Assembly (NCBI GenBank): GCA_002840755.1 | Contig: PHBZ01000002.1 | Location: forward strand, 434,001 to 498,000 | Source of the DNA: Chloroflexi bacterium HGW-Chloroflexi-10 | GTDB lineage: Bacteria; Chloroflexota; Anaerolineae; Anaerolineales; Anaerolineaceae | Reading direction: 5' to 3' | DNA length: 64,000 bases | In this document: positions 1 through 64,000 of the stretch, one piece after another | Layout of the letters: every line of letters begins with the position of its first letter | Numbering within the stretch: the stretch's first letter is position 1 | Notes under the pieces: generated by a model | What the model saw: only the letters and a program-made list of their open reading frames with translations | Told to the model about the DNA's origin: nothing | Databases searched by the model: none | Program-made: the position numbers and the translations under genes

Positions 1-254
1 CCAGTTTCAGAATACCAAACATTGAATGTAACTGGGCCGGTCATATCCCCACTTCCACGGTTACAAATCTGAACCTTTATGATATTACAATTTCCACCAC
101 ACGCCTGGGAAAATTCCAAATTGGGATAAAGATTTTGTGCCTGGGCTGGAAAATTTACAACAGATAAAACCAGAGCCAGAACAAGACTTAATCCACCCAT
201 TAAATAAAATATTTGAGAAACATGTTTTAATACTGTACGACTATTAATGAACAT
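1..254 (-). CDS. Exported protein, N-terminal part (gene cut by window edge)
   Basis: The gene starts at the ATG on the complement at 254..252, behind an AGGAG ribosome site about 6 nt upstream, and runs off the left edge, so only about 84 residues are visible. The first 40 residues form a signal peptide: a short basic start, a hydrophobic stretch near residues 19-32 and an A-Q-A-Q cleavage region. After it comes a Cys-containing segment (residues about 52 and 56 in an ACGGNC context) and a phrase of the kind seen in CARDB-like or adhesin-like surface domains. I do not recognise a family. It lies 23 nt downstream of the response regulator gene on the same strand, so the two are probably co-transcribed. 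Confidence 0.6.
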   Translation of the reverse strand, partial: MFINSRTVLKHVSQIFYLMGGLSLVLALVLSVVNFPAQAQNLYPNLEFSQACGGNCNIIKVQICNRGSGDMTGPVTFNVWYSET

Positions 255-277
255 TATAAACTCCTATCCTAACAATA

Positions 278-1039
278 TTATTCCGTGCGAATTCGATAAC
301 CAAATCGGTCTACAGTTATTAATACCTCAATGTCAGGAGCAATTTCAATAAATTTCTTCCGCATCAAATGTACTAAATATTTAATTCTGTTCTTAACATC
401 CCCCTCACCTTCTCCCCAAAGTTCTTCGGCCATTTCGTGATAGTGCACTACATGTGGCATCCTTTTTGTAATTAATGCTAAAAGGTCGAATTCTTTCGGT
501 GAGAGATGTACATAAACACCTTGAAACTGAACTTCCCGCTTTGAAAAATTGACTATCAATCCGATTTCCGGAATAGACACCCCATCAATCAGCGGTTTAT
601 TATGGGTTCTTCTTAATACTGCCTGAATACGTGCAATCAATTCGTCCCGATGAAAAGGTTTGGTTAAATAATCATCACTTCCCATATTCAATAAGTCAAC
701 AACTGTCTCTTTTGATGAAAGTGCAGAAACCACAATCACCGGTGCTTTGGTCACTTTTCTTAAATTCCTTAAAGTATCTCTTCCATCCATCTCTGGCATC
801 ATCAAATCCAACAAAACCACATCTGGAGTGATTTTTTCAGCAATGCTTGGTGCTTCCAATCCATTTCGGGCACTGGCAACGTCAAAATCAGCCAACCGCA
901 AAATTCTCTTCAATAATTCCACTGTGTCGGCATCATCATCAATGATCAAAATGCGTTTATTTTTTTTAAGCGATTCGTCCAAATCCATACCAGATGGTTC
1001 AACAATAGTATTTTCAATTTCCTGGATTGTCGATAACAT
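278..1039 (-). CDS. OmpR/PhoB-family response regulator
   Basis: Two-component response regulator of 253 residues. A receiver domain (about 28-145) has the acidic pair D34-D35, phospho-acceptor D78 in an LLDLMMPEMDG context, S105 and K127 (TKPF). A C-terminal winged helix (about 155-253) ends in the typical DRFGYRI wing. The start is the ATG at 1039, preceded by GAGAGGAG; a TTG 15 nt further upstream lies at the edge of that ribosome site and was rejected. About 27 residues precede the receiver domain, longer than usual. No histidine kinase is visible, so the partner must lie elsewhere. The next gene downstream encodes an exported protein. Two terminator-linked RNA elements lie 180-410 nt upstream on the same strand and could control it. 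Confidence 0.9.
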   Translation of the reverse strand: MLSTIQEIENTIVEPSGMDLDESLKKNKRILIIDDDADTVELLKRILRLADFDVASARNGLEAPSIAEKITPDVVLLDLMMPEMDGRDTLRNLRKVTKAPVIVVSALSSKETVVDLLNMGSDDYLTKPFHRDELIARIQAVLRRTHNKPLIDGVSIPEIGLIVNFSKREVQFQGVYVHLSPKEFDLLALITKRMPHVVHYHEMAEELWGEGEGDVKNRIKYLVHLMRKKFIEIAPDIEVLITVDRFGYRIRTE

Positions 1040-1216
1040 TCTCGCTCCTCTCAAAAATTTCTATTTTTCACTTCTCCACACTAATAACTCAGTTTTATGC
1101 TGTCATTCTTCACTTAAGAGTTTAAGAGCTGTAAACACCGAATTCATTTATAACAATCAAGCACTCGGTGAATGTTCAGAATTACTCCTCCATTATTATT
1201 TCATATATAAATAAAC

Positions 1217-1248
1217 AAAAAAAAACCAGCCATTATTCAAGGCCGGTT
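1217..1248 (-). terminator. Rho-independent terminator of RNA element A
   Basis: Minus-strand hairpin AACCGGCC/GGCTGGTT with a 9-nt loop, followed directly by a run of T. Its 5' arm overlaps the bases that could form the pseudoknot of the element, so formation of one should exclude the other. Confidence 0.75.
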
Positions 1249-1320
1249 TCGCTACTAGGCTCCACGAACGTCTCCATCATCTGGAAAGCGACCAAATTTA
1301 CATCCGCTTCTAAGCCTCCA
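1217..1320 (-). promoter_or_regulatory. Structured RNA element, copy A (pseudoknot plus terminator)
   Basis: Read on the minus strand. A stem GCGGATGT/ACGTTCGT encloses the segment GGTCGCT and a small hairpin TTTCCA-GATGA-TGGAGA. Just 3' of the stem, AGCGAAACC can pair back with GGTCGCT, giving a pseudoknot. The last bases of that segment also form the terminator stem AACCGGCC/GGCTGGTT, followed by a T tract. This is the layout of a transcription-terminating riboswitch. It shares all these parts with copy B just upstream, with compensating stem changes. I could not assign it to a known riboswitch class. Confidence 0.55.
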
Positions 1321-1348
1321 TCAATACTATATTCAATTTTTAATTAAA

Positions 1349-1379
1349 CAAAAAACCAGCCGAAAAGTTGCGGCCGGTT
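1349..1379 (-). terminator. Rho-independent terminator of RNA element B
   Basis: Minus-strand hairpin AACCGGCCG/CGGCTGGTT with an 8-nt loop, followed by TTTTTTG. Its 5' arm overlaps the candidate pseudoknot strand, as in copy A. Confidence 0.75.
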
Positions 1380-1452
1380 TCGCTACTTTGCTCCACGGAT
1401 ATTTCCCGATTAACTCAGGAAAGCGACCAATTGAATATCCGTATCAACGCTC
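1349..1452 (-). promoter_or_regulatory. Structured RNA element, copy B (pseudoknot plus terminator)
   Basis: Second copy of the element, transcribed before copy A. A 9-bp stem ACGGATATT/AATATCCGT encloses GGTCGCT and a hairpin TTTCCTGA-GTTAA-TCGGGAAA. AGCGAAACC follows the stem and can pair with GGTCGCT. A terminator with a T tract closes it. The stems differ in sequence from copy A but keep pairing, while GGTCGCTTTCC, GTGGAGC and GTAGCGAAACCGGCC are identical. This pattern points to selection on RNA structure rather than a simple DNA duplication. Confidence 0.55.
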
Positions 1453-1568
1453 CAAAAACACATATAAGACTGTTCTTATCATATTATTGCACGACTTAAT
1501 CTAAATGTCAACACGTTTATAACTAAAATATAACGATTTTACTAACCAATTTTTTTTAATAAATTAAT

Positions 1569-2324
1569 CTATTTCATAACCGTATTGGAAAGAATACCCA
1601 ACCCTTCTATTTCTACCTCCACCTTATCCCCTGGATTTAAAATACCCACTCCAGCAGGTGTTCCGGTTAATAACAAGTCTCCGGGCATTAAAGTCATTAT
1701 GCTGGATGCAAAAGCTATCAAATGAGAAACGGGAAAAACCATGTCTCGTGTCGAAGCCATCTGACGTACCTCATTATTAACTTTACACGTAATCAATGCA
1801 TCGGCAGGATCAAATTCTGTATCTATCCAGGGACCAATAGGGCAAAATGTGTCAAAACCTTTTCCTCTGGTCCATTGACCATCTCGACGTTGCAAATCTC
1901 TGGCTGTCACATCATTAGCAATGGTATACCCCAAAATATAGTCATCCGTTTCATCTGGTTTAATCCAACGTCCTTGTTTTCCTATGACTACCGCCAATTC
2001 AGCCTCATGTTCAACCTGATTGGATTGCGGTGGCAATACAATCGATTCTTTTGTACCAATGATTGAACTGGGCGGTTTTAAGAATAACATTGGAATATCA
2101 GGAACCTCCACTCCATGTTCAGCTGCATGGGTCGCGTAATTTCTCCCGACACAGATGATTTTTGAAGGCAGAACTGGATAGGACAATTTTATCTCATCAA
2201 TATCCATGTTAGCTTCCATGCGACGGAAATCACCAAAAATATTTCCATCCACATGCCCCACCAAATGCTCATGTGACCAACCATAATAAACATTGCCGCT
2301 ACTTTTATATCTTAAGAAACGCAT
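1569..2324 (-). CDS. Fumarylacetoacetate hydrolase (FAH) family protein
   Basis: A 251-residue enzyme of the FAH / 2-hydroxyhepta-diene-dioate isomerase family, a cytosolic group of metal-dependent hydrolases and decarboxylases of keto acids. Visible signatures are CVGRNYATHAAEHG near residue 55, the metal-ligand region EHEAELAVVIGK, IANDVTARDLQRRDGQWTRGKGFDTF, and LLTGTPAGVG near the end. The length fits the short FAH form. The start is the ATG at 2324 behind a GAGGA site; an in-frame ATG 12 nt upstream overlaps that site. Sequence alone does not decide the substrate (acylpyruvate, oxaloacetate or another keto acid). It is the first protein gene upstream of the tandem RNA elements on this strand. 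Confidence 0.85.
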   Translation of the reverse strand: MRFLRYKSSGNVYYGWSHEHLVGHVDGNIFGDFRRMEANMDIDEIKLSYPVLPSKIICVGRNYATHAAEHGVEVPDIPMLFLKPPSSIIGTKESIVLPPQSNQVEHEAELAVVIGKQGRWIKPDETDDYILGYTIANDVTARDLQRRDGQWTRGKGFDTFCPIGPWIDTEFDPADALITCKVNNEVRQMASTRDMVFPVSHLIAFASSIMTLMPGDLLLTGTPAGVGILNPGDKVEVEIEGLGILSNTVMK

Positions 2325-2365
2325 ATTTGTCCTCATTTGTATGTTCGGAAAACAGATTAAAAAGG

Positions 2366-2394
2366 TTGCCGAATACCACTGCTGCTATTATAAT
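2366..2394 (+). promoter_or_regulatory. Promoter of tRNA-Val
   Basis: A -35 box TTGCCG at 2366..2371 and a -10 box TATAAT at 2389..2394, with a 17-nt spacer. The -10 box ends 12 nt before the tRNA. Confidence 0.7.
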
Positions 2395-2406
2395 AGGGGT
2401 TACCCA

Positions 2407-2480
2407 GGGCGGGTAGCTCAGTTGGTTAGAGCGCATCTCTTACACAGATGAGGTCGCAGGTTCGAGCCCTGTTCCGCCCA
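2407..2480 (+). tRNA. tRNA-Val (anticodon TAC)
   Basis: A complete cloverleaf of 74 nt. The acceptor stem is GGGCGGG/TCCGCCC. The anticodon stem-loop is CATCT-CTTACAC-AGATG, giving anticodon TAC. The T arm has TTCGAGC. The discriminator base is A, and the 3' CCA is not encoded. It is a single tRNA with its own promoter and terminator. Confidence 0.95.
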
Positions 2481-2503
2481 CAAAAAACAATTAAAGATTT
2501 ATC

Positions 2504-2537
2504 AAAAAAGTGATTCGATTGTTGGATCATTTTTTTG
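2504..2537 (+). terminator. Terminator after tRNA-Val
   Basis: An A-rich arm and GTGATTC pair with GGATCAT, followed by TTTTTTTG. On the other strand it can also serve the lipoprotein gene ending at 2542. Confidence 0.6.
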
Positions 2538-2541
2538 TTTG

Positions 2542-3705
2542 TCAAAAAACACCTTGCATAGACTGGGCATATCCGGTTAATTCTACATATCCCCAGCCAG
2601 TAACCTGTTTGCCATTAATCATTCCAGTCACTCGAACAGCTCCTTCCCAATAACGAAAAAATAATTTCATTTCCTGATCATTTATCACCGGTTCAATAGT
2701 CAAATTCAGATCTAATCCAGGAATTGCCACTTCCCAAAGGCTTGGATATTGAAAATTCTCTTCAGTTTTCCAAAAACCCACTACTGAGATGTTAAAATCT
2801 TCCATTGTTAAGATGGTTTGTTTTCCGCTCAATGGAATATAAGTTCCGGATGAGTAAGAGCTGATCCCACCCGATTGATCTCTTATCTGAAAAAGCATCA
2901 ATTCTTCACCCTGGTCCAATTGGATCGAAAACCAATCCCATCCAAGATTATTTTCTCCAAGGGTACTGGTGCCAAATTCATGATCCATCCAGCTTGTTCC
3001 GGAAACAGACAGGGTTTCATCATTGATTCGAATGACTCCACTGGATTCTAACCTGGGTTGACTGTAATAAAATGAGGCATTTCCAGGGATCACTCCTTTC
3101 TGACTGTAACCATCGATCCCATGGAGTACAACCCCCTTTGTGTCTATTAAGGAAAGCTCTAATTGAATTCCATCGGATTGTGCCAGTAGCTCATAAACAC
3201 CCTCACCAGTTTGTTTCACATGCCAATCCAATAGCCAAACTTCAAAATTTGTACCTCCCACAGCTCCTGAAAGTCCAGCAGCGCCTCTCGCCAATTTCTC
3301 AAATGCATAATGATTCCCCTCCGCTGTGTCGGTAATCGCAAAATGTGCCAGATAGAAATCGGTAGCGGCCCATATTGAAGTACGATTAGATATATCTGTC
3401 ATGTCAATATTTGGAATCCCTCTTCTAAAAAACGTGAGTTGGTAGCCAAAATGGTTGCCATTACTGGTTTCGAGATTGCCAGTGTAATACCACCACTCAG
3501 TCTGATAATCCAAATGCGGACCTTGATCCTCCGGAAATTGAAATGGATACGCCCCTGTGATTTGCTTAAATCGGTTATCCGGATTCGTTGCCATTTGAGA
3601 TACCTGTAAAGAAGATTCAATTTGTTTTTTTCCACCACATGCAGAAAGCACTACCAGTTGTATCAAAGCAAAAAGCAATATTCCACTTAACATTTTTCTA
3701 TTCAT
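2542..3705 (-). CDS. AttH/CrtC-like lipoprotein (carotenoid 1,2-hydratase superfamily)
   Basis: A 387-residue lipoprotein. It has a signal peptide with lipobox LSAC at about residues 20-23, then a lipocalin-like two-part beta domain of the CrtC/AttH superfamily. Typical sequence includes DYQTEWWYYTGNL near residue 66, GYQLTFFRRG, and SWMDHEFGTS...GWDWFSIQL in the second half. Despite the superfamily name, no carotenoid function is implied. In Agrobacterium-type attEFGH clusters the same protein follows an FtsX-type ABC exporter, and that is the order here. The start overlaps the permease stop by 8 nt, so the three genes form one translationally coupled operon. Its likely role is with a lipid or lipoprotein substrate handled by the exporter, outside the membrane. 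Confidence 0.85.
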   Translation of the reverse strand: MNRKMLSGILLFALIQLVVLSACGGKKQIESSLQVSQMATNPDNRFKQITGAYPFQFPEDQGPHLDYQTEWWYYTGNLETSNGNHFGYQLTFFRRGIPNIDMTDISNRTSIWAATDFYLAHFAITDTAEGNHYAFEKLARGAAGLSGAVGGTNFEVWLLDWHVKQTGEGVYELLAQSDGIQLELSLIDTKGVVLHGIDGYSQKGVIPGNASFYYSQPRLESSGVIRINDETLSVSGTSWMDHEFGTSTLGENNLGWDWFSIQLDQGEELMLFQIRDQSGGISSYSSGTYIPLSGKQTILTMEDFNISVVGFWKTEENFQYPSLWEVAIPGLDLNLTIEPVINDQEMKLFFRYWEGAVRVTGMINGKQVTGWGYVELTGYAQSMQGVF

Positions 3706-6250
3706 TATGTAATACCTGTATAGTTCTTAATCGAATCAAGCGCAGTGTCGGATAAATTCCAGCAGCCATAGCAGCCAGAACGGCGAAAATTACGCCATTC
3801 AGAAGTAACAATCCATCCAAGTGGATTTGCAATGTCCACCCAAAAGATCGCAGGTTGATGATATATATCAGGATATATGAAATAACAATGCCTGTAGGTA
3901 TAGCAAAAATACCCGCAAACAATCCCATCAAACCAGTTTCAAAAAGAATTAATCGCCAAAATTCATGAGATTGCACACCCAACGCCTTTAAAACCCCAAA
4001 TTCATGCCTTTTATCCAGGAGAATCAATAAAATCGCACTCAAAATTCCAATAAAAGATACAAGTGTGGCAATAAATCGCAATGCATAAGTCACCGTAAAT
4101 GTACGATCAAAAATCTCCATAACATTTTTTTTGAGGGTCTCATTATCCCGGATCATTACTTTTTGTTTATTCTGGCTCGTTGCTTTTTGCAGCTGCCACA
4201 CCATATCCTGAATTCTACTCTCGTCTTCCACCATCAATGAAATGGTAGTTGCTTCAAATTCAGGCCAACTTTGAAGATATACGTTCTTCTCCATTAAAAA
4301 ATATCCCTGATTGGAAGAATAATCATAAAAAATACCGGCTATCGGATATTCCTGTTGTCCTTTAGTAGTTTGAATGGGTATTCTATCGCCTACACGAATA
4401 TTCAATCGATTTGCCAATGGTTCGGAAACAAAAATATATCCTCCTTCAAAATATTCCCTGAGAACTGGGGGAGTATCCAGTTTTTGTTTAAACAATCGTT
4501 CATTAGCAATATCAGCGTTACTTACCACGCTCATCAATAAATCACCTTCACCTGAGGATACCTTAGTAGAAAACAAATAATCGATTTCTTTGATCCCATT
4601 TTGTTCTTCTATAGTTTCGAGTATCTGCTCATCAATCCTGGCTGCAGAATTATTGGCCTGTTGCCCTGGAATAGATACATATATATTTCCATTTAATGTC
4701 TCATCCAGCCAGATTTGAACAGTATTTCTAAAACTCCCGATCATTAGACCCATTCCAATCGTGACGGAAATAGCCACCATCAATGCAGCAATCGCAATCG
4801 CGGTCCGCGACAGTGATCGGTATAATTCTCGGGCGGCCATACCTGCAAACAACCCAAAATACTTACTCAAAAAACGTGCAATGGAAGGCAGCAACAGTTC
4901 CAGGCAAACAGTAGATAAAATGGAAAAACCTATTACAAATAATAAGGTTGCAAAAAAGGACCACCAAAGAGTTTTAAAAATAGGAAAAAACAAAAAGAAA
5001 AGCCCTGCCGCAAAGGCGATAAGCACAAAAACAAATGAGCGTCCCAAAGTCCCCTGTGCTTTTTTTTCTAGACTGGAACGGATTCCAGCCATTCTTGGTG
5101 TAACCCGTGTCGCTTCCAATGCGGGTGGTATGGTCGCAAGCACAGTTGCGCCGATTCCCAATAGTGCCCCCTTTATTAAACTCAACTGAGAAACAGAGAC
5201 CTCACGCACTGTTGTAACAAAATATAAGTCATTGATCGTCTGTAAAACAAGATTAACGGTCTGCTTGCCCATTAATATGCCGGCCAATAAACCAAAAAAA
5301 GTACCCACAATCCCTATGATTGTGGCTTCAAAAATAATCACAAAAAATATTTCCCGCTTATAGAATCCTATCCCTCTCATCAAACCAATTAATTCTCTAC
5401 GCTGGATAACCGAAAATGTCATGGTGTTATAAATGAGATATACACCGACCACAAGAGCCAACAAACTAAGCGCGGTTAAATTAATCTGAAAAGCAGACAC
5501 CAGGTTGTTAATTTGTTCAGATTGTTCATTGGCAGGAGATACCATAAGAAGTTCCGATAAACTTTCATTTAAAGTATCTATCTCATCCGGAGAATCCAGA
5601 ATGACTTCTATCCGGTCTAGAATCTTTTCTTTACCTAAAATTTCCTGAGCACTAGCAATATCCGTTATGATTAATCCCTGCAAAGCTTGATTTTGCTCTT
5701 TGGAACTCGCCTGTATTAAACCAGCAATAGTTGCCGTATTTTCTCGCCCTTCAAAACCAAGATGGATTTCGTCACCCAATACAAGATTGTATTTCGATGC
5801 GGTTTCCGATGACAGAATAACACTGCCTGGCTGACTTAATAAAGTCATGGATTGGCCTTGCTCTATGTGACTCCCCTGGTAATACTCACGAAACGGGTAA
5901 TCAGATATCGGATCAATGCCAAACAACAAGAAGGTGCGATTTTCTAGCTCAATCACATTTACATAAGCCTCTACAATGGGTGATGCTGTTTCAATAACTC
6001 CAGAACGCATCAGTTTCGCAAACTCGTCTTCTTTTATTCCGCCTTCAATAGAAGTAATTTGATGAGTAGCTCTTCCGATAATACTTTGAGTACTAAGTTC
6101 CAACGCTTTCCTGGAGCCTTCATTAGCATAATCGACGGCTACCACAACCGAAACGCCTAACAATATCCCCAATACCAATAGCAGAGTCTGGCCAATACGC
6201 CTGGACAGGTACCTGATCCCAAATCGGATCAGAATATAATTATTCCGCAT
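3698..6250 (-). CDS. Large FtsX-family ABC transporter permease (AttF/AttG-like fusion)
   Basis: About 850 residues with two FtsX repeats. The first membrane helix is near residues 15-40, followed by a long external MacB-like domain (about 40-260), three helices (about 260-390) and a further helix group (about 405-485). A second external domain (about 500-720) and three last helices complete it. Such double permeases pair with LolD/MacB-type ATPases and drive extraction of lipids or lipoproteins rather than transport through a channel. The start is the ATG at 6250, inside the end of the ATPase gene; an in-frame TTG at 6265 is a weaker choice. The overlap implies coupled translation. The substrate is unknown. 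Confidence 0.85.
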
Positions 6251-6941
6251 GCGAAGTAGTTTCAATTAATTTTCCATCCAGAATCGCATATTGCCTATCA
6301 GCAAATGCAGCCGCTTCCTTACTGTGGGTTACCAAAATAATGTTCTGGTGGCTCTGTCTGGCTAATTGGGACAATAATTCCATTATGAGTATTCCGTTTT
6401 TCTCGTCCAGGTTTCCAGTTGGCTCATCTGCTAATATCAAATCAGGATTATTGACCAAAGCTCTCGCGATGGCTACACGTTGCTGCTCACCCCCGGACAA
6501 ATGATCTGGGTAATCATTCTTACGATCACTCATATCAACTCTTTGTAGTAATTCAAATGCTTTGTTGTAATCTTCAACAGTATTCTTTCCGTTCAACTCC
6601 AAGGGTAAACATATATTTTCCCATACAGTCAATGTAGGTAGCAAATTAAAGAATTGAAAAATAAAACCGATTTTTGTTCTCCGCAATGCGGTTAGTTGAT
6701 TTTCTTTTAATCGGGTCACTTCAATATCCTGTAAAAATATCTTTCCGGAAGATACGTCATCAATCCCGCTTATAAGATTCAATAATGTACTTTTACCACT
6801 GCCGCTTTTTCCCAAAATAGCAATGATTTCCCCATCATAAAATTCGGCATTAACTTCATCTAAAACGATTCTCGTCTGTTTAAGCCCATCCAAATATTGC
6901 TTTGAAACATCCTGCAGTGTTAAATAAATGCGACTATTCAT
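6240..6941 (-). CDS. LolD/MacB-type ABC transporter ATP-binding protein
   Basis: A 233-residue ABC ATPase with Walker [10 protein letters not shown] (about 44-52), Q-loop FQFFNLLP, signature [15 protein letters not shown] (about 149-163), Walker [10 protein letters not shown] and the H-loop histidine in VTHSKEAA. The [11 protein letters not shown] stretch and short length are typical of the LolD/MacB/FtsE group that energises FtsX-type permeases. It is the first gene of the operon with the double FtsX permease and the AttH-like lipoprotein. The upstream 220 bases hold no other gene. Only a weak ribosome site (GGTGAA) precedes the ATG. Confidence 0.93.
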
Positions 6942-7111
6942 GTATTATTCACCAACCCAACCCAATCTTCATATATAAAAGATGCAAAGTATGATTCCTT
7001 CATTAATCAAATGTCGATAATATACCATTCAGTGTTTGCCATTATCATTCTATTTTCTTTAAAGGAATAACAGCAATTGAATGTATAAGTACAAAAAATT
7101 ATTTGGAATGA

Positions 7112-7143
7112 AAACAACACGGCACTCAATTGCCGTGTTGTTT
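7112..7143. terminator. Bidirectional terminator at the end of the cellobiose operon
   Basis: A 13-bp perfect stem AAACAACACGGCA/TGCCGTGTTGTTT with a 6-nt loop, flanked by A-rich and T-rich sequence. It lies 21 nt past the stop of the last operon gene. Confidence 0.8.
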
Positions 7144-7164
7144 ATTTTAAAGACCTGATTTATG

Positions 7165-8424
7165 CTATGCTACCCAAAAATCAAAACTGAATAACATAAC
7201 CTCCACTCCCATCAACAGGATACTTAACAATGTCCAGGACCTGTCAAAAGCCTGATTTTTGCCCCAGCGTGCCAATACCCAGAATATGGCCGGTACAACC
7301 AGTACATAACGAATCATGCCTTGTGCGGAGCCGCTGGTGAAAGCGAAAATGGTCATTGCCAGGCCAAACAATGCTAATTCTGGCCTTTCCCGGTATAACA
7401 GGACGCAAGCGGTGATTGCTAATATCACTGAAGCAAATTCCAACGCATAATAAAATTTTGTTTGGTTATTATTTTGTAGGAGTGATTGAAACGCAGTTCC
7501 CCACGCCGCTATACTGGATTCTACAGCCAGTAAATGCCGTCCAAAATACAGACTTTCAACCTGAAAAAATTTTTCGGCCAATGGTGTTATTGTCCAAACG
7601 AAATAGGATAGGACTGGTGCGAAAACAGCTCCACTGTGGATAAATTGCTGGCGGCTTGGTTTTTCCCAGGTACGCTCCATGAACCAGATTACACCCAAAG
7701 GTATAACCAATAAAGCTCCACCAGGCCGCGCCCATACCGCCAACGCAGCAAATACTGCTGCCCAAACCCATTTTCGATGGGTTAAAAATGCCAGAGAGGC
7801 AAAGGTAATCCCGATAAATACACCTTCGGTATACACCTGGGCAAGGAAAAAGCCGCTGGGAAATATCAAAAAGTAATAGGCGCATCGCACAGCGCCTTCT
7901 TCCCCCAATGAATTTTTGCTCATGGCATATAAAGATACCATTCCGCATAAAGCGCCCAACAAAGATACAAACACAGCCGCCATGGTGGCTGTGGCGATGT
8001 TGGATAAACCGAAAATTTTAAAAGGAAAGATAAGTATTCCGGTAATCCACGAATACAATGGGAAGAACGCATGCGACAATGCGATACAATCTTCTTCAAT
8101 CGTCAAATCACAATATCGATTTCGCATGGGTTCCCAACCAAAATCACTCGGAATTGCTCTCGCGATCGGATCGTTATAGCCGGCCAGGGCGATCGACAAA
8201 TAATACTCGGAATCCCAGGAAACATGCTGGTTTAAAAATGGCTCCATAAGATATGGTTTATCGTTTTGGCTTCTTGAGGTTGTTTCGGTTTCAGTCCATT
8301 GCAGTACTTTATCTGGCCGTTTCAGGTCGAACCGCGTCCCAATCCATTGCTGAAATCCAATCATTATCGTTGCCCAGGCGAGCCAGATTATTAAAATATT
8401 GCGAACGGCTGGAGAAATTTTCAT
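7165..8424 (-). CDS. PIG-V-like (GT-C fold) integral membrane protein
   Basis: A 419-residue polytopic membrane protein with about 9-10 helices. After the first helix (about 10-27) a long external loop carries HVSWDSEYYLSIALAGY, and HAFFPLYSWI follows. Both are characteristic of the PIG-V / GT-C mannosyltransferase-like family that transfers sugar from a lipid-linked donor outside the membrane. The start is the ATG at 8424, which overlaps the stop of the GH94 gene as TGATG; the TTG one codon earlier was rejected. It is the last gene of a cello-oligosaccharide operon, an unusual place for such a protein. Its acceptor is unknown. Confidence 0.7.
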   Translation of the reverse strand: MKISPAVRNILIIWLAWATIMIGFQQWIGTRFDLKRPDKVLQWTETETTSRSQNDKPYLMEPFLNQHVSWDSEYYLSIALAGYNDPIARAIPSDFGWEPMRNRYCDLTIEEDCIALSHAFFPLYSWITGILIFPFKIFGLSNIATATMAAVFVSLLGALCGMVSLYAMSKNSLGEEGAVRCAYYFLIFPSGFFLAQVYTEGVFIGITFASLAFLTHRKWVWAAVFAALAVWARPGGALLVIPLGVIWFMERTWEKPSRQQFIHSGAVFAPVLSYFVWTITPLAEKFFQVESLYFGRHLLAVESSIAAWGTAFQSLLQNNNQTKFYYALEFASVILAITACVLLYRERPELALFGLAMTIFAFTSGSAQGMIRYVLVVPAIFWVLARWGKNQAFDRSWTLLSILLMGVEVMLFSFDFWVA

Positions 8425-10883
8425 CAAGCCTTACCAATTTGTGCCAATACTTTGATGCTGGTCTTTCCTGCTCCGGCAGTGGGGATAATGTTTCCGGATA
8501 TGGGATTTCCTTCCACGGTTAAAGCAACGGAATTTCCGGCGCCCACTCGAACCACGTGGATTTGATATTCAACCCCTCTGAAAAACCGGACAACATCAAA
8601 TTCATTCCAGGTTTCAGGAACAACAGGAGCGACCTTTAATCCATCATAGACCGGGTGAATTCCAAGAATCCACTGGGTAATGGCAACATAATTCCAGGCG
8701 GCTGTCCCGGTTAACCATGAATTTTTAGCCTCACCATGCGTTGGAGCATCTTTGCCTGCAATCATTTGAGCATATACATAAGGTTCGCAGCGATGGATTT
8801 CACTGATTTCTTCCCTGGCAGAAGGATTAATCCGTGTATAGTAATCGAATGCCTTGTCTCCATTCCCCATAATAGCTTCTGCAATCATAATCCAGGGGTT
8901 TGTATGGCAAAAAATGCCGGCGTTCTCTTTATAGCCAGGGGGATAGGAAGAGATTTCTCCAAGTTCTAAATAATATCGTGTGTATGCAGGATTCTGTAAT
9001 ACGATTCCATGCGGGGTAGCCAGATATTTCTCTACGGAGTTGAGCGCTTTTTGCGCCCTTCCATCATCAACTCCCAAACCAGCCAGGATACATATACCTT
9101 GCGGTTCAATGTATATCTTGCCCTCTTCACTCTCCTTTGAACCTACCGGTCTACCAAAGTCATCGTATGCGCGCCGGAACCATTCACCATCCCAGCCGGA
9201 AGCCCAAACAGTGCTCTCCATTTCTGAAGCCTTGGAATTATACAGGGCCGCATCCTCATCCTTGCCAATGCGGCTGGCTATCTCAGCCAAATCCTTGGCG
9301 GCTAACACAAACAAACCGGCAATAAAAATACTCTCGGCAATTTTTCCATCTTTACTGGTTGAAGTTTGAAAAGACTGACCCGGTGTGTCTGAGAAACAAT
9401 TCAAATTTAAACAATCATTCCAATCAGCCCGCCCAATCAGCGGTAAACCATGTGGTCCAAGACGGTCCAAAGCATATTGTATGGAACGTTGTAAATGATC
9501 ATACAATGATTTTTCACTACCGGCCGCGTTGTCATAGGGCGCCATTTCATTCAGTATTTCCCAATCGCCGGTTTCTTTAATGTAGGCTGAGACTGCCAGA
9601 ATTAGCCAATGTGGATCATCATTAAAACCGCCGCCTACATCGTTATTTCCACGCTTGGTCAAGGGTTGATATTGATGATAGGCGCCACCGGAAGGTAGCT
9701 GGGTAGCTGCCAAATCCAGTATTCTTTCTCTGGCACGTTCTGGGATCAGATGAACAAAACCGAGTAAGTCCTGGTTAGAATCCCTGAATCCCATGCCGCG
9801 GCCAATCCCGGATTCGAAATAAGAGGCAGAACGGGAAAAATTAAAGGTGGCCATAACCTGATACACATTCCAAATATTGACCATTCGGTTTGTGTGGATA
9901 TCCGGAGTATTCACCTGGAATCGATTCAATAAGTTGTCCCAATGCTTTTGAAGGTCAACAAAAGCTTGCTCAACATTGTCTATATCCAGAAAACGTTGGA
10001 TCACCGGTAATAATGCTCGTTTATTGATGGTTTGTGATCCTACAGGATCAAATTTTTCGTCTTGAGGGTTCTCATGATATCCCAAAAGGAAAATGATGGT
10101 TTTCGTTTCGCCTGGTTGTAACTGCACCTTAACCTGATGAGCGCCCATTGGTTGCCAGCCATAAGCGATAGAATTGGTTAATTTGCCATTTTTTACACCT
10201 TCAGGAGCATCCCATCCCTGATATGCCCCCAAAAAAGCCTCTCTTTGGGTATCAAAACCAGCTATCTCTTCAGAACAGGCAAAATACGAGAAGTAATTCC
10301 TTCTTTCCCTGTACTCTGATTTATGATAAATAACCCCATTTTCAACCTCAACCTGTCCAATGGAATAATTCCGCTGGAAATTGGTGAAATCATCATAGGC
10401 ATCCCACAAACAAAACTCAATGCTCGAAAAAACGGAAATATTGGCGGTTTCCTGGCGCTGATTGCTTACAGTCAATTGCCAAATTTCCAGGTCTTCGCCC
10501 ATTGGTACGAAATAGCGAGTCGAAGATTCGATACCTGCCAGTCTGGATCGAATCGTGGTATATCCCAATCCATGTCTGCATTCATATTCATCCAATTTAT
10601 TGCGGGTAGGCTGCCAGGATGGTGACCAGAACAATGGTTTATCCCCGCTGTCATCATCTCGTAAATAAATATAACGCCCACCCACATCCAATGGAACATT
10701 GTTATACCGATATCGCGATATCCTTCTTAAACGCGCATCTTTATAAAATGAATAACCACCTGCCGTATTGGAAATTATTCCAAAGTAGGCTTCACTCCCC
10801 AGATAATTAATCCAGGGCAAGGGGGTATCTGGTCGCTCAATTACATATTCTTTTCGGTCATTATCAAAATATCCAAATCGCAT
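8424..10883 (-). CDS. GH94 cellobiose phosphorylase
   Basis: An 819-residue cytosolic glycoside phosphorylase of family GH94, the usual length of cellobiose phosphorylase. It would split cellobiose with phosphate into glucose-1-phosphate and glucose, saving ATP. The N-terminal beta-sandwich begins MRFGYFDNDRKEYVI, and WINYLGSEAYFGIISNTAGG is typical of cellobiose phosphorylases. The (alpha/alpha)6 barrel holds GIGRGMGFRDSNQDLLGF and the general acid D490 in the motif DWNDC, matching the numbering of the Cellvibrio/Cellulomonas enzyme. It has a GAGG ribosome site 5-6 nt before ATG. Its place behind an oligosaccharide ABC transporter and a secreted glycosidase, under CelR-type operators, supports cellobiose as substrate over chitobiose or laminaribiose. 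Confidence 0.92.
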   Translation of the reverse strand: MRFGYFDNDRKEYVIERPDTPLPWINYLGSEAYFGIISNTAGGYSFYKDARLRRISRYRYNNVPLDVGGRYIYLRDDDSGDKPLFWSPSWQPTRNKLDEYECRHGLGYTTIRSRLAGIESSTRYFVPMGEDLEIWQLTVSNQRQETANISVFSSIEFCLWDAYDDFTNFQRNYSIGQVEVENGVIYHKSEYRERRNYFSYFACSEEIAGFDTQREAFLGAYQGWDAPEGVKNGKLTNSIAYGWQPMGAHQVKVQLQPGETKTIIFLLGYHENPQDEKFDPVGSQTINKRALLPVIQRFLDIDNVEQAFVDLQKHWDNLLNRFQVNTPDIHTNRMVNIWNVYQVMATFNFSRSASYFESGIGRGMGFRDSNQDLLGFVHLIPERARERILDLAATQLPSGGAYHQYQPLTKRGNNDVGGGFNDDPHWLILAVSAYIKETGDWEILNEMAPYDNAAGSEKSLYDHLQRSIQYALDRLGPHGLPLIGRADWNDCLNLNCFSDTPGQSFQTSTSKDGKIAESIFIAGLFVLAAKDLAEIASRIGKDEDAALYNSKASEMESTVWASGWDGEWFRRAYDDFGRPVGSKESEEGKIYIEPQGICILAGLGVDDGRAQKALNSVEKYLATPHGIVLQNPAYTRYYLELGEISSYPPGYKENAGIFCHTNPWIMIAEAIMGNGDKAFDYYTRINPSAREEISEIHRCEPYVYAQMIAGKDAPTHGEAKNSWLTGTAAWNYVAITQWILGIHPVYDGLKVAPVVPETWNEFDVVRFFRGVEYQIHVVRVGAGNSVALTVEGNPISGNIIPTAGAGKTSIKVLAQIGKA

Positions 10884-10982
10884 AATACCTCAACTATCCG
10901 TAAAAATATATCCCAGAAAGTATTTTACCTTCTTAGGCACTTTTTTACTATTTTTTATTCGCGTACTTCAAACCATTCGCTC

Positions 10983-12410
10983 TTATTGTTTTAGAACGAA
11001 TAACATCATTGAATCCGGAGACATTGTAAATGAATCTTCATTGAAATTGGTTGGATTCGGAACCAATTCAACGGTGTGTTCCTGGTCAAATAACCAGGTT
11101 TCCGAGACAAAATACTCACTAATACTATCAATAGTCAATTTTTTCGTTACTGACGAACCCGTAAGATTTACCAACATGATTGTTAGTGCGCCGTCTGGCC
11201 GTTTTGCAGCAAAAATCGAAACGTCAGGATCATCCGAAGCGGCAAATAGCCGCACACTACCAAACTTCTGATACATTAAATATACGTTGTAAATCGGATA
11301 AACATCATACTTATTCATCAATCCAAAATCACCAATAATGGCAAATTGATTAACGATAAAAGCATCATCACGTATTAATTTCCCTAACACAGCACCCCAC
11401 CAGATCCCATTCACGTGCGAATCTAGTGTAGCTTCACCACTGCTGCTGGCTGCCCAACTGGAATTTACTTCAGTAAATGCTACAGGCAAATCCCGCCCGG
11501 CATACTCTCTGGCTAAAGAACGTAAGGCTGGTACTAAACCATCCCACTCTCGCGCGCTGGCGCGTAATTCTTCTGTAGTTGGTGGGCCTGAATTCACGCT
11601 TTCAGGAAACGGGTATTTGTGTACTGAAAGGACATCGACCATATCCCCATTCACTTTTAGAAATTCCACAATCCAATCTTCAAGCGTTTGCTCATAGTCA
11701 TTTTGAGGATCTGCAAAATATTGGTTGACTTCGGGGCCAATGAATTGGATCGTTGGATCAACGGAACGCATTGCTTGTGCCCAATTACGGTAGTCTTGGT
11801 TAAATTGCTCGATAGTATATCCATCTTTAAACAAATTTGGTTCATTACCAATCGTCCAATATTTAACCCCATATTGTTTTTCTATATTCACATATCGAAC
11901 AATTTCTGCGGCCCGTTCCGCAGTCCCATTTTTCAAGCGCACATGAATATTAATATCGGCGCCAATCTGGCGGCAAAAGGCAACAAATTGATCGATATTC
12001 CATTCATCCATGTCATTTAAATCACCCCAATTACCACCGGGATAGCGCAAAATTGTCAGGTGTGCGTCCTTTGCGATATCCTGCATTTGAAGCGGTACAA
12101 AGAGCCATGGGCCATAATTTGTCCCATACACCAGCGGGCTGATTTCACCCTGAACCTCATTTGCATCCACAAACAATTCAGAAGAAGATGGCGGTGTCCT
12201 CACAGGAGTAAGACTGGGTAATGGAGTTAAGGTTGCAGTAAATGCAGGTGTAGCTGTGTTACTGGGCAGCAACACCTGCGTTTCTGTCGCAGTCAACTCC
12301 GAAGCTACTTGAGGAGAACAGGCCGAAACCAGAACCAATCCCAGAAGTGTAAACAGGACAGTTTTCCGGATATGTCTGCATCCAGGTCGTTTCGGAATTC
12401 GGAAAATCAT
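10983..12410 (-). CDS. Secreted lipoprotein glycoside hydrolase (clan GH-A, GH39/GH51-like)
   Basis: A 475-residue lipoprotein. It has a signal peptide with lipobox VSAC (Cys31), a Thr/Pro-rich linker to about residue 75, a (beta/alpha)8 barrel (about 78-395) and a small beta domain at the end. The clan GH-A catalytic pair is visible: acid/base E190 in YWTIGNEPN and probable nucleophile E314 in VAFTEVNSSW. LRYPGG near 121 is also seen in GH51/GH39 relatives. The exact family and substrate cannot be fixed by eye; a beta-glucosidic or xylosidic oligosaccharide fits the operon. The start overlaps the MalG stop by 4 nt (ATGA). It probably trims polysaccharides on the cell surface for the transporter. 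Confidence 0.8.
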   Translation of the reverse strand: MIFRIPKRPGCRHIRKTVLFTLLGLVLVSACSPQVASELTATETQVLLPSNTATPAFTATLTPLPSLTPVRTPPSSSELFVDANEVQGEISPLVYGTNYGPWLFVPLQMQDIAKDAHLTILRYPGGNWGDLNDMDEWNIDQFVAFCRQIGADINIHVRLKNGTAERAAEIVRYVNIEKQYGVKYWTIGNEPNLFKDGYTIEQFNQDYRNWAQAMRSVDPTIQFIGPEVNQYFADPQNDYEQTLEDWIVEFLKVNGDMVDVLSVHKYPFPESVNSGPPTTEELRASAREWDGLVPALRSLAREYAGRDLPVAFTEVNSSWAASSSGEATLDSHVNGIWWGAVLGKLIRDDAFIVNQFAIIGDFGLMNKYDVYPIYNVYLMYQKFGSVRLFAASDDPDVSIFAAKRPDGALTIMLVNLTGSSVTKKLTIDSISEYFVSETWLFDQEHTVELVPNPTNFNEDSFTMSPDSMMLFVLKQ

Positions 12411-13465
12411 TTATCAACACCTGTTATAACGATACCTTGCATGAAGACCCGTTGACTGAAGAAGAATAATATGACCGGTAATGCAATCGCCATCATCGAA
12501 GCTGCCATCGCCAATCCGGGTTGGGTATTAAAGATATTATTAAACTGGGTCATTCCAATCGAAATCGTGTACAACTCCTCACGTCCCTGCAAATAAATAA
12601 GGGGTTCAAAAAAGTCATTCCAGGCAAAGAAGAAGTGGAAAAGACCAACCGCAGTAATTGCCGGTATAGATTGAGGAATGATCACATACAGCAGTGTTTG
12701 CAGTGGAGTTGCGCCATCAATCATGGCCGCCTCATCCAAATCTTTCGGGATTCCCCGGAAATATTGCCGTAATAGAAATACATTGTAGGCATTTGCAAAG
12801 AAATGGGGAACAATTAACGGCAGCCAGGTTCCGCCCCACCCCAGCCAGCGGAAAAACACATACGTTGGGATCAAAGTCACCTGCCTGGGCAAGATAATCG
12901 TTGAGATTAATATAATGAAGAGAAAATTAATGCCGGGGATTCGAAACCGCGCAAAACCAAAACCAACAGCAACCGATGAAATCAAAGTACCAATGGTTCC
13001 AAGAATAGCCACAATAAATGTATTTCTGAAGAGGCGATCCAACCGGATCTGATTCCAGGAGGCCGGAAAGTTGTCAAAAACAGGTGCTATCGCATAAAAA
13101 GGTTCCAGTGCACGCCATCGGCCAACCCATTCAATCAGACCGGCTTCTACGTTTTCAGGGTCAATAAAACCGCTTTGTTCGCGTCCAGGTTTTACTAAGG
13201 CCAATGCTTTTACACCATCAATGGTAGGGACATTGTACATGGCATAATCTTTGCCTTCGTAATTAAAAGTGACCGGGCTTTTAGGTAAAAATTGGGAATA
13301 GGGGTCCTGAATTTGTTGTAGAGTCTTAAATGCTGTCAAAGTCATATAACCCAACGGCGCTAAGAACAATGTAACGATCAAAAATCCTAATAAAGTAACC
13401 AGAGAAGTAGAGGTAAACCCTCTCATTCGATTACTGGGATACCATTTTTTTGCTTGGACTGCCAT
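12407..13465 (-). CDS. Carbohydrate ABC transporter permease, MalG-like
   Basis: A 352-residue inner-membrane permease of the CUT1 sugar family. Six helices are expected: the first near residues 20-43, then a larger than usual periplasmic insert (about 45-140) before the remaining five. The ATPase-contact EAA loop reads EAAMIDGATPLQTLLYVIIPQSIP (seen in two parts near 245-268). It forms the membrane channel with the MalF-like protein encoded 2 bp upstream. No ATPase gene is in this operon, so a shared MsiK-type ATPase elsewhere must energise it, which is common for CUT1 systems of this kind. Confidence 0.92.
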   Translation of the reverse strand: MAVQAKKWYPSNRMRGFTSTSLVTLLGFLIVTLFLAPLGYMTLTAFKTLQQIQDPYSQFLPKSPVTFNYEGKDYAMYNVPTIDGVKALALVKPGREQSGFIDPENVEAGLIEWVGRWRALEPFYAIAPVFDNFPASWNQIRLDRLFRNTFIVAILGTIGTLISSVAVGFGFARFRIPGINFLFIILISTIILPRQVTLIPTYVFFRWLGWGGTWLPLIVPHFFANAYNVFLLRQYFRGIPKDLDEAAMIDGATPLQTLLYVIIPQSIPAITAVGLFHFFFAWNDFFEPLIYLQGREELYTISIGMTQFNNIFNTQPGLAMAASMMAIALPVILFFFSQRVFMQGIVITGVDK

Positions 13466-13467
13466 GA

Positions 13468-14427
13468 TTAATCACCTCCGGCGTAATATACCCAGCGGTT
13501 TTGGGTCTTGAAAAGTAGAACTGTCAGAAGGAGGACAAAGATGAACATAGCCCAGGCCAACGTCGATCCATAGCCCATGTCCAGGAAGTTGAACGCCGTG
13601 CGGTATAAATACAGGTTATAGAACATGGTAGAACCATTTGGATCGCCGCGTCCATTGCTGATGATGTATGCCTGAACAAAATATTGGAAAGATCCAATTA
13701 ATGCCAGCATCAAGTTATAAAAAATTACCGGTGAGATCATCGGGAGCGTTACTTTCATGAATCGCTGGAAACCGTTTGCACCGTCCACTTTTGAAGCATC
13801 GTAAAGTTCAGAAGGCACGTTCTGAAGGCCGGCGAGCAAGACCAGCATCGTATTTCCAACTCCCCAAAAGCCCATAATAGTTAATGCTGGTAAAACCCAA
13901 TTCTCATCCTGATACCACCGTGGTCCTTGAACACCAAATAAAAACTCAATACCACGGTTCAACCATCCGGATTCGCTGTTCATAATACCACCCCAAACCA
14001 TCACATTCACCACAACTGGGATCATGTAGGGCATATAGAACAACGTTCGGAATATATTTTTTCCAAATAAATGTTCAGAATTCACTAAAACAGCCAGACC
14101 CAATGGCAAGAGAATGGCAAAGGGGACTGAAATTATCACGAATCTTAAAGTAACAAAGACGGCCTGGCGTAAAAAAGGATCTGTAAATAAACGCGCATAA
14201 TTGTCCAGACCAACAAATTTAATATTTTCGGGTTCAATGGGATTATAGTTTGTAAAAGAAAATACCAGTGAAGCAACAGTAGGTAATAAAGTAAATATAA
14301 TAAAACCGAGGATCCATGGACTGAGGAAAAACAAACCCCATTTAACCTCTCGTCTCAATAATAACGATGAGCGATGTTCACGTAGTGGTTCGGCAGGTTG
14401 GGAATTGTACTGGGGCAGAGTAGCCAT
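13468..14427 (-). CDS. Carbohydrate ABC transporter permease, MalF-like
   Basis: A 319-residue CUT1 permease with six predicted helices (first near 33-55). The EAA-type loop is YDASKVDGANGFQRFMKVTLP. The start is the ATG at 14427 with GGAG about 9 nt upstream; the TTG just before it was rejected. It partners the MalG-like permease. A strong stem-loop separates it from the binding-protein gene, so its expression is probably lower than that of the binding protein. Confidence 0.92.
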   Translation of the reverse strand: MATLPQYNSQPAEPLREHRSSLLLRREVKWGLFFLSPWILGFIIFTLLPTVASLVFSFTNYNPIEPENIKFVGLDNYARLFTDPFLRQAVFVTLRFVIISVPFAILLPLGLAVLVNSEHLFGKNIFRTLFYMPYMIPVVVNVMVWGGIMNSESGWLNRGIEFLFGVQGPRWYQDENWVLPALTIMGFWGVGNTMLVLLAGLQNVPSELYDASKVDGANGFQRFMKVTLPMISPVIFYNLMLALIGSFQYFVQAYIISNGRGDPNGSTMFYNLYLYRTAFNFLDMGYGSTLAWAMFIFVLLLTVLLFKTQNRWVYYAGGD

Positions 14428-14453
14428 CAATAATTCTCCTTGTCTTCAAAATT

Positions 14454-14487
14454 AGACCTGACAGGTCTTTCTGGACCTGTCAGGTCT
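14454..14487. repeat. REP-like perfect stem-loop between binding protein and permease genes
   Basis: A perfect 14-bp inverted repeat (AGACCTGACAGGTC / GACCTGTCAGGTCT) with a 6-nt loop. Each arm is itself nearly palindromic. No T tract follows. In the mRNA it would sit just after the binding-protein stop codon, where such stem-loops often protect the 3' end and give the binding protein a higher output than the permeases. Confidence 0.75.
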
Positions 14488-14505
14488 AGGGTATTTCACA
14501 AAATA

Positions 14506-15984
14506 CTATTCAGCTACTTCTGCGAAGATTGCATTGATGTCAGTGTCGAACTGAGCAAGGCGATCATCAATAACCAGATCAGGATTGCTGCGCAGGTCGC
14601 TGCCTAATTGCAGGAAGGCATCGTGTGCTTTAGCAATATTTGGCAGAACCAATTCATGACCGGGAACTTCCAGGTATGCAATCATGTCATTGAAAACCTG
14701 CCAGTCAACTACGTTGGGGGCAAAAGTTTCATCCAAACCAGCGTAGAAAGCTTCTTGCTGGCTGGTGCGGGCCGGGAGTCCACCATAAATGGCATACAGA
14801 TCAGCAGAGCCTTCGCCTAACATGTAGGTGTAGACCTGGAAAGCTGCATCAGCGTTCTTGGTGTCTTTCATGATAGCGAAGGTATCGCCGTGCATTTTGG
14901 CAGTGGTTGTTCCATTATAGGAAGGCACAACAGCAACGTCCCAACCAGGTACTGCGGCTTTATCAATACAGCAGGTGTACCATAAGTGGCTCAGGCCCAT
15001 CGCAACTTTTCCGGAAGAGAAGGAGTTGCCTTTGATCAGGTCGCTGTCCATGGCTGCTTGTGTAGGCAGGAAGGGCTGATCGCCCCACATGGCGTCATAG
15101 TACCATTTGATAGCATCAACCTGGCCGGCAGAAAGATCTAATTTCCCATCTACGACAGGATAATGGGGTTCAAAGTAAGCAGAGAACCAGCGTGGGCTGT
15201 CCTTGGTCCATTGGAAATCAAAACCGTATTGAACAATTTTGGTTGCATCGAAATCAGGGCTGGTGGCGTCGTTACCGGCTTCATCAACGGTTAAGCGCTT
15301 GGCAATTTCAGCTACTGTATTGAAATCCCATTCAACTTCTGCGCCATCTAAAACGTATTTTTCACCAACTTTGTGGGGAGGATAGGCCAAACCGGCTTCA
15401 TCGAACAAAGCTGTATTGTAGAATACGGCAGAGGGGAAGATAGCGAATGGCAAACCAACCAATTCACCCTGGTCTTTGTAGAACTCGAGGAAAGCTGGGT
15501 CAATATCGCTGGTGTCATAATCGAATTTTTCGATAAAGGGGGTCAGATCCAGGAATGCACCCGGGAAGAAACCACGACCTTCGGTACCAACGGGGCCCAC
15601 GATGTCAGGTGAATTTCCGGCTGCGATCTGAGCGGTTAGATTATCGCGAGCATATTTGTTATCAACGATGATCGAGATCAACTGGATTTCGTCCTGGGAG
15701 GCATTGAATTTATCAACAAATTCTTTTTCCAGGGGGATCTGGGCGGCTTGTGCACCGGCACCTAATCCAATATACCAGTAGATCTGGACACGATCTTTTT
15801 GTGGTTCAGCAGTTGGTTGAACAACGGGAGCTGCAGTGGGTTCTACCACTACTTCAGTCGGTTCAACAACGGGGGCCGCTGGTTCAGTAGTTGGTGCGGC
15901 AGTCTCGGCAACCGGCTGGCAAGCTGCAAGCAGCATGCTCAGGGAAACCAGGAGAGCTAAAATAATAATACTTGTGCGTTTCAT
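14506..15984 (-). CDS. Sugar ABC transporter substrate-binding lipoprotein
   Basis: A 492-residue extracellular solute-binding protein (family 1, CUT1). It has a signal peptide with lipobox LAAC (Cys22) and a Pro/Glu/Thr/Val linker to about residue 62, typical of Chloroflexota binding proteins. The mature two-lobed domain begins near VQIYWYIGLG. Motifs such as GNSPDIVG (about 120), LPFAIFPSAVFYN and AMGLSHLWYT fit oligosaccharide-binding proteins. It is the first gene of the operon with two permeases, a surface glycosidase and cellobiose phosphorylase, so the ligand is probably cello-oligosaccharide. Two promoters with CelR-type operators lie 100-510 nt upstream. Confidence 0.93.
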   Translation of the reverse strand: MKRTSIIILALLVSLSMLLAACQPVAETAAPTTEPAAPVVEPTEVVVEPTAAPVVQPTAEPQKDRVQIYWYIGLGAGAQAAQIPLEKEFVDKFNASQDEIQLISIIVDNKYARDNLTAQIAAGNSPDIVGPVGTEGRGFFPGAFLDLTPFIEKFDYDTSDIDPAFLEFYKDQGELVGLPFAIFPSAVFYNTALFDEAGLAYPPHKVGEKYVLDGAEVEWDFNTVAEIAKRLTVDEAGNDATSPDFDATKIVQYGFDFQWTKDSPRWFSAYFEPHYPVVDGKLDLSAGQVDAIKWYYDAMWGDQPFLPTQAAMDSDLIKGNSFSSGKVAMGLSHLWYTCCIDKAAVPGWDVAVVPSYNGTTTAKMHGDTFAIMKDTKNADAAFQVYTYMLGEGSADLYAIYGGLPARTSQQEAFYAGLDETFAPNVVDWQVFNDMIAYLEVPGHELVLPNIAKAHDAFLQLGSDLRSNPDLVIDDRLAQFDTDINAIFAEVAE

Positions 15985-16085
15985 CTTCTTGCTCCTTTTA
16001 GTAAATTATGTGAGTTGTGGAAAGAACTGGGTAAAAAAGAAAAATTTTGGTGTTCACCTCCTCAAGGTCTTTTCCTTTTACTGAA

Positions 16086-16114
16086 ATATATGGGAGCGCT
16101 CCCATGCTTCGCAA
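16086..16114 (-). promoter_or_regulatory. Proximal promoter of the cellobiose operon
   Basis: Minus strand: -35 TTGCGA (16114..16109) and -10 ATATAT (16091..16086), spacer 17 nt. The 14-bp operator lies inside the spacer and touches the -10 box, so a bound repressor would block polymerase directly. The box lies about 100 nt from the binding-protein ATG. Confidence 0.6.
16091..16104. promoter_or_regulatory. CelR-type LacI-family operator 1
   Basis: Perfect palindrome TGGGAGCGCTCCCA, identical to the site described for the LacI-family repressor CelR of Thermobifida fusca, which is released by cellobiose. The regulator gene itself is not in the window. Confidence 0.85.
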
Positions 16115-16440
16115 TAAAAAAAACACGCTCATTTTTCGGTGTTTTCAGAAAGGAATGCAAATAAACGAGATCCCTGCGATAATTGTTCCTTGGTAGTAAT
16201 CGGGATAAGAATTTTCATATTTTTGGGGTTTAAAAAAAGCCTCAATAAAATATTTATAAAAATTGGTAGATACTTTTAGTTAAAAAATTGGGTTTCTGTC
16301 TTTCGAGCAAATTCACGTATTGACTCAGGAGGTTTTCAATTCACTGATCTTGGATCTTAAAAAAAGCTGGTTCAATTGGAAGAATCGAATAAATTGACAG
16401 AAAAGAATTTTTTGTTTGGGAACATCATTGTTGTTATTCA

Positions 16441-16454
16441 TGGGAGCGCTCCCA
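16441..16454. promoter_or_regulatory. CelR-type LacI-family operator 2
   Basis: A second perfect TGGGAGCGCTCCCA, 350 bp from the first. It lies about 5-18 nt past the expected start point of the distal promoter, a position where a repressor would block initiation or early elongation. Two distant sites also allow DNA looping. Confidence 0.85.
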
Positions 16455-16465
16455 AACTATAGGTG

Positions 16466-16494
16466 ATTATACAAACTTTTTTTGCGTAAGTCAA
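16466..16494 (-). promoter_or_regulatory. Distal, near-consensus promoter of the cellobiose operon
   Basis: Minus strand: -35 TTGACT (16494..16489), spacer 17 nt, -10 TATAAT (16471..16466). It is the stronger of the two promoters by sequence and would give a leader of about 475 nt. It stands back to back with the tmRNA promoter. Confidence 0.7.
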
Positions 16495-16519
16495 CACTTT
16501 TTTTAAATTTCATTAAAAT

Positions 16520-16548
16520 TTGTTAAACTTGCTCCTGTCTGGTATAAT
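16520..16548 (+). promoter_or_regulatory. Promoter of ssrA
   Basis: A -35 box TTGTTA at 16520..16525 and -10 box TATAAT at 16543..16548 with a 17-nt spacer. The RNA 5' end at 16558 is 10 nt past the -10 box. Confidence 0.75.
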
Positions 16549-16557
16549 CAATGTACC

Positions 16558-16953
16558 GGGGATGACAGGCTTCGACGGAGGAGGCTGATCCCGGACTGCG
16601 AGTCGAGAGGTACCGACCTCGAAAAATCAGTACAAAAAACAAGTGCCAATCGCACAAACACTTTTGCTGCCATGCCCCTCGCTGCATAGCGAGTGCCTGG
16701 TGGTAAAATGGTTCTTTCGAGAACCACGTCCATCTACCCCGTTCCCTACCCGGTGGTAGCCTGGGCGCCATAAAGTTAGGGTGCCGTATTCTTTGCTGCG
16801 ACGAATACGAAAGAGGGCTTTAGGGTCCAAGCAGCTGGCTAAAAATCAGTATTGTTGATTGTCTGGTTTTTCGGCGAAATGATCAATCAACTACACTCGT
16901 AGATGTGCGGCGATCTATTTTTTCGGACGCGGGTTCAATTCCCGCCATCTCCA
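16558..16953 (+). ncRNA. ssrA: tmRNA (transfer-messenger RNA)
   Basis: A 396-nt tmRNA that rescues stalled ribosomes and tags the unfinished protein for proteolysis. The tRNA-like domain pairs 5' GGGGATG with 3' CATCTCC. GGCTTCGACGG at the 5' end and GCGGGTTCAATTCCCGC (T arm) at the 3' end are standard. The discriminator is A and CCA is not encoded. The tag reading frame starts at GCC 16645 and codes for ANRTNTFAAMPLAA, ending at TAG 16687..16689. The stop lies in the loop of the hairpin CTCGCT-GCAT-AGCGAG, as in most tmRNAs. The single-piece form shows no permutation. Confidence 0.95.
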
Positions 16954-16964
16954 CAAACCGAAAC

Positions 16965-17011
16965 AAAAACACAACTTGCCTGGTAGCAACTACCAGGCAA
17001 GTTGTGTTTTT
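16965..17011 (+). terminator. Terminator of ssrA
   Basis: A 22-bp perfect stem (16965..16986 with 16990..17011) and a 3-nt loop, starting with an A run and ending in a T run. It is among the strongest hairpins in the window. Confidence 0.85.
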
Positions 17012-17126
17012 GGGTTTTTCTGGTAATTCGGTAAAAAACTCACATAACCCAATCCAACGAGTGGGGGCCAGCCATGGTTTAATACCGGTTATTTTCCAAA
17101 AGCTTAAATGAACTGCCGGCCGCCTC

Positions 17127-17879
17127 TTACGATATGGGCATATCCTTGATTTCGGCTGTTCCATTTTTCCAAGACAGGGATTTGGATAAGTACAACCCAT
17201 AGAATACAGTTATGCACAAAATAGCAATCATTAAATAAATTTCCATATTGGTTCCACTTCGTGTAATCGACCCGCTGATGTTAAAAATAATATGAAAAAG
17301 GATACCCGGAACAATATTCTTTGTAATCGCAACCAGCATTGCCAGCGTAATTCCAATCGCTATTGCAACAATGATCTGCCCCATCAACTCTTCATAACCA
17401 TACCCCCTCAATAGATTGACAATATGTCCAAATCCAAAAGTTACCCCGGAAATCAGAATCGCTTTAATCATGCCTGATTTTTCCAGAATTCCCTGAAATA
17501 AGAATCCTCTGAAGATCATTTCTTCGATGAAACCCACACCAATCATTAAAAGACAAAAAGTCGCTATCTCAGTTATCGAAAGCGCTGTGTCAATCCCGGC
17601 AAAAAACTGGATGACGGCGAGCAATATTAATGGAACATAAAATATGGTTTTGCTTAAATCTTTTTTGGTAATTCTCTTTATGCCAAATTTTTCAATCCAA
17701 TTGTTTTTCTTAAGATACAGTACCAATACAATTGAAAACGCAATGATTAGTCCACTTGTCACTGAATTCGGTACCCCGGTTTGTTCTGATAACGCATCTC
17801 CAATATTCACTATTACGATATATAGCAAAATCCAAATGACCGCGTGTAAAATCGCCTTCTTTACCATTAATTTATTCAT
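17127..17879 (-). CDS. CPBP (CAAX/Abi) family intramembrane protease
   Basis: A 250-residue membrane protein with about seven helices. It carries the CPBP metalloprotease motifs: E119-E120 with R124 (FIEEMIFRG), FGFGH with H152, and a later helix with HIIFN. This family includes type II CAAX prenyl endopeptidases and many bacterial members of unknown substrate, some linked to bacteriocin immunity. A GGAGG site precedes the ATG by about 10 nt. It stands alone between the tmRNA and a dispersed repeat, and nothing nearby suggests a substrate. Confidence 0.85.
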   Translation of the reverse strand: MNKLMVKKAILHAVIWILLYIVIVNIGDALSEQTGVPNSVTSGLIIAFSIVLVLYLKKNNWIEKFGIKRITKKDLSKTIFYVPLILLAVIQFFAGIDTALSITEIATFCLLMIGVGFIEEMIFRGFLFQGILEKSGMIKAILISGVTFGFGHIVNLLRGYGYEELMGQIIVAIAIGITLAMLVAITKNIVPGILFHIIFNISGSITRSGTNMEIYLMIAILCITVFYGLYLSKSLSWKNGTAEIKDMPIS

Positions 17880-17969
17880 TGCTTTTCTACCTCCATGCTA
17901 AATTGATTCGACTTCCCTGCAATAAGTTATTGCAAAGCCACAATTCTACCAGTTAAAAAGGGGTTTAGC

Positions 17970-18052
17970 GTATCTTTCATTAATTAAGGGATAAGATTTT
18001 AGATGGGAAAATGCCCGTCCAAAATACCTGCTAACTCCGTTTTATGGAGATG
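17970..18052. repeat. Dispersed intergenic repeat, copy 1
   Basis: This stretch contains CATTAATTAAGGG, then an imperfect inverted repeat around GATGGGAAAATGCCCGTC, then CCAAAATACCTG and CTCCGTTTTAT. The same series occurs at 42841..42926, where the stem is longer and perfect. It lies between convergent-free minus-strand genes and codes for nothing visible. Confidence 0.6.
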
Positions 18053-18114
18053 AGTGTGTTGGCATCATTTATTTTCGTTGAATAGTCTTCGGTAAAACGA
18101 AAAGGAAATTACTA

Positions 18115-19407
18115 TTATTCGTGTTTTAACCCGGTCCCATCATAGCGTATCCAGGGTGCAAAATTCATTTGGTAATGTTCAACCGCTAGCGCCTGGGCTT
18201 TCCTGATTCCCCCTACGATATCTTCGTAGTTATTCATGGCTAAAGTTACTATGTGTTCATCTAAGTAATTCCTTCGGGATTTAAAAAGAAGAATTGCCCG
18301 CGTCTGTTCGTCGGTCATTTCGCTGCGATATGGTCGCTTCTCTATCATGGCAGTAATGTTATCAGCCACGGAAATTATCCTGGCACCCAGCGGAACATTT
18401 TCAGCAGCTAAGCGGAAAGGATAACCCGTTCCCCGTAAATTTTCATGATGAAAAGCTGCCCAATCACAAATTTGTTCAAAACCATGTAACCCATTTAATA
18501 TGTTGTAAGTAAAAAAAGCATGCTGCTTCATAATTGCGTGTTCTTTGGTGGATAATCGTCCGGGTTTTTCCAGAATTCGCGTCGGAATACCCACCTTCCC
18601 AAAATCATGCAAATTCCCTGCTACCCACATTAATTGCAAATCATACTCACTAAAATTGCACAGTTTAGCTAAATGAAGTGCTGATTGGGCAACACCGGAA
18701 GAATGGGTGGCAGTATAAGGAGTTCGAAAATCAATAATATTTCGTAATAAAACTCCAATCCTGGAAAACTCTTCAAGCGAAAGCAATATGTCGTTGCATG
18801 GAATTTTTTTCTGTAAATGGTTGTAAAGCTGGGGAGATACCAATTCTAACCAGAATCCCTCCGAAATGGATGCCGTCGAAAATTTTTCTACCAGCATAGG
18901 CGAAAACAGATATCCAGAATTTGTTAACACGTGCTCAATAATTTGTGTATGTTGGTGCAATATAAAACGATTTCGGTTAATTTTTCGTTCAATATAGTCT
19001 GCTAGAAAAATAATCTGTGGTTCAATCCATTCATTTTCGGGAGCAAGCTGATTTTGCCAGATTATCCAGGGGCGATGATGGTGGCGAACCAGTCTGGCAC
19101 ATGCACCTAACCAGTGAATATCTTTTAATAAGTATTCTCCTAAAACACAATGAGGTTCAGGGTCCACTTCTTCAAAATTATGAAGATCAATTTTTTCCTC
19201 AGGGGTTAGCGCACCAATATCATGTATCAAGGATGCTGTAATCACTCTGTCCACAATTGCTTCAGTTAAATGGAGTGTTTTGCACAACTCCCAGGCAATA
19301 TAGGCAGTTCTTAGTTGATGTTGGCTGAGTTGAGGGCTGAGCATATCCAATGCATCGGATATACGAAACAACACATCCCGTGAATGAATGATGATTTCAG
19401 AGTCCAT
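18115..19407 (-). CDS. HD-GYP domain protein with two HD domains
   Basis: A 430-residue cytosolic protein. The N-terminal half has a first HD domain (H62-D63 in SLIHDIGAL, HHHRPW near 110). The C-terminal half (about 215-400) is an HD-GYP domain: H235, H267-D268 in GNLHDFGKVGIP, and HHENLRGTGYP at 320-330. HD-GYP enzymes hydrolyse cyclic di-GMP. The first HD domain is less standard and may be regulatory. The gene appears leaderless: TATAAT at 19419..19414 stands 6 nt before the ATG at 19407, with no ribosome site. No receiver or sensor domain is attached. Confidence 0.85.
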   Translation of the reverse strand: MDSEIIIHSRDVLFRISDALDMLSPQLSQHQLRTAYIAWELCKTLHLTEAIVDRVITASLIHDIGALTPEEKIDLHNFEEVDPEPHCVLGEYLLKDIHWLGACARLVRHHHRPWIIWQNQLAPENEWIEPQIIFLADYIERKINRNRFILHQHTQIIEHVLTNSGYLFSPMLVEKFSTASISEGFWLELVSPQLYNHLQKKIPCNDILLSLEEFSRIGVLLRNIIDFRTPYTATHSSGVAQSALHLAKLCNFSEYDLQLMWVAGNLHDFGKVGIPTRILEKPGRLSTKEHAIMKQHAFFTYNILNGLHGFEQICDWAAFHHENLRGTGYPFRLAAENVPLGARIISVADNITAMIEKRPYRSEMTDEQTRAILLFKSRRNYLDEHIVTLAMNNYEDIVGGIRKAQALAVEHYQMNFAPWIRYDGTGLKHE

Positions 19408-19448
19408 AAGCTGATTATAGGGTTTTTTCTTCTAAACCGTTACATAAA

Positions 19449-20630
19449 TCAATCTTTTCTTACGATCAGCCCTTTAAGATAAGCACCTTCAGGAAATGCC
19501 AGCCCAACCGGATGGTCTATACCTTGATGTAAACGTTCCAGAATCATGCCATCCGCACCGGCATCCAGGGCTGCATCTGCAACAATTTTCTGAAACAAAG
19601 CTTCAGTAAGACCACCGGAACAGGAAAATGTAATTAGCACCCCGCCAGGGCGTAATAATTTAAACCCTAGCAGGTTAATATCCTTGTATCCGCGGGCTGC
19701 CCTCTCAACCTGAGCAGCGGTTGGTGCAAATTTTGGTGGATCCAGAATGATCACATCAAATGACCTCCCCTGGTCGCGCATCTTTCGCAAATGTTGGAAA
19801 GCATCGGCAGCAATCCACTCCGTATTTTCATTTTCCAGACCATTTATTTTTACATTTTCCTGCGCTACAGCTAATGCTTCCTGGCTGCTGTCCATAGAAA
19901 CGACCATCCGCGCACCGTTTCCCAAAGCATGTACACTGAACCCACCTGTAAAAGAAAATACATTCAGTACATCCTTACCAGTACAATATCGGGCTGCTAT
20001 CTGCCGGTTCTCCCTTTGGTCTAAATAAAAACCGGTTTTTTGGCCTTCTTTTAAATGTACCTGGAATTGATATTTTCCTTCTCGAATGAGTACAGAGTCA
20101 GGAACACTTCCGCATATCAATCCTACACGTGGTACCAGCCCTTCCAATTTACGCACATCCACATCAGAGCGCTCAAATATGTTTGCCACACCGGTTTCGA
20201 GCAATAACGCTTCTATGATCATTTCGCGGCAGTATTCCGCCCCGCTGGAAAGTATTTGAACGACCAATACATCATTATATAGATCAACAACCAGACCGGG
20301 CAATAAATCGGATTCACCATGAATTAACCGCCAACCGCTATCCTCAGTCATTTCCCGGATTTGAGCCCTTCTGGCAAGCGCATTACGTATCCGCATTCGA
20401 AAGAATGCCAAATCAATGGCTTCCTCTTTGAAGCTCCAAATCCGTCCTCGTATCTGAGAATATGGGCTATACGAAGCAATTCCCAAAAATTGTTGGTTGG
20501 AACCGTAAACAGCCACGCTTTCACCATTCGCTGGTTCGCCTTGAATTTCCTGTACTGCACCAGAAAATATCCACGGATGTTTTTGTAACAGCGCTTTTTC
20601 TTTTCCACTCTTCAAAATCATTTTATTCAT
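19449..20630 (-). CDS. rlmI: Class I rRNA (cytosine-C5-)-methyltransferase, RlmI family
   Basis: A 393-residue SAM-dependent methyltransferase. An N-terminal PUA-like domain (about 1-75, KSGKEKALLQKHPWIFSGAV) precedes an RlmI-type middle segment (GQKTGFYLDQRENR near 195-210) and a Rossmann methyltransferase domain with VLNVFSFTGGFSVHA and the catalytic-loop motif LDPPKFAP near 300. The E. coli homologue makes m5C1962 in 23S rRNA. The start overlaps the ligA stop by 4 nt (ATGA), so the two are co-translated. Confidence 0.85.
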   Translation of the reverse strand: MNKMILKSGKEKALLQKHPWIFSGAVQEIQGEPANGESVAVYGSNQQFLGIASYSPYSQIRGRIWSFKEEAIDLAFFRMRIRNALARRAQIREMTEDSGWRLIHGESDLLPGLVVDLYNDVLVVQILSSGAEYCREMIIEALLLETGVANIFERSDVDVRKLEGLVPRVGLICGSVPDSVLIREGKYQFQVHLKEGQKTGFYLDQRENRQIAARYCTGKDVLNVFSFTGGFSVHALGNGARMVVSMDSSQEALAVAQENVKINGLENENTEWIAADAFQHLRKMRDQGRSFDVIILDPPKFAPTAAQVERAARGYKDINLLGFKLLRPGGVLITFSCSGGLTEALFQKIVADAALDAGADGMILERLHQGIDHPVGLAFPEGAYLKGLIVRKD

Positions 20631-22657
20631 GAGTGGCCAGCCAGCTCTAAAAATTCTGTTTCAGTCAGAATTTTTATATTCAATTCCTGGGCCTTTGTCA
20701 ATTTAGATCCCGGATTTTCGCCCATCAGAAGATAATCGGTGCTTTTACTGACACTCCCCGTGATCTTTCCTCCCAAATTTTCAATAAATTCCTTTATTTC
20801 TGTTCGGGAAAAATTCTCCAACGTGCCTGTCACTACAAAAACTTTATTTGCAAATATAGATTCTCTGACACTATTTTTCTTCTGAGTGGCGATAGGCCAA
20901 ACCCCAAAATTCTTTAACTTTTCAAGGACTTTTTGGTTCTGAGGCTGTTGAATCCATTTCACCACAGCTTCGGCAATGTTGGGGCCAATCCCTTCGATGT
21001 TCATTAAATCAGTGATGCTGGCGTTAATCAGTGCATCAAGACTTCCAAAATGGACAGCCAGTGCGGCCCCCATCACTTCCCCTACACCATGGATACCCAG
21101 GGCGGTTATCACGCGATTCAATGGTCGCTCCTTCGAGCCTTGAATAGCTTCGACTAGATTTTCTGCTTTTTTGCGGGCAAACCCTTCCAGCGGGAGCAAA
21201 TCATCTACGCCAAGCCGGTACAAATCGGCAACATCCTCAACGATTTTTTCTGTCACCAATTGTTCTACAATTTTGATACCCATACCCACTATATCCATGG
21301 CTTGCCGGCTGACGAAATATTCCAGATTACGAACCAATTGTGCCGGGCAGGCAGCATTAACACAAAACCAGGCAACTTCTCCCTCCAGATGTTGGCTTTC
21401 CTGGCCGCATACCGGGCAAACCTCTGGAGCAACAAAAATTCGTTCATTACCCGTCCGCAAATCCACCACCGGTCCAATAACGTAAGGGATCACATCGCCA
21501 GCCCGTTTCACAAAAACGCTGTCACCAATCCGGATATCTTTTTCTTCAATATAATCAAAATTATGTAACGTGGCTTGCTTTACCACCACGCCCCCAATTT
21601 CTACAGGGTTTAGAATGGCATAGGGTGTCAATACACCGGTTCTCCCTACATTCACACCTATATCATTTAAGAGTGTCACCTCTTCTCTCGCGGGGAACTT
21701 TAATGCCACTGCACCTCGCGGATCCTTTCCCGCAAAACCCAAATCAGCCGCCAGTGTTAGGTCATCCACTTTGATAACCACCCCATCCACCTCAAAATTT
21801 AAATTTTCCCGCCGCTGCTGCCACAATTCCGCCTCTTGTAAAACATCTTGAAAGGTTGGGCAAAACGTAGAATATTGAGAAACATGGAAACCCAGAGACT
21901 CCAGGTATTGTAATACCCCCCATTGTGTTTGCGGAACAGGACCACTGGCATCCACAATCGCGTAGGCATACAGCCGTAAGGGTCTCTGTGCAGTAATTCG
22001 GGAATCCAATTGACGTAAAGATCCGGCAGCCGTGTTCCGCGGATTGAGATACGTCTTCTCCCCCATTTCAGCCAATCGATTATTCAGGGCCTCAAAATCT
22101 GAAATGGTAATATACACTTCACCGCGCACTACCAGACGCTCGGGAACGACAACATCCTTGTTTTTTACAGGGATTCTTAAAGGAATACTGCGAATCGTAC
22201 GAATATTTTCTGTGATATCTTCTCCAATTTCGCCGTTTCCACGGGTAGCTCCCTGCACAAAAATCCCGTTCTGGTAATGCAGTACCACTGTCAATCCGTC
22301 AATTTTTGGTTCAGCTACATAACTGGTACGTTCAACACGGTCATCCACCTTGGCAATCCGGTTTTTCCATGTTGTTAAATCTGCGAGATTAAACGCGTTG
22401 GATAGGCTTAATATAGATGCTGGATGGATTACTTTATCAAATTTATCAATAGCCAAAGACCCTGCTCTTTGAGTAGGCGAATCCGCAGTAATCCAATCGG
22501 GATGCTGCTCTTCTATATCACGAATTTTTACAAGTAATTGGTCAAAAACTGCATCGCTGATAAGTGGATCATCCATCACGTGATACCGGTAATTATGCAG
22601 GTTAATTTCTTCTTTAATTTTTTCGTATGCGCTCTTATCCAATGGTGTAGAGGTCAT
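20627..22657 (-). CDS. ligA: NAD-dependent DNA ligase LigA
   Basis: A full-length 676-residue NAD+-dependent DNA ligase that seals nicks in replication and repair. Domain Ia is at about 1-65. The adenylation domain has the AMP-accepting K118 in EPKIDGLTV and ends with KFPAREE. An OB fold has VGRTGVLTPYA. The C4 zinc finger has CPVCGQES and CVNAACPAQ. A helix-hairpin-helix region follows, with a C-terminal BRCT domain (about 597-676). All expected parts are present. It overlaps rlmI by 4 nt. Confidence 0.97.
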   Translation of the reverse strand: MTSTPLDKSAYEKIKEEINLHNYRYHVMDDPLISDAVFDQLLVKIRDIEEQHPDWITADSPTQRAGSLAIDKFDKVIHPASILSLSNAFNLADLTTWKNRIAKVDDRVERTSYVAEPKIDGLTVVLHYQNGIFVQGATRGNGEIGEDITENIRTIRSIPLRIPVKNKDVVVPERLVVRGEVYITISDFEALNNRLAEMGEKTYLNPRNTAAGSLRQLDSRITAQRPLRLYAYAIVDASGPVPQTQWGVLQYLESLGFHVSQYSTFCPTFQDVLQEAELWQQRRENLNFEVDGVVIKVDDLTLAADLGFAGKDPRGAVALKFPAREEVTLLNDIGVNVGRTGVLTPYAILNPVEIGGVVVKQATLHNFDYIEEKDIRIGDSVFVKRAGDVIPYVIGPVVDLRTGNERIFVAPEVCPVCGQESQHLEGEVAWFCVNAACPAQLVRNLEYFVSRQAMDIVGMGIKIVEQLVTEKIVEDVADLYRLGVDDLLPLEGFARKKAENLVEAIQGSKERPLNRVITALGIHGVGEVMGAALAVHFGSLDALINASITDLMNIEGIGPNIAEAVVKWIQQPQNQKVLEKLKNFGVWPIATQKKNSVRESIFANKVFVVTGTLENFSRTEIKEFIENLGGKITGSVSKSTDYLLMGENPGSKLTKAQELNIKILTETEFLELAGHS

Positions 22658-22805
22658 CTGTTTACTCCAGTGTTGAAATAAGGACTTAAATCATGCATTA
22701 ATTTTTCAGATTTTTGATAAAATCATTTTAATACAAAATGATTGCAAACACCATTTCTTATATTCCCTTTAGAATCAAGTTAATATTGAAGCGTTGGAGG
22801 CTCTT

Positions 22806-23165
22806 ATGAAATTTATTGGGTATATTGCGGCCGCTATTTTAATCCTGTTTGGGGTTTTGTTTATCCTCAGTGCATTCAGTCCGCAAGGCCAGGTAGGAAA
22901 TATCATTGTTGGAATAATACTGGTAGGAATAGCATTTGGAATAATTTATTTTGTTACCAAAAAAGCCAAAGAGGCTGCTAACAATACCACAAATGTAACG
23001 TTAAATATTGATTTGCCTGGGAAAGTAGCCATTGAATCAATGAAATGCCAATCCTGTGGCGGTGTATTAACCGCAGACGCAATTTCAATGGTTAATGGAG
23101 CCCCTATGGTATCTTGCCCGTATTGTCATACCACCTACCAGATAACTGAAGAACCAAAATGGTAA
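22806..23165 (+). CDS. Small membrane protein with C-terminal zinc ribbon
   Basis: A 119-residue protein. Two hydrophobic helices (about 5-23 and 33-51) form a hairpin, so both ends are probably cytosolic. After a Thr/Asn-rich segment comes a four-Cys zinc ribbon, CQSCGG...CPYCH (about 77-107). The start is the ATG at 22806 behind GGAGG; the TTG 12 nt upstream overlaps that site. I do not recognise a named family. It is the first gene of the tight five-gene block with the DUF2207 protein and radical SAM enzymes, 28 nt from the next gene, and may act as a metal- or protein-binding helper there. Confidence 0.75.
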   Translation: MKFIGYIAAAILILFGVLFILSAFSPQGQVGNIIVGIILVGIAFGIIYFVTKKAKEAANNTTNVTLNIDLPGKVAIESMKCQSCGGVLTADAISMVNGAPMVSCPYCHTTYQITEEPKW

Positions 23166-23193
23166 CCTGCTAATTCAGGAGAATGGAGAGAAA

Positions 23194-24879
23194 ATGCAGA
23201 AAATTCGATTATTGTTTATTTTGCTGATTGTAGTACTGTTGGCCGGCAATACATATCCGGTCGCTGCACAGGATTATTACTTCGCTGTAGAACGCCAGAC
23301 AGCGGATGTCTTTGTCAATGAAGACGGCTCACTTTCAATAGAATATACATTTGTATTTGTAAACCAACCCGGTGCTCATGAAATTGATTATGTCGATGTA
23401 GGTTTGCCCAATAACAATTATGTTCTGCGTAGCATCACTGCGGATATAGATGGCACTCCAATAACGGATATCGAAAAATCAGATTATATCGATATTGGCG
23501 TAGCCCTCGGTTTGGGTTCAAAAGCAATTCCGCCCGGTGGTCGCGGCACTGTTCACATGTTCGTTGAAACGGTGAATAAATCTCTCTATCCATCAGAAGT
23601 GGAAGCAGATGAGGACTATGCCAGTTTCGAATTCTCACCCAACTGGTTTGATGGCCAATACGTAACCGGCAATACAGATTTGACCGTTACATTATATTTA
23701 CCGGTTGGTATGGAAGAAGATGAACCACGTTATCATCTCCCCGAAAACTGGTCCGGTGTCGCGGAACCCGAAAGTGGCTTTGATAATGTCGGCGGAATTT
23801 TTTATCGCTGGCACGATCCAAATGCAAACGTATACACGCAATACACCTTTGGCGCAAGCTTCCCGGCTCGTCTGGTCCCTGAAGCACAGATTGTTAAAGC
23901 ACCTGCGATCAACCTTGATTTCGATGCCATTTGCCCTGCATTGATGTGTCTGGGTTTTGTAGGCTTTTTCATTTTGACCATTTACGGCGCCACAGTAGGT
24001 GCCAAAAAACGCAAAATGCAATACCTGCCGCCCAAAATTTCTATTGAGGGTCACGGAATTAAACGCGGCCTTACAGCGATTGAAGCAGCCATCCTCATGG
24101 AACAACCCATCGATAAAGTGTTTACCATGATCTTGTTTTCTGTCCTCAAAAAAGAAGCTGCCGAGGTCGTGACTCGTGAACCTTTGAAAATTAAAGTAGC
24201 CGAAACCAAACCGGATGGATTATTCGATTACGAAATCGCCTTCCTGAATGCTATGAAAATCGAAGATAAAAAGGAACAACGTGCAGCTTTACAAAAGGTG
24301 ATTGTTGATCTGGTGGATGCAGTATCCAAGAAAATGAAAGGTTTCAGTCGCAAAGAATCGGTTGCCTACTACAAAGATATTATGGAAAAAGCCTGGAATC
24401 AGGTGGAAACTGCCCAAACGCCCGAAGTAAAATCTATAAAATATGACGAAAACATTGAGTGGACCCAACTGGACAAAAACTTTGATAACCGCACCCGCGA
24501 TACATTTGGAACAGGTCCGGTGTTCATACCTACCTGGTGGTGGCGTTATGATCCGGTTATCCGCCCCACCATGGCGTCTGGCTCCATAAGGCCATCTTCA
24601 ATCCCCAGTGGCTCCGGGAACACGTCAGTTAATTTACCGCAATTACCGGGAGCAGATTTTGCAGCATCGGTCACCAATGGTGTCTCAGCCTTCGCTGCCG
24701 GCGTGGTTGGTGATGTAACTAACTTCACCAGTGCTATCACCAACAAAACCAATCCGGTGCCGAAAACCACTGGCGGTCGTTACAGTAGTGGCGGAGGCAA
24801 AAGTGGCGGCGGAAGTTCATGTGCCTGTGCCTGTGCCTGTGCCGGTTGTGCATGCGCTTGTGCCGGTGGGGGCCGCTAA
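23194..24879 (+). CDS. DUF2207 membrane protein with Cys-Ala repeat C-terminal tail
   Basis: A 561-residue protein. The signal peptide (1-26, ending VAAQD) precedes the external DUF2207 beta domain (about 27-240). A single membrane helix (about 245-268) follows, then a cytosolic domain (about 270-420) with AAILMEQPIDKVFTMILFSVLKK. A low-complexity Gly/Ser/Thr region ends in CACACACAGCACACAGGGR (residues 543-561): seven Cys alternating with Ala, then a Gly-rich end. By topology the tail is cytosolic. DUF2207 proteins have no firm function. The tail looks like a modification substrate, and the next genes encode a PqqD-radical SAM-SPASM enzyme, its cysteine-free paralogue and a methyltransferase, the first starting within this stop codon. 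Metal binding by the tail is the main alternative. Confidence 0.8.
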   Translation: MQKIRLLFILLIVVLLAGNTYPVAAQDYYFAVERQTADVFVNEDGSLSIEYTFVFVNQPGAHEIDYVDVGLPNNNYVLRSITADIDGTPITDIEKSDYIDIGVALGLGSKAIPPGGRGTVHMFVETVNKSLYPSEVEADEDYASFEFSPNWFDGQYVTGNTDLTVTLYLPVGMEEDEPRYHLPENWSGVAEPESGFDNVGGIFYRWHDPNANVYTQYTFGASFPARLVPEAQIVKAPAINLDFDAICPALMCLGFVGFFILTIYGATVGAKKRKMQYLPPKISIEGHGIKRGLTAIEAAILMEQPIDKVFTMILFSVLKKEAAEVVTREPLKIKVAETKPDGLFDYEIAFLNAMKIEDKKEQRAALQKVIVDLVDAVSKKMKGFSRKESVAYYKDIMEKAWNQVETAQTPEVKSIKYDENIEWTQLDKNFDNRTRDTFGTGPVFIPTWWWRYDPVIRPTMASGSIRPSSIPSGSGNTSVNLPQLPGADFAASVTNGVSAFAAGVVGDVTNFTSAITNKTNPVPKTTGGRYSSGGGKSGGGSSCACACACAGCACACAGGGR

Positions 24880-26222
24880 TGTCTTTGACCCACTGGTTAT
24901 CCAGGGTCCGTAAAGACCAAAAGAGGATAATTCCCAAAACCGGGATATATCACTTTGAACGTAATGCCCTTCAAGCGAAAAATCGGATTCATCTCCGTAT
25001 TGAAGAGGATGGTAACGGCCTATTAATGATCAATGCTGCCCGGGCATATCATCTTAATCCAACGGCCACTACAATCGCTTATTGGGCTCTCTCAGGAGAT
25101 ACAGACCAGGAAATCCTTCATGGATTAAGAAAACACTTTGCAATCGATTCAATCCAGGCACAATCGGATGCGCTCCCTTTCCTTGATCAACTTTCACAAA
25201 TCACCGATCCTAATGAAATCTGTCCGGTATGTGAAATGGATATGGATATGGATTTGCCTTTCTCTCATGTTCCTGGTTCTCCATATCGCATGGACCTGGC
25301 TATAACCTATCGCTGTAATAATGATTGCCTGCATTGTTACAATGCTCGTCCACGTTCATACCGGGAGTTGGATACGCCCTCCTGGTACCGAATTATCGAT
25401 CAACTGTGGGATTTGGCAATTCCTCATATCGTGTTTACCGGTGGAGAACCCACGCTGCGCAAGGATTTACCCCAATTAATCACCTACGCAGAGAAAAAGG
25501 GGCAAATAACCGGCATCAATACCAACGGTCGTAATTTAGCCAAAAAAGAGTACCTGCAAACCCTGGTTGATGCCGGATTGGATCACATACAAATCACTTT
25601 AGAGTCAGTAAATCCTCAAATCCACGATCAGATGGTGAATTTCAAAGGCGCATGGAACCAGACGGTGGAAGGCATCCGCAATGCCGCGTCGGCAGGTGTC
25701 TACATGATGACCAATACCACCATGCTCACCACCAATGTCCACACCATTGCGGATACACTTGATTTCTTAGCGGAACTTGGTGTTCCCACAGTAGGATTAA
25801 ATGCCTTAATTTATTCAGGCAAGGGATCTCAGGTTGGTACGGGTTTGCGAGAAAATCAACTGGCCGAGCTCTTGGAGATGGCCAAGGAAAAAACTACGCA
25901 GCATCAACAAAAGATGATCTGGTATACACCAACACAATATTGCCGCTTCAATCCACTCACACATGAACTGGGGATTAAAAGCTGCTCTGCGGCCCTTTAC
26001 AACATGTGTATTGAACCGGATGGTGCTGTACTACCCTGTCAATCCTATTATCAATCTTTGGGAAATATTTTGGAAAAACCCTGGAAAGAAATTTGGCAGC
26101 ATCCATTAGCGGTCTCGCTCCGTGAACGAAGAAACTTGCCGGAAAAATGTCAGGGCTGCGAGTTAATCGTCGAGTGTGGTGCAGGCTGCCCCCTGGCATA
26201 TGAGCCTGAACCTGCGAATTAG
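24879..26222 (+). CDS. Radical SAM/SPASM maturase with N-terminal PqqD-like domain
   Basis: A 447-residue predicted peptide-modifying enzyme. Domain 1 (about 35-108) is PqqD-like, the RiPP recognition fold (LLMINAARAYHLNPTATTIA). A CxxC pair (C115, C118) follows. The radical SAM core has C146, C150, C153 (CNNDCLHC) for the 4Fe-4S cluster and FTGGEPTLR for SAM binding. The SPASM region has C369, C377, C387 and the set C424-x2-C427-x5-C433-x3-C437, enough for auxiliary clusters. The ATG overlaps the DUF2207 stop as TAATG, so translation is coupled. By family, such enzymes install thioether or C-C links in peptides. Action on the DUF2207 Cys-Ala tail is inferred from gene context only. Confidence 0.88.
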   Translation: MSLTHWLSRVRKDQKRIIPKTGIYHFERNALQAKNRIHLRIEEDGNGLLMINAARAYHLNPTATTIAYWALSGDTDQEILHGLRKHFAIDSIQAQSDALPFLDQLSQITDPNEICPVCEMDMDMDLPFSHVPGSPYRMDLAITYRCNNDCLHCYNARPRSYRELDTPSWYRIIDQLWDLAIPHIVFTGGEPTLRKDLPQLITYAEKKGQITGINTNGRNLAKKEYLQTLVDAGLDHIQITLESVNPQIHDQMVNFKGAWNQTVEGIRNAASAGVYMMTNTTMLTTNVHTIADTLDFLAELGVPTVGLNALIYSGKGSQVGTGLRENQLAELLEMAKEKTTQHQQKMIWYTPTQYCRFNPLTHELGIKSCSAALYNMCIEPDGAVLPCQSYYQSLGNILEKPWKEIWQHPLAVSLRERRNLPEKCQGCELIVECGAGCPLAYEPEPAN

Positions 26223-26243
26223 TTTGTTTGGGAGATTGTAATT

Positions 26244-27428
26244 ATGAATATTGTTCAAAAAATCAAATCCATTTTTTTTGAGAAAGCCGTTCCATTGCCA
26301 GTTGGCTTGTACCAGCTTACAACCCCGGCAGATAGTGAAATTCCTTACCGTATGCATTTGCGGATTGAACCGGGTGGTGCTGGCGTATTAATTATTAATG
26401 CCAGTACAGTTTTACACCTCAATCTTACAGCAACAGAATTTGCATACCACCTCATAAAACAAACGCCCAGGGAAGAAGCGCTTCAGAGTATTGTTGCCCG
26501 ATTCAATATCTCGTACATGCAAGCCAAAGAAGACTTTATGGGATTCGTTAATAGAATCAATACAATGATTAACGCAGAAGACCTGGACCCGGTAACTTAT
26601 CTGGATTTCGAATTAGAAAAACCCTTCCAGGGTATTCCAGTCGCACCATATCGGATGGATTGTGCCCTCACCTATAAACTCTATGGCGATCTGGAAAACA
26701 AACTTTCACCAGTCGAACGAGTGAAACGCGAATTATCCACAGAGGAATGGAAAACAGTACTGACCAAAGCCTGGAATGCGGGTATACCTCACGTAATCTT
26801 CACCGGCGGAGAGGCTACCCTTCGCCCCGATCTGCCCGAATTACTGCAAATCTCCGAAGATCTTGGGCAGGTAACCGGTTTAATTACCGATGGCTTGCGG
26901 CTGAGTGAAAATGAATATCTGGATCAGTTGCTCAATGCCGGTCTGGACCATCTACTCATTACCCTCGATACCGCAAATGAACAATCCTGGGAAGCGATAA
27001 AGGATGTTATCCAGCAGGATATTCACACCACTGTCCATCTTACACTCAACGAACGCACGATCGAAGATACAAACCCAATCTTAATCCGGCTGAAAGAAAT
27101 GCAGGTAACCCATCTATCGCTCACAACAAGCAGCAAGACCCTTAGCGAATCATTCCAAAAAGTGCGTGATACGGCTGCCAATATGGGTTTTAACCTGGTA
27201 TGGAATTTACCGGTACCCTACTCGCATTACAATCCGGTTGAAATGGAAACAGAAAACGGAATATCAAACCCGGAAGGCGCTGCGAAGGGTTGGATTTATC
27301 TGGAACCCGATGCCGATGTATTACCGGAACAAGGTGTCAATGTAGTTTTGGGTAATTTATTTGAAGATACTTGGGAGCAGGTCTGGGCTAAGGCAACAGA
27401 TTATCTCAACACCAAACATGAGTCTTGA
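26244..27428 (+). CDS. Degenerate radical SAM/SPASM paralogue lacking all cluster cysteines
   Basis: A 394-residue paralogue of the preceding enzyme, alignable almost without gaps over its first 200 residues. The PqqD-like domain is kept (about 35-108). FTGGEATLR is kept as well. The three cluster cysteines are replaced: L146, L150 and K153. The SPASM cysteines are also gone: YLEPDADVLPEQ replaces the C-containing counterpart. The only Cys is C140. The frame is intact and has its own ribosome site (GGGAG), so it is not a decaying pseudogene. It should not bind a 4Fe-4S cluster. A role as a substrate-binding or scaffold subunit of the active enzyme is likely. The gap to the previous gene is 21 nt. 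Confidence 0.85.
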   Translation: MNIVQKIKSIFFEKAVPLPVGLYQLTTPADSEIPYRMHLRIEPGGAGVLIINASTVLHLNLTATEFAYHLIKQTPREEALQSIVARFNISYMQAKEDFMGFVNRINTMINAEDLDPVTYLDFELEKPFQGIPVAPYRMDCALTYKLYGDLENKLSPVERVKRELSTEEWKTVLTKAWNAGIPHVIFTGGEATLRPDLPELLQISEDLGQVTGLITDGLRLSENEYLDQLLNAGLDHLLITLDTANEQSWEAIKDVIQQDIHTTVHLTLNERTIEDTNPILIRLKEMQVTHLSLTTSSKTLSESFQKVRDTAANMGFNLVWNLPVPYSHYNPVEMETENGISNPEGAAKGWIYLEPDADVLPEQGVNVVLGNLFEDTWEQVWAKATDYLNTKHES

Positions 27429-28170
27429 TTTTTGGCATCAACGCTTCCTTCAACAAGCCTCCTGGACAGCCTACACCAGAAAATTCATACTGGAGCAAAT
27501 TTCACCCCCTTTACCATTTCGCGTACTCGAAATTGGTTGTGGTACAGGCGCTGTACTGAGTGAATTTAACCGGCAAGGCAATCTCCTGACCGGATTGGAT
27601 CTGAACTACCAATCAGTCGTTTTTGCCAGACAAAAGCATAAAACAGGAAATTATATGGCAGGTGATGCCTATCACCTGCCAATTATTTCAAATACCTTTC
27701 ACCTTTGTTATTGTCATTATCTGCTGCTTTGGCTCTCAGATCCATATTCGGTTATTAAGGAAATGCAGCGTGTAACCCAGCCTGATGGTTGGATTTGCAT
27801 ATTCGCCGAACCCGATTACCAGGCCAGGGTTGACTTTCCCTTGGAATTGGAAACTCTGGGACTCCTTCAAAACCAATCCCTGGTTGCCCAGGGTGCCTCC
27901 CTGACCACCGGACGAAAACTGGCTGCATGGTTAGCAGATACTGGCTTAAAGCAAATCCATTGGGGAATCATCGGTGCTCACCAGGCAAGCCAGCCAAACA
28001 CCTCAGATGGACAGCTAGAATGGGAAACATTATCAAGAGATTTATCTCCTCATATTTCTCAGGATGAAATTAATCGTTATCAGGAAATAGATCAGGCATC
28101 CAGAAACCAGGGTAAACGCATCCTCTACATCCCAACCTTCTATGCCTATGGCCAAAAAGAAAAAAAGTAA
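27418..28170 (+). CDS. Class I SAM-dependent methyltransferase
   Basis: A 250-residue Methyltransf_11-type enzyme. Motif I is VLEIGCGTG (about 36-44), the acidic residue of motif II lies in LTGLDLNYQ, and motif post I/IV is AGDAYHLPI...FHLCYCHYLLLWLSDP. The start is the ATG at 27418, which overlaps the end of the degenerate radical SAM gene by 11 nt. This tight coupling makes it part of the same maturation block. It may methylate the same peptide tail or a small molecule; the sequence does not tell which. Confidence 0.83.
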   Translation: MSLDFWHQRFLQQASWTAYTRKFILEQISPPLPFRVLEIGCGTGAVLSEFNRQGNLLTGLDLNYQSVVFARQKHKTGNYMAGDAYHLPIISNTFHLCYCHYLLLWLSDPYSVIKEMQRVTQPDGWICIFAEPDYQARVDFPLELETLGLLQNQSLVAQGASLTTGRKLAAWLADTGLKQIHWGIIGAHQASQPNTSDGQLEWETLSRDLSPHISQDEINRYQEIDQASRNQGKRILYIPTFYAYGQKEKK

Positions 28171-28666
28171 TTCCCAATTGCATTACAAGATGTTTTTCCG
28201 GCTTTGTTTGGCACCACCTTGGTTGTCGGCATATATCCACCTGCCATCAAATAATATACTCAGATTACACAAATTGGGTTTTAACACCTTTTGCAATCAA
28301 TCCGAATTTCCAAATTAACCTGTGTTTTTTTGTAGGGTGCGGTTGGCGGCCACGGATTTTAGATCGTTTAATGCAATTACCCTACTCATGCTTAACCCCG
28401 ACAACGCACCATTTCACCATACCCAAAATCATCCCTTTCCTCGTAAAAACTGGCTACCCCCCAAAGCCAGGTATGTCACATTGTCCCCTTGTGGGACATT
28501 GTCCCCTTGTAGTATTGATCAAGCCTTGGTTTCTTGCGAAACATCTCCTGCTCTCCGCGAAATTGTATTTCGCGGCAGCGTTCCATATGACCTCGTGGTA
28601 AATCATCCCTCTGCTCCCCGCTAAAACCCACATCACCTTCAACCAAAAATCTCGCAAAACTTGGGG
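28171..28666. other. Intergenic region without a credible gene
   Basis: About 500 bases. No open frame here has a ribosome site and family resemblance. It contains an 18-bp-period tandem duplication (28478..28510) and a 9-bp perfect hairpin CCGCGAAAT-TGT-ATTTCGCGG at 28555..28575. The base composition is richer in C than the flanks. It may be the remains of an old repeat. Confidence 0.5.
28478..28510. repeat. Short tandem duplication
   Basis: ACATTGTCCCCTTGT occurs twice (28478..28492 and 28496..28510) separated by GGG. The junction also forms a small hairpin TGTCCC-CTTGT-GGGACA. Confidence 0.8.
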
Positions 28667-28695
28667 TTGCCAAATCCTATAACTGAGGCTATAAT
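28667..28695 (+). promoter_or_regulatory. Promoter of tRNA-Pro
   Basis: A -35 box TTGCCA at 28667..28672 and a -10 box TATAAT at 28690..28695, spacer 17 nt, 13 nt ahead of the tRNA. The tRNA-Val promoter is built almost identically. Confidence 0.75.
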
Positions 28696-28708
28696 AACAC
28701 ACGTTGTA

Positions 28709-28783
28709 CGGGGCATGGCGCAGTCCGGCTAGCGTGCTTGCATGGGGTGCAAGAGGTCCAGAGTTCAAATCTCTGTGCCCCGA
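28709..28783 (+). tRNA. tRNA-Pro (anticodon GGG)
   Basis: A 75-nt cloverleaf. The acceptor is CGGGGCA/TGCCCCG with discriminator A. The anticodon stem-loop CTTGC-ATGGGGT-GCAAG gives anticodon GGG with G37. The T arm has GAGTTCAAATCTC. The 3' CCA is not encoded. Confidence 0.95.
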
Positions 28784-28787
28784 CAGT

Positions 28788-28812
28788 AAAAGAGCCTTTA
28801 TTAGGCTCTTTT
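28788..28812 (+). terminator. Terminator after tRNA-Pro
   Basis: A 10-bp stem AAAAGAGCCT/AGGCTCTTTT with a 5-nt loop, followed by a T-rich run, starting 5 nt past the tRNA. Confidence 0.85.
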
Positions 28813-28918
28813 TTATACCATTTTTATCTATATTTTATAAAATTTTCACAAAAATTCGAACATTTACCTTCATAATTAGATACTCAAAAAAAATTGCCAT
28901 CAATTATGAAGGAGAGCG

Positions 28919-31210
28919 ATGAAGACAAGGTTGGGATATTTTAGGTCACTAAGGGGAATGCTAACAATTTTATTGTTGGCCGTTTCGCTAATTCCATTAA
29001 CATTTACAGGAATCATCCTGTATCAGAGAAGCCAAAAAGAACTGGTAACTCGCATTGAAAATGAACTCCAAAAACTGACTTTTATTCAGGCAGAAGCAAT
29101 CGACGGCTGGGTATTGGATCGACTCAGTGATATGAGAGTAATTAGCCAGGACCCATTGATCTTCAATATGGACCCCGCCGAAGCAACCCAGGCATTGTCC
29201 CGTTATCACCAAAATTGGAATCGTTATGAACACCTGTTTTTAATTAATCAGGAAGGAAAAGCAATCGCTTCTACAAGTGGTTCACTTAACGATTACAGCG
29301 ACCGTGCATATTTCAAATTGGCAATTGCAGGCGAAGAAAACATTTCCGATGTAGTCGTCTCAAAAACAACTGGGAATACAGTGGTAGTTGTTGCAGAACC
29401 TGTTTATCATAATAGTGAAATCGTCGGTATTGTAATTTCTACGGTTCCAACAAATAGTGTAAAAAAATTATTGGAAGATACGCAAATTGGAGATACAGGC
29501 GAGGCTTATCTGATCAATACAAGCGGTACACTCATCACCCCTTCTCGTTTTAACGACGTACTCGTCGAAAAAGAGATGGTCACAGAAAAATCCGAATTGG
29601 AATTTATCGTTGATACCGAAGCCAGTAAGAACGCGCTTACCGGCAAAAGCTCTGTAAGCCAATATACCGGCTATCTGAATTACAACGTCATTGGTGCGTA
29701 TACTCCCCTAAAAAATATTTCCTGGTACTTGATAATAGAACAGGGTTCTCAGGAGGCCCTTCTTCAAATTCAAAAACTGGGCAATTTGGTAATAATCATT
29801 CTGGGAGTATTGGCAATTCTGGTTACCGTCTTAGCCATTTTTTTGGCAAATTGGTTCACAAAACCACTTATCCGGATTGCAGAAATCAGCTATCAGCTTT
29901 CTGAAGGGATTATAAGAAATCCTGAAGGCATTTCAGCAATTGGTGAAGTAAAGATGCTTGTAGACGCCTACCAACAATTAATCCTTTACTTTTCTCGGAT
30001 TGCCGAAATCGCGACTTCCTTAGCAGATGGAGATTTGCGGCAAAGCTTTACACCGAAATCCCAAGAAGATGTTCTGGGTCTTGCGTTACAAAAAATGCTA
30101 CTCAATTTACAATCACTGATTGGATCGGTTAAGCAGAACTCCACAGATCTGACTCAGGCAGCCAAACAAATTTCATCCAATGCTCAGCAAACTCAGAAAG
30201 CCACTGATCAGATTGCCATAACCGTCCAGGGTGTCGCTAGTGGCATTACAGAACAAGCCGGTTCACTCAGCATAACAGTAGGTATAGTTGAAAAAAACTC
30301 AACTGGTATGGACCAAATTCTTGATAATACCTCAATTGAAGAACAGGCAATTGTGTCCACCGCGAATATCACAACAAAGATGGAACAGGCCATTCAACAG
30401 GTCAGCCAGAACGCACAATCCGTTTCCGATCAGGCATCAAATGCTTTAAAAATTGCCAGCGATGGATCTGTCAGCATTCAGGGTACCATCACCCGTATGC
30501 AATCGATTCAATCCAGTGTAGAGCAGGCTGCCGGAAGAGTGCAGGAAATGAACACCCAATCGGAAAAAATCAGCACTATTATTAATGTCATTGCAGAAAT
30601 TTCTGAACAAACCAATTTATTGGCATTGAATGCGGCCATTGAAGCAGCCCGTGCTGGCGAACATGGAAAAGGTTTTGCCGTTGTAGCAGATGAAGTAAGA
30701 AAACTGGCAGAACGCTCCGGAACCTCCACCAAGGAAATCGCTGAATTAATCAAATCCATACAAAATGCTGCCCAAAACACATCTAGTGCCATGCAGAACA
30801 GCTTCAGCGAAGTCGAAGGTGGCGTTCAATTGGCAAATTCAGCCAAACAAGCCTTAGAGAAAATCTTAGGCTCTATAACACAGGTAGAAAATGAATCGCA
30901 GAATGCTGAACAAGCCTCCGAGAAAATGGTAGGGCTGGCGCAGGATTTGGTATCAGCCATGCAGCAAGTAACCGAAATCGTAGATCAAAATCGATCCAAT
31001 ATCATCGACATCCATAAACAGACGAACCAAATTAACAGTGCCGTAGAAAATATAGCCTCTATTTCCGAGGAAAATAGTGCCTCAATTGAAGAAGTCAGCG
31101 CTTCCACTGAAGAACTGTCTGCCCAATCCGAAGAATTGGCAGCCGCGGTGCACTTGTTATCCGATATGGCGCAAAACCTGGAAGAGTTGGTTTCCAAATT
31201 CCAAACATAG
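28919..31210 (+). CDS. Methyl-accepting chemotaxis protein (Cache sensor)
   Basis: A 763-residue chemoreceptor. It has membrane helix 1 (about 13-32), an external double-Cache sensor domain (about 35-285) with the FxxxIxxxxG-like [21 protein letters not shown], and membrane helix 2 (about 288-312). A HAMP region follows, with an extended cytosolic linker and a signalling domain. The hairpin tip reads [35 protein letters not shown] (in parts, near 560-600), the CheA/CheW contact site. It does not end in a CheR-docking pentapeptide. GGAG precedes the ATG. No che genes are nearby. Ligand unknown. Confidence 0.95.
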
Positions 31211-31223
31211 AAATTGTTAGTTC

Positions 31224-31259
31224 AACCAGCCCGTAAGAAAATCTTCTTACGGGCTGGTT
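31224..31259 (+). terminator. Terminator after the chemoreceptor gene
   Basis: A 16-bp perfect stem AACCAGCCCGTAAGAA/TTCTTACGGGCTGGTT with a 4-nt loop, then TTTAT, starting 14 nt past the stop. Confidence 0.88.
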
Positions 31260-31562
31260 TTATACGGATTTAAAATTGACTGATCCTCCAGCGCATCCAT
31301 CAACATTTGTAAACCATAACTTAAATGGTAAAAATAATCAAAACAGCAAAGCCCTACATCACTCACGATAAACTATGCGCATAAAGCGAAAGAGATCGCA
31401 GGCTCAGATATTTGAGACCCAACAGACTTGAACCACACACTGGTTAACTATCTCAATTTGAGTGGTAAGCAATTTATGGCTCTTTTCTAAGCCTTTTTCC
31501 GTATGCACCGGTAACCTCACACATCGTAAGAAACAATTCAACCGAAGACCATAAGGAGCGAC

Positions 31563-31709
31563 ATGCCTGAAACAAATTCACAATTCGCTCCGCTCCCCCC
31601 AGACCCGCCCGGCATCATCCAGGAAACCCACCGACCTATCAACCCGGCTCTTCCTGAACACCACTCCCTGAAAATGCCGTTACCTAAGTCACTGACCCGC
31701 CTTTCATGA
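31563..31709 (+). CDS. Possible 48-residue Pro-rich small protein
   Basis: A short frame with AAGGAG 4 nt before ATG at 31563. The product is rich in Pro and polar residues (APLPPDPPG near the start), with no transmembrane segment and no family I recognise. Its stop overlaps the ATG of the next short frame (ATGA). It lies inside about 1 kb without other genes, so it may be a real small gene or a chance frame in a decayed region. Conservation is untested. Confidence 0.25.
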   Translation: MPETNSQFAPLPPDPPGIIQETHRPINPALPEHHSLKMPLPKSLTRLS

Positions 31710-31798
31710 CCTGGTTCCAAATTGCTGCTTCCTATCTTCTTCGCATTGTCTATACAACATGCCTTTTTGTGCAATTTTTGTCTGGACAACCTGCCTAA
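31706..31798 (+). CDS. Possible 30-residue hydrophobic small protein
   Basis: Starts at the ATG that overlaps the stop of the 48-residue frame. The product has a hydrophobic core (about 5-24, IAASYLLRIVYTTCLFVQFL), enough for one membrane helix. Its stop codon lies in the loop of a perfect 11-bp hairpin. No ribosome site of its own; translation would depend on coupling. Weak evidence overall. Confidence 0.2.
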   Translation: MTWFQIAASYLLRIVYTTCLFVQFLSGQPA

Positions 31799-31812
31799 AT
31801 AGGCAGGTTGTC
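31785..31812. repeat. Perfect inverted repeat, possible RNA 3' end structure
   Basis: GACAACCTGCC-TAAATA-GGCAGGTTGTC, 11 bp with a 6-nt loop. No T tract follows, so it is not a standard terminator on either strand. Confidence 0.6.
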
Positions 31813-32210
31813 AAACACACGCATCCTTGTCATAATGATTACCGGAAACTGAACATTACTTTCTTTCAAACACATCATTCCATCTCTACTGCACTACTCA
31901 GTACTCATTACTGCTCTTCCCAATTTTCTTACTCATTCGTTCCTTATTCGTTCCAAAACGAATGCCGGCACCTTAACAACAAAATATACCAATATCTGGC
32001 GCTCCAAAAAAATCACCCCCACCCATACCGGTCAGATTTCAAAATAGCATTCGTTCCGATTGGAAATTTTTTTAAATAAAAAACGATAAACGAATGCCGC
32101 GTGTTCCCCTTTTTCGCAGTTCCCTGAAGTTTTAACTTCTCTATTAAAAAGCCAGCCTCCCGAAAAATGCCTTTTTAAGCAAGGTAACAAAAAGGTCTTA
32201 CCAGACCGTT
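31813..32210. other. Intergenic region with CATTCGTT inverted motifs
   Basis: About 400 bases without a credible gene. It holds CATTCGTT (31934..31941) with AACGAATG (31957..31964), and GCATTCGTT (32047..32055) with AACGAATGC (32089..32097). The two inverted pairs could be protein-binding sites upstream of the L,D-transpeptidase gene. Confidence 0.4.
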
Positions 32211-32215
32211 TGAAT

Positions 32216-32245
32216 ATGACACATCTTGTCACAATTTGGTATAAT
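32216..32245 (+). promoter_or_regulatory. Promoter of a leaderless mRNA (L,D-transpeptidase)
   Basis: A -35-like ATGACA at 32216..32221, an 18-nt spacer and TATAAT at 32240..32245. The ATG follows after 6 nt, so the expected start point of transcription is at or next to the start codon. Confidence 0.6.
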
Positions 32246-32251
32246 AAGGCC

Positions 32252-33304
32252 ATGTTCAATAACAGAATTTCACGCCGTAATTTTTTAAAGGGCACTTTAT
32301 TGGGTATGAGTGCATTGACCACTACAGCCTTCCGTCCATTCTTTGGCTTGGAAGAAATGCAATCCAGTAATGATATTGCCAGAATTACAGCCGACACTGT
32401 CAGTGTTTATCAGGAACCTTCCGATAAAAGCAAAATCCTTTACCAGCGTTTTCGTGATGAATTGGTGAATGTGTATGACGAGGTAATTTCCGATGATGGC
32501 CCTGGCTACAACCCGCTCTGGTATCGGATCTGGGGCGGATATATCCATAGCGCCTATTTGCAACGGGTTCAGATTTGTTATAACGACGTTCATAAAAACA
32601 TCGCCGAAGAAGGCGCATTGGCAGAAGTGACCGTTCCCTTCATCCAATCCATGCGAAACCGGGGAACATTTGGATGGGATCCGGTATACCGCCTGTATTA
32701 TGAATCTACCCATTGGGTTACTGGCTTGGATGAAGGTCCGGATGGTACACCCTGGTATAAATTAAAAGACGAACTGCTTGAAGTAGATTATCATGTGCCG
32801 GCCACCCATATGCGCATCATCCCGCTCGATGAATTATCGCCCCTTTCTCCGGATGTTCCCAATCACAAAAAACGCTTGGAAGTTTCCATTGCGCATCAGA
32901 CTGTTCGCGCTTATGAATTTGACCAATTAATTTTTGAGACAAAAATCGCATCGGGGGTGCCCAATCGCAACCCAGACTCAAGTCTGATTCCCACCGACAC
33001 ACCCAAAGGACAATATAATATCCAGTCCAAAATGCCTTCCAAACACATGGGTGATGGAAAACTGACTTCGGATATTTATGCATATGAACTTCCAGGGGTG
33101 CCTTGGGTTTGCTTTTTTGAGCCGGTTACCGGGGTTGCGTTTCATGGCACTTATTGGCATCGCAACTTTGGCATACCCATGAGCCACGGTTGTGTCAATA
33201 TGAAAACCGCTGAAGCCAAATGGTTGTTCCGTTGGGCCACACCGCCATCGGATACCCTCCCGATTGAAAAACGCGGTTTTGGAACGCAGGTCATAGTAAC
33301 CTGA
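32252..33304 (+). CDS. Tat-exported L,D-transpeptidase (YkuD) with SH3-like domain
   Basis: A 350-residue cell-wall enzyme. The signal peptide has a twin-arginine motif SRRNFLKG at about 6-13, so export goes by Tat. An SH3-like region follows, and then the YkuD domain (about 210-345) with HGTYWHRNFGIPMSHGCVNM near 300-319. The Cys in SHGC is the nucleophile that cross-links peptidoglycan through meso-diaminopimelate or attaches proteins. The start is the ATG at 32252; an in-frame start 42 nt upstream lies across the promoter and would break the Tat signal. No ribosome site is present, which agrees with a leaderless mRNA. Confidence 0.9.
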   Translation: MFNNRISRRNFLKGTLLGMSALTTTAFRPFFGLEEMQSSNDIARITADTVSVYQEPSDKSKILYQRFRDELVNVYDEVISDDGPGYNPLWYRIWGGYIHSAYLQRVQICYNDVHKNIAEEGALAEVTVPFIQSMRNRGTFGWDPVYRLYYESTHWVTGLDEGPDGTPWYKLKDELLEVDYHVPATHMRIIPLDELSPLSPDVPNHKKRLEVSIAHQTVRAYEFDQLIFETKIASGVPNRNPDSSLIPTDTPKGQYNIQSKMPSKHMGDGKLTSDIYAYELPGVPWVCFFEPVTGVAFHGTYWHRNFGIPMSHGCVNMKTAEAKWLFRWATPPSDTLPIEKRGFGTQVIVT

Positions 33305-33314
33305 CAAACCCAAA

Positions 33315-34490
33315 TCAAACAAATTTTTGAAAGACCATGTTGCCTAACAGGCGTCCTTTGTGTGATAGCCGGATAAATTCGTCAGTCTTCATTTCCAAAA
33401 GGCCCTGAGAGATCAATTGCTGAATCTCATCTCTAAACACTTCCGCTGGAGAAGAACCGAACCGGGCGGTAAAATCAGGAATGGATACACCTTCTTCCAC
33501 CAGGCGTAATCCAACCATCATTGTCTCCTGTTGTTCGGTGAAATTATCCACTATGTGAGTTTGTTTAACGGCCGGGCTCTGCCGCAGATCACCTGCGGTC
33601 TGGGATAATGCCCTTAGGTATTCACCTACTCCGCTAACATTTTCTGTACGTTTTCCATTAAAAAATCCATGTGCCCCCGCTCCAATACCCAGATAAGGTT
33701 GATTGTGCCAATATTGCAAATTGTGTTGACAGCGCCAATCATTCTTCTGATCTTGAAAAGCAAAATTGGATATTTCATAAGCATAATAACCACTCTCGCT
33801 CAACCTTTGATTTGCCAGTTCATACATCGAAGCAGCCAAATCATCATCCGGTTGGACGACCAAACCCCGCTGTACCCAATCCCATAAAGGTGTTCCTTCT
33901 TCAATTCCCAAGGCATATAATGAAAGATGCCTTGGGTTTAATCCTAAAATCATGTTTAATGTATCTTCCCATTCTGTCAATGTCTGATCCGGAAGACCGT
34001 AAATAAGATCCAGGTTAAAATTATCAAAATCAGCCAACTGTGCATTTTTTGCTGCTTCGATAGAATCTGAAAAGTTATGTATTCTACCCATCAAATTTAA
34101 ATGTCTGACCTGGCTGGTTTGTACACCAAAACTAATCCGGTTATAACCAATCCGGCGGATTTGTTTCAAATATTCGAGGTTTACCGTTCCAGGATTCGCT
34201 TCCAAACTGATTTCAGCCGCACTATCCACTTTAAAATGGACAAAAACAGTATCCAAAATGGTACTCAAATGTGGTGTAGTTAATAAAGTTGGCGTACCCC
34301 CACCCAAAAAAATCGTTTTTACGGGTAATTGTCCATTAAACATTTCTCCATAGAAACTGATTTCTTTAACGATCGCGTCCACATAAGCAGGAATCAAATG
34401 ATTAATACCTGCGTATGTGTTAAAATCGCAATAAGAACACCTTTTTTGGCAAAAAGGAATATGGATGTAAATACTGGTTGTGGGCAGCAT
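33315..34490 (-). CDS. hemW: HemW-like radical SAM protein (coproporphyrinogen III oxidase-like)
   Basis: A 391-residue cytosolic radical SAM protein. The cluster motif is C14-x3-C18-x2-C21 in IPFCQKRCSYCDFNTY, and IFLGGGTPTLL follows. EANPGTV and RISFGVQT are typical of HemW/HemN. HemW members bind heme and probably act as heme chaperones rather than oxidases. The start is the ATG at 34490; TATCCT stands 6 nt upstream and no ribosome site is visible, so it may be leaderless. A TTG 36 nt upstream would place the start before the promoter box. It is convergent with the L,D-transpeptidase gene, only 10 nt apart. Confidence 0.88.
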   Translation of the reverse strand: MLPTTSIYIHIPFCQKRCSYCDFNTYAGINHLIPAYVDAIVKEISFYGEMFNGQLPVKTIFLGGGTPTLLTTPHLSTILDTVFVHFKVDSAAEISLEANPGTVNLEYLKQIRRIGYNRISFGVQTSQVRHLNLMGRIHNFSDSIEAAKNAQLADFDNFNLDLIYGLPDQTLTEWEDTLNMILGLNPRHLSLYALGIEEGTPLWDWVQRGLVVQPDDDLAASMYELANQRLSESGYYAYEISNFAFQDQKNDWRCQHNLQYWHNQPYLGIGAGAHGFFNGKRTENVSGVGEYLRALSQTAGDLRQSPAVKQTHIVDNFTEQQETMMVGLRLVEEGVSIPDFTARFGSSPAEVFRDEIQQLISQGLLEMKTDEFIRLSHKGRLLGNMVFQKFV

Positions 34491-34615
34491 GCACACAGGA
34501 TAACACAAGTCTGGTTTGAATTCCAAATATCCAATAACAATTTGCGGAATTTTTCGCTGTGGTATAATCCGCCAAATAAGGAATTTCTCAGTACAAATTA
34601 AATCAAAGGAAAATT

Positions 34616-35770
34616 ATGGCATCTGAAAATTCACAAACAAAAAACGTTACCTGCCCGGTATGCGGTTCACGTGTCAGTGAAAGCGCATCTCGCTGTCTGG
34701 TTTGTGGAACAAGTTTAAACAAAGTCGTTGAAAAAACGGATGAAAAGAAAAAGCCTGAAGTTCAAAGCCCCAAAATGCCTTCTATATCGTTGAACCTGCC
34801 ATTGGCAATCGGCTTAATTATTATCCTGTTGGCAATTGGTGCAGGAGCCGTCTATGCCGTATTAAAAAATACAGGAGCAGTAGTTGAACCAACACCAACA
34901 GCTACTGCTACGCTCACCGCAACAACAACAGTAACTTCAACCATCACAATCACCCCCACCCTCGAATCTACCGCCACCCCCCTGCCGGATCTTGAATATA
35001 CAATCAAATCTGGAGATACATGTGGATTAATCGCCGTACTATACAATGTGTCAATCAACTCCATCATCATTAATAATGGATTGAATGCGGAATGTACAGA
35101 TCTGACAGTTGGTAATGTACTAAAGATCCCACAGCCCACACCAACAGCATCTCCCCAGCCAACAGCTACCCTGAGTGGATCGGATGCAACTGAAGCAGCT
35201 TGTAGCAAAATCGAATACACAGTGGTAGCTGGGGATACTCTTAGTTCCATTGCCCGCAATTACAATGTTTCAATGGAATCAATTAAAGCCTGGAATTCTA
35301 TGTCCAATGATGTAGTATATGAAGGTATGCGCATGACGGTGCCTTTGTGTGAACGTCTGCCAACGGCTGGCCCAACCCCTACAGCTACACTACCGCCACC
35401 TTATCCTGCTCCGGTATTACTTTTACCGGCAGATGGAGCACCATTTACAGCCGCTAATGACACCATTGCTTTGCAATGGGCAGCTTCGGGCAATTTACTT
35501 GAAAACGAGGCGTATGCAGTCACTATTGAGGATGTTACCGGTGGAGAAGGACGCAAATTGGTCGAATATGTCACGGATACGAAATTTATCGTACCTACAA
35601 CATTCCGTCCGAATGACTCTACACCCCATATCATCCGCTGGACAGTTGTCACAGCCCGCCAAACCGCAACGGGGGCTGATGGCCAACCCGTGTACGAGCC
35701 AGCTGGCGCTGTAAGCATACCTCGGACCTTTATCTGGTGGGCGAATGCCGCAACAACGCCTACACCATAA
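34616..35770 (+). CDS. Membrane protein with zinc ribbon and two LysM domains
   Basis: A 384-residue protein. It has a cytosolic zinc ribbon (C13, C16, C27, C30: CPVCG...CLVCG), a charged linker, and one membrane helix (about 62-83). An external Thr/Pro-rich linker leads to LysM 1 (about 124-172, YTIKSGDTCGLIAVLYN), a linker, LysM 2 (about 198-244, YTVVAGDTLSSIARNYN) and a C-terminal beta domain (about 265-375). LysM binds peptidoglycan, so it may anchor the envelope and report to the cytosol. A good AAAGGAAAATT ribosome region precedes ATG. Architectures like this are frequent in Anaerolineae. Confidence 0.85.
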   Translation: MASENSQTKNVTCPVCGSRVSESASRCLVCGTSLNKVVEKTDEKKKPEVQSPKMPSISLNLPLAIGLIIILLAIGAGAVYAVLKNTGAVVEPTPTATATLTATTTVTSTITITPTLESTATPLPDLEYTIKSGDTCGLIAVLYNVSINSIIINNGLNAECTDLTVGNVLKIPQPTPTASPQPTATLSGSDATEAACSKIEYTVVAGDTLSSIARNYNVSMESIKAWNSMSNDVVYEGMRMTVPLCERLPTAGPTPTATLPPPYPAPVLLLPADGAPFTAANDTIALQWAASGNLLENEAYAVTIEDVTGGEGRKLVEYVTDTKFIVPTTFRPNDSTPHIIRWTVVTARQTATGADGQPVYEPAGAVSIPRTFIWWANAATTPTP

Positions 35771-35776
35771 GAATCA

Positions 35777-35809
35777 AAAAACTGGAGCATCCAAATGCTC
35801 CAGTTTTTT
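35777..35809. terminator. Shared terminator between the LysM gene and trxB
   Basis: Stem AAACTGGAGCA/TGCTCCAGTTT with a 6-nt loop, A run before and T run after, between two convergent genes only 41 nt apart. It can act in both directions. Confidence 0.85.
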
Positions 35810-35811
35810 AC

Positions 35812-36780
35812 TTATTCGTTTTCTTCCAAAAATCGTGTTGCCTGGATCGCTGCCGCGGCGCCCATTCCGGCCGAAACAACAACCTGTTTAAACGTAGAGT
35901 CCATTACTTCACCGGCAGCAAAAATACCTGGTCGGCTGGTTTCCATTTTTGAATTCGCAAAAATATACCCATGCTCGTCCATGTCCACTTTATTTCTGAA
36001 CATTTCCGTATTAGGGGTATGGCCAATAAAAACAAACACCCCATCAGTTGGAAATACTGATTGTTCGCCGGTAAGTACATTTTCTAAAACTACACCGGTT
36101 ACTGCAGCTTCCCCTTGAATTTCTTTGACAACCGAATTCCAGATAAAATTCATTTTTGGGTTGTCAGCCGCTCTGGTTTGCAGAATTTTGCCTGCGCGCA
36201 ATTGATCGCGGCGATGGATTACTGTTACCGAGGAAGCAAATCGGGTCAAAAACAAACCTTCTTCCAGAGCGCTATCCCCTCCGCCGACAACAACAACTTT
36301 TTTTTCTTTGAAAAACCAGCCGTCACAGGTACCGCAATAAGAAACTCCCCTTCCGGTCAGGCTCTTCTCACCTGGAATATTTAACAAATTTGGGCTTGCG
36401 CCGGTACTGATTATTACACTGCGGGTTTTGAATTCCTGACTGTATGTTTTTATTATAAATGGGTGTTTTGAAAAATCGACATCGGTTACCGAATCATATT
36501 CATAGCGAGCCCCAAACCGTTCGGCTTGTTTTTGGAAAAGCTCCCCCAATTCACTTCCGCCAACACCATCCGGAAAACCAGGATAATTCTCAATAGAGTG
36601 AGTTAATGAAGCCTGCCCACCCAAAGACATGCCGGTTAACACTAATGGAGATAATTCAGCCCGTGCTGCATATAGAGCCGCCGATAATCCTGCCGGTCCT
36701 GCACCTAAAACAATAACATCCTCAATCTTTGTGTGTGATTGTGGTTGATTGGTTTGTAGATTTGTTAGATTTAACTCCAT
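35812..36780 (-). CDS. trxB: Thioredoxin reductase (NADPH)
   Basis: A 322-residue FAD flavoprotein that passes electrons from NADPH to thioredoxin. The FAD site is GAGPAGLSAALYAAR (about 26-40), the redox-active pair is C149-x2-C152 (CGTC rather than the more common CATC), and the NADPH site is VVVGGGDSALEEG. GVFVFIGHTPNT and AAGEVMD close the FAD-binding part. The length matches the family. TAGGAG precedes the ATG. It stands alone and convergent with the LysM gene. Confidence 0.93.
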   Translation of the reverse strand: MELNLTNLQTNQPQSHTKIEDVIVLGAGPAGLSAALYAARAELSPLVLTGMSLGGQASLTHSIENYPGFPDGVGGSELGELFQKQAERFGARYEYDSVTDVDFSKHPFIIKTYSQEFKTRSVIISTGASPNLLNIPGEKSLTGRGVSYCGTCDGWFFKEKKVVVVGGGDSALEEGLFLTRFASSVTVIHRRDQLRAGKILQTRAADNPKMNFIWNSVVKEIQGEAAVTGVVLENVLTGEQSVFPTDGVFVFIGHTPNTEMFRNKVDMDEHGYIFANSKMETSRPGIFAAGEVMDSTFKQVVVSAGMGAAAAIQATRFLEENE

Positions 36781-36838
36781 GGAGTTCTCCTATGTTTAAT
36801 TTCTTTTATTAATATAGATGCTATTAGGCTTGTAAATG

Positions 36839-38224
36839 TTACACAGACGACGTAACTGCCGCATCCGTAATTTTCAATGCCTCATCCAATACCGTAAAAC
36901 CTTCTTGAAGTTGCTCAACAGTGATAATCAGAGGCGGAACAATAAGAACAGTGTGCCAATGTGTATATAGATATATACCGGCATCCAACATGAATTTTTT
37001 TAAAGCGATCATCTCGGGACTGGTTCCATTGTAAGGTGCCATTGGTTCTTTGCTCTCCCGGTTTTTTACCAGTTCAATAACACCAAATAAACCCAAAGAA
37101 CGCACATCTCCAACAGACGGATGTTTTTCTTTCATTTCTTCCAATAAACGAGTCAAAACCTTCCCTGTCTCTTTGGCCCTTTCGACCAGCTTGTCTTGTT
37201 TCATCACTTGAATAACGGTATAGGCTGCCGCCAATGCAATTGCGTGTCCATTATAGGTCAGCCCCCCCTGATAAACCTTTTCGGCAAATGCCTCAGCGAT
37301 TTTGTGTTTCATAGCCACAGCCCCCAACGGTGCATACCCAGAAGATAAACCTTTAGCCATGGTCACAATATCTGGCACAATATTCCAATGATTGAAAGCA
37401 AACCATTCTCCTGTTCGGCCAAAACCGGACATCACCTCATCGCAGATCATGACAATATTGTATTTATCGCATAGAGCACGTATACCTTGAAGGTAACCAT
37501 CCGGCGGGATGATAACCCCGTTGGTTCCGGTGATTGTCTCTATCATTACGGCAGCAATTGTTTCCGGGCCTTCATACATAATGATTTCTTCAAGGTGGTT
37601 TAAATAATCACGAGCAAAAGTTGCATCATCAACATTTGGATTGTTTTGGTGAAAAGTGGAACGGTACCGGTACGGATCCAGAAAATGCACTACGCCCATC
37701 ATTACAGAAGGTTCCCAAACCAGGCGTCTTGGATCGCCGGTGAGTGCAATAGCGCCGTAGCTGGCACCATGATAACTTCGATAGCGTGTCAATATTTTAA
37801 ATTTACCAGTGTACGCGCGGGCCAATTTCACTGCATTTTCATTAGCATCGGCGCCACCCAATGTATATAAATAATGGTCTAATTCATCTGGCAAAATCGA
37901 GCGTAACGCTTTTCCTAGTAATGCTCTGGGCTTTGTCGCCATATTCGGTCCTGCAAATGGCATTTCTCTGGCTTGATGGACAATAGCTTCCACAACCCGT
38001 TCGTCCTCATGCCCAATATTGACACACATCACCATGGAATTAAAATCCAGGTAACGTTTTCCATAAATATCCCAGAAGTACACTCCCTTTGCATGATCAA
38101 CCGCTATTGGCTTTACATGAGCTTGAGCGGACCACGTCCAGAAATTTGTTTGCATACAAAGATCATATATTTCTTGTTCTGAAAGTTGTTCCTGACCAAA
38201 ATCAAGTAACGGTTCTTGTGTCAT
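36839..38224 (-). CDS. Class III (PLP) aminotransferase
   Basis: A 461-residue fold-type I aminotransferase of the omega/class III group. YFWDIYGKRYLDFNSM at the N-terminus, the cofactor segment LGGADANENAVKLAR, and MICDEVMSGFGRTG are typical. The PLP lysine is K291 in MAKGLSSGYAPLGAV. Taurine:pyruvate and similar omega-transaminases share FWTWSAQ-type starts, so an omega-amino acid or taurine-like donor is possible, but the substrate is not certain. The start is the ATG at 38224 with GAGGAG upstream; the earlier TTG overlaps this site. It is transcribed alone. Confidence 0.88.
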   Translation of the reverse strand: MTQEPLLDFGQEQLSEQEIYDLCMQTNFWTWSAQAHVKPIAVDHAKGVYFWDIYGKRYLDFNSMVMCVNIGHEDERVVEAIVHQAREMPFAGPNMATKPRALLGKALRSILPDELDHYLYTLGGADANENAVKLARAYTGKFKILTRYRSYHGASYGAIALTGDPRRLVWEPSVMMGVVHFLDPYRYRSTFHQNNPNVDDATFARDYLNHLEEIIMYEGPETIAAVMIETITGTNGVIIPPDGYLQGIRALCDKYNIVMICDEVMSGFGRTGEWFAFNHWNIVPDIVTMAKGLSSGYAPLGAVAMKHKIAEAFAEKVYQGGLTYNGHAIALAAAYTVIQVMKQDKLVERAKETGKVLTRLLEEMKEKHPSVGDVRSLGLFGVIELVKNRESKEPMAPYNGTSPEMIALKKFMLDAGIYLYTHWHTVLIVPPLIITVEQLQEGFTVLDEALKITDAAVTSSV

Positions 38225-38351
38225 ATTTCTCCTCAATCATTGAACTCTAATTGCCCTTCAATCTTAACACAACCGCATTTTCTTTGCTGCATACATATAT
38301 CCTGATTTTGAGTGCATTTCATTCATGTTATAATCCCAAAAAGGAAAGCTG

Positions 38352-38747
38352 ATGCATCAACCATTATCTGACCCACCCATATTGATCCACCCAAATGCAA
38401 AGCATGGATATGTTCTGTTTAACCAGGGTCAGTATTTCGATGCCCACGAAGAATTGGAAATCGCTTGGCGGGCTGAAAAATCTCCCTACAGAGAGTTATA
38501 CCGCGGGGTTCTGCAAGTTGGGGTAGCATATTTCCACATACAAAGAGGTAACTATTCCGGTGCAAAAAAGATGCTTGAAAGAGCCGCTGGCTGGTTAGAG
38601 CCATTTCCGGATATTTGCTTGGGTATCAATGTAAATCAATTGAAAATCGACGCGTTGCGAACGTACACATTGTTAATTGAACTAGGCTCAGAGCGAATTC
38701 ATCAGTTCAATCCTGTTTATTTTCGTCCTTTAGAGATGGTTTCATAA
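38352..38747 (+). CDS. DUF309 domain protein
   Basis: A 131-residue helical cytosolic protein of the DUF309 family. The signature is FNQGQYFDAHEELEIAWR (about 23-40), with a later LYRGVLQVGVAYFHI. Members occur in Firmicutes, Cyanobacteria, Chloroflexota and archaea, without known function. TATAAT stands about 17 nt before the ATG and GGAAAG serves as a weak ribosome site. Confidence 0.85.
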   Translation: MHQPLSDPPILIHPNAKHGYVLFNQGQYFDAHEELEIAWRAEKSPYRELYRGVLQVGVAYFHIQRGNYSGAKKMLERAAGWLEPFPDICLGINVNQLKIDALRTYTLLIELGSERIHQFNPVYFRPLEMVS

Positions 38748-38779
38748 AATTGATCAACAAAATAATTTCTCTAGTAAAT

Positions 38780-39415
38780 TTAATATTGCACCAAAACGGT
38801 TCTGGCTGGTGCGCCATCCGAACCAACAAGTTTCAAAGGCAAACAAAACAGTTGATATTCTCCCGGTTCAACATGATACAAATCAACCCCTTCCAACACA
38901 ACCATCTCAGCATGCAGTAATACTTCGTGAGTTGGTTTACTTTTCTTGTAAGGTGAAATGGACAGATAATCAATTCCAACAAATTTCACCCCAATTTCGA
39001 CCAGATATTCAGCACCATCTTTGGAAATTCCAACAAATTCTGTATGGAATTTTAACGGTTTTTCCTGCCAAAATTGAGAGTTTTTCGTTTTGAATAAAAT
39101 CCTGCCCGGATGTTTGCTCAGATTAATTCCCGATAAAACTACACGGTTTATTTCCACCACTTCATCCGGTATCGAAACTACCCAAACTTTCCCAATTAGG
39201 GTATCCAGGGACAATTTTTCAACACTATATCCATCCTGTAAAAAGTGAAAAGGGGCATCCACATGAGTCCCGGTATGCACACCCATATTTATCCGAGATA
39301 CATTCGCATTCGCGCCCTCTTCAATTTTATTCTCACGGTACATTTCTATCGCAGGGTCGCCCGGCCAAGTCGGCAACTGTGCATCAATCCCTAAAGAAAT
39401 ATCGATAATCTTCAT
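38780..39415 (-). CDS. Cyclase family protein (kynurenine formamidase-like)
   Basis: A 211-residue metal-dependent hydrolase of the cyclase/KynB family. The metal motif HTGTHVDAPFHF (about 47-58) is intact. ISLGIDAQLPTWPGDP at the N-terminus is typical for arylformamidase-like members. The kynurenine pathway is not seen nearby, so the true substrate may be another N-formyl or cyclic compound. GGAGG precedes the ATG. The 23-nt gap to the CapA-like genes upstream on the same strand suggests read-through from them. Confidence 0.82.
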   Translation of the reverse strand: MKIIDISLGIDAQLPTWPGDPAIEMYRENKIEEGANANVSRINMGVHTGTHVDAPFHFLQDGYSVEKLSLDTLIGKVWVVSIPDEVVEINRVVLSGINLSKHPGRILFKTKNSQFWQEKPLKFHTEFVGISKDGAEYLVEIGVKFVGIDYLSISPYKKSKPTHEVLLHAEMVVLEGVDLYHVEPGEYQLFCLPLKLVGSDGAPARTVLVQY

Positions 39416-39437
39416 AGATCCTCCAAACTAATTATAT

Positions 39438-41096
39438 CTATTCCACAATCAATGAGAAATCTGCAAAGGCATCCTGTAACAGGTTTTCCCTTTCTTCTGC
39501 CGTCATTGGTCTGGGTTGAGCATAGTCTTCCAGCATTGCAGTTAGAAGATCAACCCCCAGATACTTGCCATTATAAAAAATGTGCCTGTCTAAGAACTCT
39601 CTTCTCGTGCCGGTAACTGGAATATCCATCTGATCAAAGAATAGGTTTCCCAGGCCATAGTGGATAAAACCATCATAGTACACATCCATTGTCATTGGTA
39701 AATGCGCTTGGCTGCCACTCACAATAACTGCGCCGGCGTCAATCATTTGCCGTGAATCATCCCTTTGATTCGGCATTGCTTTAAACTGGAAAGTTTCCCC
39801 ATATTGAAATGTTACCACAGGTAAATATCCTTCTTCGCGTAAACCGCGGACAAGATCCGCCATTTTATCCATGTCACACTTATTCACGCCTGATCGACCT
39901 TCCGAGATCCAAACAAAATTCGGACCAGCTTCATTACACCCCAAAAATGCAATCCGATTGCCATTATTCTCGAAAAGAACCGCTTGTTCTGCCTCCGCCT
40001 GAGTGCGACCAGCCGCATAATAAGGAATTCCCATTTCGGATAACAAGTCAAAGGTTTCTTCTAAGGCTGGTACTCCCTTATCCACCAGATGATTTCCGGT
40101 TAATTCAACCACATCCACACCAAGAAAAGCAAACAACTCGGCATATTCTGGCCGGCTGCAAAAAAATAAATCCTTTTGATTGGGATTAGCTGCTGGACAA
40201 CTGGAATTAAATGAGACCTCGTTAGAAATGTGGGTAATATCAGCTGCCTGAAACCAATGATAAACTTTTTCTCCTGGATAAGAATTTCCATTTACTTCCA
40301 TTTTTCCGGCTGTTGCCCTGGTTAAGGCTGTTGTGCCTGTTAGCAAAATAGACGTAAATTTTTCAGGATCGCGGTTGTTCCACTGAGAGTTAATCAGTCC
40401 ATTCAATTTATCAATCTGAGCGTTATTCTCGCATTGTAATCCGAATTGAAAACTGAGCGGATAACCTTGATATGAAAATTCCTGATCGTAGGGCGATATT
40501 CCGTTGATACGCAACACTTTCCAGGCCGGGGATAACTGATCAAATGGAATGATAGCAAATGATTCTTGTTGAGCGTAAACCTGCTCAATTAACGCATTTT
40601 CTTCAACCACTTTTATAGCAGTGGTACTTAATCCTAATTGTTCAAGCAGATTAACAGTTTCGACTGATGCCCCAATAATTGACCCGGAAGCATCTGCAGC
40701 AGTTAACATCAGATCAAGTTGGTCCTTGCTGATTTCATCCCGTATAGTGTTAAAAGGAACGGTCAGGGCAAACACGATTTGTCCAAGCATAACCGTAGGG
40801 GTACTTTCTGTAAACTTACAAGTAGCAACATTAGGATTGTCACTTAAATATTCAGCGAGAAATGGGTTTTCCTCTAGTATCAAAGCCTGAATTTCTTGCG
40901 GAATCCACACACTCAAAGTATCTGGCATCATAATCGCTGTGGATTGCGGCAAAAAAGGGGTCTGACTCACTTGAATAGCTTGGATATTTTCATTCACAGA
41001 AACATCACTTGATTCTGCCGGAGAGTCTTCTCCATTACAACTGGTTATTAATAAAAGACACACCACCACATAACCTAATAATAATTTTTTTTTCAT
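39438..41096 (-). CDS. CapA-like metallophosphatase-fold lipoprotein, second copy
   Basis: A 552-residue lipoprotein (lipobox ITSC, Cys20). The N-terminal half (about 55-240) has no clear match and resembles a periplasmic ligand-binding fold. The C-terminal half (about 250-540) is a PGA_cap/CapA domain: MLTGTTAL-like start, ADITHISNEVSFN, VVELTGNHLVDKG, VVTFQYGE and VIVSGSQAHLPM. CapA proteins are calcineurin-like and take part in poly-gamma-glutamate systems, but capB/capC are absent, so the role here is open. It shares this design with the gene upstream. The start overlaps that gene's stop by 4 nt. Confidence 0.82.
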   Translation of the reverse strand: MKKKLLLGYVVVCLLLITSCNGEDSPAESSDVSVNENIQAIQVSQTPFLPQSTAIMMPDTLSVWIPQEIQALILEENPFLAEYLSDNPNVATCKFTESTPTVMLGQIVFALTVPFNTIRDEISKDQLDLMLTAADASGSIIGASVETVNLLEQLGLSTTAIKVVEENALIEQVYAQQESFAIIPFDQLSPAWKVLRINGISPYDQEFSYQGYPLSFQFGLQCENNAQIDKLNGLINSQWNNRDPEKFTSILLTGTTALTRATAGKMEVNGNSYPGEKVYHWFQAADITHISNEVSFNSSCPAANPNQKDLFFCSRPEYAELFAFLGVDVVELTGNHLVDKGVPALEETFDLLSEMGIPYYAAGRTQAEAEQAVLFENNGNRIAFLGCNEAGPNFVWISEGRSGVNKCDMDKMADLVRGLREEGYLPVVTFQYGETFQFKAMPNQRDDSRQMIDAGAVIVSGSQAHLPMTMDVYYDGFIHYGLGNLFFDQMDIPVTGTRREFLDRHIFYNGKYLGVDLLTAMLEDYAQPRPMTAEERENLLQDAFADFSLIVE

Positions 41097-42793
41097 TGGT
41101 TCATCTCTGCGTATAAAAAGCTATTGGCAAACAATTTTGTAAAAAATTTTTCTTTTTCTATTTCAGTCATTATCCGGGGCTGACCGTATTCTTCATTGAT
41201 GATTGGTATTAACCTGGTATTGATATAGCGTCCACCATAAAAATAATGAATATCGATGGTAGCTTTACGATACCAGTTATCCATCTGATCAAAAAACAAA
41301 TTTCCAACACCATAATCGATAAAATTTCCATCAACTAGGTCAAAACCCTGCGGAAAATGCGCCTGGCTGCCACTAACCACTACTGCGCCAGCATGGGCTG
41401 CTGCCCAAAAATCTTCACGCAATAATTTAATGGGAATAAAATCATCAACCTCATGGTGTTGAAAAGTTACAATTGGTAAATACCCGTCTTCTTTATATTG
41501 TGAAATCTGGTTTATTATCTTTTCCATATCACACCTTGCTGCACCAGGACGTGTATCTGTCGCCCAATTGTTATCTGGTCCAGCTACATTACAACCAATA
41601 AACACAAATCGGTTACCCTGCCGTTCCATTATCAAAGGTTGTTCCGCCTCATCCACATTTTTTCCACCAGCATAATACGGTAACCCATATTTTTCATACA
41701 AAATTAGTGTCTCTTCAAACGCTTCCGGTCCCCAATCCAACAAATGGTTTCCGGATAATTCAATCACATCAATATCTAATTCACTAAATAATTCTATATA
41801 GGCAGGAGAACTGCAAAAGCGCATTTCTTTTCGTAACGGTACAGCCGCCGGACACGCTGTATAGAAAGGCACTTCGTTAGAGATGTGAGTGATATCTGCA
41901 GATTGTAAAAGATCGCCAATATGCTCAGATGGAAAAAGCACCCCATTTTTCTCCATCTGAAAAGCAGTCCCGCGCACCAATGCAGTGGTCCCGGTCATCA
42001 TCACCGATGCGAATTTATTGCGATCAAAATCATTATATAATTCTAAGCCTGACTCACTCCATACCTGCTCTATGTTTAAATCACCTTGTGCAACGGCTGA
42101 AATCATAAACCCAAGTGGGTAGGCTTTCAGATCAAAATAGGTTTCGAAAGGATCTATACCATCTACCGGGATCACTCGCCATTCCGGTTCAATGTTGTTC
42201 ATAGTTAGTATGCGTAAACACTGATTTGAATTACATTCCTCAGGTTGTTGGGTACGAACTTTTACCATTTTTGAAACAGGCCCAAAAATATGCTCGAGAT
42301 AAGGTCTGTCATCTGGAGCTATCCAGATAATCTCTTTTGTCTCGTCCGTACTTTTCCATAGCTTATGCAAATCTTGAAACGAAATCGATTCCCTCATATC
42401 AGTTAACATTACACCAACAAAAAACACCTTTTGAAAGACGATCAATCCTTCTTCAACGTTTTCCACTTGCAATATGATTACACTATTTTTTTTTGTATTA
42501 TGAATATTATCTTTTGATATACCGAGCAAATCCATTGCTTCGCTGGGTATATCTTTTTCTGCCCAAATTGGTGGAAAAGGTTTACTGATTTTCGCTGTGG
42601 GTTGTTCATTAATCTTTGGAGGAATCATTGGTGTTGCAACTGTTGAATTGTATTGTTGAGTTTCTTCTGATTTACTTTCCACAACAGCAAAATCATTGGG
42701 GTTGCAGGCTACCATCCCACCAAAAAAAAATAATATCAAAAAAATAAAAATGAATTGTTGAAAAGTTCTATTCCTGTCATTATAAATAACCAT
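41093..42793 (-). CDS. CapA-like metallophosphatase-fold lipoprotein, first copy
   Basis: A 566-residue paralogue of the following gene. The signal peptide has a lipobox GMVAC at about residue 30. The unknown N-terminal half (about 60-260) is followed by a CapA domain with SVMMTGTTALVRGTA, ADITHISNEVPFY, VIELSGNHLLDWG, VTFQHHE and VVVSGSQAHFPQG. The start is taken as the ATG at 42793: TATAAT at 42805..42800 lies 6 nt upstream, so the mRNA is probably leaderless. An in-frame start 42 nt earlier would lie before this box. The pair looks like a tandem duplication that has diverged. Confidence 0.82.
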   Translation of the reverse strand: MVIYNDRNRTFQQFIFIFLILFFFGGMVACNPNDFAVVESKSEETQQYNSTVATPMIPPKINEQPTAKISKPFPPIWAEKDIPSEAMDLLGISKDNIHNTKKNSVIILQVENVEEGLIVFQKVFFVGVMLTDMRESISFQDLHKLWKSTDETKEIIWIAPDDRPYLEHIFGPVSKMVKVRTQQPEECNSNQCLRILTMNNIEPEWRVIPVDGIDPFETYFDLKAYPLGFMISAVAQGDLNIEQVWSESGLELYNDFDRNKFASVMMTGTTALVRGTAFQMEKNGVLFPSEHIGDLLQSADITHISNEVPFYTACPAAVPLRKEMRFCSSPAYIELFSELDIDVIELSGNHLLDWGPEAFEETLILYEKYGLPYYAGGKNVDEAEQPLIMERQGNRFVFIGCNVAGPDNNWATDTRPGAARCDMEKIINQISQYKEDGYLPIVTFQHHEVDDFIPIKLLREDFWAAAHAGAVVVSGSQAHFPQGFDLVDGNFIDYGVGNLFFDQMDNWYRKATIDIHYFYGGRYINTRLIPIINEEYGQPRIMTEIEKEKFFTKLFANSFLYAEMNQ

Positions 42794-42799
42794 AGTGAA

Positions 42800-42805
42800 A
42801 TTATA
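42800..42805 (-). promoter_or_regulatory. -10 box of a leaderless mRNA (CapA-like gene)
   Basis: TATAAT on the minus strand, exactly 6 nt before the ATG. No clear -35 box at 17-18 nt. Confidence 0.5.
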
Positions 42806-42840
42806 CCCGTGACAATTCAATCCATAAAACAACATTTTGG

Positions 42841-42926
42841 GTATCTTTTCATTAATTAAGGGCTAAGGTGTTTTGGACGGGCATTTATCCGTCCAAAACA
42901 CCTGTTGACCCCGTTTTATTGGGACG
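42841..42926. repeat. Dispersed intergenic repeat, copy 2
   Basis: Begins GTATCTTTTCATTAATTAAG and contains a perfect 14-bp stem GGTGTTTTGGACGG/CCGTCCAAAACACC (42867..42880, 42889..42902), then CTGTTGACCCCGTTTTAT. It matches copy 1 at 17970..18052 in order and spacing of all parts. Confidence 0.7.
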
Positions 42927-43002
42927 ATACCATTTTTGATAGTTTATGACAGTTCTTCTATGTATAATTTGACCAGATAGTCATAGAGAAAGGGTTTTCT
43001 GC

Positions 43003-44163
43003 ATGCGAGAAGTAGCAGTATTGGGAATTGGTCAGGTAAAAATTGGTGAACATTGGGATAAATCCTTACGCGAATTAGCCGGTGACGCAGTCCTATCAGC
43101 GGTTAAAGACGCAGGTTTGGATCAGGTGGATGCACTATTCGTAGGCAACATGATGTCTGCTTCAGCAAATCATCAGCAGCAATTAGGTGCATATATTGCT
43201 GATTGGGTTGGTCTGCGCTATGCTGAAGCCTTTAAATTAGAATCAGCCTGCAGTTCTGGAGCTTCAGCTTTCCGCTCTGCACTTTTAGCTGTATCATCCG
43301 GTGTCATTGATACAGCTGTGGCTGTTGGGGTTGAAAAAATGACCGACTCGCCTGGTGCCGAAATAACTGCGGAATTGGCGACCGCTGCCGATTCTGATTG
43401 GGAAGTTGCCCAAGGCATCAGTTTTGTTGCCCTGAATGCCTTGATTATGCGCCGATACATGATGGAATATGGTTGGGAAAAAAAGCATTTTGCCCCATTC
43501 TCAATCAATGCACACGCCAATGGAGTGCATAATCCAAACGCACGATTTCGCAAACCAATTACCGAAAAACAATATCTTGAAGCAGGAATGGTATCTGACC
43601 CCATTAATTTAATGGACGCTTCTCCAATTGGCGATGGTGCCGCAGCGATAGTGCTTGTTCCTGCAGATCGATTACACAAGATAACCGGCAATCCTATGAT
43701 TAAAGTTATTGGCTCAGCAGCCGCCACCGATTCAATCGCAGTCCATGATCGCAAAGACCCATTATGGCTCAAGGCAGCTGCGATATCATCACAAAAAGCC
43801 TATCAGCAAGCCGGTCTTTCACCAAAAGATATTGACTTCTTTGAACTCCACGATGCCTTTTCAATTATGGCAGCCCTATCGCTGGAAGCATCTGGATTTG
43901 CAGAACGTGGAAAAGGGCCACAACTCGGTCTGGATGGCCAAATTCATCCCGCCGGTAAGATTCCTATCGCAACCCTTGGTGGATTAAAAGCAAGAGGTCA
44001 TCCCGTTGGAGCAACCGGAATGTATCAACTGGTCGAGGTTGTAACACAATTACGCCATGCCGCCAAAGGTTCTCAAGTTGAAAATGCAACCATCGGAATG
44101 GCGCAAAATATAGGTGGCTCCGGATCCAATATCATCACCCATATTTTGGAAAGAGTAAATTAA
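43003..44163 (+). CDS. Thiolase-fold protein (acetyl-CoA acetyltransferase-like)
   Basis: A 386-residue thiolase of the SCP2/archaeal-type group. The nucleophile C83 is in ESACSSGASAF. The C-terminal region has ELHDAFSIMAAL, which replaces the NEAF histidine motif of classical thiolases with HDAF, and GGLKARGHPVGATG with the other catalytic histidine. Archaeal-type members usually act with a DUF35 protein and HMG-CoA synthase, which are not seen here. The reaction may be acetoacetyl-CoA formation or another acyl-CoA condensation. It is monocistronic with its own terminator. Confidence 0.87.
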   Translation: MREVAVLGIGQVKIGEHWDKSLRELAGDAVLSAVKDAGLDQVDALFVGNMMSASANHQQQLGAYIADWVGLRYAEAFKLESACSSGASAFRSALLAVSSGVIDTAVAVGVEKMTDSPGAEITAELATAADSDWEVAQGISFVALNALIMRRYMMEYGWEKKHFAPFSINAHANGVHNPNARFRKPITEKQYLEAGMVSDPINLMDASPIGDGAAAIVLVPADRLHKITGNPMIKVIGSAAATDSIAVHDRKDPLWLKAAAISSQKAYQQAGLSPKDIDFFELHDAFSIMAALSLEASGFAERGKGPQLGLDGQIHPAGKIPIATLGGLKARGHPVGATGMYQLVEVVTQLRHAAKGSQVENATIGMAQNIGGSGSNIITHILERVN

Positions 44164-44177
44164 AAATGAAGGCAGTG

Positions 44178-44204
44178 AAAAAGCGGCAATTGCCGCTTTT
44201 TTTT
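44178..44204 (+). terminator. Terminator after the thiolase gene
   Basis: A 10-bp stem AAAAAGCGGC/GCCGCTTTTT with a 4-nt AATT loop, followed by TTTATAT, 14 nt past the stop. Confidence 0.88.
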
Positions 44205-44269
44205 ATATAATGGGATAATAGGTTTGGTTGGTATAATTAGGAATATGATTCGCCAAAAGGAGGGGCTTC

Positions 44270-47200
44270 ATGACCAAAATTAAGTTGGAACTGCACGTCT
44301 CCAAACATTCGCGCGATAAATATAAATTTGAGGAAAGCTTATTTGAAACAAACGGCAATGCAATTGTGGGAAATTTTAATGGTGCCCGTTTATTTTCCCA
44401 AAAAATAAACGAAAAAAGGGATTTAATTAATTTGCCAGAATCTGCGGCGAAAGCCAGTGAGATTTATGCGGTTGGTTTAATGGATGAAATTTTTCATTTT
44501 ATTTTCGAACAATATCGCCGCCAAATCAACAAGGGAATCTTTTCACAAGCTGCAGAAAATTTATTAGAGAAACTCAAACCTGCAGAAACCTACAAAGTCA
44601 TTGAAATGTTCCTCACTGAATTTCCCCCACTGGAAGTATACCGTCAGGAAATGACCCTAACTGCATATCTTGAAAGTGTTTATGATAAACAAGCGGTTTC
44701 CAGCATTCTTGAAGAAATTATTTTGCTGTGGGTGGAAAACCAGAATCCGGCACTCGAAAATTATGCGGAACTGTTCCGAGATCGTCCAATTGAACAAAAT
44801 TGCCGCTATATAGAATTCATACAAATTCTTCACGTTTTTTTTGAAGATTCTCCTGAGTTTGGGCCGGACAATCAAAATCTGATAGATATGCTTAGAGCAC
44901 CTGCCATCGCCGTGCCCAATTCGATCCCCGGTCAACTGGAATATATCCGAACCAGGTGGAGTGGATTAATCGGGGATTTAATATATCGTTTATTAAGTGG
45001 TCTGGACTTTCTCAAAGAAGAGGAAAAAGTTGGCTTTTTCGGACCAGGACCAATCTCAGTGCCAGAATACAATCAAACCTGGGACATGGATATTGAAAAC
45101 TTCAGCCCCGATCAGGAATGGATGCCTAGCCTAGTTATAATGGCAAAAAATACGTATGTTTGGTTGGATCAATTATCTCAAAAATATCAAAAAGAAATTA
45201 AACGACTCGATCAAATACCGGATGAAGAATTAGATCTTCTACGAGACCGGGGTTTTTCAGGTTTATGGTTAATTGGCCTTTGGGAAAGAAGTAAGGCCTC
45301 TGCAAAAATAAAACAATTATGCGGTAATCCCGAAGCAATTGCGTCCGCTTATTCTTTGGCTGGATACGAAATAGCCAGTGAATTAGGCGGAGATGCAGCC
45401 TATCAAAATTTAAGGGAACGAGCCTGGCGCAGAGGTGTCCGCTTGGCCTCAGATATGGTTCCTAATCACATGGGAATAGATTCGCAGTGGGTTTATGATC
45501 ACCCGGAATGGTTTGTTCATTTACCATATTCGCCATTTCCATCATATACTTTTAACGGACTCAATCTTTCGTCTGTCCCTAATATTGATATTAAACTGGA
45601 GGATCATTACTATGATCGTACAGATGCCGCAGTAGTTTTTAGATACCACAATCATTCCAACGGTCAAACCAAATTCATTTATCATGGTAATGATGGCACA
45701 ACAATGCCATGGAATGATACTGCCCAGTTGGACTATCTGAATACTGAAGTACGTGAAGCCGTTTATCAAACAATACTATCTGTTGCCAGAAAATTTCCTA
45801 TTATCCGCTTTGATGCAGCAATGACACTGGCTAAAAAGCATTACCAACGTCTCTGGTTCCCAGAACCTGGAACAGGTGGAGCCATCCCTTCTCGTGCAGA
45901 ATTTGGATTAACCAAAGAACAATTCGACAAAATCATGCCAATCGAATTCTGGCGCGAGGTTGTCGATCGTCTGGCGGTTGACGCACCAGACACACTCCTC
46001 TTGGCTGAGGCATTTTGGTTGATGGAAAGTTATTTTGTGCGTACCCTTGGTATGCATCGGGTTTATAACTCCGCTTTCATGAACATGCTGCGGAATGAAG
46101 ATAATGCAAATTATCGGATTTTAATAAAAAACACATTGGAATTTGATCCCCAAATTTTAAAACGCTTCGTCAATTTTATGAACAATCCGGATGAAAAAAC
46201 TGCCGTCGAACAGTTTGGTAAAGGCGATAAATATTTTGGAATTTGTACTATCATGTCAACATTACCTGGTCTTCCCATGTTTGGGCACGGACAGGTTGAA
46301 GGTTTCGCTGAAAAGTATGGCATGGAATTTCACAAACCTTATTGGGATGAAAAAACGGATGAGCAGTTGGTTAATCGTCATAATCAACAAATCTTTCCTG
46401 TTTTACACCGACGCTGGATTTTTTCTGATGTAGAAAATTTCCTGCTTTACGACTTCTTTTCACCAGACCATTATGTTAATGAAGATGTTTATGCCTACTC
46501 AAATTATAAAGATAGGCAAGCCTCCTTGGTCGTTTACAATAACCGTTTTTCCAATGCGCAAGGCTGGATAAAAATCTCATGTGCTTATTCTGATAAAACC
46601 GGAGAAGGTCAAAAAATATTAAAGCAATCTAGTTTTGCTGAAGGTGTTCGTTTGGACCCTGTGTTAGACTTTGTCATTTTCCGGGATATTGGAACAAATT
46701 TGGAATATATTCGTCCAACCCAAGAATTAATAGAAAAGGGATTGTATCTTGAACTACATCCATACCAATCCCATGTGTTTGCTGATTTCCGTCAAATCAA
46801 GGACGATGATTACCGGTCTTACCGGCAATTGAACAGTTACTTGAATGGAAAAGGCGTCCCTCAAATCGAGGAAGCATTAAAAGAACTCTTGCTTCAGCCA
46901 GTACAAAACCCCCTCAAGCAAATTCTTAACAAAGGTTATTTCGATTTCCTGTTGGCACACCGTCTGGATGAAAAAATAAATTTTGTCAGACCAGAACTAA
47001 TTAAAGAAGCAAACCAAAAAGCCGAAACACTCATCAAGGGTATCTACACATTAACCGGCCACATGGAACACAAGGACATAGTGCTTTCGAGAATCACTCA
47101 AATATTAACATTTGAATTATCTTTGCCGGTATTTAGCAAACAATTCCCTGGAAGAACTGGCAAAAATTTCTCAAATGCTATGGAATATTTTGAAGAGCCT

Positions 47201-47734
47201 TTGCTAGGTTCTGTTGTACGGTGGTTGACATTATTAAGTTATGCCTTTATATCGCCTCTAGGCAGTATAGCAACACCTACAAACCCGGAATTTCAAACAC
47301 AAAGCTGGTTTGGTGAATGGCAATTTGCAAAAATTCTTCGTGAACTGGCAAACCAATATGAAATTACTGAAATCGATCAGCAAACCTTGGTGCAATCGGT
47401 ATATACTTTGGTGGGCATAGGAAATTGGTATGCTACATATCAGCCGGATAAATTTACCACTTGGATAAAAGAATTATTTAACAGACAGGAAATTCAACAA
47501 TTTTTAAAGATAAACCGCTATCAAGGTATCCTTTGGTTTAATAAAGAACGCTTCGAAATGCTTACATGGTGGTTATTTACGCTGGCTGTTATGAACCTGG
47601 GAACCAATCCTAAAATATCCAGTACTTCGTTCTTGGAGGAAATTTTCAATTTACACAAATTCTCCCAAAAAATGCTGGAAATAATGGAAAAATCCGAGTA
47701 TCGCGTTGAATATCTGATTAATCCAAAAGCATAA
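44270..47734 (+). CDS. Very large GH13 (alpha-amylase family) protein
   Basis: A 1154-residue protein with an alpha-amylase type barrel in its middle. The N-terminal 310 residues are helical with no family I recognise. The barrel (about 315-790) shows GFSGLWLIGLWERS, DMVPNHMGID (region I), IIRFDAAMTL with nucleophile D515, and LLLAEAFWLME with acid E580. The third catalytic Asp is probably D641 in MNNPDE, where the usual NHD histidine is a proline (P640). The C-terminal 350 residues are helical. There is no signal peptide, so it is cytosolic. A role in glycogen or maltodextrin turnover is likely. AGGAGGGG precedes the ATG. Confidence 0.8.
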   Translation: MTKIKLELHVSKHSRDKYKFEESLFETNGNAIVGNFNGARLFSQKINEKRDLINLPESAAKASEIYAVGLMDEIFHFIFEQYRRQINKGIFSQAAENLLEKLKPAETYKVIEMFLTEFPPLEVYRQEMTLTAYLESVYDKQAVSSILEEIILLWVENQNPALENYAELFRDRPIEQNCRYIEFIQILHVFFEDSPEFGPDNQNLIDMLRAPAIAVPNSIPGQLEYIRTRWSGLIGDLIYRLLSGLDFLKEEEKVGFFGPGPISVPEYNQTWDMDIENFSPDQEWMPSLVIMAKNTYVWLDQLSQKYQKEIKRLDQIPDEELDLLRDRGFSGLWLIGLWERSKASAKIKQLCGNPEAIASAYSLAGYEIASELGGDAAYQNLRERAWRRGVRLASDMVPNHMGIDSQWVYDHPEWFVHLPYSPFPSYTFNGLNLSSVPNIDIKLEDHYYDRTDAAVVFRYHNHSNGQTKFIYHGNDGTTMPWNDTAQLDYLNTEVREAVYQTILSVARKFPIIRFDAAMTLAKKHYQRLWFPEPGTGGAIPSRAEFGLTKEQFDKIMPIEFWREVVDRLAVDAPDTLLLAEAFWLMESYFVRTLGMHRVYNSAFMNMLRNEDNANYRILIKNTLEFDPQILKRFVNFMNNPDEKTAVEQFGKGDKYFGICTIMSTLPGLPMFGHGQVEGFAEKYGMEFHKPYWDEKTDEQLVNRHNQQIFPVLHRRWIFSDVENFLLYDFFSPDHYVNEDVYAYSNYKDRQASLVVYNNRFSNAQGWIKISCAYSDKTGEGQKILKQSSFAEGVRLDPVLDFVIFRDIGTNLEYIRPTQELIEKGLYLELHPYQSHVFADFRQIKDDDYRSYRQLNSYLNGKGVPQIEEALKELLLQPVQNPLKQILNKGYFDFLLAHRLDEKINFVRPELIKEANQKAETLIKGIYTLTGHMEHKDIVLSRITQILTFELSLPVFSKQFPGRTGKNFSNAMEYFEEPLLGSVVRWLTLLSYAFISPLGSIATPTNPEFQTQSWFGEWQFAKILRELANQYEITEIDQQTLVQSVYTLVGIGNWYATYQPDKFTTWIKELFNRQEIQQFLKINRYQGILWFNKERFEMLTWWLFTLAVMNLGTNPKISSTSFLEEIFNLHKFSQKMLEIMEKSEYRVEYLINPKA

Positions 47735-47828
47735 TGTAGAAAAAAGTGGTGGAGACATCAATTTTTTCATATCTGATAAATTAGAATTTCACAAAAAAGA
47801 TTAACTTGAAACAATAGGAAAGGAAAAA

Positions 47829-48236
47829 ATGACAAACCGAGTGCGTGATTGGATGAGCAGCCCTGTAATTGTCATTGATCCTGATAGCAGTGTTGCTTAT
47901 GCACTTACTTTGATGCGCCGAAGAAACATTCATAGTTTGATTGTCGCTGTTGATCCAAACACGAATAATTTTGGAATTCTGACAACTACTGATATTCGTG
48001 ACAAAATTATCGCCTCAGAACAAAATCCTGCCGAGATACAGGTAAAACAAATCATGAGCAATAATATTGTTACAGCCGATCCTGAATGGTCATTGAAAGA
48101 TTGCTCCTTACATATGCAAAAACACAATGTTCATCATTTACCGGTAGTTAATCAAGACAATATGCTGGTAGGCATTATCTCAGTCACCGATTTATTTATT
48201 GCAGCCGAGGAAATTGGATGGGATTCTAACGATTAA
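47829..48236 (+). CDS. Two-CBS-domain protein
   Basis: A 135-residue protein made of two CBS motifs (about 8-62 and 72-130), with VRDWMSSPVIVIDPDSSVAYAL and the second copy IMSNNIVTADPEWSL. CBS pairs bind adenosine nucleotides such as AMP, ATP or SAM and act as sensors. It stands alone between two GH13 genes (95 nt after the large one, convergent with the other). Stand-alone CBS proteins often regulate partners in trans; the partner is unknown. AGGAAAGG precedes the ATG. Confidence 0.88.
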   Translation: MTNRVRDWMSSPVIVIDPDSSVAYALTLMRRRNIHSLIVAVDPNTNNFGILTTTDIRDKIIASEQNPAEIQVKQIMSNNIVTADPEWSLKDCSLHMQKHNVHHLPVVNQDNMLVGIISVTDLFIAAEEIGWDSND

Positions 48237-48243
48237 TGACAAA

Positions 48244-49638
48244 CTAATGGAGTAAATAACCAGTCTGCGCTGGAATAGAAAAAATTAAAGTTTTTCCATC
48301 CGTTTCAACCTGCTCTTCTCCTAAAAGATTATTTAACCGAGTCCCAGCCTTAAGGCCAAGAGTATCTATCTGGATACTTACAAATTGATACTCAGAGGAT
48401 ACATTCAAAACCTGAATAAATGATTTTCTTGAATCACGTCTTGCAAAACAGAAAATTAGGTCGTTGTCTTCACTTGGTAATGGAATATATTCACCCCGCC
48501 GCAAAATTGGAAATACTCTACGTAACTGTATTAATTTTTTAAGGAAATTTCGGATATCCGTATTCCAATGATCTTGGTCCCAATCGAATGCTTTACGGCA
48601 ATCTGGATCTTTTTCACCAGTCGTCCCTATTTCATCACCATAATAAATGACCGGCGCCCCAGGAAAAGTAAAAACAAAAAGATAAGCTAACTTAACCAAT
48701 GCAATTTTTTTGTTCAATATATTCATTATCCGAACTGTATCATGAGAACCTAAAATATTAAACATTGCAAAAATATGCTCTGAAGGATACAAAGATAATA
48801 ATTGATCAATTTTTTGGCCAAATTGAACGGATGTTTTTTCTTTGTGTAAAAATTCAAACAGACTCTCACGCAAAGGGTAATTCATCAAAGCATCAAAATG
48901 ACGCTCACCCACCCAACGAGGATTTCCATCCCAAATCTCTCCTACAATATAGGCTTCAGGATTAATGGCATCCACTTGTTTCCTGAATTCATACCAGAAT
49001 CCATCATCGTCAATCTCATTCGGAACATCCAGGCGCCAACCATCTGCACCTTGCTCAAGCCAATATTTTGCGACAGAAAATAAGAATTTTCTTACTGGGC
49101 TATGTTCCGTGTTCAATTTTGGCAAACTTTTATATCCCCACCAGGCAGCATAATCCTTAGCTTTTTCAGGTCCATATGCATTAATGGGAAAATGATACAC
49201 ATGGTACCAGAATCGATAGGGCGAATTCTCATTGTTCTCCAACAGATCATTGAATGCAAAAAATCCCCGGCCAGTATGATTAAATACACCATCTAAAATG
49301 ATTTTGAGTTCATTTCGATGGGCTATCTCTATCAATCGCTTAAAAGTCGTCAAATCTCCTAATTTAGGGTCAATTTGAAAATAATCAATCGTATCGTAAC
49401 GATGAGTTGATGAAGCATAAAAAATTGGATTCAGATAAATTGCATTAATCCCCAGATCTACAAGATAATCGATCTTTTGTATTATCCCTTCTAAATCGCC
49501 GCCTTGAAAACCCCAAATCGTTGGTTTTATACCCCATCGCTGCACATTTTCCGGATCATTATGTGGGTTGCCATTATAAAAACGATCTGGAAAAATCTGA
49601 TAAAAAATTGCGTCCTGTATCCAGTTGGGTACGCTCAT
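48244..49638 (-). CDS. GH13 alpha-glucosidic hydrolase (neopullulanase/cyclomaltodextrinase-like)
   Basis: A 464-residue GH13 enzyme of the subfamily 20 type. It begins NWIQDAIFYQIFPDRFYNG, characteristic of neopullulanases and cyclomaltodextrinases, but lacks their usual N-terminal dimerisation domain. Catalytic residues are D204 (GWRLDVP), E234 (IVGEIW) and D300 (LGSHDT). LDGVFNHTG is region I, and a short C-terminal beta domain ends the protein. There is no signal peptide, so it is cytosolic and would act on imported maltodextrins. The start is 7 nt after the stop of the ketopantoate reductase gene upstream, in an operon with it and fmt. Confidence 0.9.
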   Translation of the reverse strand: MSVPNWIQDAIFYQIFPDRFYNGNPHNDPENVQRWGIKPTIWGFQGGDLEGIIQKIDYLVDLGINAIYLNPIFYASSTHRYDTIDYFQIDPKLGDLTTFKRLIEIAHRNELKIILDGVFNHTGRGFFAFNDLLENNENSPYRFWYHVYHFPINAYGPEKAKDYAAWWGYKSLPKLNTEHSPVRKFLFSVAKYWLEQGADGWRLDVPNEIDDDGFWYEFRKQVDAINPEAYIVGEIWDGNPRWVGERHFDALMNYPLRESLFEFLHKEKTSVQFGQKIDQLLSLYPSEHIFAMFNILGSHDTVRIMNILNKKIALVKLAYLFVFTFPGAPVIYYGDEIGTTGEKDPDCRKAFDWDQDHWNTDIRNFLKKLIQLRRVFPILRRGEYIPLPSEDNDLIFCFARRDSRKSFIQVLNVSSEYQFVSIQIDTLGLKAGTRLNNLLGEEQVETDGKTLIFSIPAQTGYLLH

Positions 49639-49644
49639 AAAGCC

Positions 49645-50682
49645 TCACTTTACCAAATGGCGTAATAAACGCTCAGGTTTATGATAAAACGCTTCACGGG
49701 CTTGTTTACCAGTGATTATATCCATCAGCGTATTAGTTAAGAGCTCATTAATTGGTGTAGGCACACCACTGTCCTTACCAAACCGCGCAACTGCTCCGTT
49801 TAAAAATTCAACCTCCGATTTTCCGCGACCACTTTCCAAATCCAGGTAAAACGAAGGCATCTTTGCTCCCCGCCCAGCAGACATGGCTGGTTTGAGGATC
49901 CTTTGACTGAAGGGAATAGGAATATTTTTTACCAGGAAAGCAAACAACCGCGAAGGTGTGCCAGGTAAGTTATCAACCGGGATTTTTTTTTCTTTCATCA
50001 CCGCTAATATCTCACGCAGCATGCCAATTTCCAAAGCATACAAATCTGGGTGAGATAAAATTTCCAATGGTGTCATTCCCAAAATCGCTGAGGTTGCATT
50101 TGCCACCAGGTTAGTCAACATTTTTGACCATTTCATGCTGTCAGCATTCTTGAATAGCATTGGTTTTAAATCAGCAAAGAGAAAAGCTTCATACATTTGC
50201 TCAGTCAAATTTCCCTGTTGATGAATACCCAAACCACGCAATCTTTCTACAACAATAGCCTGACCTTGTTTTCCAATCGCCGTAGTTACTGTTCCAGCAA
50301 TGACCTTATCTGCTCCCAGAAGATTCGTCAATTTTGACTCATTCTCTACCCCATTCTGTAAACATAAAACGGGTGGAATTAGTCTGGATAAAGGTATCCA
50401 ATCCATTAAAGCAGTGTCAGTATCAAACGATTTTATGGCTAAAATGGAAAAATCGAATTTTCTTTGCGAAACAACTAACTGCAAATTATCACTTACTTGC
50501 GGCTCGTCAAGATCGATTCTCTGTCCATTTATCAGTCTTAGGTGAATACCACTAAATTTTATTTTATCTATCGTATCACTACGATCAAGAAAAGTTACAT
50601 GGTGTCCTTTAGAAGCCAGGCTTCCACCTACATAAGATCCAATTGCGCCTGCTCCAAAAACCAAAACTGATAAGGGTTCCAT
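49645..50682 (-). CDS. panE: Ketopantoate reductase family protein (PanE/ApbA)
   Basis: A 345-residue NADPH-dependent reductase, a little longer than E. coli PanE. The Rossmann motif VFGAGAIGSYVGG is at 8-20. LQNGVEN and KWSKMLTNLVANA (about 190-203) are typical, with the catalytic Lys in the latter. The family makes pantoate for coenzyme A, but many ApbA paralogues reduce other 2-keto acids, so the symbol is tentative. It stands between fmt (8 nt) and the GH13 gene (6 nt) in one operon, an association without obvious metabolic logic. Confidence 0.8.
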   Translation of the reverse strand: MEPLSVLVFGAGAIGSYVGGSLASKGHHVTFLDRSDTIDKIKFSGIHLRLINGQRIDLDEPQVSDNLQLVVSQRKFDFSILAIKSFDTDTALMDWIPLSRLIPPVLCLQNGVENESKLTNLLGADKVIAGTVTTAIGKQGQAIVVERLRGLGIHQQGNLTEQMYEAFLFADLKPMLFKNADSMKWSKMLTNLVANATSAILGMTPLEILSHPDLYALEIGMLREILAVMKEKKIPVDNLPGTPSRLFAFLVKNIPIPFSQRILKPAMSAGRGAKMPSFYLDLESGRGKSEVEFLNGAVARFGKDSGVPTPINELLTNTLMDIITGKQAREAFYHKPERLLRHLVK

Positions 50683-50690
50683 TAAGTCCT

Positions 50691-51608
50691 CTATTCATTT
50701 TCCCAATAATGATATCCACGTAAAAAAACATCACCTGGCATATTTTTCTTTCCGGGTGGTTGTACTTCACGTAGAACTATCAAACCATCCATAGTTCCTA
50801 CAGCCGGAAATTTTTGATAAACAATGCGTTTACCAGGTGTTAATTGATATCCCTGAATGTATTCACCTTTATTTACTTTAAGGATTGCCCCATTTAATGC
50901 CATACTAGTTCCTGGCCAGGGATTATAAGCTCTAATTTGCCGTTCCAATATCAACGCACTTTTACTAAAATCCAGATGTCCATCGGATTTTTGGATCAAT
51001 TTTGCATAAGTAGCGCCTTCTTCCGGCTGCGGAATGGGTCGAATAAAGCCATTCAGATATTCCGGCAAAGTGCTGAGCAATAACTCTGCCCCTAAATTAG
51101 CTAATTTTTTGCCCAATGTCTCTGTAGTGTCCTGGGGTGTTATCGGTATTTCTTTTTTCCTCAATATCGGGCCGGTATCAATGCCCGCATCCATACGCAT
51201 TATTGTTACACCGGTTTTTTCATCACCATGTAGGATAGACGCCTGAATGGGTGCAGCTCCTCGCCAACGAGGTAAAATTGAAGCATGAATATTCACACAT
51301 CCGAATGGTGGCAAATCCAAAACATTTTGACGTAAAATCTGTCCAAAAGCAATTACCACAATGACGTCTGGTAACCATTCTTCTAGCTGCTCATAAACCC
51401 CGGCATCTTTTAACCGAACAGGTTGAATCACCGGAATATCATGCATTTGTGCAGTCAATTTTACCGGTGGGGCGTTTAATGTTTTTCCCCTACCTGCCGG
51501 TCGGTCCGGCTGGGTAACAACACCAACTACTGAATAATTGGTTATCAAAGCTTCCAGTGTAGGGATAGAAATGTCTGGTGAGCCCATAAATACAAATTTT
51601 GGTTTCAT
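50691..51608 (-). CDS. fmt: Methionyl-tRNA formyltransferase
   Basis: A 305-residue enzyme that formylates initiator Met-tRNA with 10-formyl-tetrahydrofolate. The N-terminal domain (about 1-190) has VFMGSPDISIPTLEAL, the catalytic region with NIHASILPRWRGAAPIQ and the family motif GVTIMRMDAGIDTGPIL. The C-terminal OB-like domain follows. The length is normal. The start is the ATG at 51608: a TAAAAT box at 51620..51615 lies 6 nt upstream, so the transcript is probably leaderless. def, its usual partner, is not adjacent. Confidence 0.95.
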   Translation of the reverse strand: MKPKFVFMGSPDISIPTLEALITNYSVVGVVTQPDRPAGRGKTLNAPPVKLTAQMHDIPVIQPVRLKDAGVYEQLEEWLPDVIVVIAFGQILRQNVLDLPPFGCVNIHASILPRWRGAAPIQASILHGDEKTGVTIMRMDAGIDTGPILRKKEIPITPQDTTETLGKKLANLGAELLLSTLPEYLNGFIRPIPQPEEGATYAKLIQKSDGHLDFSKSALILERQIRAYNPWPGTSMALNGAILKVNKGEYIQGYQLTPGKRIVYQKFPAVGTMDGLIVLREVQPPGKKNMPGDVFLRGYHYWENE

Positions 51609-51614
51609 AAACAA

Positions 51615-51620
51615 ATTTTA
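51615..51620 (-). promoter_or_regulatory. -10 box of a leaderless mRNA (fmt)
   Basis: TAAAAT on the minus strand, 6 nt before the ATG of fmt, with no ribosome site between. Confidence 0.45.
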
Positions 51621-51694
51621 ACACACTGTCCATTGATTTATTTGAAAATAGAGATAAAATAAAGTAATCTATTATTGAGGAGGAGTAAATTCCG

Positions 51695-52018
51695 ATGTCT
51701 GACTACAATCCAAGTGAAATAACCAGTAATGACAAGTTGTTAGCCGCACTGGCATACGTATTCGCACCAATTCTTCCAATTATTTTATTATTAATGGAAG
51801 ACAAGAAAAACCGCCCGTTCATAAAAGCCCATAATGCCCAAGCACTTGCAATTGGTGTCATCATGATTATCCTTGTCCCAATTATCGCAGCTATAACATT
51901 CGGCTGTGGCAGCATTATTTGGTTTATCATGCTCTTCTGGGCCTATAAAGCGTACCAGGGAGAATACGTGACCATTCCGGTCATTACCGATTTTGTAAAA
52001 AAACAGGGCTGGGCATAA
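51695..52018 (+). CDS. DUF4870-type small membrane protein
   Basis: A 107-residue membrane protein with helices at about 17-33, 48-68 and 70-87. NDKLLAALAYVFAPILPIILLL and the KNRPFIKAHNAQAL motif identify the DUF4870 (YtxG/TM2-like) group of small bacterial membrane proteins of unknown function. GAGGAGG precedes the ATG. It is monocistronic with a clear terminator. Confidence 0.85.
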   Translation: MSDYNPSEITSNDKLLAALAYVFAPILPIILLLMEDKKNRPFIKAHNAQALAIGVIMIILVPIIAAITFGCGSIIWFIMLFWAYKAYQGEYVTIPVITDFVKKQGWA

Positions 52019-52037
52019 TTTTTCATTTGCAATCTCT

Positions 52038-52062
52038 ACAGGGTGCAGATTTTGCACCCTGT
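52038..52062 (+). terminator. Terminator after the DUF4870 gene
   Basis: A 10-bp stem ACAGGGTGCA/TGCACCCTGT with a 5-nt loop, then TTTGATTT, 20 nt past the stop. Confidence 0.85.
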
Positions 52063-52132
52063 TTTGATTTAATCTGAATTTAAATAAAAAATCTTTTGCC
52101 CACAATCAAGTTAAGCGATAAAATAATTTCTA

Positions 52133-52483
52133 ATGAACCCGAGTTCCACTTTTGAAATAATTGATAGTGATTTCCAGCTTGCCAGTCAATTTCAAACTGC
52201 CGGCGATTTTCCTCGAGCTCGTGTATCAGCCCGCATGGCTGCTGGTAAAGCAGCTAAATTTTTCATCAACTTGAAATCACCAACGCCATCCTCATCAATC
52301 AATCCTTACCAGGCACTGATTAACCTAAGAACGCAGCACCAACTTCCATTACACGTGGTTGAAGCAATAAACTTGTTATTACAAAAAGTCAATCCTGACT
52401 ATAGTTTTCCCCGTCAAAATGACTTTCTCCAAGCTGCTCAAACCATAATATCTTACATAAAAAAAGAGGTATTTAGTGAGTGA
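52133..52483 (+). CDS. Small helical protein, HEPN-like
   Basis: A 116-residue predicted all-helical protein. FQLASQFQTAGDFPRARVSARMAAGKAAKFFI resembles the opening helices of HEPN-type domains, but the Rx4-6H ribonuclease motif is not visible, so the assignment is weak. No ribosome site precedes the ATG; an AT-rich TAAAAT lies 8 nt upstream, so it may be leaderless. The 3' end overlaps the next gene by 8 nt, so the two are translated together. Confidence 0.6.
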   Translation: MNPSSTFEIIDSDFQLASQFQTAGDFPRARVSARMAAGKAAKFFINLKSPTPSSSINPYQALINLRTQHQLPLHVVEAINLLLQKVNPDYSFPRQNDFLQAAQTIISYIKKEVFSE

Positions 52484-52742
52484 AACAAAGAAAATCATTG
52501 TATACGGTACTCCCTGGTGTGGAGATACTCGCCGTTCTAGAAAAGTATTCGAAGAAAATAACATCGATTACGAGTGGATCAATATTAATAATGATTCACA
52601 AGCTGAAGCATTCGTAAAAGAAACTAATCATGGATTCCGCAGTGTACCAACAATCATTTTTCCTGATGGGTCAATTCTGGTAGAACCAAAGGACGAAATT
52701 TTAATTGAAAAATTGATAGATACAGGTTTTATTTTCCGTTAA
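52476..52742 (+). CDS. Glutaredoxin-like protein with CGDT active site
   Basis: An 88-residue thioredoxin-fold protein. The active site is PWCGDTRRSR at about 13-22: a single Cys followed by GDT instead of the CPYC pair. TVP-type cis-proline occurs as RSVPTIIFPDG (about 60-70). Members with CGDT are common in actinobacteria and Chloroflexota and resemble mycoredoxin, but with only one Cys this one needs an external thiol. Translation starts at GTG 52476, inside the end of the HEPN-like gene. Its stop overlaps that of the convergent gene at 52739. Confidence 0.85.
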   Translation: MSETKKIIVYGTPWCGDTRRSRKVFEENNIDYEWININNDSQAEAFVKETNHGFRSVPTIIFPDGSILVEPKDEILIEKLIDTGFIFR

Positions 52743-52960
52743 ATGCTTTTTCGGAAAATCCACAAAATTGTAACCCCAAAAACAATCCCCATACTTGTAA
52801 ACAATATAGCTAATGCCTTGTTCCGTTTTTCCATCAGTATTTTCGGTTTCCGCCGAAGATTAACCTGTAATTGAGTAATAAAATCCTGCCGGGGATAAAC
52901 CGGTTTTAATTTTTTAAATAATTCCTGCTCAAAATCTAAAATCAGTGTCTCGTCATTCAT
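52739..52960 (-). CDS. Minimal membrane partner of the ECF sigma factor (putative anti-sigma)
   Basis: A 73-residue protein: about 48 cytosolic residues rich in charged and aromatic positions, then one membrane helix (about 49-68) and a short basic end. The start overlaps the sigma factor stop by 4 nt (ATGA), the usual place for an anti-sigma gene. It has no zinc-finger (HxxxCxxC) motif and no external sensor domain. The role is inferred from position and topology only. Confidence 0.65.
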   Translation of the reverse strand: MNDETLILDFEQELFKKLKPVYPRQDFITQLQVNLRRKPKILMEKRNKALAILFTSMGIVFGVTILWIFRKSI

Positions 52961-53547
52961 TTGATGCGTTTATCCTCCTTGACCTTTGTATTTGAATCTT
53001 CAATTTTCTCAATTTCTTTTCTTAATGATTCTAATGTGCGGTGATATAAACTTTTAATTGCACCTTCCGACCTACTCATAACCACACCAATATCAGCATT
53101 ACTCATACCCTCAACAAATTTTAGAATGACCAGTTGTTGCCGCTCAGGGGGTAACCGACGAATTGCCTTCATCAATTTATCTGTATCTTGATTCTGAACC
53201 AATGATCGTTCAGGATAATCATGATGGAAATCTGAAGCCAAATATTCATCCAGAATCACCTCTTTTTTTCTGCTGCGATCACGATACCAATTCGCAACCA
53301 GATTATGGGCAATTCGATACAACCAGGCAGAAAATGGCACACCCCTATGGTCATAATTTAGAATATGGCGAAAAGCACGTTGAAATACTCTGGCGGTTAA
53401 GTCCTCGGAATCATTCACATTACCAGTTCGATAAAATATGTAATTATAGATGCGCCGAACATATCGTTCATACAGTGCACCAAACGCGTCTGTATCTCCT
53501 GCTATTGCTTTCTCTATGATGGTTCCATCTTCAACGATATCTGTCAC
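52957..53547 (-). CDS. ECF-type RNA polymerase sigma factor
   Basis: A 196-residue sigma-70 family factor with only regions 2 and 4. Region 2 (about 22-92) has ALYERYVRRIYNYIFYRTGN, DLTARVFQRAF and SAWLYRIAHNLVANWYRDR. Region 4 (about 125-180) has RRLPPERQQLVILKFVEGMSNADIGVVMSRSEGAIKSLYHRTLESLR. It would direct RNA polymerase to stress- or envelope-type promoters. The start is GTG at 53547 with AAAGG upstream. A small membrane protein overlaps its 3' end; a membrane subtilase lies 68 nt upstream on the same strand. Confidence 0.93.
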   Translation of the reverse strand: MTDIVEDGTIIEKAIAGDTDAFGALYERYVRRIYNYIFYRTGNVNDSEDLTARVFQRAFRHILNYDHRGVPFSAWLYRIAHNLVANWYRDRSRKKEVILDEYLASDFHHDYPERSLVQNQDTDKLMKAIRRLPPERQQLVILKFVEGMSNADIGVVMSRSEGAIKSLYHRTLESLRKEIEKIEDSNTKVKEDKRIK

Positions 53548-53615
53548 AGAATAACCTTTATCGAGGTTTAATTAATTTAACCCCGATCTTAATATATGGT
53601 TGCGCCTTTACTAGT

Positions 53616-56006
53616 TTATCGCGAATTCATAGCTGCTTCAACTGCACGGAAAGCGTTTAAAACACCATATCCCACTGCATTATTAGGTAATTGATCAGTA
53701 CCAATACAATCTGGATACAATCCTTGAAACGGATCAGCAGTATTCTTAATGATCTCTTCAGTTTTGGAAATATTACCGATCAAATCCGAGTTGGCACTCC
53801 ACATCAGGGCAACTACCCCGGCAACATGTGGACCCGCCATTGATGTACCGCTATTGAGTGAATATGAGTTATTGGGCATGGCTGAAAGAATATCTACCCC
53901 AGGAGCAACTAAATCAGGTTTAAGTCGGTTGGAACCATCAATCGTCACCGGGCCTATACTAGAAAATGCGGCTAGTGAACCAGACTCATCAATAGCTCCC
54001 ACAGAAAAGACGTCTGCATAAATCGATAATGGATCTCTGATACTCCCGCATCCGGAATACCCACCATTTCCCGCAGAAGCCACAACAAAAATACCTGCCT
54101 GACGCAGCGACTGAACAGCAATTTCAAAAACAGCAGAATCACATCCTTCAATCTCCGGGCAACCCCATGAATTATTAATAATATGGGCTCCCAATTCAGG
54201 TATTCCATCCCGAAAAGAATCCCCATCCTGTGGAAAAGGGGCAAACAAAAACTCCATACAGGTTAAATAATATCCTGGATTTCCCAAATTTCTAGCCAGA
54301 TTAACGCAGCCAATCCACTGGGCATTAGGAGCGACACCCACTTTCTTCCCTAGAATTGTTCCGAGTGTGTGTGTACCATGTCCACTCAAATCTGTTGGAG
54401 CTTCAGTATAATACCAGGGATCATACCAATGATAATCATCCCCAGTTTCATATCCGGCATATTGCTGACTTAACGCTGGGTGCAGACCATCCATACCCGA
54501 ATCAGATTGTCCAATCAGAATAGCTTCTCCACGAATATCTAACTCATTCCAAACTCTGTCTGCACCAATCAATTTCAGATTCCAATCAGGTTCTAAGGGA
54601 GCTCCTAATTCTCCCGAAATTTCAGGCACCTTTTCTGGCAAAGGCCTCAAAACTGGATTATCCAAGATGCGATCTACATCATCCCTATTTGCCAAAAAAA
54701 ATCGCAGTATTGGACCTGATTTCACCTCAACAGCATTAATTAAATAGAAAGGATGATACTCAACATTAAATCCTTCCAAAAAGGTGCGCAGATCTTTTTG
54801 AGATTGTTCAGCGTATTTTGTTTTGGTTTCATAAACAAAATTTCTACGTTCTCTATAATCTCCCATTTCTTTCGCACCGGTCACATCAACCTGATCTTTC
54901 AATATAACAAAATATGTCTCTCCAAAAAAACCTGGATTACCTAAACCGAAGTAAAGAACGATTAACATAACCCAACTAAACATACCAATCCAATATTGGT
55001 ATTGATAGATCCACCTTTCAAAAAATTTTGACAAACGAATAAAAGCCGAAAATATCATCAAACTAATCAAAATACCCACTGTCGTAATAACAGCTTTATT
55101 CACCCAACTTAATATCTCTCCCTTTCCGGACCCAATAATCAAATTCAACTCATCCGGATCAAACCAGAGTAATGGCATCACAATTAAAAATGCAATTAAA
55201 ATCAGCAAACTGAAATACTGGGTATTTTTTTCTTCTCTATGTAAAAACAATGGTATTGTCCAACTTATTAACGGTATAGAAAACACCAGAAGCCATTGTT
55301 GCCCATTTTGCCCTAAAACTGTTGAAAAAATTATCAAACCTACAAAAATAATTAACCCCCAAAAAAATGTTCCTGTTCTGCTTGCTTCTTCATAGATTTC
55401 ATCATTATCCAACCATAAATGAAAAACAAATAAAAGAAAAACAGCGCTGGAAATTGCCACAATTATATTCAAAATAACATCAACAACGGATCCAAGAGAT
55501 CCCCATAGCACCCAGGGAATGCCAAGAATTGCGGAAAAAATTAGAGCCATACCCCAATCTTGGTTCTGTCGGATGAGAAATACTTTTTGAAGATCCTGTC
55601 CCTTTCGATTCCAAATAAACAGGCTAATAAACAACAACCAGATTCCAGCGATTTGAACACAAGCCACCAAGTACGCATTTGTAATTGATGTTGTTTTTGC
55701 AATAATCAAAAAAAAGCCCAATAATCCAATACATCCCCAAAATTTGAAAATCTTTTTGAGAAATGAAATTGGGGATAAGAAACTAATCATAAACAAAGGC
55801 AGGCTAATAATAGACGAGTAGGCAATACCGATTAACCAGCGTAAATCTGGGAGTAATATGGAAGATTCGAATAATGTTTGCTCAAAAATCCAAGTCATAG
55901 ATTGCGCCATAACAGAAACACCCAATATCCAGATGATGCAGGCGATAAATATAAATCGATAAAAGCAACCTTTATTTTTTTGTTTCGCTAGCGGTACTGT
56001 TTCCAT
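53616..56006 (-). CDS. Subtilisin-like (S8) protease fused to a polytopic membrane domain
   Basis: A 796-residue protein. The first 360 residues hold about ten membrane helices with no cleavable signal. A spacer region (about 375-490) may be an inhibitor-like prodomain. The S8 domain (about 495-790) has a complete triad: D502 (GQSDSGMDG), H543 (SGHGTHTLGT), S722 (SGTSMAGPHVAG), with oxyanion Asn in NNSWG near 611. Subtilases usually have a signal peptide, so a multi-helix anchor is unusual. The catalytic domain is probably on the outer face. The gene lies directly upstream of an ECF sigma factor and its membrane partner. Confidence 0.85.
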   Translation of the reverse strand: METVPLAKQKNKGCFYRFIFIACIIWILGVSVMAQSMTWIFEQTLFESSILLPDLRWLIGIAYSSIISLPLFMISFLSPISFLKKIFKFWGCIGLLGFFLIIAKTTSITNAYLVACVQIAGIWLLFISLFIWNRKGQDLQKVFLIRQNQDWGMALIFSAILGIPWVLWGSLGSVVDVILNIIVAISSAVFLLFVFHLWLDNDEIYEEASRTGTFFWGLIIFVGLIIFSTVLGQNGQQWLLVFSIPLISWTIPLFLHREEKNTQYFSLLILIAFLIVMPLLWFDPDELNLIIGSGKGEILSWVNKAVITTVGILISLMIFSAFIRLSKFFERWIYQYQYWIGMFSWVMLIVLYFGLGNPGFFGETYFVILKDQVDVTGAKEMGDYRERRNFVYETKTKYAEQSQKDLRTFLEGFNVEYHPFYLINAVEVKSGPILRFFLANRDDVDRILDNPVLRPLPEKVPEISGELGAPLEPDWNLKLIGADRVWNELDIRGEAILIGQSDSGMDGLHPALSQQYAGYETGDDYHWYDPWYYTEAPTDLSGHGTHTLGTILGKKVGVAPNAQWIGCVNLARNLGNPGYYLTCMEFLFAPFPQDGDSFRDGIPELGAHIINNSWGCPEIEGCDSAVFEIAVQSLRQAGIFVVASAGNGGYSGCGSIRDPLSIYADVFSVGAIDESGSLAAFSSIGPVTIDGSNRLKPDLVAPGVDILSAMPNNSYSLNSGTSMAGPHVAGVVALMWSANSDLIGNISKTEEIIKNTADPFQGLYPDCIGTDQLPNNAVGYGVLNAFRAVEAAMNSR

Positions 56007-56303
56007 AAATTGATACCTCCATACTCAATACCTATAGTGCCCAATAAGCATTTTTATCGTTTTTCGTGCTTCTCACATAACAAATAAGATCGCCTGCTGT
56101 TTAAAAAATTTAACACATTTTGCAAAATTTTTTGCAAAATAAATTTCATTTTACCATTCGTTCATAGAAAGCACTTGGTCTGCTCAACTGTTTTCAGTAT
56201 CAACGCAATTTACTTGGATTAGTCAGGCTTTTCAATTGCTGATTCTAGGTGATTTGACTAAACTAAAGTTGAATTGTTTTTTATATGAGAGGATGGATTT
56301 GTA
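56007..56303. other. Divergent intergenic region
   Basis: About 300 bases between the subtilase and hydrolase genes. It holds TTTTGCAAAA direct copies near 56118..56138 (TTTTGCAAAATTTTTTGCAAAA) that could be a regulator site. No gene or strong hairpin seen. Confidence 0.4.
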
Positions 56304-57158
56304 ATGAACAAAGCTGAATTTCAATTAAGTCTTTCTAATGGCACTAATTTATTCGCGCAGAAATGGCTAACATCAGAAAAACCAAAAGCGATAATTACTT
56401 TGGTGCATGGGTTGGGTGAACACTGTGATCGTTATGACCACGTTGCTCAGTTTTTTAATGATGCAGGGATTTCGTTTTATTCATATGACCATTATGGCCA
56501 TGGAAAAAGTGAAGGCAAACGCGGACATATCCCCTCCTACAAGGTAGTGACCGACTCGATAAACGCTATCATTCAGTTTGCAAAACTGGAATTCCCTGAC
56601 ACACCCGTTTTCTTGTATGGCCACTCTATGGGAGGAAATTTTGTTTTATATTATCTATTGCAAGGCTTTTCGGAAGTAACGGGAGGAATTGTAAGCAGCC
56701 CCGGTATTGGTACGGGTGAACCGGTTCCGCCTGGCAAGCTAATCTTCGGCAAAATCATGCGAGCAATCTCACCCAACTTTACAATGAAAAATGGTCTGGA
56801 TGTTGAAAATCTTTCACATGACAAAAGCGTAATAGAAGCCTATAAGAAAGATCCATTAGTTCATCCAATGATCTCAGCCAGATTAGGAGTGGATATGATC
56901 GAAAAAGGTCCATGGATTATTAAAAATGCATCCATGCTAAAAAACAAACTATTACTCTTGCAAGGCACAGGGGACCACATAGTCAGCCCATCATTAACCA
57001 AAGAATTCGCTTCAAATGCCCCTCAAAATCTACTTACATTCAAACTTTATGATGGATATTTTCACGAAATTCATAACGAAGTTGGAAAGAAACAGGTTTT
57101 GGAGGATATAGTGTCTTGGATACATCAGCAAACCATCAATCCAACAAACAATAAATAA
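56304..57158 (+). CDS. Alpha/beta hydrolase (monoacylglycerol lipase-like)
   Basis: A 284-residue cytosolic hydrolase of the S33/monoglyceride lipase type. The nucleophile S108 is in GHSMGG. VHGLGEHCDRYDHVAQFF (about 34-51) and SYDHYGHGKSEGKRGHI are diagnostic of the monoacylglycerol lipase/lysophospholipase group. The acid is probably Asp in QGTGDHIVSP and the base His in FHEIHNE. GAGAGGAT precedes the ATG. It is monocistronic. Lipid ester cleavage is likely, but the actual substrate is not determined. Confidence 0.88.
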   Translation: MNKAEFQLSLSNGTNLFAQKWLTSEKPKAIITLVHGLGEHCDRYDHVAQFFNDAGISFYSYDHYGHGKSEGKRGHIPSYKVVTDSINAIIQFAKLEFPDTPVFLYGHSMGGNFVLYYLLQGFSEVTGGIVSSPGIGTGEPVPPGKLIFGKIMRAISPNFTMKNGLDVENLSHDKSVIEAYKKDPLVHPMISARLGVDMIEKGPWIIKNASMLKNKLLLLQGTGDHIVSPSLTKEFASNAPQNLLTFKLYDGYFHEIHNEVGKKQVLEDIVSWIHQQTINPTNNK

Positions 57159-57187
57159 ATGTGCTTTTTTTCAATTACAAACGTGAC

Positions 57188-57216
57188 TTGACCCACACAG
57201 GCAGGTTCCATACAAT
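57188..57216 (+). promoter_or_regulatory. Promoter of the glyA-gcvT gene
   Basis: A -35 box TTGACC at 57188..57193, a 17-nt spacer and a -10 box TACAAT at 57211..57216. It gives a leader of about 130 nt. Confidence 0.6.
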
Positions 57217-57353
57217 AGAATCTATGATACATTGCTATTTTAATTCCAATTTTTTCACATGCCTGTTTGTTTTGTGAAAAGTGAGGATTCGAGGTGGCTA
57301 TTTTTCCTATTTATATGGAAGAACTCAAAAAATCTCTAAAAGGAGTACCAAAT

Positions 57354-60300
57354 ATGGCTGATTTTCTATTTCGAGGTAAATTGGCAGAACTCGACCCAGA
57401 TGTTTATGAATTAACCCAAATCGAAACCGAGCGCCAACATCGAAAACTTATCTTGATTCCAAGCGAAAGTACTGCGCCTCTAGCAATACGGGAAGCATTA
57501 GGTTCTGTTTACCAAAATATTTATGCTGAAGGCTATCCCGATGATCGTACTCGTGTGATGAATGAAGATGAAATCCTGGATTACGATGAGCAACTAGCTT
57601 ACTACCGGCGATATTCAGACCCGCGTTATTATAAGGGTGTTGAATATGCAGACATTCTCGAATCACTTGCTCGTCGCCGCTGTGCGGAAGTTTTTGCTGC
57701 TAACGGCGTCAACCCGGATCAGCTTTTTGTGAATGTACAACCGCTCTCCGGTGCACCTGCAAACAATGCAGTTTATCACCTGATCAATCCTGGAGATACT
57801 GTTCTCGGGATGAACCTTTTACATGGTGGACATCTCTCCCATGGCTCATCCGTGAACCGGTCTGGCCAATTATACAAAATTGTGCATTACAATGTCGACC
57901 CTCAAACCGAACAAATCAATTACGAGCAAGTCGCATCATTGGCGCTAGAGCACAAGCCAAAAATCGTCATTGCTGGTTACTCGTCATATCCATTTGTACC
58001 CGACTGGAAACGTTTCAGGGAAATCGCCGACTCGGTTGGCGCATATTTATTAGCGGATATTTCTCATATTGCAGGGCTGGTAGCCGGCGCAGTAATCCCA
58101 AGCCCTGTTGGATTTGCCCAGGTGATCACTTTCACCACCCATAAAACTCTTTGTGGTCCACGGGGTGCGTGTATAGTGACTGATAACGCGTTACTTGCAA
58201 AAAAAATCGATAAGGCTGTCTTCCCCGGTGAACAAGGTGGTCCTCATATGCATGCGGTAGCTGCATTAGCACTCACTTTTAAATTAGCCAAAACTGCTGA
58301 ATTCAAAAAGCTACAGGAGAACATCCTCAAAAATTGCAGTGTGTTAACCAAACGCCTTCAGGATCGTGGTTTACGAATTCCTTTTAATGGCACCGATACT
58401 CACCTCGGAAATCTGGATTGTTCGACTATTAAAGGCGCAGATGGTACACCTTTATCCGGTGATATGGCTGCCCGAATTCTCGATATCGTGGGCCTGGTTG
58501 TAAACCGCAATACAATCCCAGGCGATAAAACAGCGCTAAAAGCTTCAGGCGTTCGTTATGGTACTCCTTGGATGACTCAAAGAGGACTTACTGAAGCTGA
58601 TATGATCGAAGTGGCTGATATTATGGCAGATGTACTTTTTGCCTGCAAGCCCTACAGTGTTGAAACAAAATCAGGACCAGCCCAACGTACCAAAATTGAC
58701 TTCAAAGTTTTGGAAAATGCAAAAATTCGGGTTAGGAAATTGACCGAAAAAGCAGGGGCTGAAATTGAAACCACAATCCATGGCTATCCGCATTTTTATT
58801 ACAACGATGAACAACCTAAAAGTGAAACTAAATGGGTTGGGTACGATATTAGCGGCAATAATATCCGTCATTTCATTAATTTTGCATTTGCCACAGATGT
58901 AGAATTACTGACTCCGGGCCAATCCCAAGAAACTTTCCTCTACGTAGATGGAGAGACAGTAGAAGGAGTTATTTCCGCTGTAAGTGCATATCAATTCAAA
59001 TTTTTTGTTCGTAGGGAGAAAGCTACTCACACGGCTAATTGGTTACGTGCCCTTTCGGATGGTTATGTTCATTTTGATGTCGACGTTCTGAAACGACTAT
59101 CTGGACCAATAATTATCAAAGAAAATTTTCAGCCTGTTCCGCAAGCTCAGAAGGCAGCAAGCCTTACTGGTGGCAAACCATATTTTATTGGGCTACCAGT
59201 GGCGGAAATAGGCATGGTAGCCAAACCAAAGTTCGTTTGGGAAGAAAAAAACGATGGAAATATCAAACGCACATCACTGTATGAAACTCATGTAAATTTA
59301 GGCGCTAAGATGATTCCCTTCGCAGGTTGGGAAATGCCAGTCTGGTATACATCTGTAACCGAAGAACATCTGGCAACCCGTAATGCTGCTGGCTTATTCG
59401 ATGTCTCTCATATGGGTGTTTACCAGGCAGAAGGGCCTGATGCGGTTCCATTTTTGGACAGTGTTTGTGGAAATGATATCAGCAACCTTGAAATTGGCGA
59501 ATCTTGTTATACCCATCTTCTCGATCCAGATTCAAACGTTATAGACGATCTTTTGGTGTATCGTCGAGGTGAAGAAATTTACCTGGTCGTTGTAAATGCT
59601 TCCAATGATGACAAGAATTGGGCTTGGTTGAATGCCGTTAAAGATGGAACAGTATTAATTGATCCAAACCGTCCGGCCGCACGAGCCTTTGGACGGGACG
59701 TTGTTTTACGAAATCTGCGTGATCCAATAGCAGGCGCAGATATGCGAGTTGACATTGCGCTACAAGGACCCAAGTCTCGGGAGATTTTACTTTCATTGGG
59801 TTGTGATACAAAAACCAGAAAATCCGTCATGAAATTGAAACGCACGCAATTATGTGAAGCTGTTATTGGTGGATTTGATTTAGTTGTCTCGCGCACCGGC
59901 TATACCGGAGAGAAAATGGCCTTTGAATTATTTATCCACCCGGATAAAGCGCCCGAACTGTGGTCGGCGCTTTTGAAAGCTGGTGAATCATACGGTATAA
60001 AATCCTGTGGTTTAGGTGCACGCGATTCCCTTCGCACCGAAGCAGGTCTCCCTCTTTACGGTCACGAAATGGGTGGTCAACTTGGTTTAGGTGTTGCAGA
60101 AGCTGGATTCGCTACATATATAAAGACTTATAAACCCTGGTTTATTGGGCGTGATGCTTATCTGGCTCGTGAAGCCAAACGTAAAAATATTGTCATCCGT
60201 TTCCGCTTCTCTGAAAAAGGTGTGCGTATGGCACATTTGGGTGATCCGGTCATCGATAAAAAAGGAAAGATGATTGGTGTAGTTACTAGTTGCGCTATCG

Positions 60301-60485
60301 ATTCAGAAGGATTTCTAACTGGTCAAGCCCTCATTGAAGAGAAGTCTAATGAAGAAGGCGCAGTATTGATGATTTACCAGGGTGCCCCTGGCAACATTGG
60401 AAAGCTCCCCAACGAATTGGTAGTGGGAGATAGAGTCAAATTACCAGTTATGGCTCAGATAGTTTCACGATTCGCTAAACTTTAA
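57354..60485 (+). CDS. Bifunctional serine hydroxymethyltransferase-aminomethyltransferase fusion (GlyA-GcvT)
   Basis: A 1043-residue fusion. Residues 1-445 are serine hydroxymethyltransferase: LIPSESTAPLAIREALGS, YAEGYPDDR, HGGHLSHG and the PLP lysine K264 in TTHKTLCGPRG. Residues about 450-635 are a linker domain I do not recognise. Residues about 638-1043 are a GcvT-type aminomethyltransferase: IPFAGWEMPVWYTSV, GLFDVSHMG, ALQGPKSREIL and SRTGYTGEKMAFELF. SHMT moves a one-carbon unit from serine to folate, and GcvT does so from glycine with H-protein, so fusion would channel methylene-folate. The start is the ATG at 57354 with AGGAG 8 nt upstream; the earlier GTG at 57294 lacks such a site. 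gcvH and gcvP are not in the window. Confidence 0.9.
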   Translation: MADFLFRGKLAELDPDVYELTQIETERQHRKLILIPSESTAPLAIREALGSVYQNIYAEGYPDDRTRVMNEDEILDYDEQLAYYRRYSDPRYYKGVEYADILESLARRRCAEVFAANGVNPDQLFVNVQPLSGAPANNAVYHLINPGDTVLGMNLLHGGHLSHGSSVNRSGQLYKIVHYNVDPQTEQINYEQVASLALEHKPKIVIAGYSSYPFVPDWKRFREIADSVGAYLLADISHIAGLVAGAVIPSPVGFAQVITFTTHKTLCGPRGACIVTDNALLAKKIDKAVFPGEQGGPHMHAVAALALTFKLAKTAEFKKLQENILKNCSVLTKRLQDRGLRIPFNGTDTHLGNLDCSTIKGADGTPLSGDMAARILDIVGLVVNRNTIPGDKTALKASGVRYGTPWMTQRGLTEADMIEVADIMADVLFACKPYSVETKSGPAQRTKIDFKVLENAKIRVRKLTEKAGAEIETTIHGYPHFYYNDEQPKSETKWVGYDISGNNIRHFINFAFATDVELLTPGQSQETFLYVDGETVEGVISAVSAYQFKFFVRREKATHTANWLRALSDGYVHFDVDVLKRLSGPIIIKENFQPVPQAQKAASLTGGKPYFIGLPVAEIGMVAKPKFVWEEKNDGNIKRTSLYETHVNLGAKMIPFAGWEMPVWYTSVTEEHLATRNAAGLFDVSHMGVYQAEGPDAVPFLDSVCGNDISNLEIGESCYTHLLDPDSNVIDDLLVYRRGEEIYLVVVNASNDDKNWAWLNAVKDGTVLIDPNRPAARAFGRDVVLRNLRDPIAGADMRVDIALQGPKSREILLSLGCDTKTRKSVMKLKRTQLCEAVIGGFDLVVSRTGYTGEKMAFELFIHPDKAPELWSALLKAGESYGIKSCGLGARDSLRTEAGLPLYGHEMGGQLGLGVAEAGFATYIKTYKPWFIGRDAYLAREAKRKNIVIRFRFSEKGVRMAHLGDPVIDKKGKMIGVVTSCAIDSEGFLTGQALIEEKSNEEGAVLMIYQGAPGNIGKLPNELVVGDRVKLPVMAQIVSRFAKL

Positions 60486-60487
60486 TC

Positions 60488-60519
60488 ATAAAGGGATGGT
60501 TTTAAAACCATCCCTTTAT
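60488..60519 (+). terminator. Terminator after glyA-gcvT
   Basis: A perfectly palindromic 32-nt hairpin, ATAAAGGGATGGTTTT with its complement, starting 2 nt past the stop and followed by ATTTTG. Confidence 0.85.
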
Positions 60520-60579
60520 ATTTTGACCAGGTAATCATCTTCCTGGAGTAAAGAACCCATCTGTTATTAAGGAGAAAAT

Positions 60580-61794
60580 ATGCAAACTTTATGGGATCAT
60601 CGTTTCGCTCTAAGAACCCAAAATATGCAAAGTTCTACCATTCGTGAATTATTAAAATTCACGCAACAACCGGATGTAATCTCATTTGCTGGCGGGATGC
60701 CGGCGCCTGAAATTTTCCCGATCGACGAATTTGCAGAGGCTAGCAACCTGGTATTAAAAGAACAAGGAGCCGAAGCGTTACAATACAGCACAACCGAAGG
60801 TTATTTACCTTTAAGGGAAATGATTGCCCGCCATACCAACCAATATGGCATCAATGTTACTGCAGACAATATTATGATCACCAATGGATCACAACAAGCG
60901 CTGGACTTAATTGGAAAGATTTTTATCAATCCTGGTGATCGCATTTTGGTGGAATCTCCCACCTACTTAGGTGCCCTCCAGGCATGGAATGCGTATAATG
61001 CTCAATATGTGTCCGTTCCATTAGATCAAGACGGGATAAAGGTAGATCAGCTCGAACATGCATTACGGGCTGGTCCAAAATTTATGTATGTATTGCCAAA
61101 TTTTCAAAATCCAACCGGTGTAACCATTCCTCTGGAACGGCGAAAATTTTTGGTTGAATTAGCAGACCGATATGGTGTTCCTATTATTGAAGATGATCCT
61201 TATGGCCAATTACGCTTTGAAGGTAAACACATCCCGGCTATTGAGGTTTTAGATGATCAGTTATATGGAAATAACTGTTCATATCACGGGAATGTTATTT
61301 ATCTTAGTACATTTTCCAAAATACTGGCACCCGGCATTCGTTTGGCATGGGTAGTAGCAACACCGGAAATTATCCAAAAAATGGTCATGGCCAAACAAGG
61401 AACTGACCTCAGCACACCCGCTTTCAACCAGATGATTGCCTACGAGGTTGGAAAAGGCGGCTTCTTAAATGGCCACATTCAGAATATAATCAATGTATAC
61501 CGTGACCGCCGCGATATCATGTTGGAAGAATTACAAAACAATATGCCGGACGGAGTAAATTGGACCCATCCCCAGGGTGGTTTATTCCTTTGGGCAACCT
61601 TACCAGATAAAATCGATACGTCGCAATTGCTAAAAATCGCTGTGGGGAAAAAGGTTGCCTTCGTACCAGGCGTTGCCTTTCACCCAGATGGCAGCGGCAA
61701 AAACACCATGCGTTTGAATTTCTCAAATGCCAAACCGGAGATGATCCGCTTAGGAATCAGACGACTAGCAGAATCTATAAAAGAATCATTGTAA
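60580..61794 (+). CDS. PLP-dependent class I/II aminotransferase (LysN/2-aminoadipate type)
   Basis: A 404-residue fold-type I aminotransferase of the LysN/MocR-catalytic group. QPDVISFAGGMPAPEIFPI near the start, YLPLREMIA, NFQNPTGVT and the PLP lysine K247 in TFSKILAPGIRLAW are all present. RLNFS near the end carries the substrate-binding arginine. Members transaminate 2-aminoadipate, branched-chain or aromatic amino acids and are promiscuous. AAGGAG precedes the ATG. It is convergent with the kinase gene and shares a terminator with it. Confidence 0.9.
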   Translation: MQTLWDHRFALRTQNMQSSTIRELLKFTQQPDVISFAGGMPAPEIFPIDEFAEASNLVLKEQGAEALQYSTTEGYLPLREMIARHTNQYGINVTADNIMITNGSQQALDLIGKIFINPGDRILVESPTYLGALQAWNAYNAQYVSVPLDQDGIKVDQLEHALRAGPKFMYVLPNFQNPTGVTIPLERRKFLVELADRYGVPIIEDDPYGQLRFEGKHIPAIEVLDDQLYGNNCSYHGNVIYLSTFSKILAPGIRLAWVVATPEIIQKMVMAKQGTDLSTPAFNQMIAYEVGKGGFLNGHIQNIINVYRDRRDIMLEELQNNMPDGVNWTHPQGGLFLWATLPDKIDTSQLLKIAVGKKVAFVPGVAFHPDGSGKNTMRLNFSNAKPEMIRLGIRRLAESIKESL

Positions 61795-61798
61795 TCAC

Positions 61799-61822
61799 AA
61801 AACGCCCCTCCTGGGGCGTTTT
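61799..61822. terminator. Shared terminator between convergent genes
   Basis: A 10-bp stem AAAACGCCCC/GGGGCGTTTT with loop TCCT between the aminotransferase and kinase genes. Symmetric A and T runs allow use in both directions. Confidence 0.88.
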
Positions 61823-61825
61823 GTT

Positions 61826-63550
61826 CTAATATAAACTTTGATCTTTATTTTCCCAAAGTTTAAAATTCTTCAAAATCGAATTCCCTAAAAATTCCTGTAA
61901 GATGGAATTATCAGGAATCATAGCAACATTTAGTGGCAAAAACCATTCCAAAAAAGATAGTAATCGTTTAGCTTCGACATGCGCCGGAGTACCGTAAGGT
62001 ACCTGCCTTAACAATGGTTCAATCATAGGCTTTAAAGCAGCTAGCTCATACACAAATGCAGAATTAAAGATTTCGTCAGCATTTTCTTGATAAGGGAAAA
62101 TGTGCTTTTTCTCACCACGACGCACTGATTCCCATCGTTGAATCGTATCCAATGCCGTATAACCCCGTTCACGGGAATCACGAACTATCCTACGAATCAA
62201 TCTTGTATCTGTTGTTGATATTCGATTATGTCGATCCAGGTTTAATTGAGTCAAGGCAGAAATATAAATCCGAAATGTTTGTTCAGCGCTGATCTCTGAT
62301 AGCAAACCTGGGTTAAGCCCATGAATACCCTCCAATATGATGATCTGATCAGGTTCAAGTTTAGCGATTTCACCTGGTTCGCTCTGCCCCAATCTGAAAT
62401 TAAATTTGGGTATTTGAACTTCTTCCCCGACAACTAATCGCTGGAGATGTTCCTCCAATAATACTGTATTCATTGCACCCAAAGATTCAAAATCATAATC
62501 TCCATTCTCATCACGTGGTGTCAATTCCCGATTCACAAAATAATTATCCATTTCTAATGGGAATGGTGAAAGGCCTTGTGCCAATAATTGGACAGACAAT
62601 CGTTTAGAAAATGTTGTTTTACCAGAAGAGCTAGGGCCAGCAATTAATACAATTCTTGCTCGGTATGCGTTCGCCGCAATCTTACGGGCAATTTCTGCAA
62701 TTCGCATTTCATGCAATGCTTCAGATACCAGAATCAACTCACGTATTCTTTTATCAACAATTGCATCATTAAGAGCACCGACACTTTCAACTCCAAGCCG
62801 TTTTAACCAGCCCCCATATTGTTTAAAAGTGTTTAATAAGTGCTGATATTGCGGCATGGGTAACAATTTTTTTGGTGAATGCCGGCGAGGATAGCGTAAA
62901 ATAAACGCATTTTCACCCATTGGTGTAAGTGCAAATATTTTTAAATAGCCAGTTGACGGTACCATGTATCCGTGATGATAATCTTTTTGTGTACCCAACT
63001 TATAAAGAACCAAATGATTTTTCGTCCGATATTTTAACAAACGCACTTTGTCCGTCTGGCCCATTTTGCGAAAATACTCGATAGCTTCCTCTAATGGTAC
63101 CTCCTGGCGCTCAAATGTAATATCGGCATCCACCAATTTGCGCATTTGTCTTTCCAAACCCGCTATCTCTTCAATAGTTAGTCCCGATCGTCCACTGACC
63201 TGGCAATAAAAACCACCCGATTCAACAGCATGATCGATCGTTAGTGTGGCCTTTGGGTACATTTCCTGGAATACTGCCTCAAGCAAAAAAGTTAATGATC
63301 GCCGATATATCCGTGCACCGTCAGCATCAGACATCGTGATAATGCCTACCTCTGCGTCCATTTTAATCGAGTAAGTTAGTTCTCTAAGCACACCATTTAC
63401 GATCGCACCTACAATTGGAGGTGTATCCCATTCTGGAAGGCTTTTAAAAAAGGTTTCGATTGTCGAAAATCTTGGCCCTTCTAACACTCTCCCATCTGCT
63501 AAATAAATTTCAACAGTTTCTCGCGGCTGAACAATTGATATTGATGTCAT
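61826..63550 (-). CDS. Uridine-kinase-like P-loop protein with ThrRS-like N-terminal domain
   Basis: A 574-residue protein. The N-terminal half (about 10-230) resembles the TGS and editing-type domains of threonyl-tRNA synthetase. The C-terminal half (about 280-500) is a uridine kinase/phosphoribulokinase-type P-loop domain with Walker A GPSSSGKTT (K311). DNYFVNRELTPRDENGDYDFESLGA and ILEGIHGLNP are also typical. The pair of domains is known from proteins annotated as nucleoside kinases, with unsettled substrate. The start is the ATG at 63550 behind GAGGTG; 35 extra residues upstream are possible but have no ribosome site. Cytosolic, monocistronic. Confidence 0.87.
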   Translation of the reverse strand: MTSISIVQPRETVEIYLADGRVLEGPRFSTIETFFKSLPEWDTPPIVGAIVNGVLRELTYSIKMDAEVGIITMSDADGARIYRRSLTFLLEAVFQEMYPKATLTIDHAVESGGFYCQVSGRSGLTIEEIAGLERQMRKLVDADITFERQEVPLEEAIEYFRKMGQTDKVRLLKYRTKNHLVLYKLGTQKDYHHGYMVPSTGYLKIFALTPMGENAFILRYPRRHSPKKLLPMPQYQHLLNTFKQYGGWLKRLGVESVGALNDAIVDKRIRELILVSEALHEMRIAEIARKIAANAYRARIVLIAGPSSSGKTTFSKRLSVQLLAQGLSPFPLEMDNYFVNRELTPRDENGDYDFESLGAMNTVLLEEHLQRLVVGEEVQIPKFNFRLGQSEPGEIAKLEPDQIIILEGIHGLNPGLLSEISAEQTFRIYISALTQLNLDRHNRISTTDTRLIRRIVRDSRERGYTALDTIQRWESVRRGEKKHIFPYQENADEIFNSAFVYELAALKPMIEPLLRQVPYGTPAHVEAKRLLSFLEWFLPLNVAMIPDNSILQEFLGNSILKNFKLWENKDQSLY

Positions 63551-63669
63551 ATTTTGCACCTCAGTATAATCCCCCCTCTCGGGAATAATAAGTATACCTG
63601 AAGCAACTGAATCTTTCAATTTTTTTAGGAGTAAGGATTTAACAATTAAAATCACAGAAATCTAAATTG

Positions 63670-63697
63670 CTTGCTAATCTGGAAACTTTTTAGCAAG
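63670..63697. repeat. Short inverted repeat
   Basis: CTTGCTAA (63670..63677) and TTAGCAAG (63690..63697) with a 12-nt loop, between the kinase gene and the terminator at 63707. A possible binding site or hairpin. Confidence 0.4.
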
Positions 63698-63706
63698 TCA
63701 CTTTAA

Positions 63707-63741
63707 GCGGGACTGTTTCCACCCAAAAAAAACAGTCCCGC
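63707..63741 (-). terminator. Terminator hairpin after the right-edge gene
   Basis: A 12-bp perfect stem GCGGGACTGTTT/AAACAGTCCCGC with a T-rich loop, 24 nt past the stop of the gene at 63765. The T run after it is weak. Confidence 0.6.
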
Positions 63742-63764
63742 GTCTATTCTTTTTCTATAATGAA

Positions 63765-64000
63765 TTATGGCATAATTAATGGAATTATCGCATAATCATC
63801 TGCTGCTAATTCATCCACATTTTTATCAGATGAGACGTATGTAGATAAAAATTCAACCTGATTTCCTATCCCATCTACCGGCCATAGCATATCAATAACC
63901 CGGGTATGATTGGTATCCACTGGTGCACCACCAAAGCGCCATTGGGCTGCATCTGGTTCTACATCTCGAATACGCCAAACACCGGTCGCAGGATAGCCTT
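63765..64000 (-). CDS. C-terminal part of an unidentified protein (cut by window edge)
   Basis: An open minus-strand frame enters from the right edge and ends with TAA at 63767..63765, giving 78 residues. The segment GYPATGVWRIRDVEPDAAQW and the later VDMLWPVDG-like stretch are hydrophilic and look like part of a beta-rich extracellular domain. No known motif. The frame has no stop over its whole visible length, and a terminator hairpin follows. The family cannot be named from this fragment. Confidence 0.55.
   Translation of the reverse strand, partial: GYPATGVWRIRDVEPDAAQWRFGGAPVDTNHTRVIDMLWPVDGIGNQVEFLSTYVSSDKNVDELAADDYAIIPLIMP

Follow-up and report, generated by a model that had tools for sequence, protein, structure and literature searches.

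A five-gene operon is maintained across many Chloroflexota as a conserved system, and we believe that its radical SAM enzyme (RS1), docked via PqqD domains, probably acts on a full-length membrane protein (SUB) and modifies its Cys tail, which would then stay on the membrane. This reading comes from sequence comparison and structure prediction.

The operon and its Cys-tailed membrane protein

The operon was found in a window of 64,000 nucleotides (the whole stretch of DNA that we analysed) from Chloroflexi bacterium HGW-Chloroflexi-10, and its features are listed in Table 1. The five genes share a strand and are separated by 28 bp, a 1 bp overlap (TAATG), 21 bp and an 11 bp overlap, which agrees with the initial annotation of this DNA. 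The order of all five was kept in 38 of the 61 loci that we examined, with contig ends cutting many of the others, and ZR was upstream of SUB in 51 of the 61.

Table 1. Features of the operon, in positions of the window.
Feature	Position	Strand	Description	Basis
ZR	22806..23165	+	two-helix membrane protein, C-terminal double CxxC zinc ribbon	ORF, with its ATG at 22806
SUB	23194..24879	+	membrane protein, proposed substrate	ORF, AlphaFold model, topology, SUBH homology
Near-invariant tail CACACACAGCACACAGGGR	24820..24876	+	SUB C-terminus, residues 543-561	
RS1	24879..26222	+	PqqD-radical SAM-SPASM enzyme, proposed tail maturase	Pfam
RS2	26244..27428	+	pseudo-radical SAM paralogue that lacks the cluster Cys; proposed to be a docking or chaperone subunit	
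MT	27418..28170	+	class I SAM-dependent methyltransferase	Methyltransf_11 E 3e-19

SUB has 561 residues. It is predicted to have a signal sequence, an extracytoplasmic beta-sandwich (residues 30-224) and a single transmembrane helix (243-273), followed by a cytosolic helical domain, a disordered Gly/Ser linker and the Cys tail (AlphaFold model, mean pLDDT 83.3). Lys and Arg are richer after the helix than before it in 48/48 SUB proteins and in 13/13 of their homologs from another order (SUBH, described below). The signal and the one helix in the model, together with this excess, predict that the tail is on the cytosolic side, where it had been placed from the start. A simple hydropathy scan picked out another internal stretch in 5 of the 48 SUB sequences and seven stretches beyond residue 420, so the topology is uncertain for part of them. 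We could not name the outside domain from its fold: the best Foldseek matches listed were ribophorin-like and aminopeptidase-N-like chains, and these are uninformative because their TM-scores to the SUB query were at most 0.27.

The SUB C-terminus reads SSCACACACAGCACACAGGGR, with the seven Cys that were first noted. A Cys-repeat tail is present in 157 genomes (all loci fetched), and 126 of these share one exact 19-residue end, CACACACAGCACACAGGGR. That 19-residue sequence is encoded by 126 distinct DNA sequences across the 126 genomes (an earlier, smaller count gave 81 distinct sequences); the third codon position varies at 19/19 codons, the first position at one and the second at none. Judged from these sequences, the tail is under strong purifying selection. 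We ruled out a chance low-complexity run by the synonymous variation and near-invariance, and because 157 genomes carry such a tail.

Zinc-ribbon matches to ZR were weak and all below cut-off; two CxxC motifs and a PKW end were found in 51/51 of its relatives. The methyltransferase assignment of MT was borne out by Pfam (Table 1); its NCBIfam scores were BioC/UbiE-like and far under cut-off. MT adjoins SUB even in G042, G046 and G048, three genomes where RS1 sits on another contig.

The radical SAM proteins and their distribution

RS1 had been described as a PqqD-radical SAM-SPASM enzyme, and Pfam placed each of the three domains above cut-off. The CxxxCxxC motif was present in 50 of 52 RS1 relatives, the remaining two being C-terminal fragments, and the relatives share further invariant Cys that we take to match the SPASM motif. 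RS1 thus has the features of a PqqD-dependent radical SAM-SPASM maturase, with CxxxCxxC, SPASM Cys and a PqqD (RRE) domain. RS2 had been called a paralogue that lost its cluster Cys, and this was confirmed: the window protein has no CxxxCxxC and its Pfam match is to Radical_SAM only. None of 44 RS2 relatives had the motif, although two of these are fragments that do not reach the site. Its model (pLDDT 87.2) has PqqE, SkfB and SuiB as the closest solved folds, and at the sequence level RS2 is a conserved pseudo-enzyme.

RS2 was absent from all nine genomes searched in one genus (g10), with a control genome (G075) showing both RS1 and RS2, so RS2 is dispensable there. The nine genomes retain the Cys tail. 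In three g10 genomes, RS1 and SUB are on different contigs.

Among 147 genomes of the window's family, RS1 was present in 127 and SUB in 128, and 124 of the 128 show the Cys tail. Three family genomes have RS1 only (G064, G089 and G101), and in each the operon is cut by a contig end. We then looked at a phylum sample of 400 genomes. A radical SAM match (E <= 1e-36) was found in 31, and the 29 genomes with SUB were all within those 31. A radical SAM pair occurring widely without a Cys-tailed partner would have spoken against the initial annotation, and this is not what we saw, as 30 of the 31 have a tailed SUB or SUBH. The sole exception (G242) has the pseudo-enzyme RS2 alone, and neither SUB nor RS1 was detected in it. 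Within the searched genomes, and with G242 excepted, we therefore rejected a general enzyme pair that works without a tailed partner. Conversely, Cys-tailed SUB without RS1 was found in the family and phylum genomes only at contig ends. We count against our reading that SUB was present in only 18 of the 26 phylum-sample genomes that belong to the window's order but lie outside its family.

There is a sister system in another order, where SUBH was present in 14 of 15 genomes. SUB and SUBH are homologous (hhalign 99.8 % over 412 columns), but the SUBH tail is made of near-invariant HSAC repeats, unlike the Cys-Ala tail of SUB. The HSAC-repeat tail was on the SUBH contig in 13 of the 14 genomes and on a second contig in G545. 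The enzyme of this system (RSH) forms a sister clade to RS1 and RS2: in our tree, RS2 clusters with RS1 to the exclusion of RSH and the other proteins (support 99/98), and the three form one clade (100/100) separate from 14 other radical SAM proteins. A PqqD domain was found on RS1 and on both RSH proteins that we scanned. The sister pair, with another tail and a sister enzyme, indicates that tail and enzyme travel together, and it strongly suggests that they work together.

Beyond Chloroflexota, we searched genome contigs for RS1 with six short peptide patterns, so this search recovers close relatives only; it found 4 loci. A search of a plasmid collection gave 369 records, all below 60 % identity. 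Loci L002, L003 and L004 from other phyla (29, 27 and 35 % identity) were rejected as relatives of the system: none has a Cys-tailed membrane protein among its listed ORFs, and all three also fall outside the RS1/RSH clade in the tree.

Relation to known families and systems

The DUF2207 label that was first given to SUB holds only in part. The window SUB matches neither DUF2207 nor TIGR04222 (no TIGR04222 match at E <= 1), and we dropped DUF2207 as a strict label since the protein falls short of the Pfam cut-off. It is a distant relative that becomes visible through other family members. Two of 48 SUB proteins match PF20990 (best E 0.018) and two match PF09972 (best E 0.029); of two SUBH proteins scanned against PF09972, L141 passed the cut-off of 24.4 bits with 25.5, and L139 fell short at 16.1. 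With TIGR04222, 11 of 48 SUB proteins match at E <= 1 (best 7.8e-5) and 10 of 13 SUBH proteins at E <= 0.1 (best 1.8e-7, which is about 31 bits when estimated by ratio). The L141 SUBH scores 22.8 bits, under the cut-off of 43. By these profile scores, the relation of SUB and SUBH to TIGR04222 is clear but sub-threshold.

The closest published proposal is that a subset of the TIGR04222 Cys-tailed membrane proteins are substrates of linked MNIO (DUF692) enzymes; these proteins combine an outside domain with a disordered C-terminus of Gly, Ser and Cys, and their tails are placed in the periplasm (PMC12452194). In both systems, a linked enzyme is proposed to act on a membrane protein that has an outside domain and ends in a low-complexity Cys tail, whereas the tail here is nearly fixed and predicted to be cytosolic rather than periplasmic. 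The enzymes also differ: in place of MNIO there is a PqqD-radical SAM-SPASM protein, in most cases together with a pseudo-enzyme. MNIO models gave no match among the five window proteins (Pfam, and the best 25 NCBIfam matches per protein). The initial statement that no such system had been described thus holds for the open-licence PMC literature that we searched, where the system is not mentioned, but Cys-tailed membrane substrates as such had been proposed for MNIO enzymes (PMC12452194).

The TIGR04117 (Cys-Xaa-Xaa-Xaa repeat) and ACGX (TIGR04340 enzyme) systems also pair Cys repeats with radical SAM/SPASM enzymes. However, the repeats here terminate a 560-residue membrane protein, and the known targets of those systems are small peptides. 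The matches are slight: TIGR04117 hit one of 13 SUBH proteins (E 0.016), and the TIGR04340 scores were far under the cut-off of 400 bits (70 for RS1 and 88-97 for RSH). PqqE/PqqD, SkfB and SuiB (6c8v, 6efn, 5v1q) share their architecture with RS1 and their fold with RS2, and they act on short precursor peptides. When we looked for a small precursor peptide, SUB was the sole Cys-repeat product among ORFs of at least 80 aa at positions 20500-31000 of the window and among ORFs longer than 100 aa in 4.3 kb of locus L005. QhpD and the anaerobic sulfatase-maturing enzymes are radical SAM-SPASM enzymes that do act on whole proteins, which are soluble or exported subunits; the difference here is that the proposed target is the repeat tail of a membrane protein.

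Proposed maturation of the tail and competing explanations

In the mechanism that we favor, SUB would insert in the membrane with its tail facing the cytosol. RS1 would grip the SUB cytosolic domain or linker through its PqqD domain, with the inactive paralogue RS2 assisting in most lineages, and would proceed along the repeated Ala-Cys dipeptides and convert them. The most likely product would be carbon-sulfur (thioether) bonds, a part of the proposal to which we give somewhat more than half of the weight of the whole. MT may methylate the tail, its carboxyl end or another part of SUB, and ZR may pair with the cytosolic domain of SUB at the membrane. Once modified, the tail would not be cleaved, but would stay in place at the inner membrane face, where it would bind metal or serve in redox reactions. 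More tentatively, RS1 might make the Cys-Ala tail a permanent cross-linked structure, bound to the protein at the inner membrane face. This would be a built-in cofactor or metal trap in most of the sampled members of a bacterial order, usually with the pseudo-radical SAM subunit presenting full-length SUB to the enzyme. We count against maturation of the tail that Pfam found no protease or exporter families among the five window proteins.

Co-conservation could accompany any joint function of tail and enzyme, and the tail could bind metal without modification. It is conceivable, but unlikely, that the thiols of an unmodified tail bind metal or iron-sulfur clusters, and that RS1 and RS2 depend on the tail or serve it in some other way, such as by taking iron, sulfur or electrons from it. 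The CxCxCxC and CxxxC/HxxxC spacings are of a kind that suits metal binding, His is also abundant in the HSAC tail, and ZR is a zinc-ribbon protein. This would leave unexplained why RS1 and RSH carry a PqqD-type peptide-recognition domain and why the type of tail changes jointly with the enzyme clade, and we infer that an exact run of 19 residues with fixed Ala would seldom be needed for metal binding. A still less probable explanation is that RS1 makes or modifies a tetrapyrrole-like cofactor or another protein, with the SUB tail serving that pathway as its sensor or docking site at the membrane. The top NCBIfam scores of RS1 are to NirJ2, PqqE and AhbC, and that two of these are tetrapyrrole enzymes is a point against tail maturation; the resemblance of MT to a small-molecule methyltransferase favors the cofactor explanation. 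But all three RS1 scores are far under cut-off (NirJ2 147.6 of 500 bits), and the five window genes include no further small-molecule pathway family. In the three g10 genomes where RS1 is separated, no Cys-repeat ORF was flagged beside it, and their SUB proteins keep the Cys tail.

We give very little credence to the tail being unrelated to the enzymes and constrained for a reason of its own (as a signal for localisation or turnover), with the radical SAM linkage due to operon inheritance. Since inheritance of the operon looks vertical, linkage taken by itself is weak evidence, and a SUB-like protein without the tail does exist (L140). However, the pairing of a Cys tail with the same enzyme clade recurs in a divergent order, where the tail is of another kind, co-occurrence survives the loss of physical linkage in the three g10 genomes, and the tailed SUB proteins that lack RS1 are those at contig ends. 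In one genome (G396), a tail-less SUB-like protein is adjoined by ZR and has no neighbouring radical SAM gene, which we count in favor of maturation of the tail by RS1.

Radical SAM enzymes of the RS1 type are known above all from their action on small peptides, which makes the SUB tail an unusual target. If RS1 does modify it, radical SAM peptide chemistry would extend to the tail of a protein that stays whole and anchored in the membrane and is not released. The Cys-Ala and His-Ser-Ala-Cys tails with their sister enzymes offer a ready-made test of specificity. The relation to TIGR04222 suggests a single membrane scaffold, with its Cys tail handed to different maturation enzymes. Across 126 genomes the tail is no less invariant than an active site, so its function is probably important to these bacteria.

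Operon, SUB topology and the Cys tail

The five forward-strand genes of the operon, and the spacing between them, are as the initial annotation had described them: a zinc-ribbon membrane protein (ZR), a Cys-tailed membrane protein that is the proposed substrate (SUB), a PqqD-radical SAM-SPASM enzyme (RS1), a pseudo-radical SAM paralogue (RS2) and a methyltransferase (MT). The assignments of RS1 and MT also stood, and so did the description of RS2 as a paralogue that has lost the cluster cysteines, as we found no CxxxCxxC in its sequence and it groups with RS1 in our tree. The stop codon of SUB contains the start of RS1 (TAATG). In our scan of ZR relatives, the eight listed have two hydrophobic helices.

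Genes of the operon and predicted regions of SUB
Feature	Position	Description
ZR	22806-23165	small membrane protein, double CxxC at C-terminus
SUB	23194-24879	561 residues, C-terminal end SSCACACACAGCACACAGGGR
RS1	24879-26222	PqqD, Radical_SAM and SPASM all above Pfam cut-offs
RS2	26244-27428	Radical_SAM, E 2.1e-14 (Pfam)
MT	27418-28170	class I methyltransferase
Signal helix	SUB residues 2-18	predicted structure
Beta-sandwich	SUB residues 30-224	predicted structure
TM helix, one	SUB residues 243-273	predicted structure; helical domain after it
Disordered end	SUB residues 525-561	predicted structure

The structure model of SUB had a mean pLDDT of 83.3 and a pTM of 0.48. There are more Lys/Arg residues after the transmembrane (TM) helix than before it in 48/48 SUB proteins and in 13/13 SUBH proteins (the SUB homologue of a related system in another order), so the Cys tail should be cytosolic, on the same side as RS1, as had been proposed. 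This topology is a prediction, because a simple scan found a second internal hydrophobic stretch in 5/48 SUB and 2/13 SUBH, and seven hydrophobic stretches past residue 420 over the 48 SUB.

Among the 128 family genomes that matched SUB, the fetched stretches of 124 had the Cys-repeat end; the four where we did not see it are three contig-end cuts (G031, G063, G065) and a fused protein (G125). Across all fetched loci, 157 genomes have a Cys-repeat tail, and in 126 of them the final 19 residues are exactly CACACACAGCACACAGGGR, preceded by an extra A or CA in 16 of the 126. Fifteen genomes have an HSAC-type tail, one of which (G157) also has the Cys-Ala type. The remaining tails differ slightly (loss of one CA unit, GGG to GGGGG, AG to DS or AS), and that of G128 is damaged, with one N and a shifted end. 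The 19 residues are encoded by 126 distinct DNA sequences in the 126 genomes, with variable third positions in 19/19 codons, second positions in none and first positions in one (the Arg codon). Since the 19 residues stay exact through this synonymous change and whole SUB proteins are only 36-72% identical to that of the window, the tail is among the most constrained parts of SUB.

Three loci have parts of SUB in other settings. In L084 (G024:C13:299000-308000, minus strand, match 4276-4890), the outside domain is part of an open frame of 900 residues that lies about 34 kb away from that genome's operon; we take the end of this frame (RGGSW...GFRC) to resemble formylglycine-generating-enzyme-like domains. 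A 1001-residue open frame with terminal repeats, presumably a sensor beta-propeller, contains the outside domain as well (L083, G125:C69, minus strand, match 4781-5428). This domain may be an extracytoplasmic module of general use. At L140:4297-5441 (G396, minus strand), a second ZR is beside a 238-residue SUB-like protein that has the TM helix and cytosolic domain, lacks the outside domain and the Cys tail, and has no radical SAM gene adjoining.

Distribution across genomes

The initial annotation had tied the radical SAM pair to a Cys-tailed partner, and the family genomes bear this out. Among 147 of them, 127 had RS1-type proteins (E <= 1e-40) and 128 had SUB (E <= 1e-8); the two sets disagree for seven genomes, six of them at contig ends. 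RS1 without SUB occurs in G064, G089 and G101, all three at a contig end; SUB is at a contig end in G031, G065 and G099, the last with a fragment of RS1; and G125 has the SUB outside domain alone, in its 1001-residue frame. Neither RS1-type nor SUB was found in G038, a family genome that is a single contig and 99% complete.

We also searched a sample of 400 genomes across the phylum Chloroflexota (RS1-type threshold E <= 1e-36), where SUB was in 29 and RS1-type in 31. The two additional genomes are G281, a carrier of the sister system described below, and G242, which has RS2 but neither SUB nor RS1 detected. In this sample, SUB was found in 9/10 family genomes and in 18/26 genomes from elsewhere in the order, so the system is common yet not universal. 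The RS2 of G242 (L160, G242:C35, 2613-3743, minus strand) adjoins phosphatase-like and methyltransferase-like genes.

Relatives, sister system and enzyme pair

The initial annotation had called SUB a DUF2207 protein. This label did not hold for the SUB of the window, which gave no match in Pfam at E <= 0.1 or in NCBIfam at E <= 1, but one of the two SUBH scanned passed the DUF2207 cut-off. Weak matches to TIGR04222 were found in 11/48 SUB (best E 7.8e-5) and 10/13 SUBH (best E 1.8e-7).

A profile search found distant SUB relatives in G519 and G157, next to distant relatives of RS1 (identity 32 and 35%). The tails of these SUB relatives are of another type, made of (H)SAC repeats and about 48 residues long; the Ala-Cys dipeptide is common to both tail types. 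Profiles of SUB and SUBH can be aligned across 412 columns with a probability of 99.8% (E 5.5e-28). SUBH is in 14/15 genomes of the order of G519, with the HSAC tail on the SUBH contig in 13 of the 14 and on a second contig in G545. Where the contig permits, SUBH is followed by its enzyme (RSH) and then by genes for a coiled-coil-like protein and a zinc-ribbon protein of the membrane; PqqD, Radical_SAM and SPASM score above cut-off in both RSH that we scanned (L139, L141). The coiled-coil-like protein, an extra part of the sister system, is at L139:6612-7808 and L141:1483-2574, between the enzyme and the zinc-ribbon protein. Both systems occur in G157, which has a stated contamination of 8%.

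CxxxCxxC is present in 50/52 RS1 relatives, the remaining two being C-terminal fragments, and in 0/44 RS2 relatives, although two of these 44 do not extend far enough to judge. RS2 is predicted to have a fold like that of PqqE, SkfB and SuiB. Our tree of 40 radical SAM proteins placed RS1, RS2 and RSH in one clade (support 100/100), with 14 others outside it. Within this clade, RSH forms a branch of its own (100/100) and RS1 groups with RS2 (99/98), so RS2 arose by duplication within the SUB/RS1 system, later than the split from RSH. Support for RS1 alone as a single clade was weaker (81/45).

The initial annotation had also stated that no system of this composition was described. Within our searches of open-licence PMC papers this stands: they gave no radical SAM link to DUF2207 or to such Cys tails. 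TIGR04222 proteins with Cys-rich ends are, however, proposed as substrates of MNIO enzymes in PMC12452194, where radical SAM is mentioned twice, both in the reference list. A DUF2207 protein of Streptococcus mutans is reported to have been examined by deletion (PMC10457818). Within open-licence PMC, none of the papers found on radical SAM, SPASM and PqqD held DUF2207, ACGX or CXXX-repeat names gave no papers, and Anaerolineae radical SAM RiPPs gave only a bioinformatics suite.

Proposed maturation and natural exceptions

Our results favour SUB as a candidate substrate of RS1: RS1 would act on the SUB tail, with RS2 as a non-catalytic partner in the genomes that have it. Radical SAM peptide maturases usually recognise their peptides through PqqD-type domains. 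We give modest weight to a thioether as the bond type in the tail because such enzymes most often form thioethers when they act on Cys. The modified tail would stay attached to SUB, since a Pfam scan found no protease or exporter families among the five genes of the window.

We examined 61 loci: 38 of them (38 genomes) have all five genes in the same order and strand, and contig ends truncate many of the rest. A second family of the order has several loci in which RS1 is separated from RS2 or MT by other genes. Among the genes inserted in the operon or adjoining it in this family (L129, L130, L131, L133 and L134) are one for a protein of about 347 residues with a hydrophobic stretch at its C-terminal end and one for what we take to be a phosphatase-like protein; some second-family loci have a presumed peptidase-like gene in between (M28-like in L131). 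These added genes may serve in maturation or signalling. In L125 (G504:C163, 2357-4841), RS1 is followed by a second, partial copy of the SPASM end at its C-terminus, 68% identical to that of the window, with what is presumably a toxin-antitoxin-like gene pair between them. The arrangement suggests that a duplicated gene has taken up an insertion.

Three genomes (G042, G046, G048) have the ZR-SUB-MT block and RS1 on different contigs and retain the Cys tail, as CACACACDSCACACAGGGR. With the RS2 profile, only RS1 was found in 9/9 genomes of the genus g10, and the control genome G075 gave both. Loci of g10 without RS2 (e.g. L044, L045-L049, L092-L094) have an altered tail (AG to DS, or a longer Gly run), and some g10 genomes have RS1 outside the operon. 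This genus is a natural experiment on the role of RS2.
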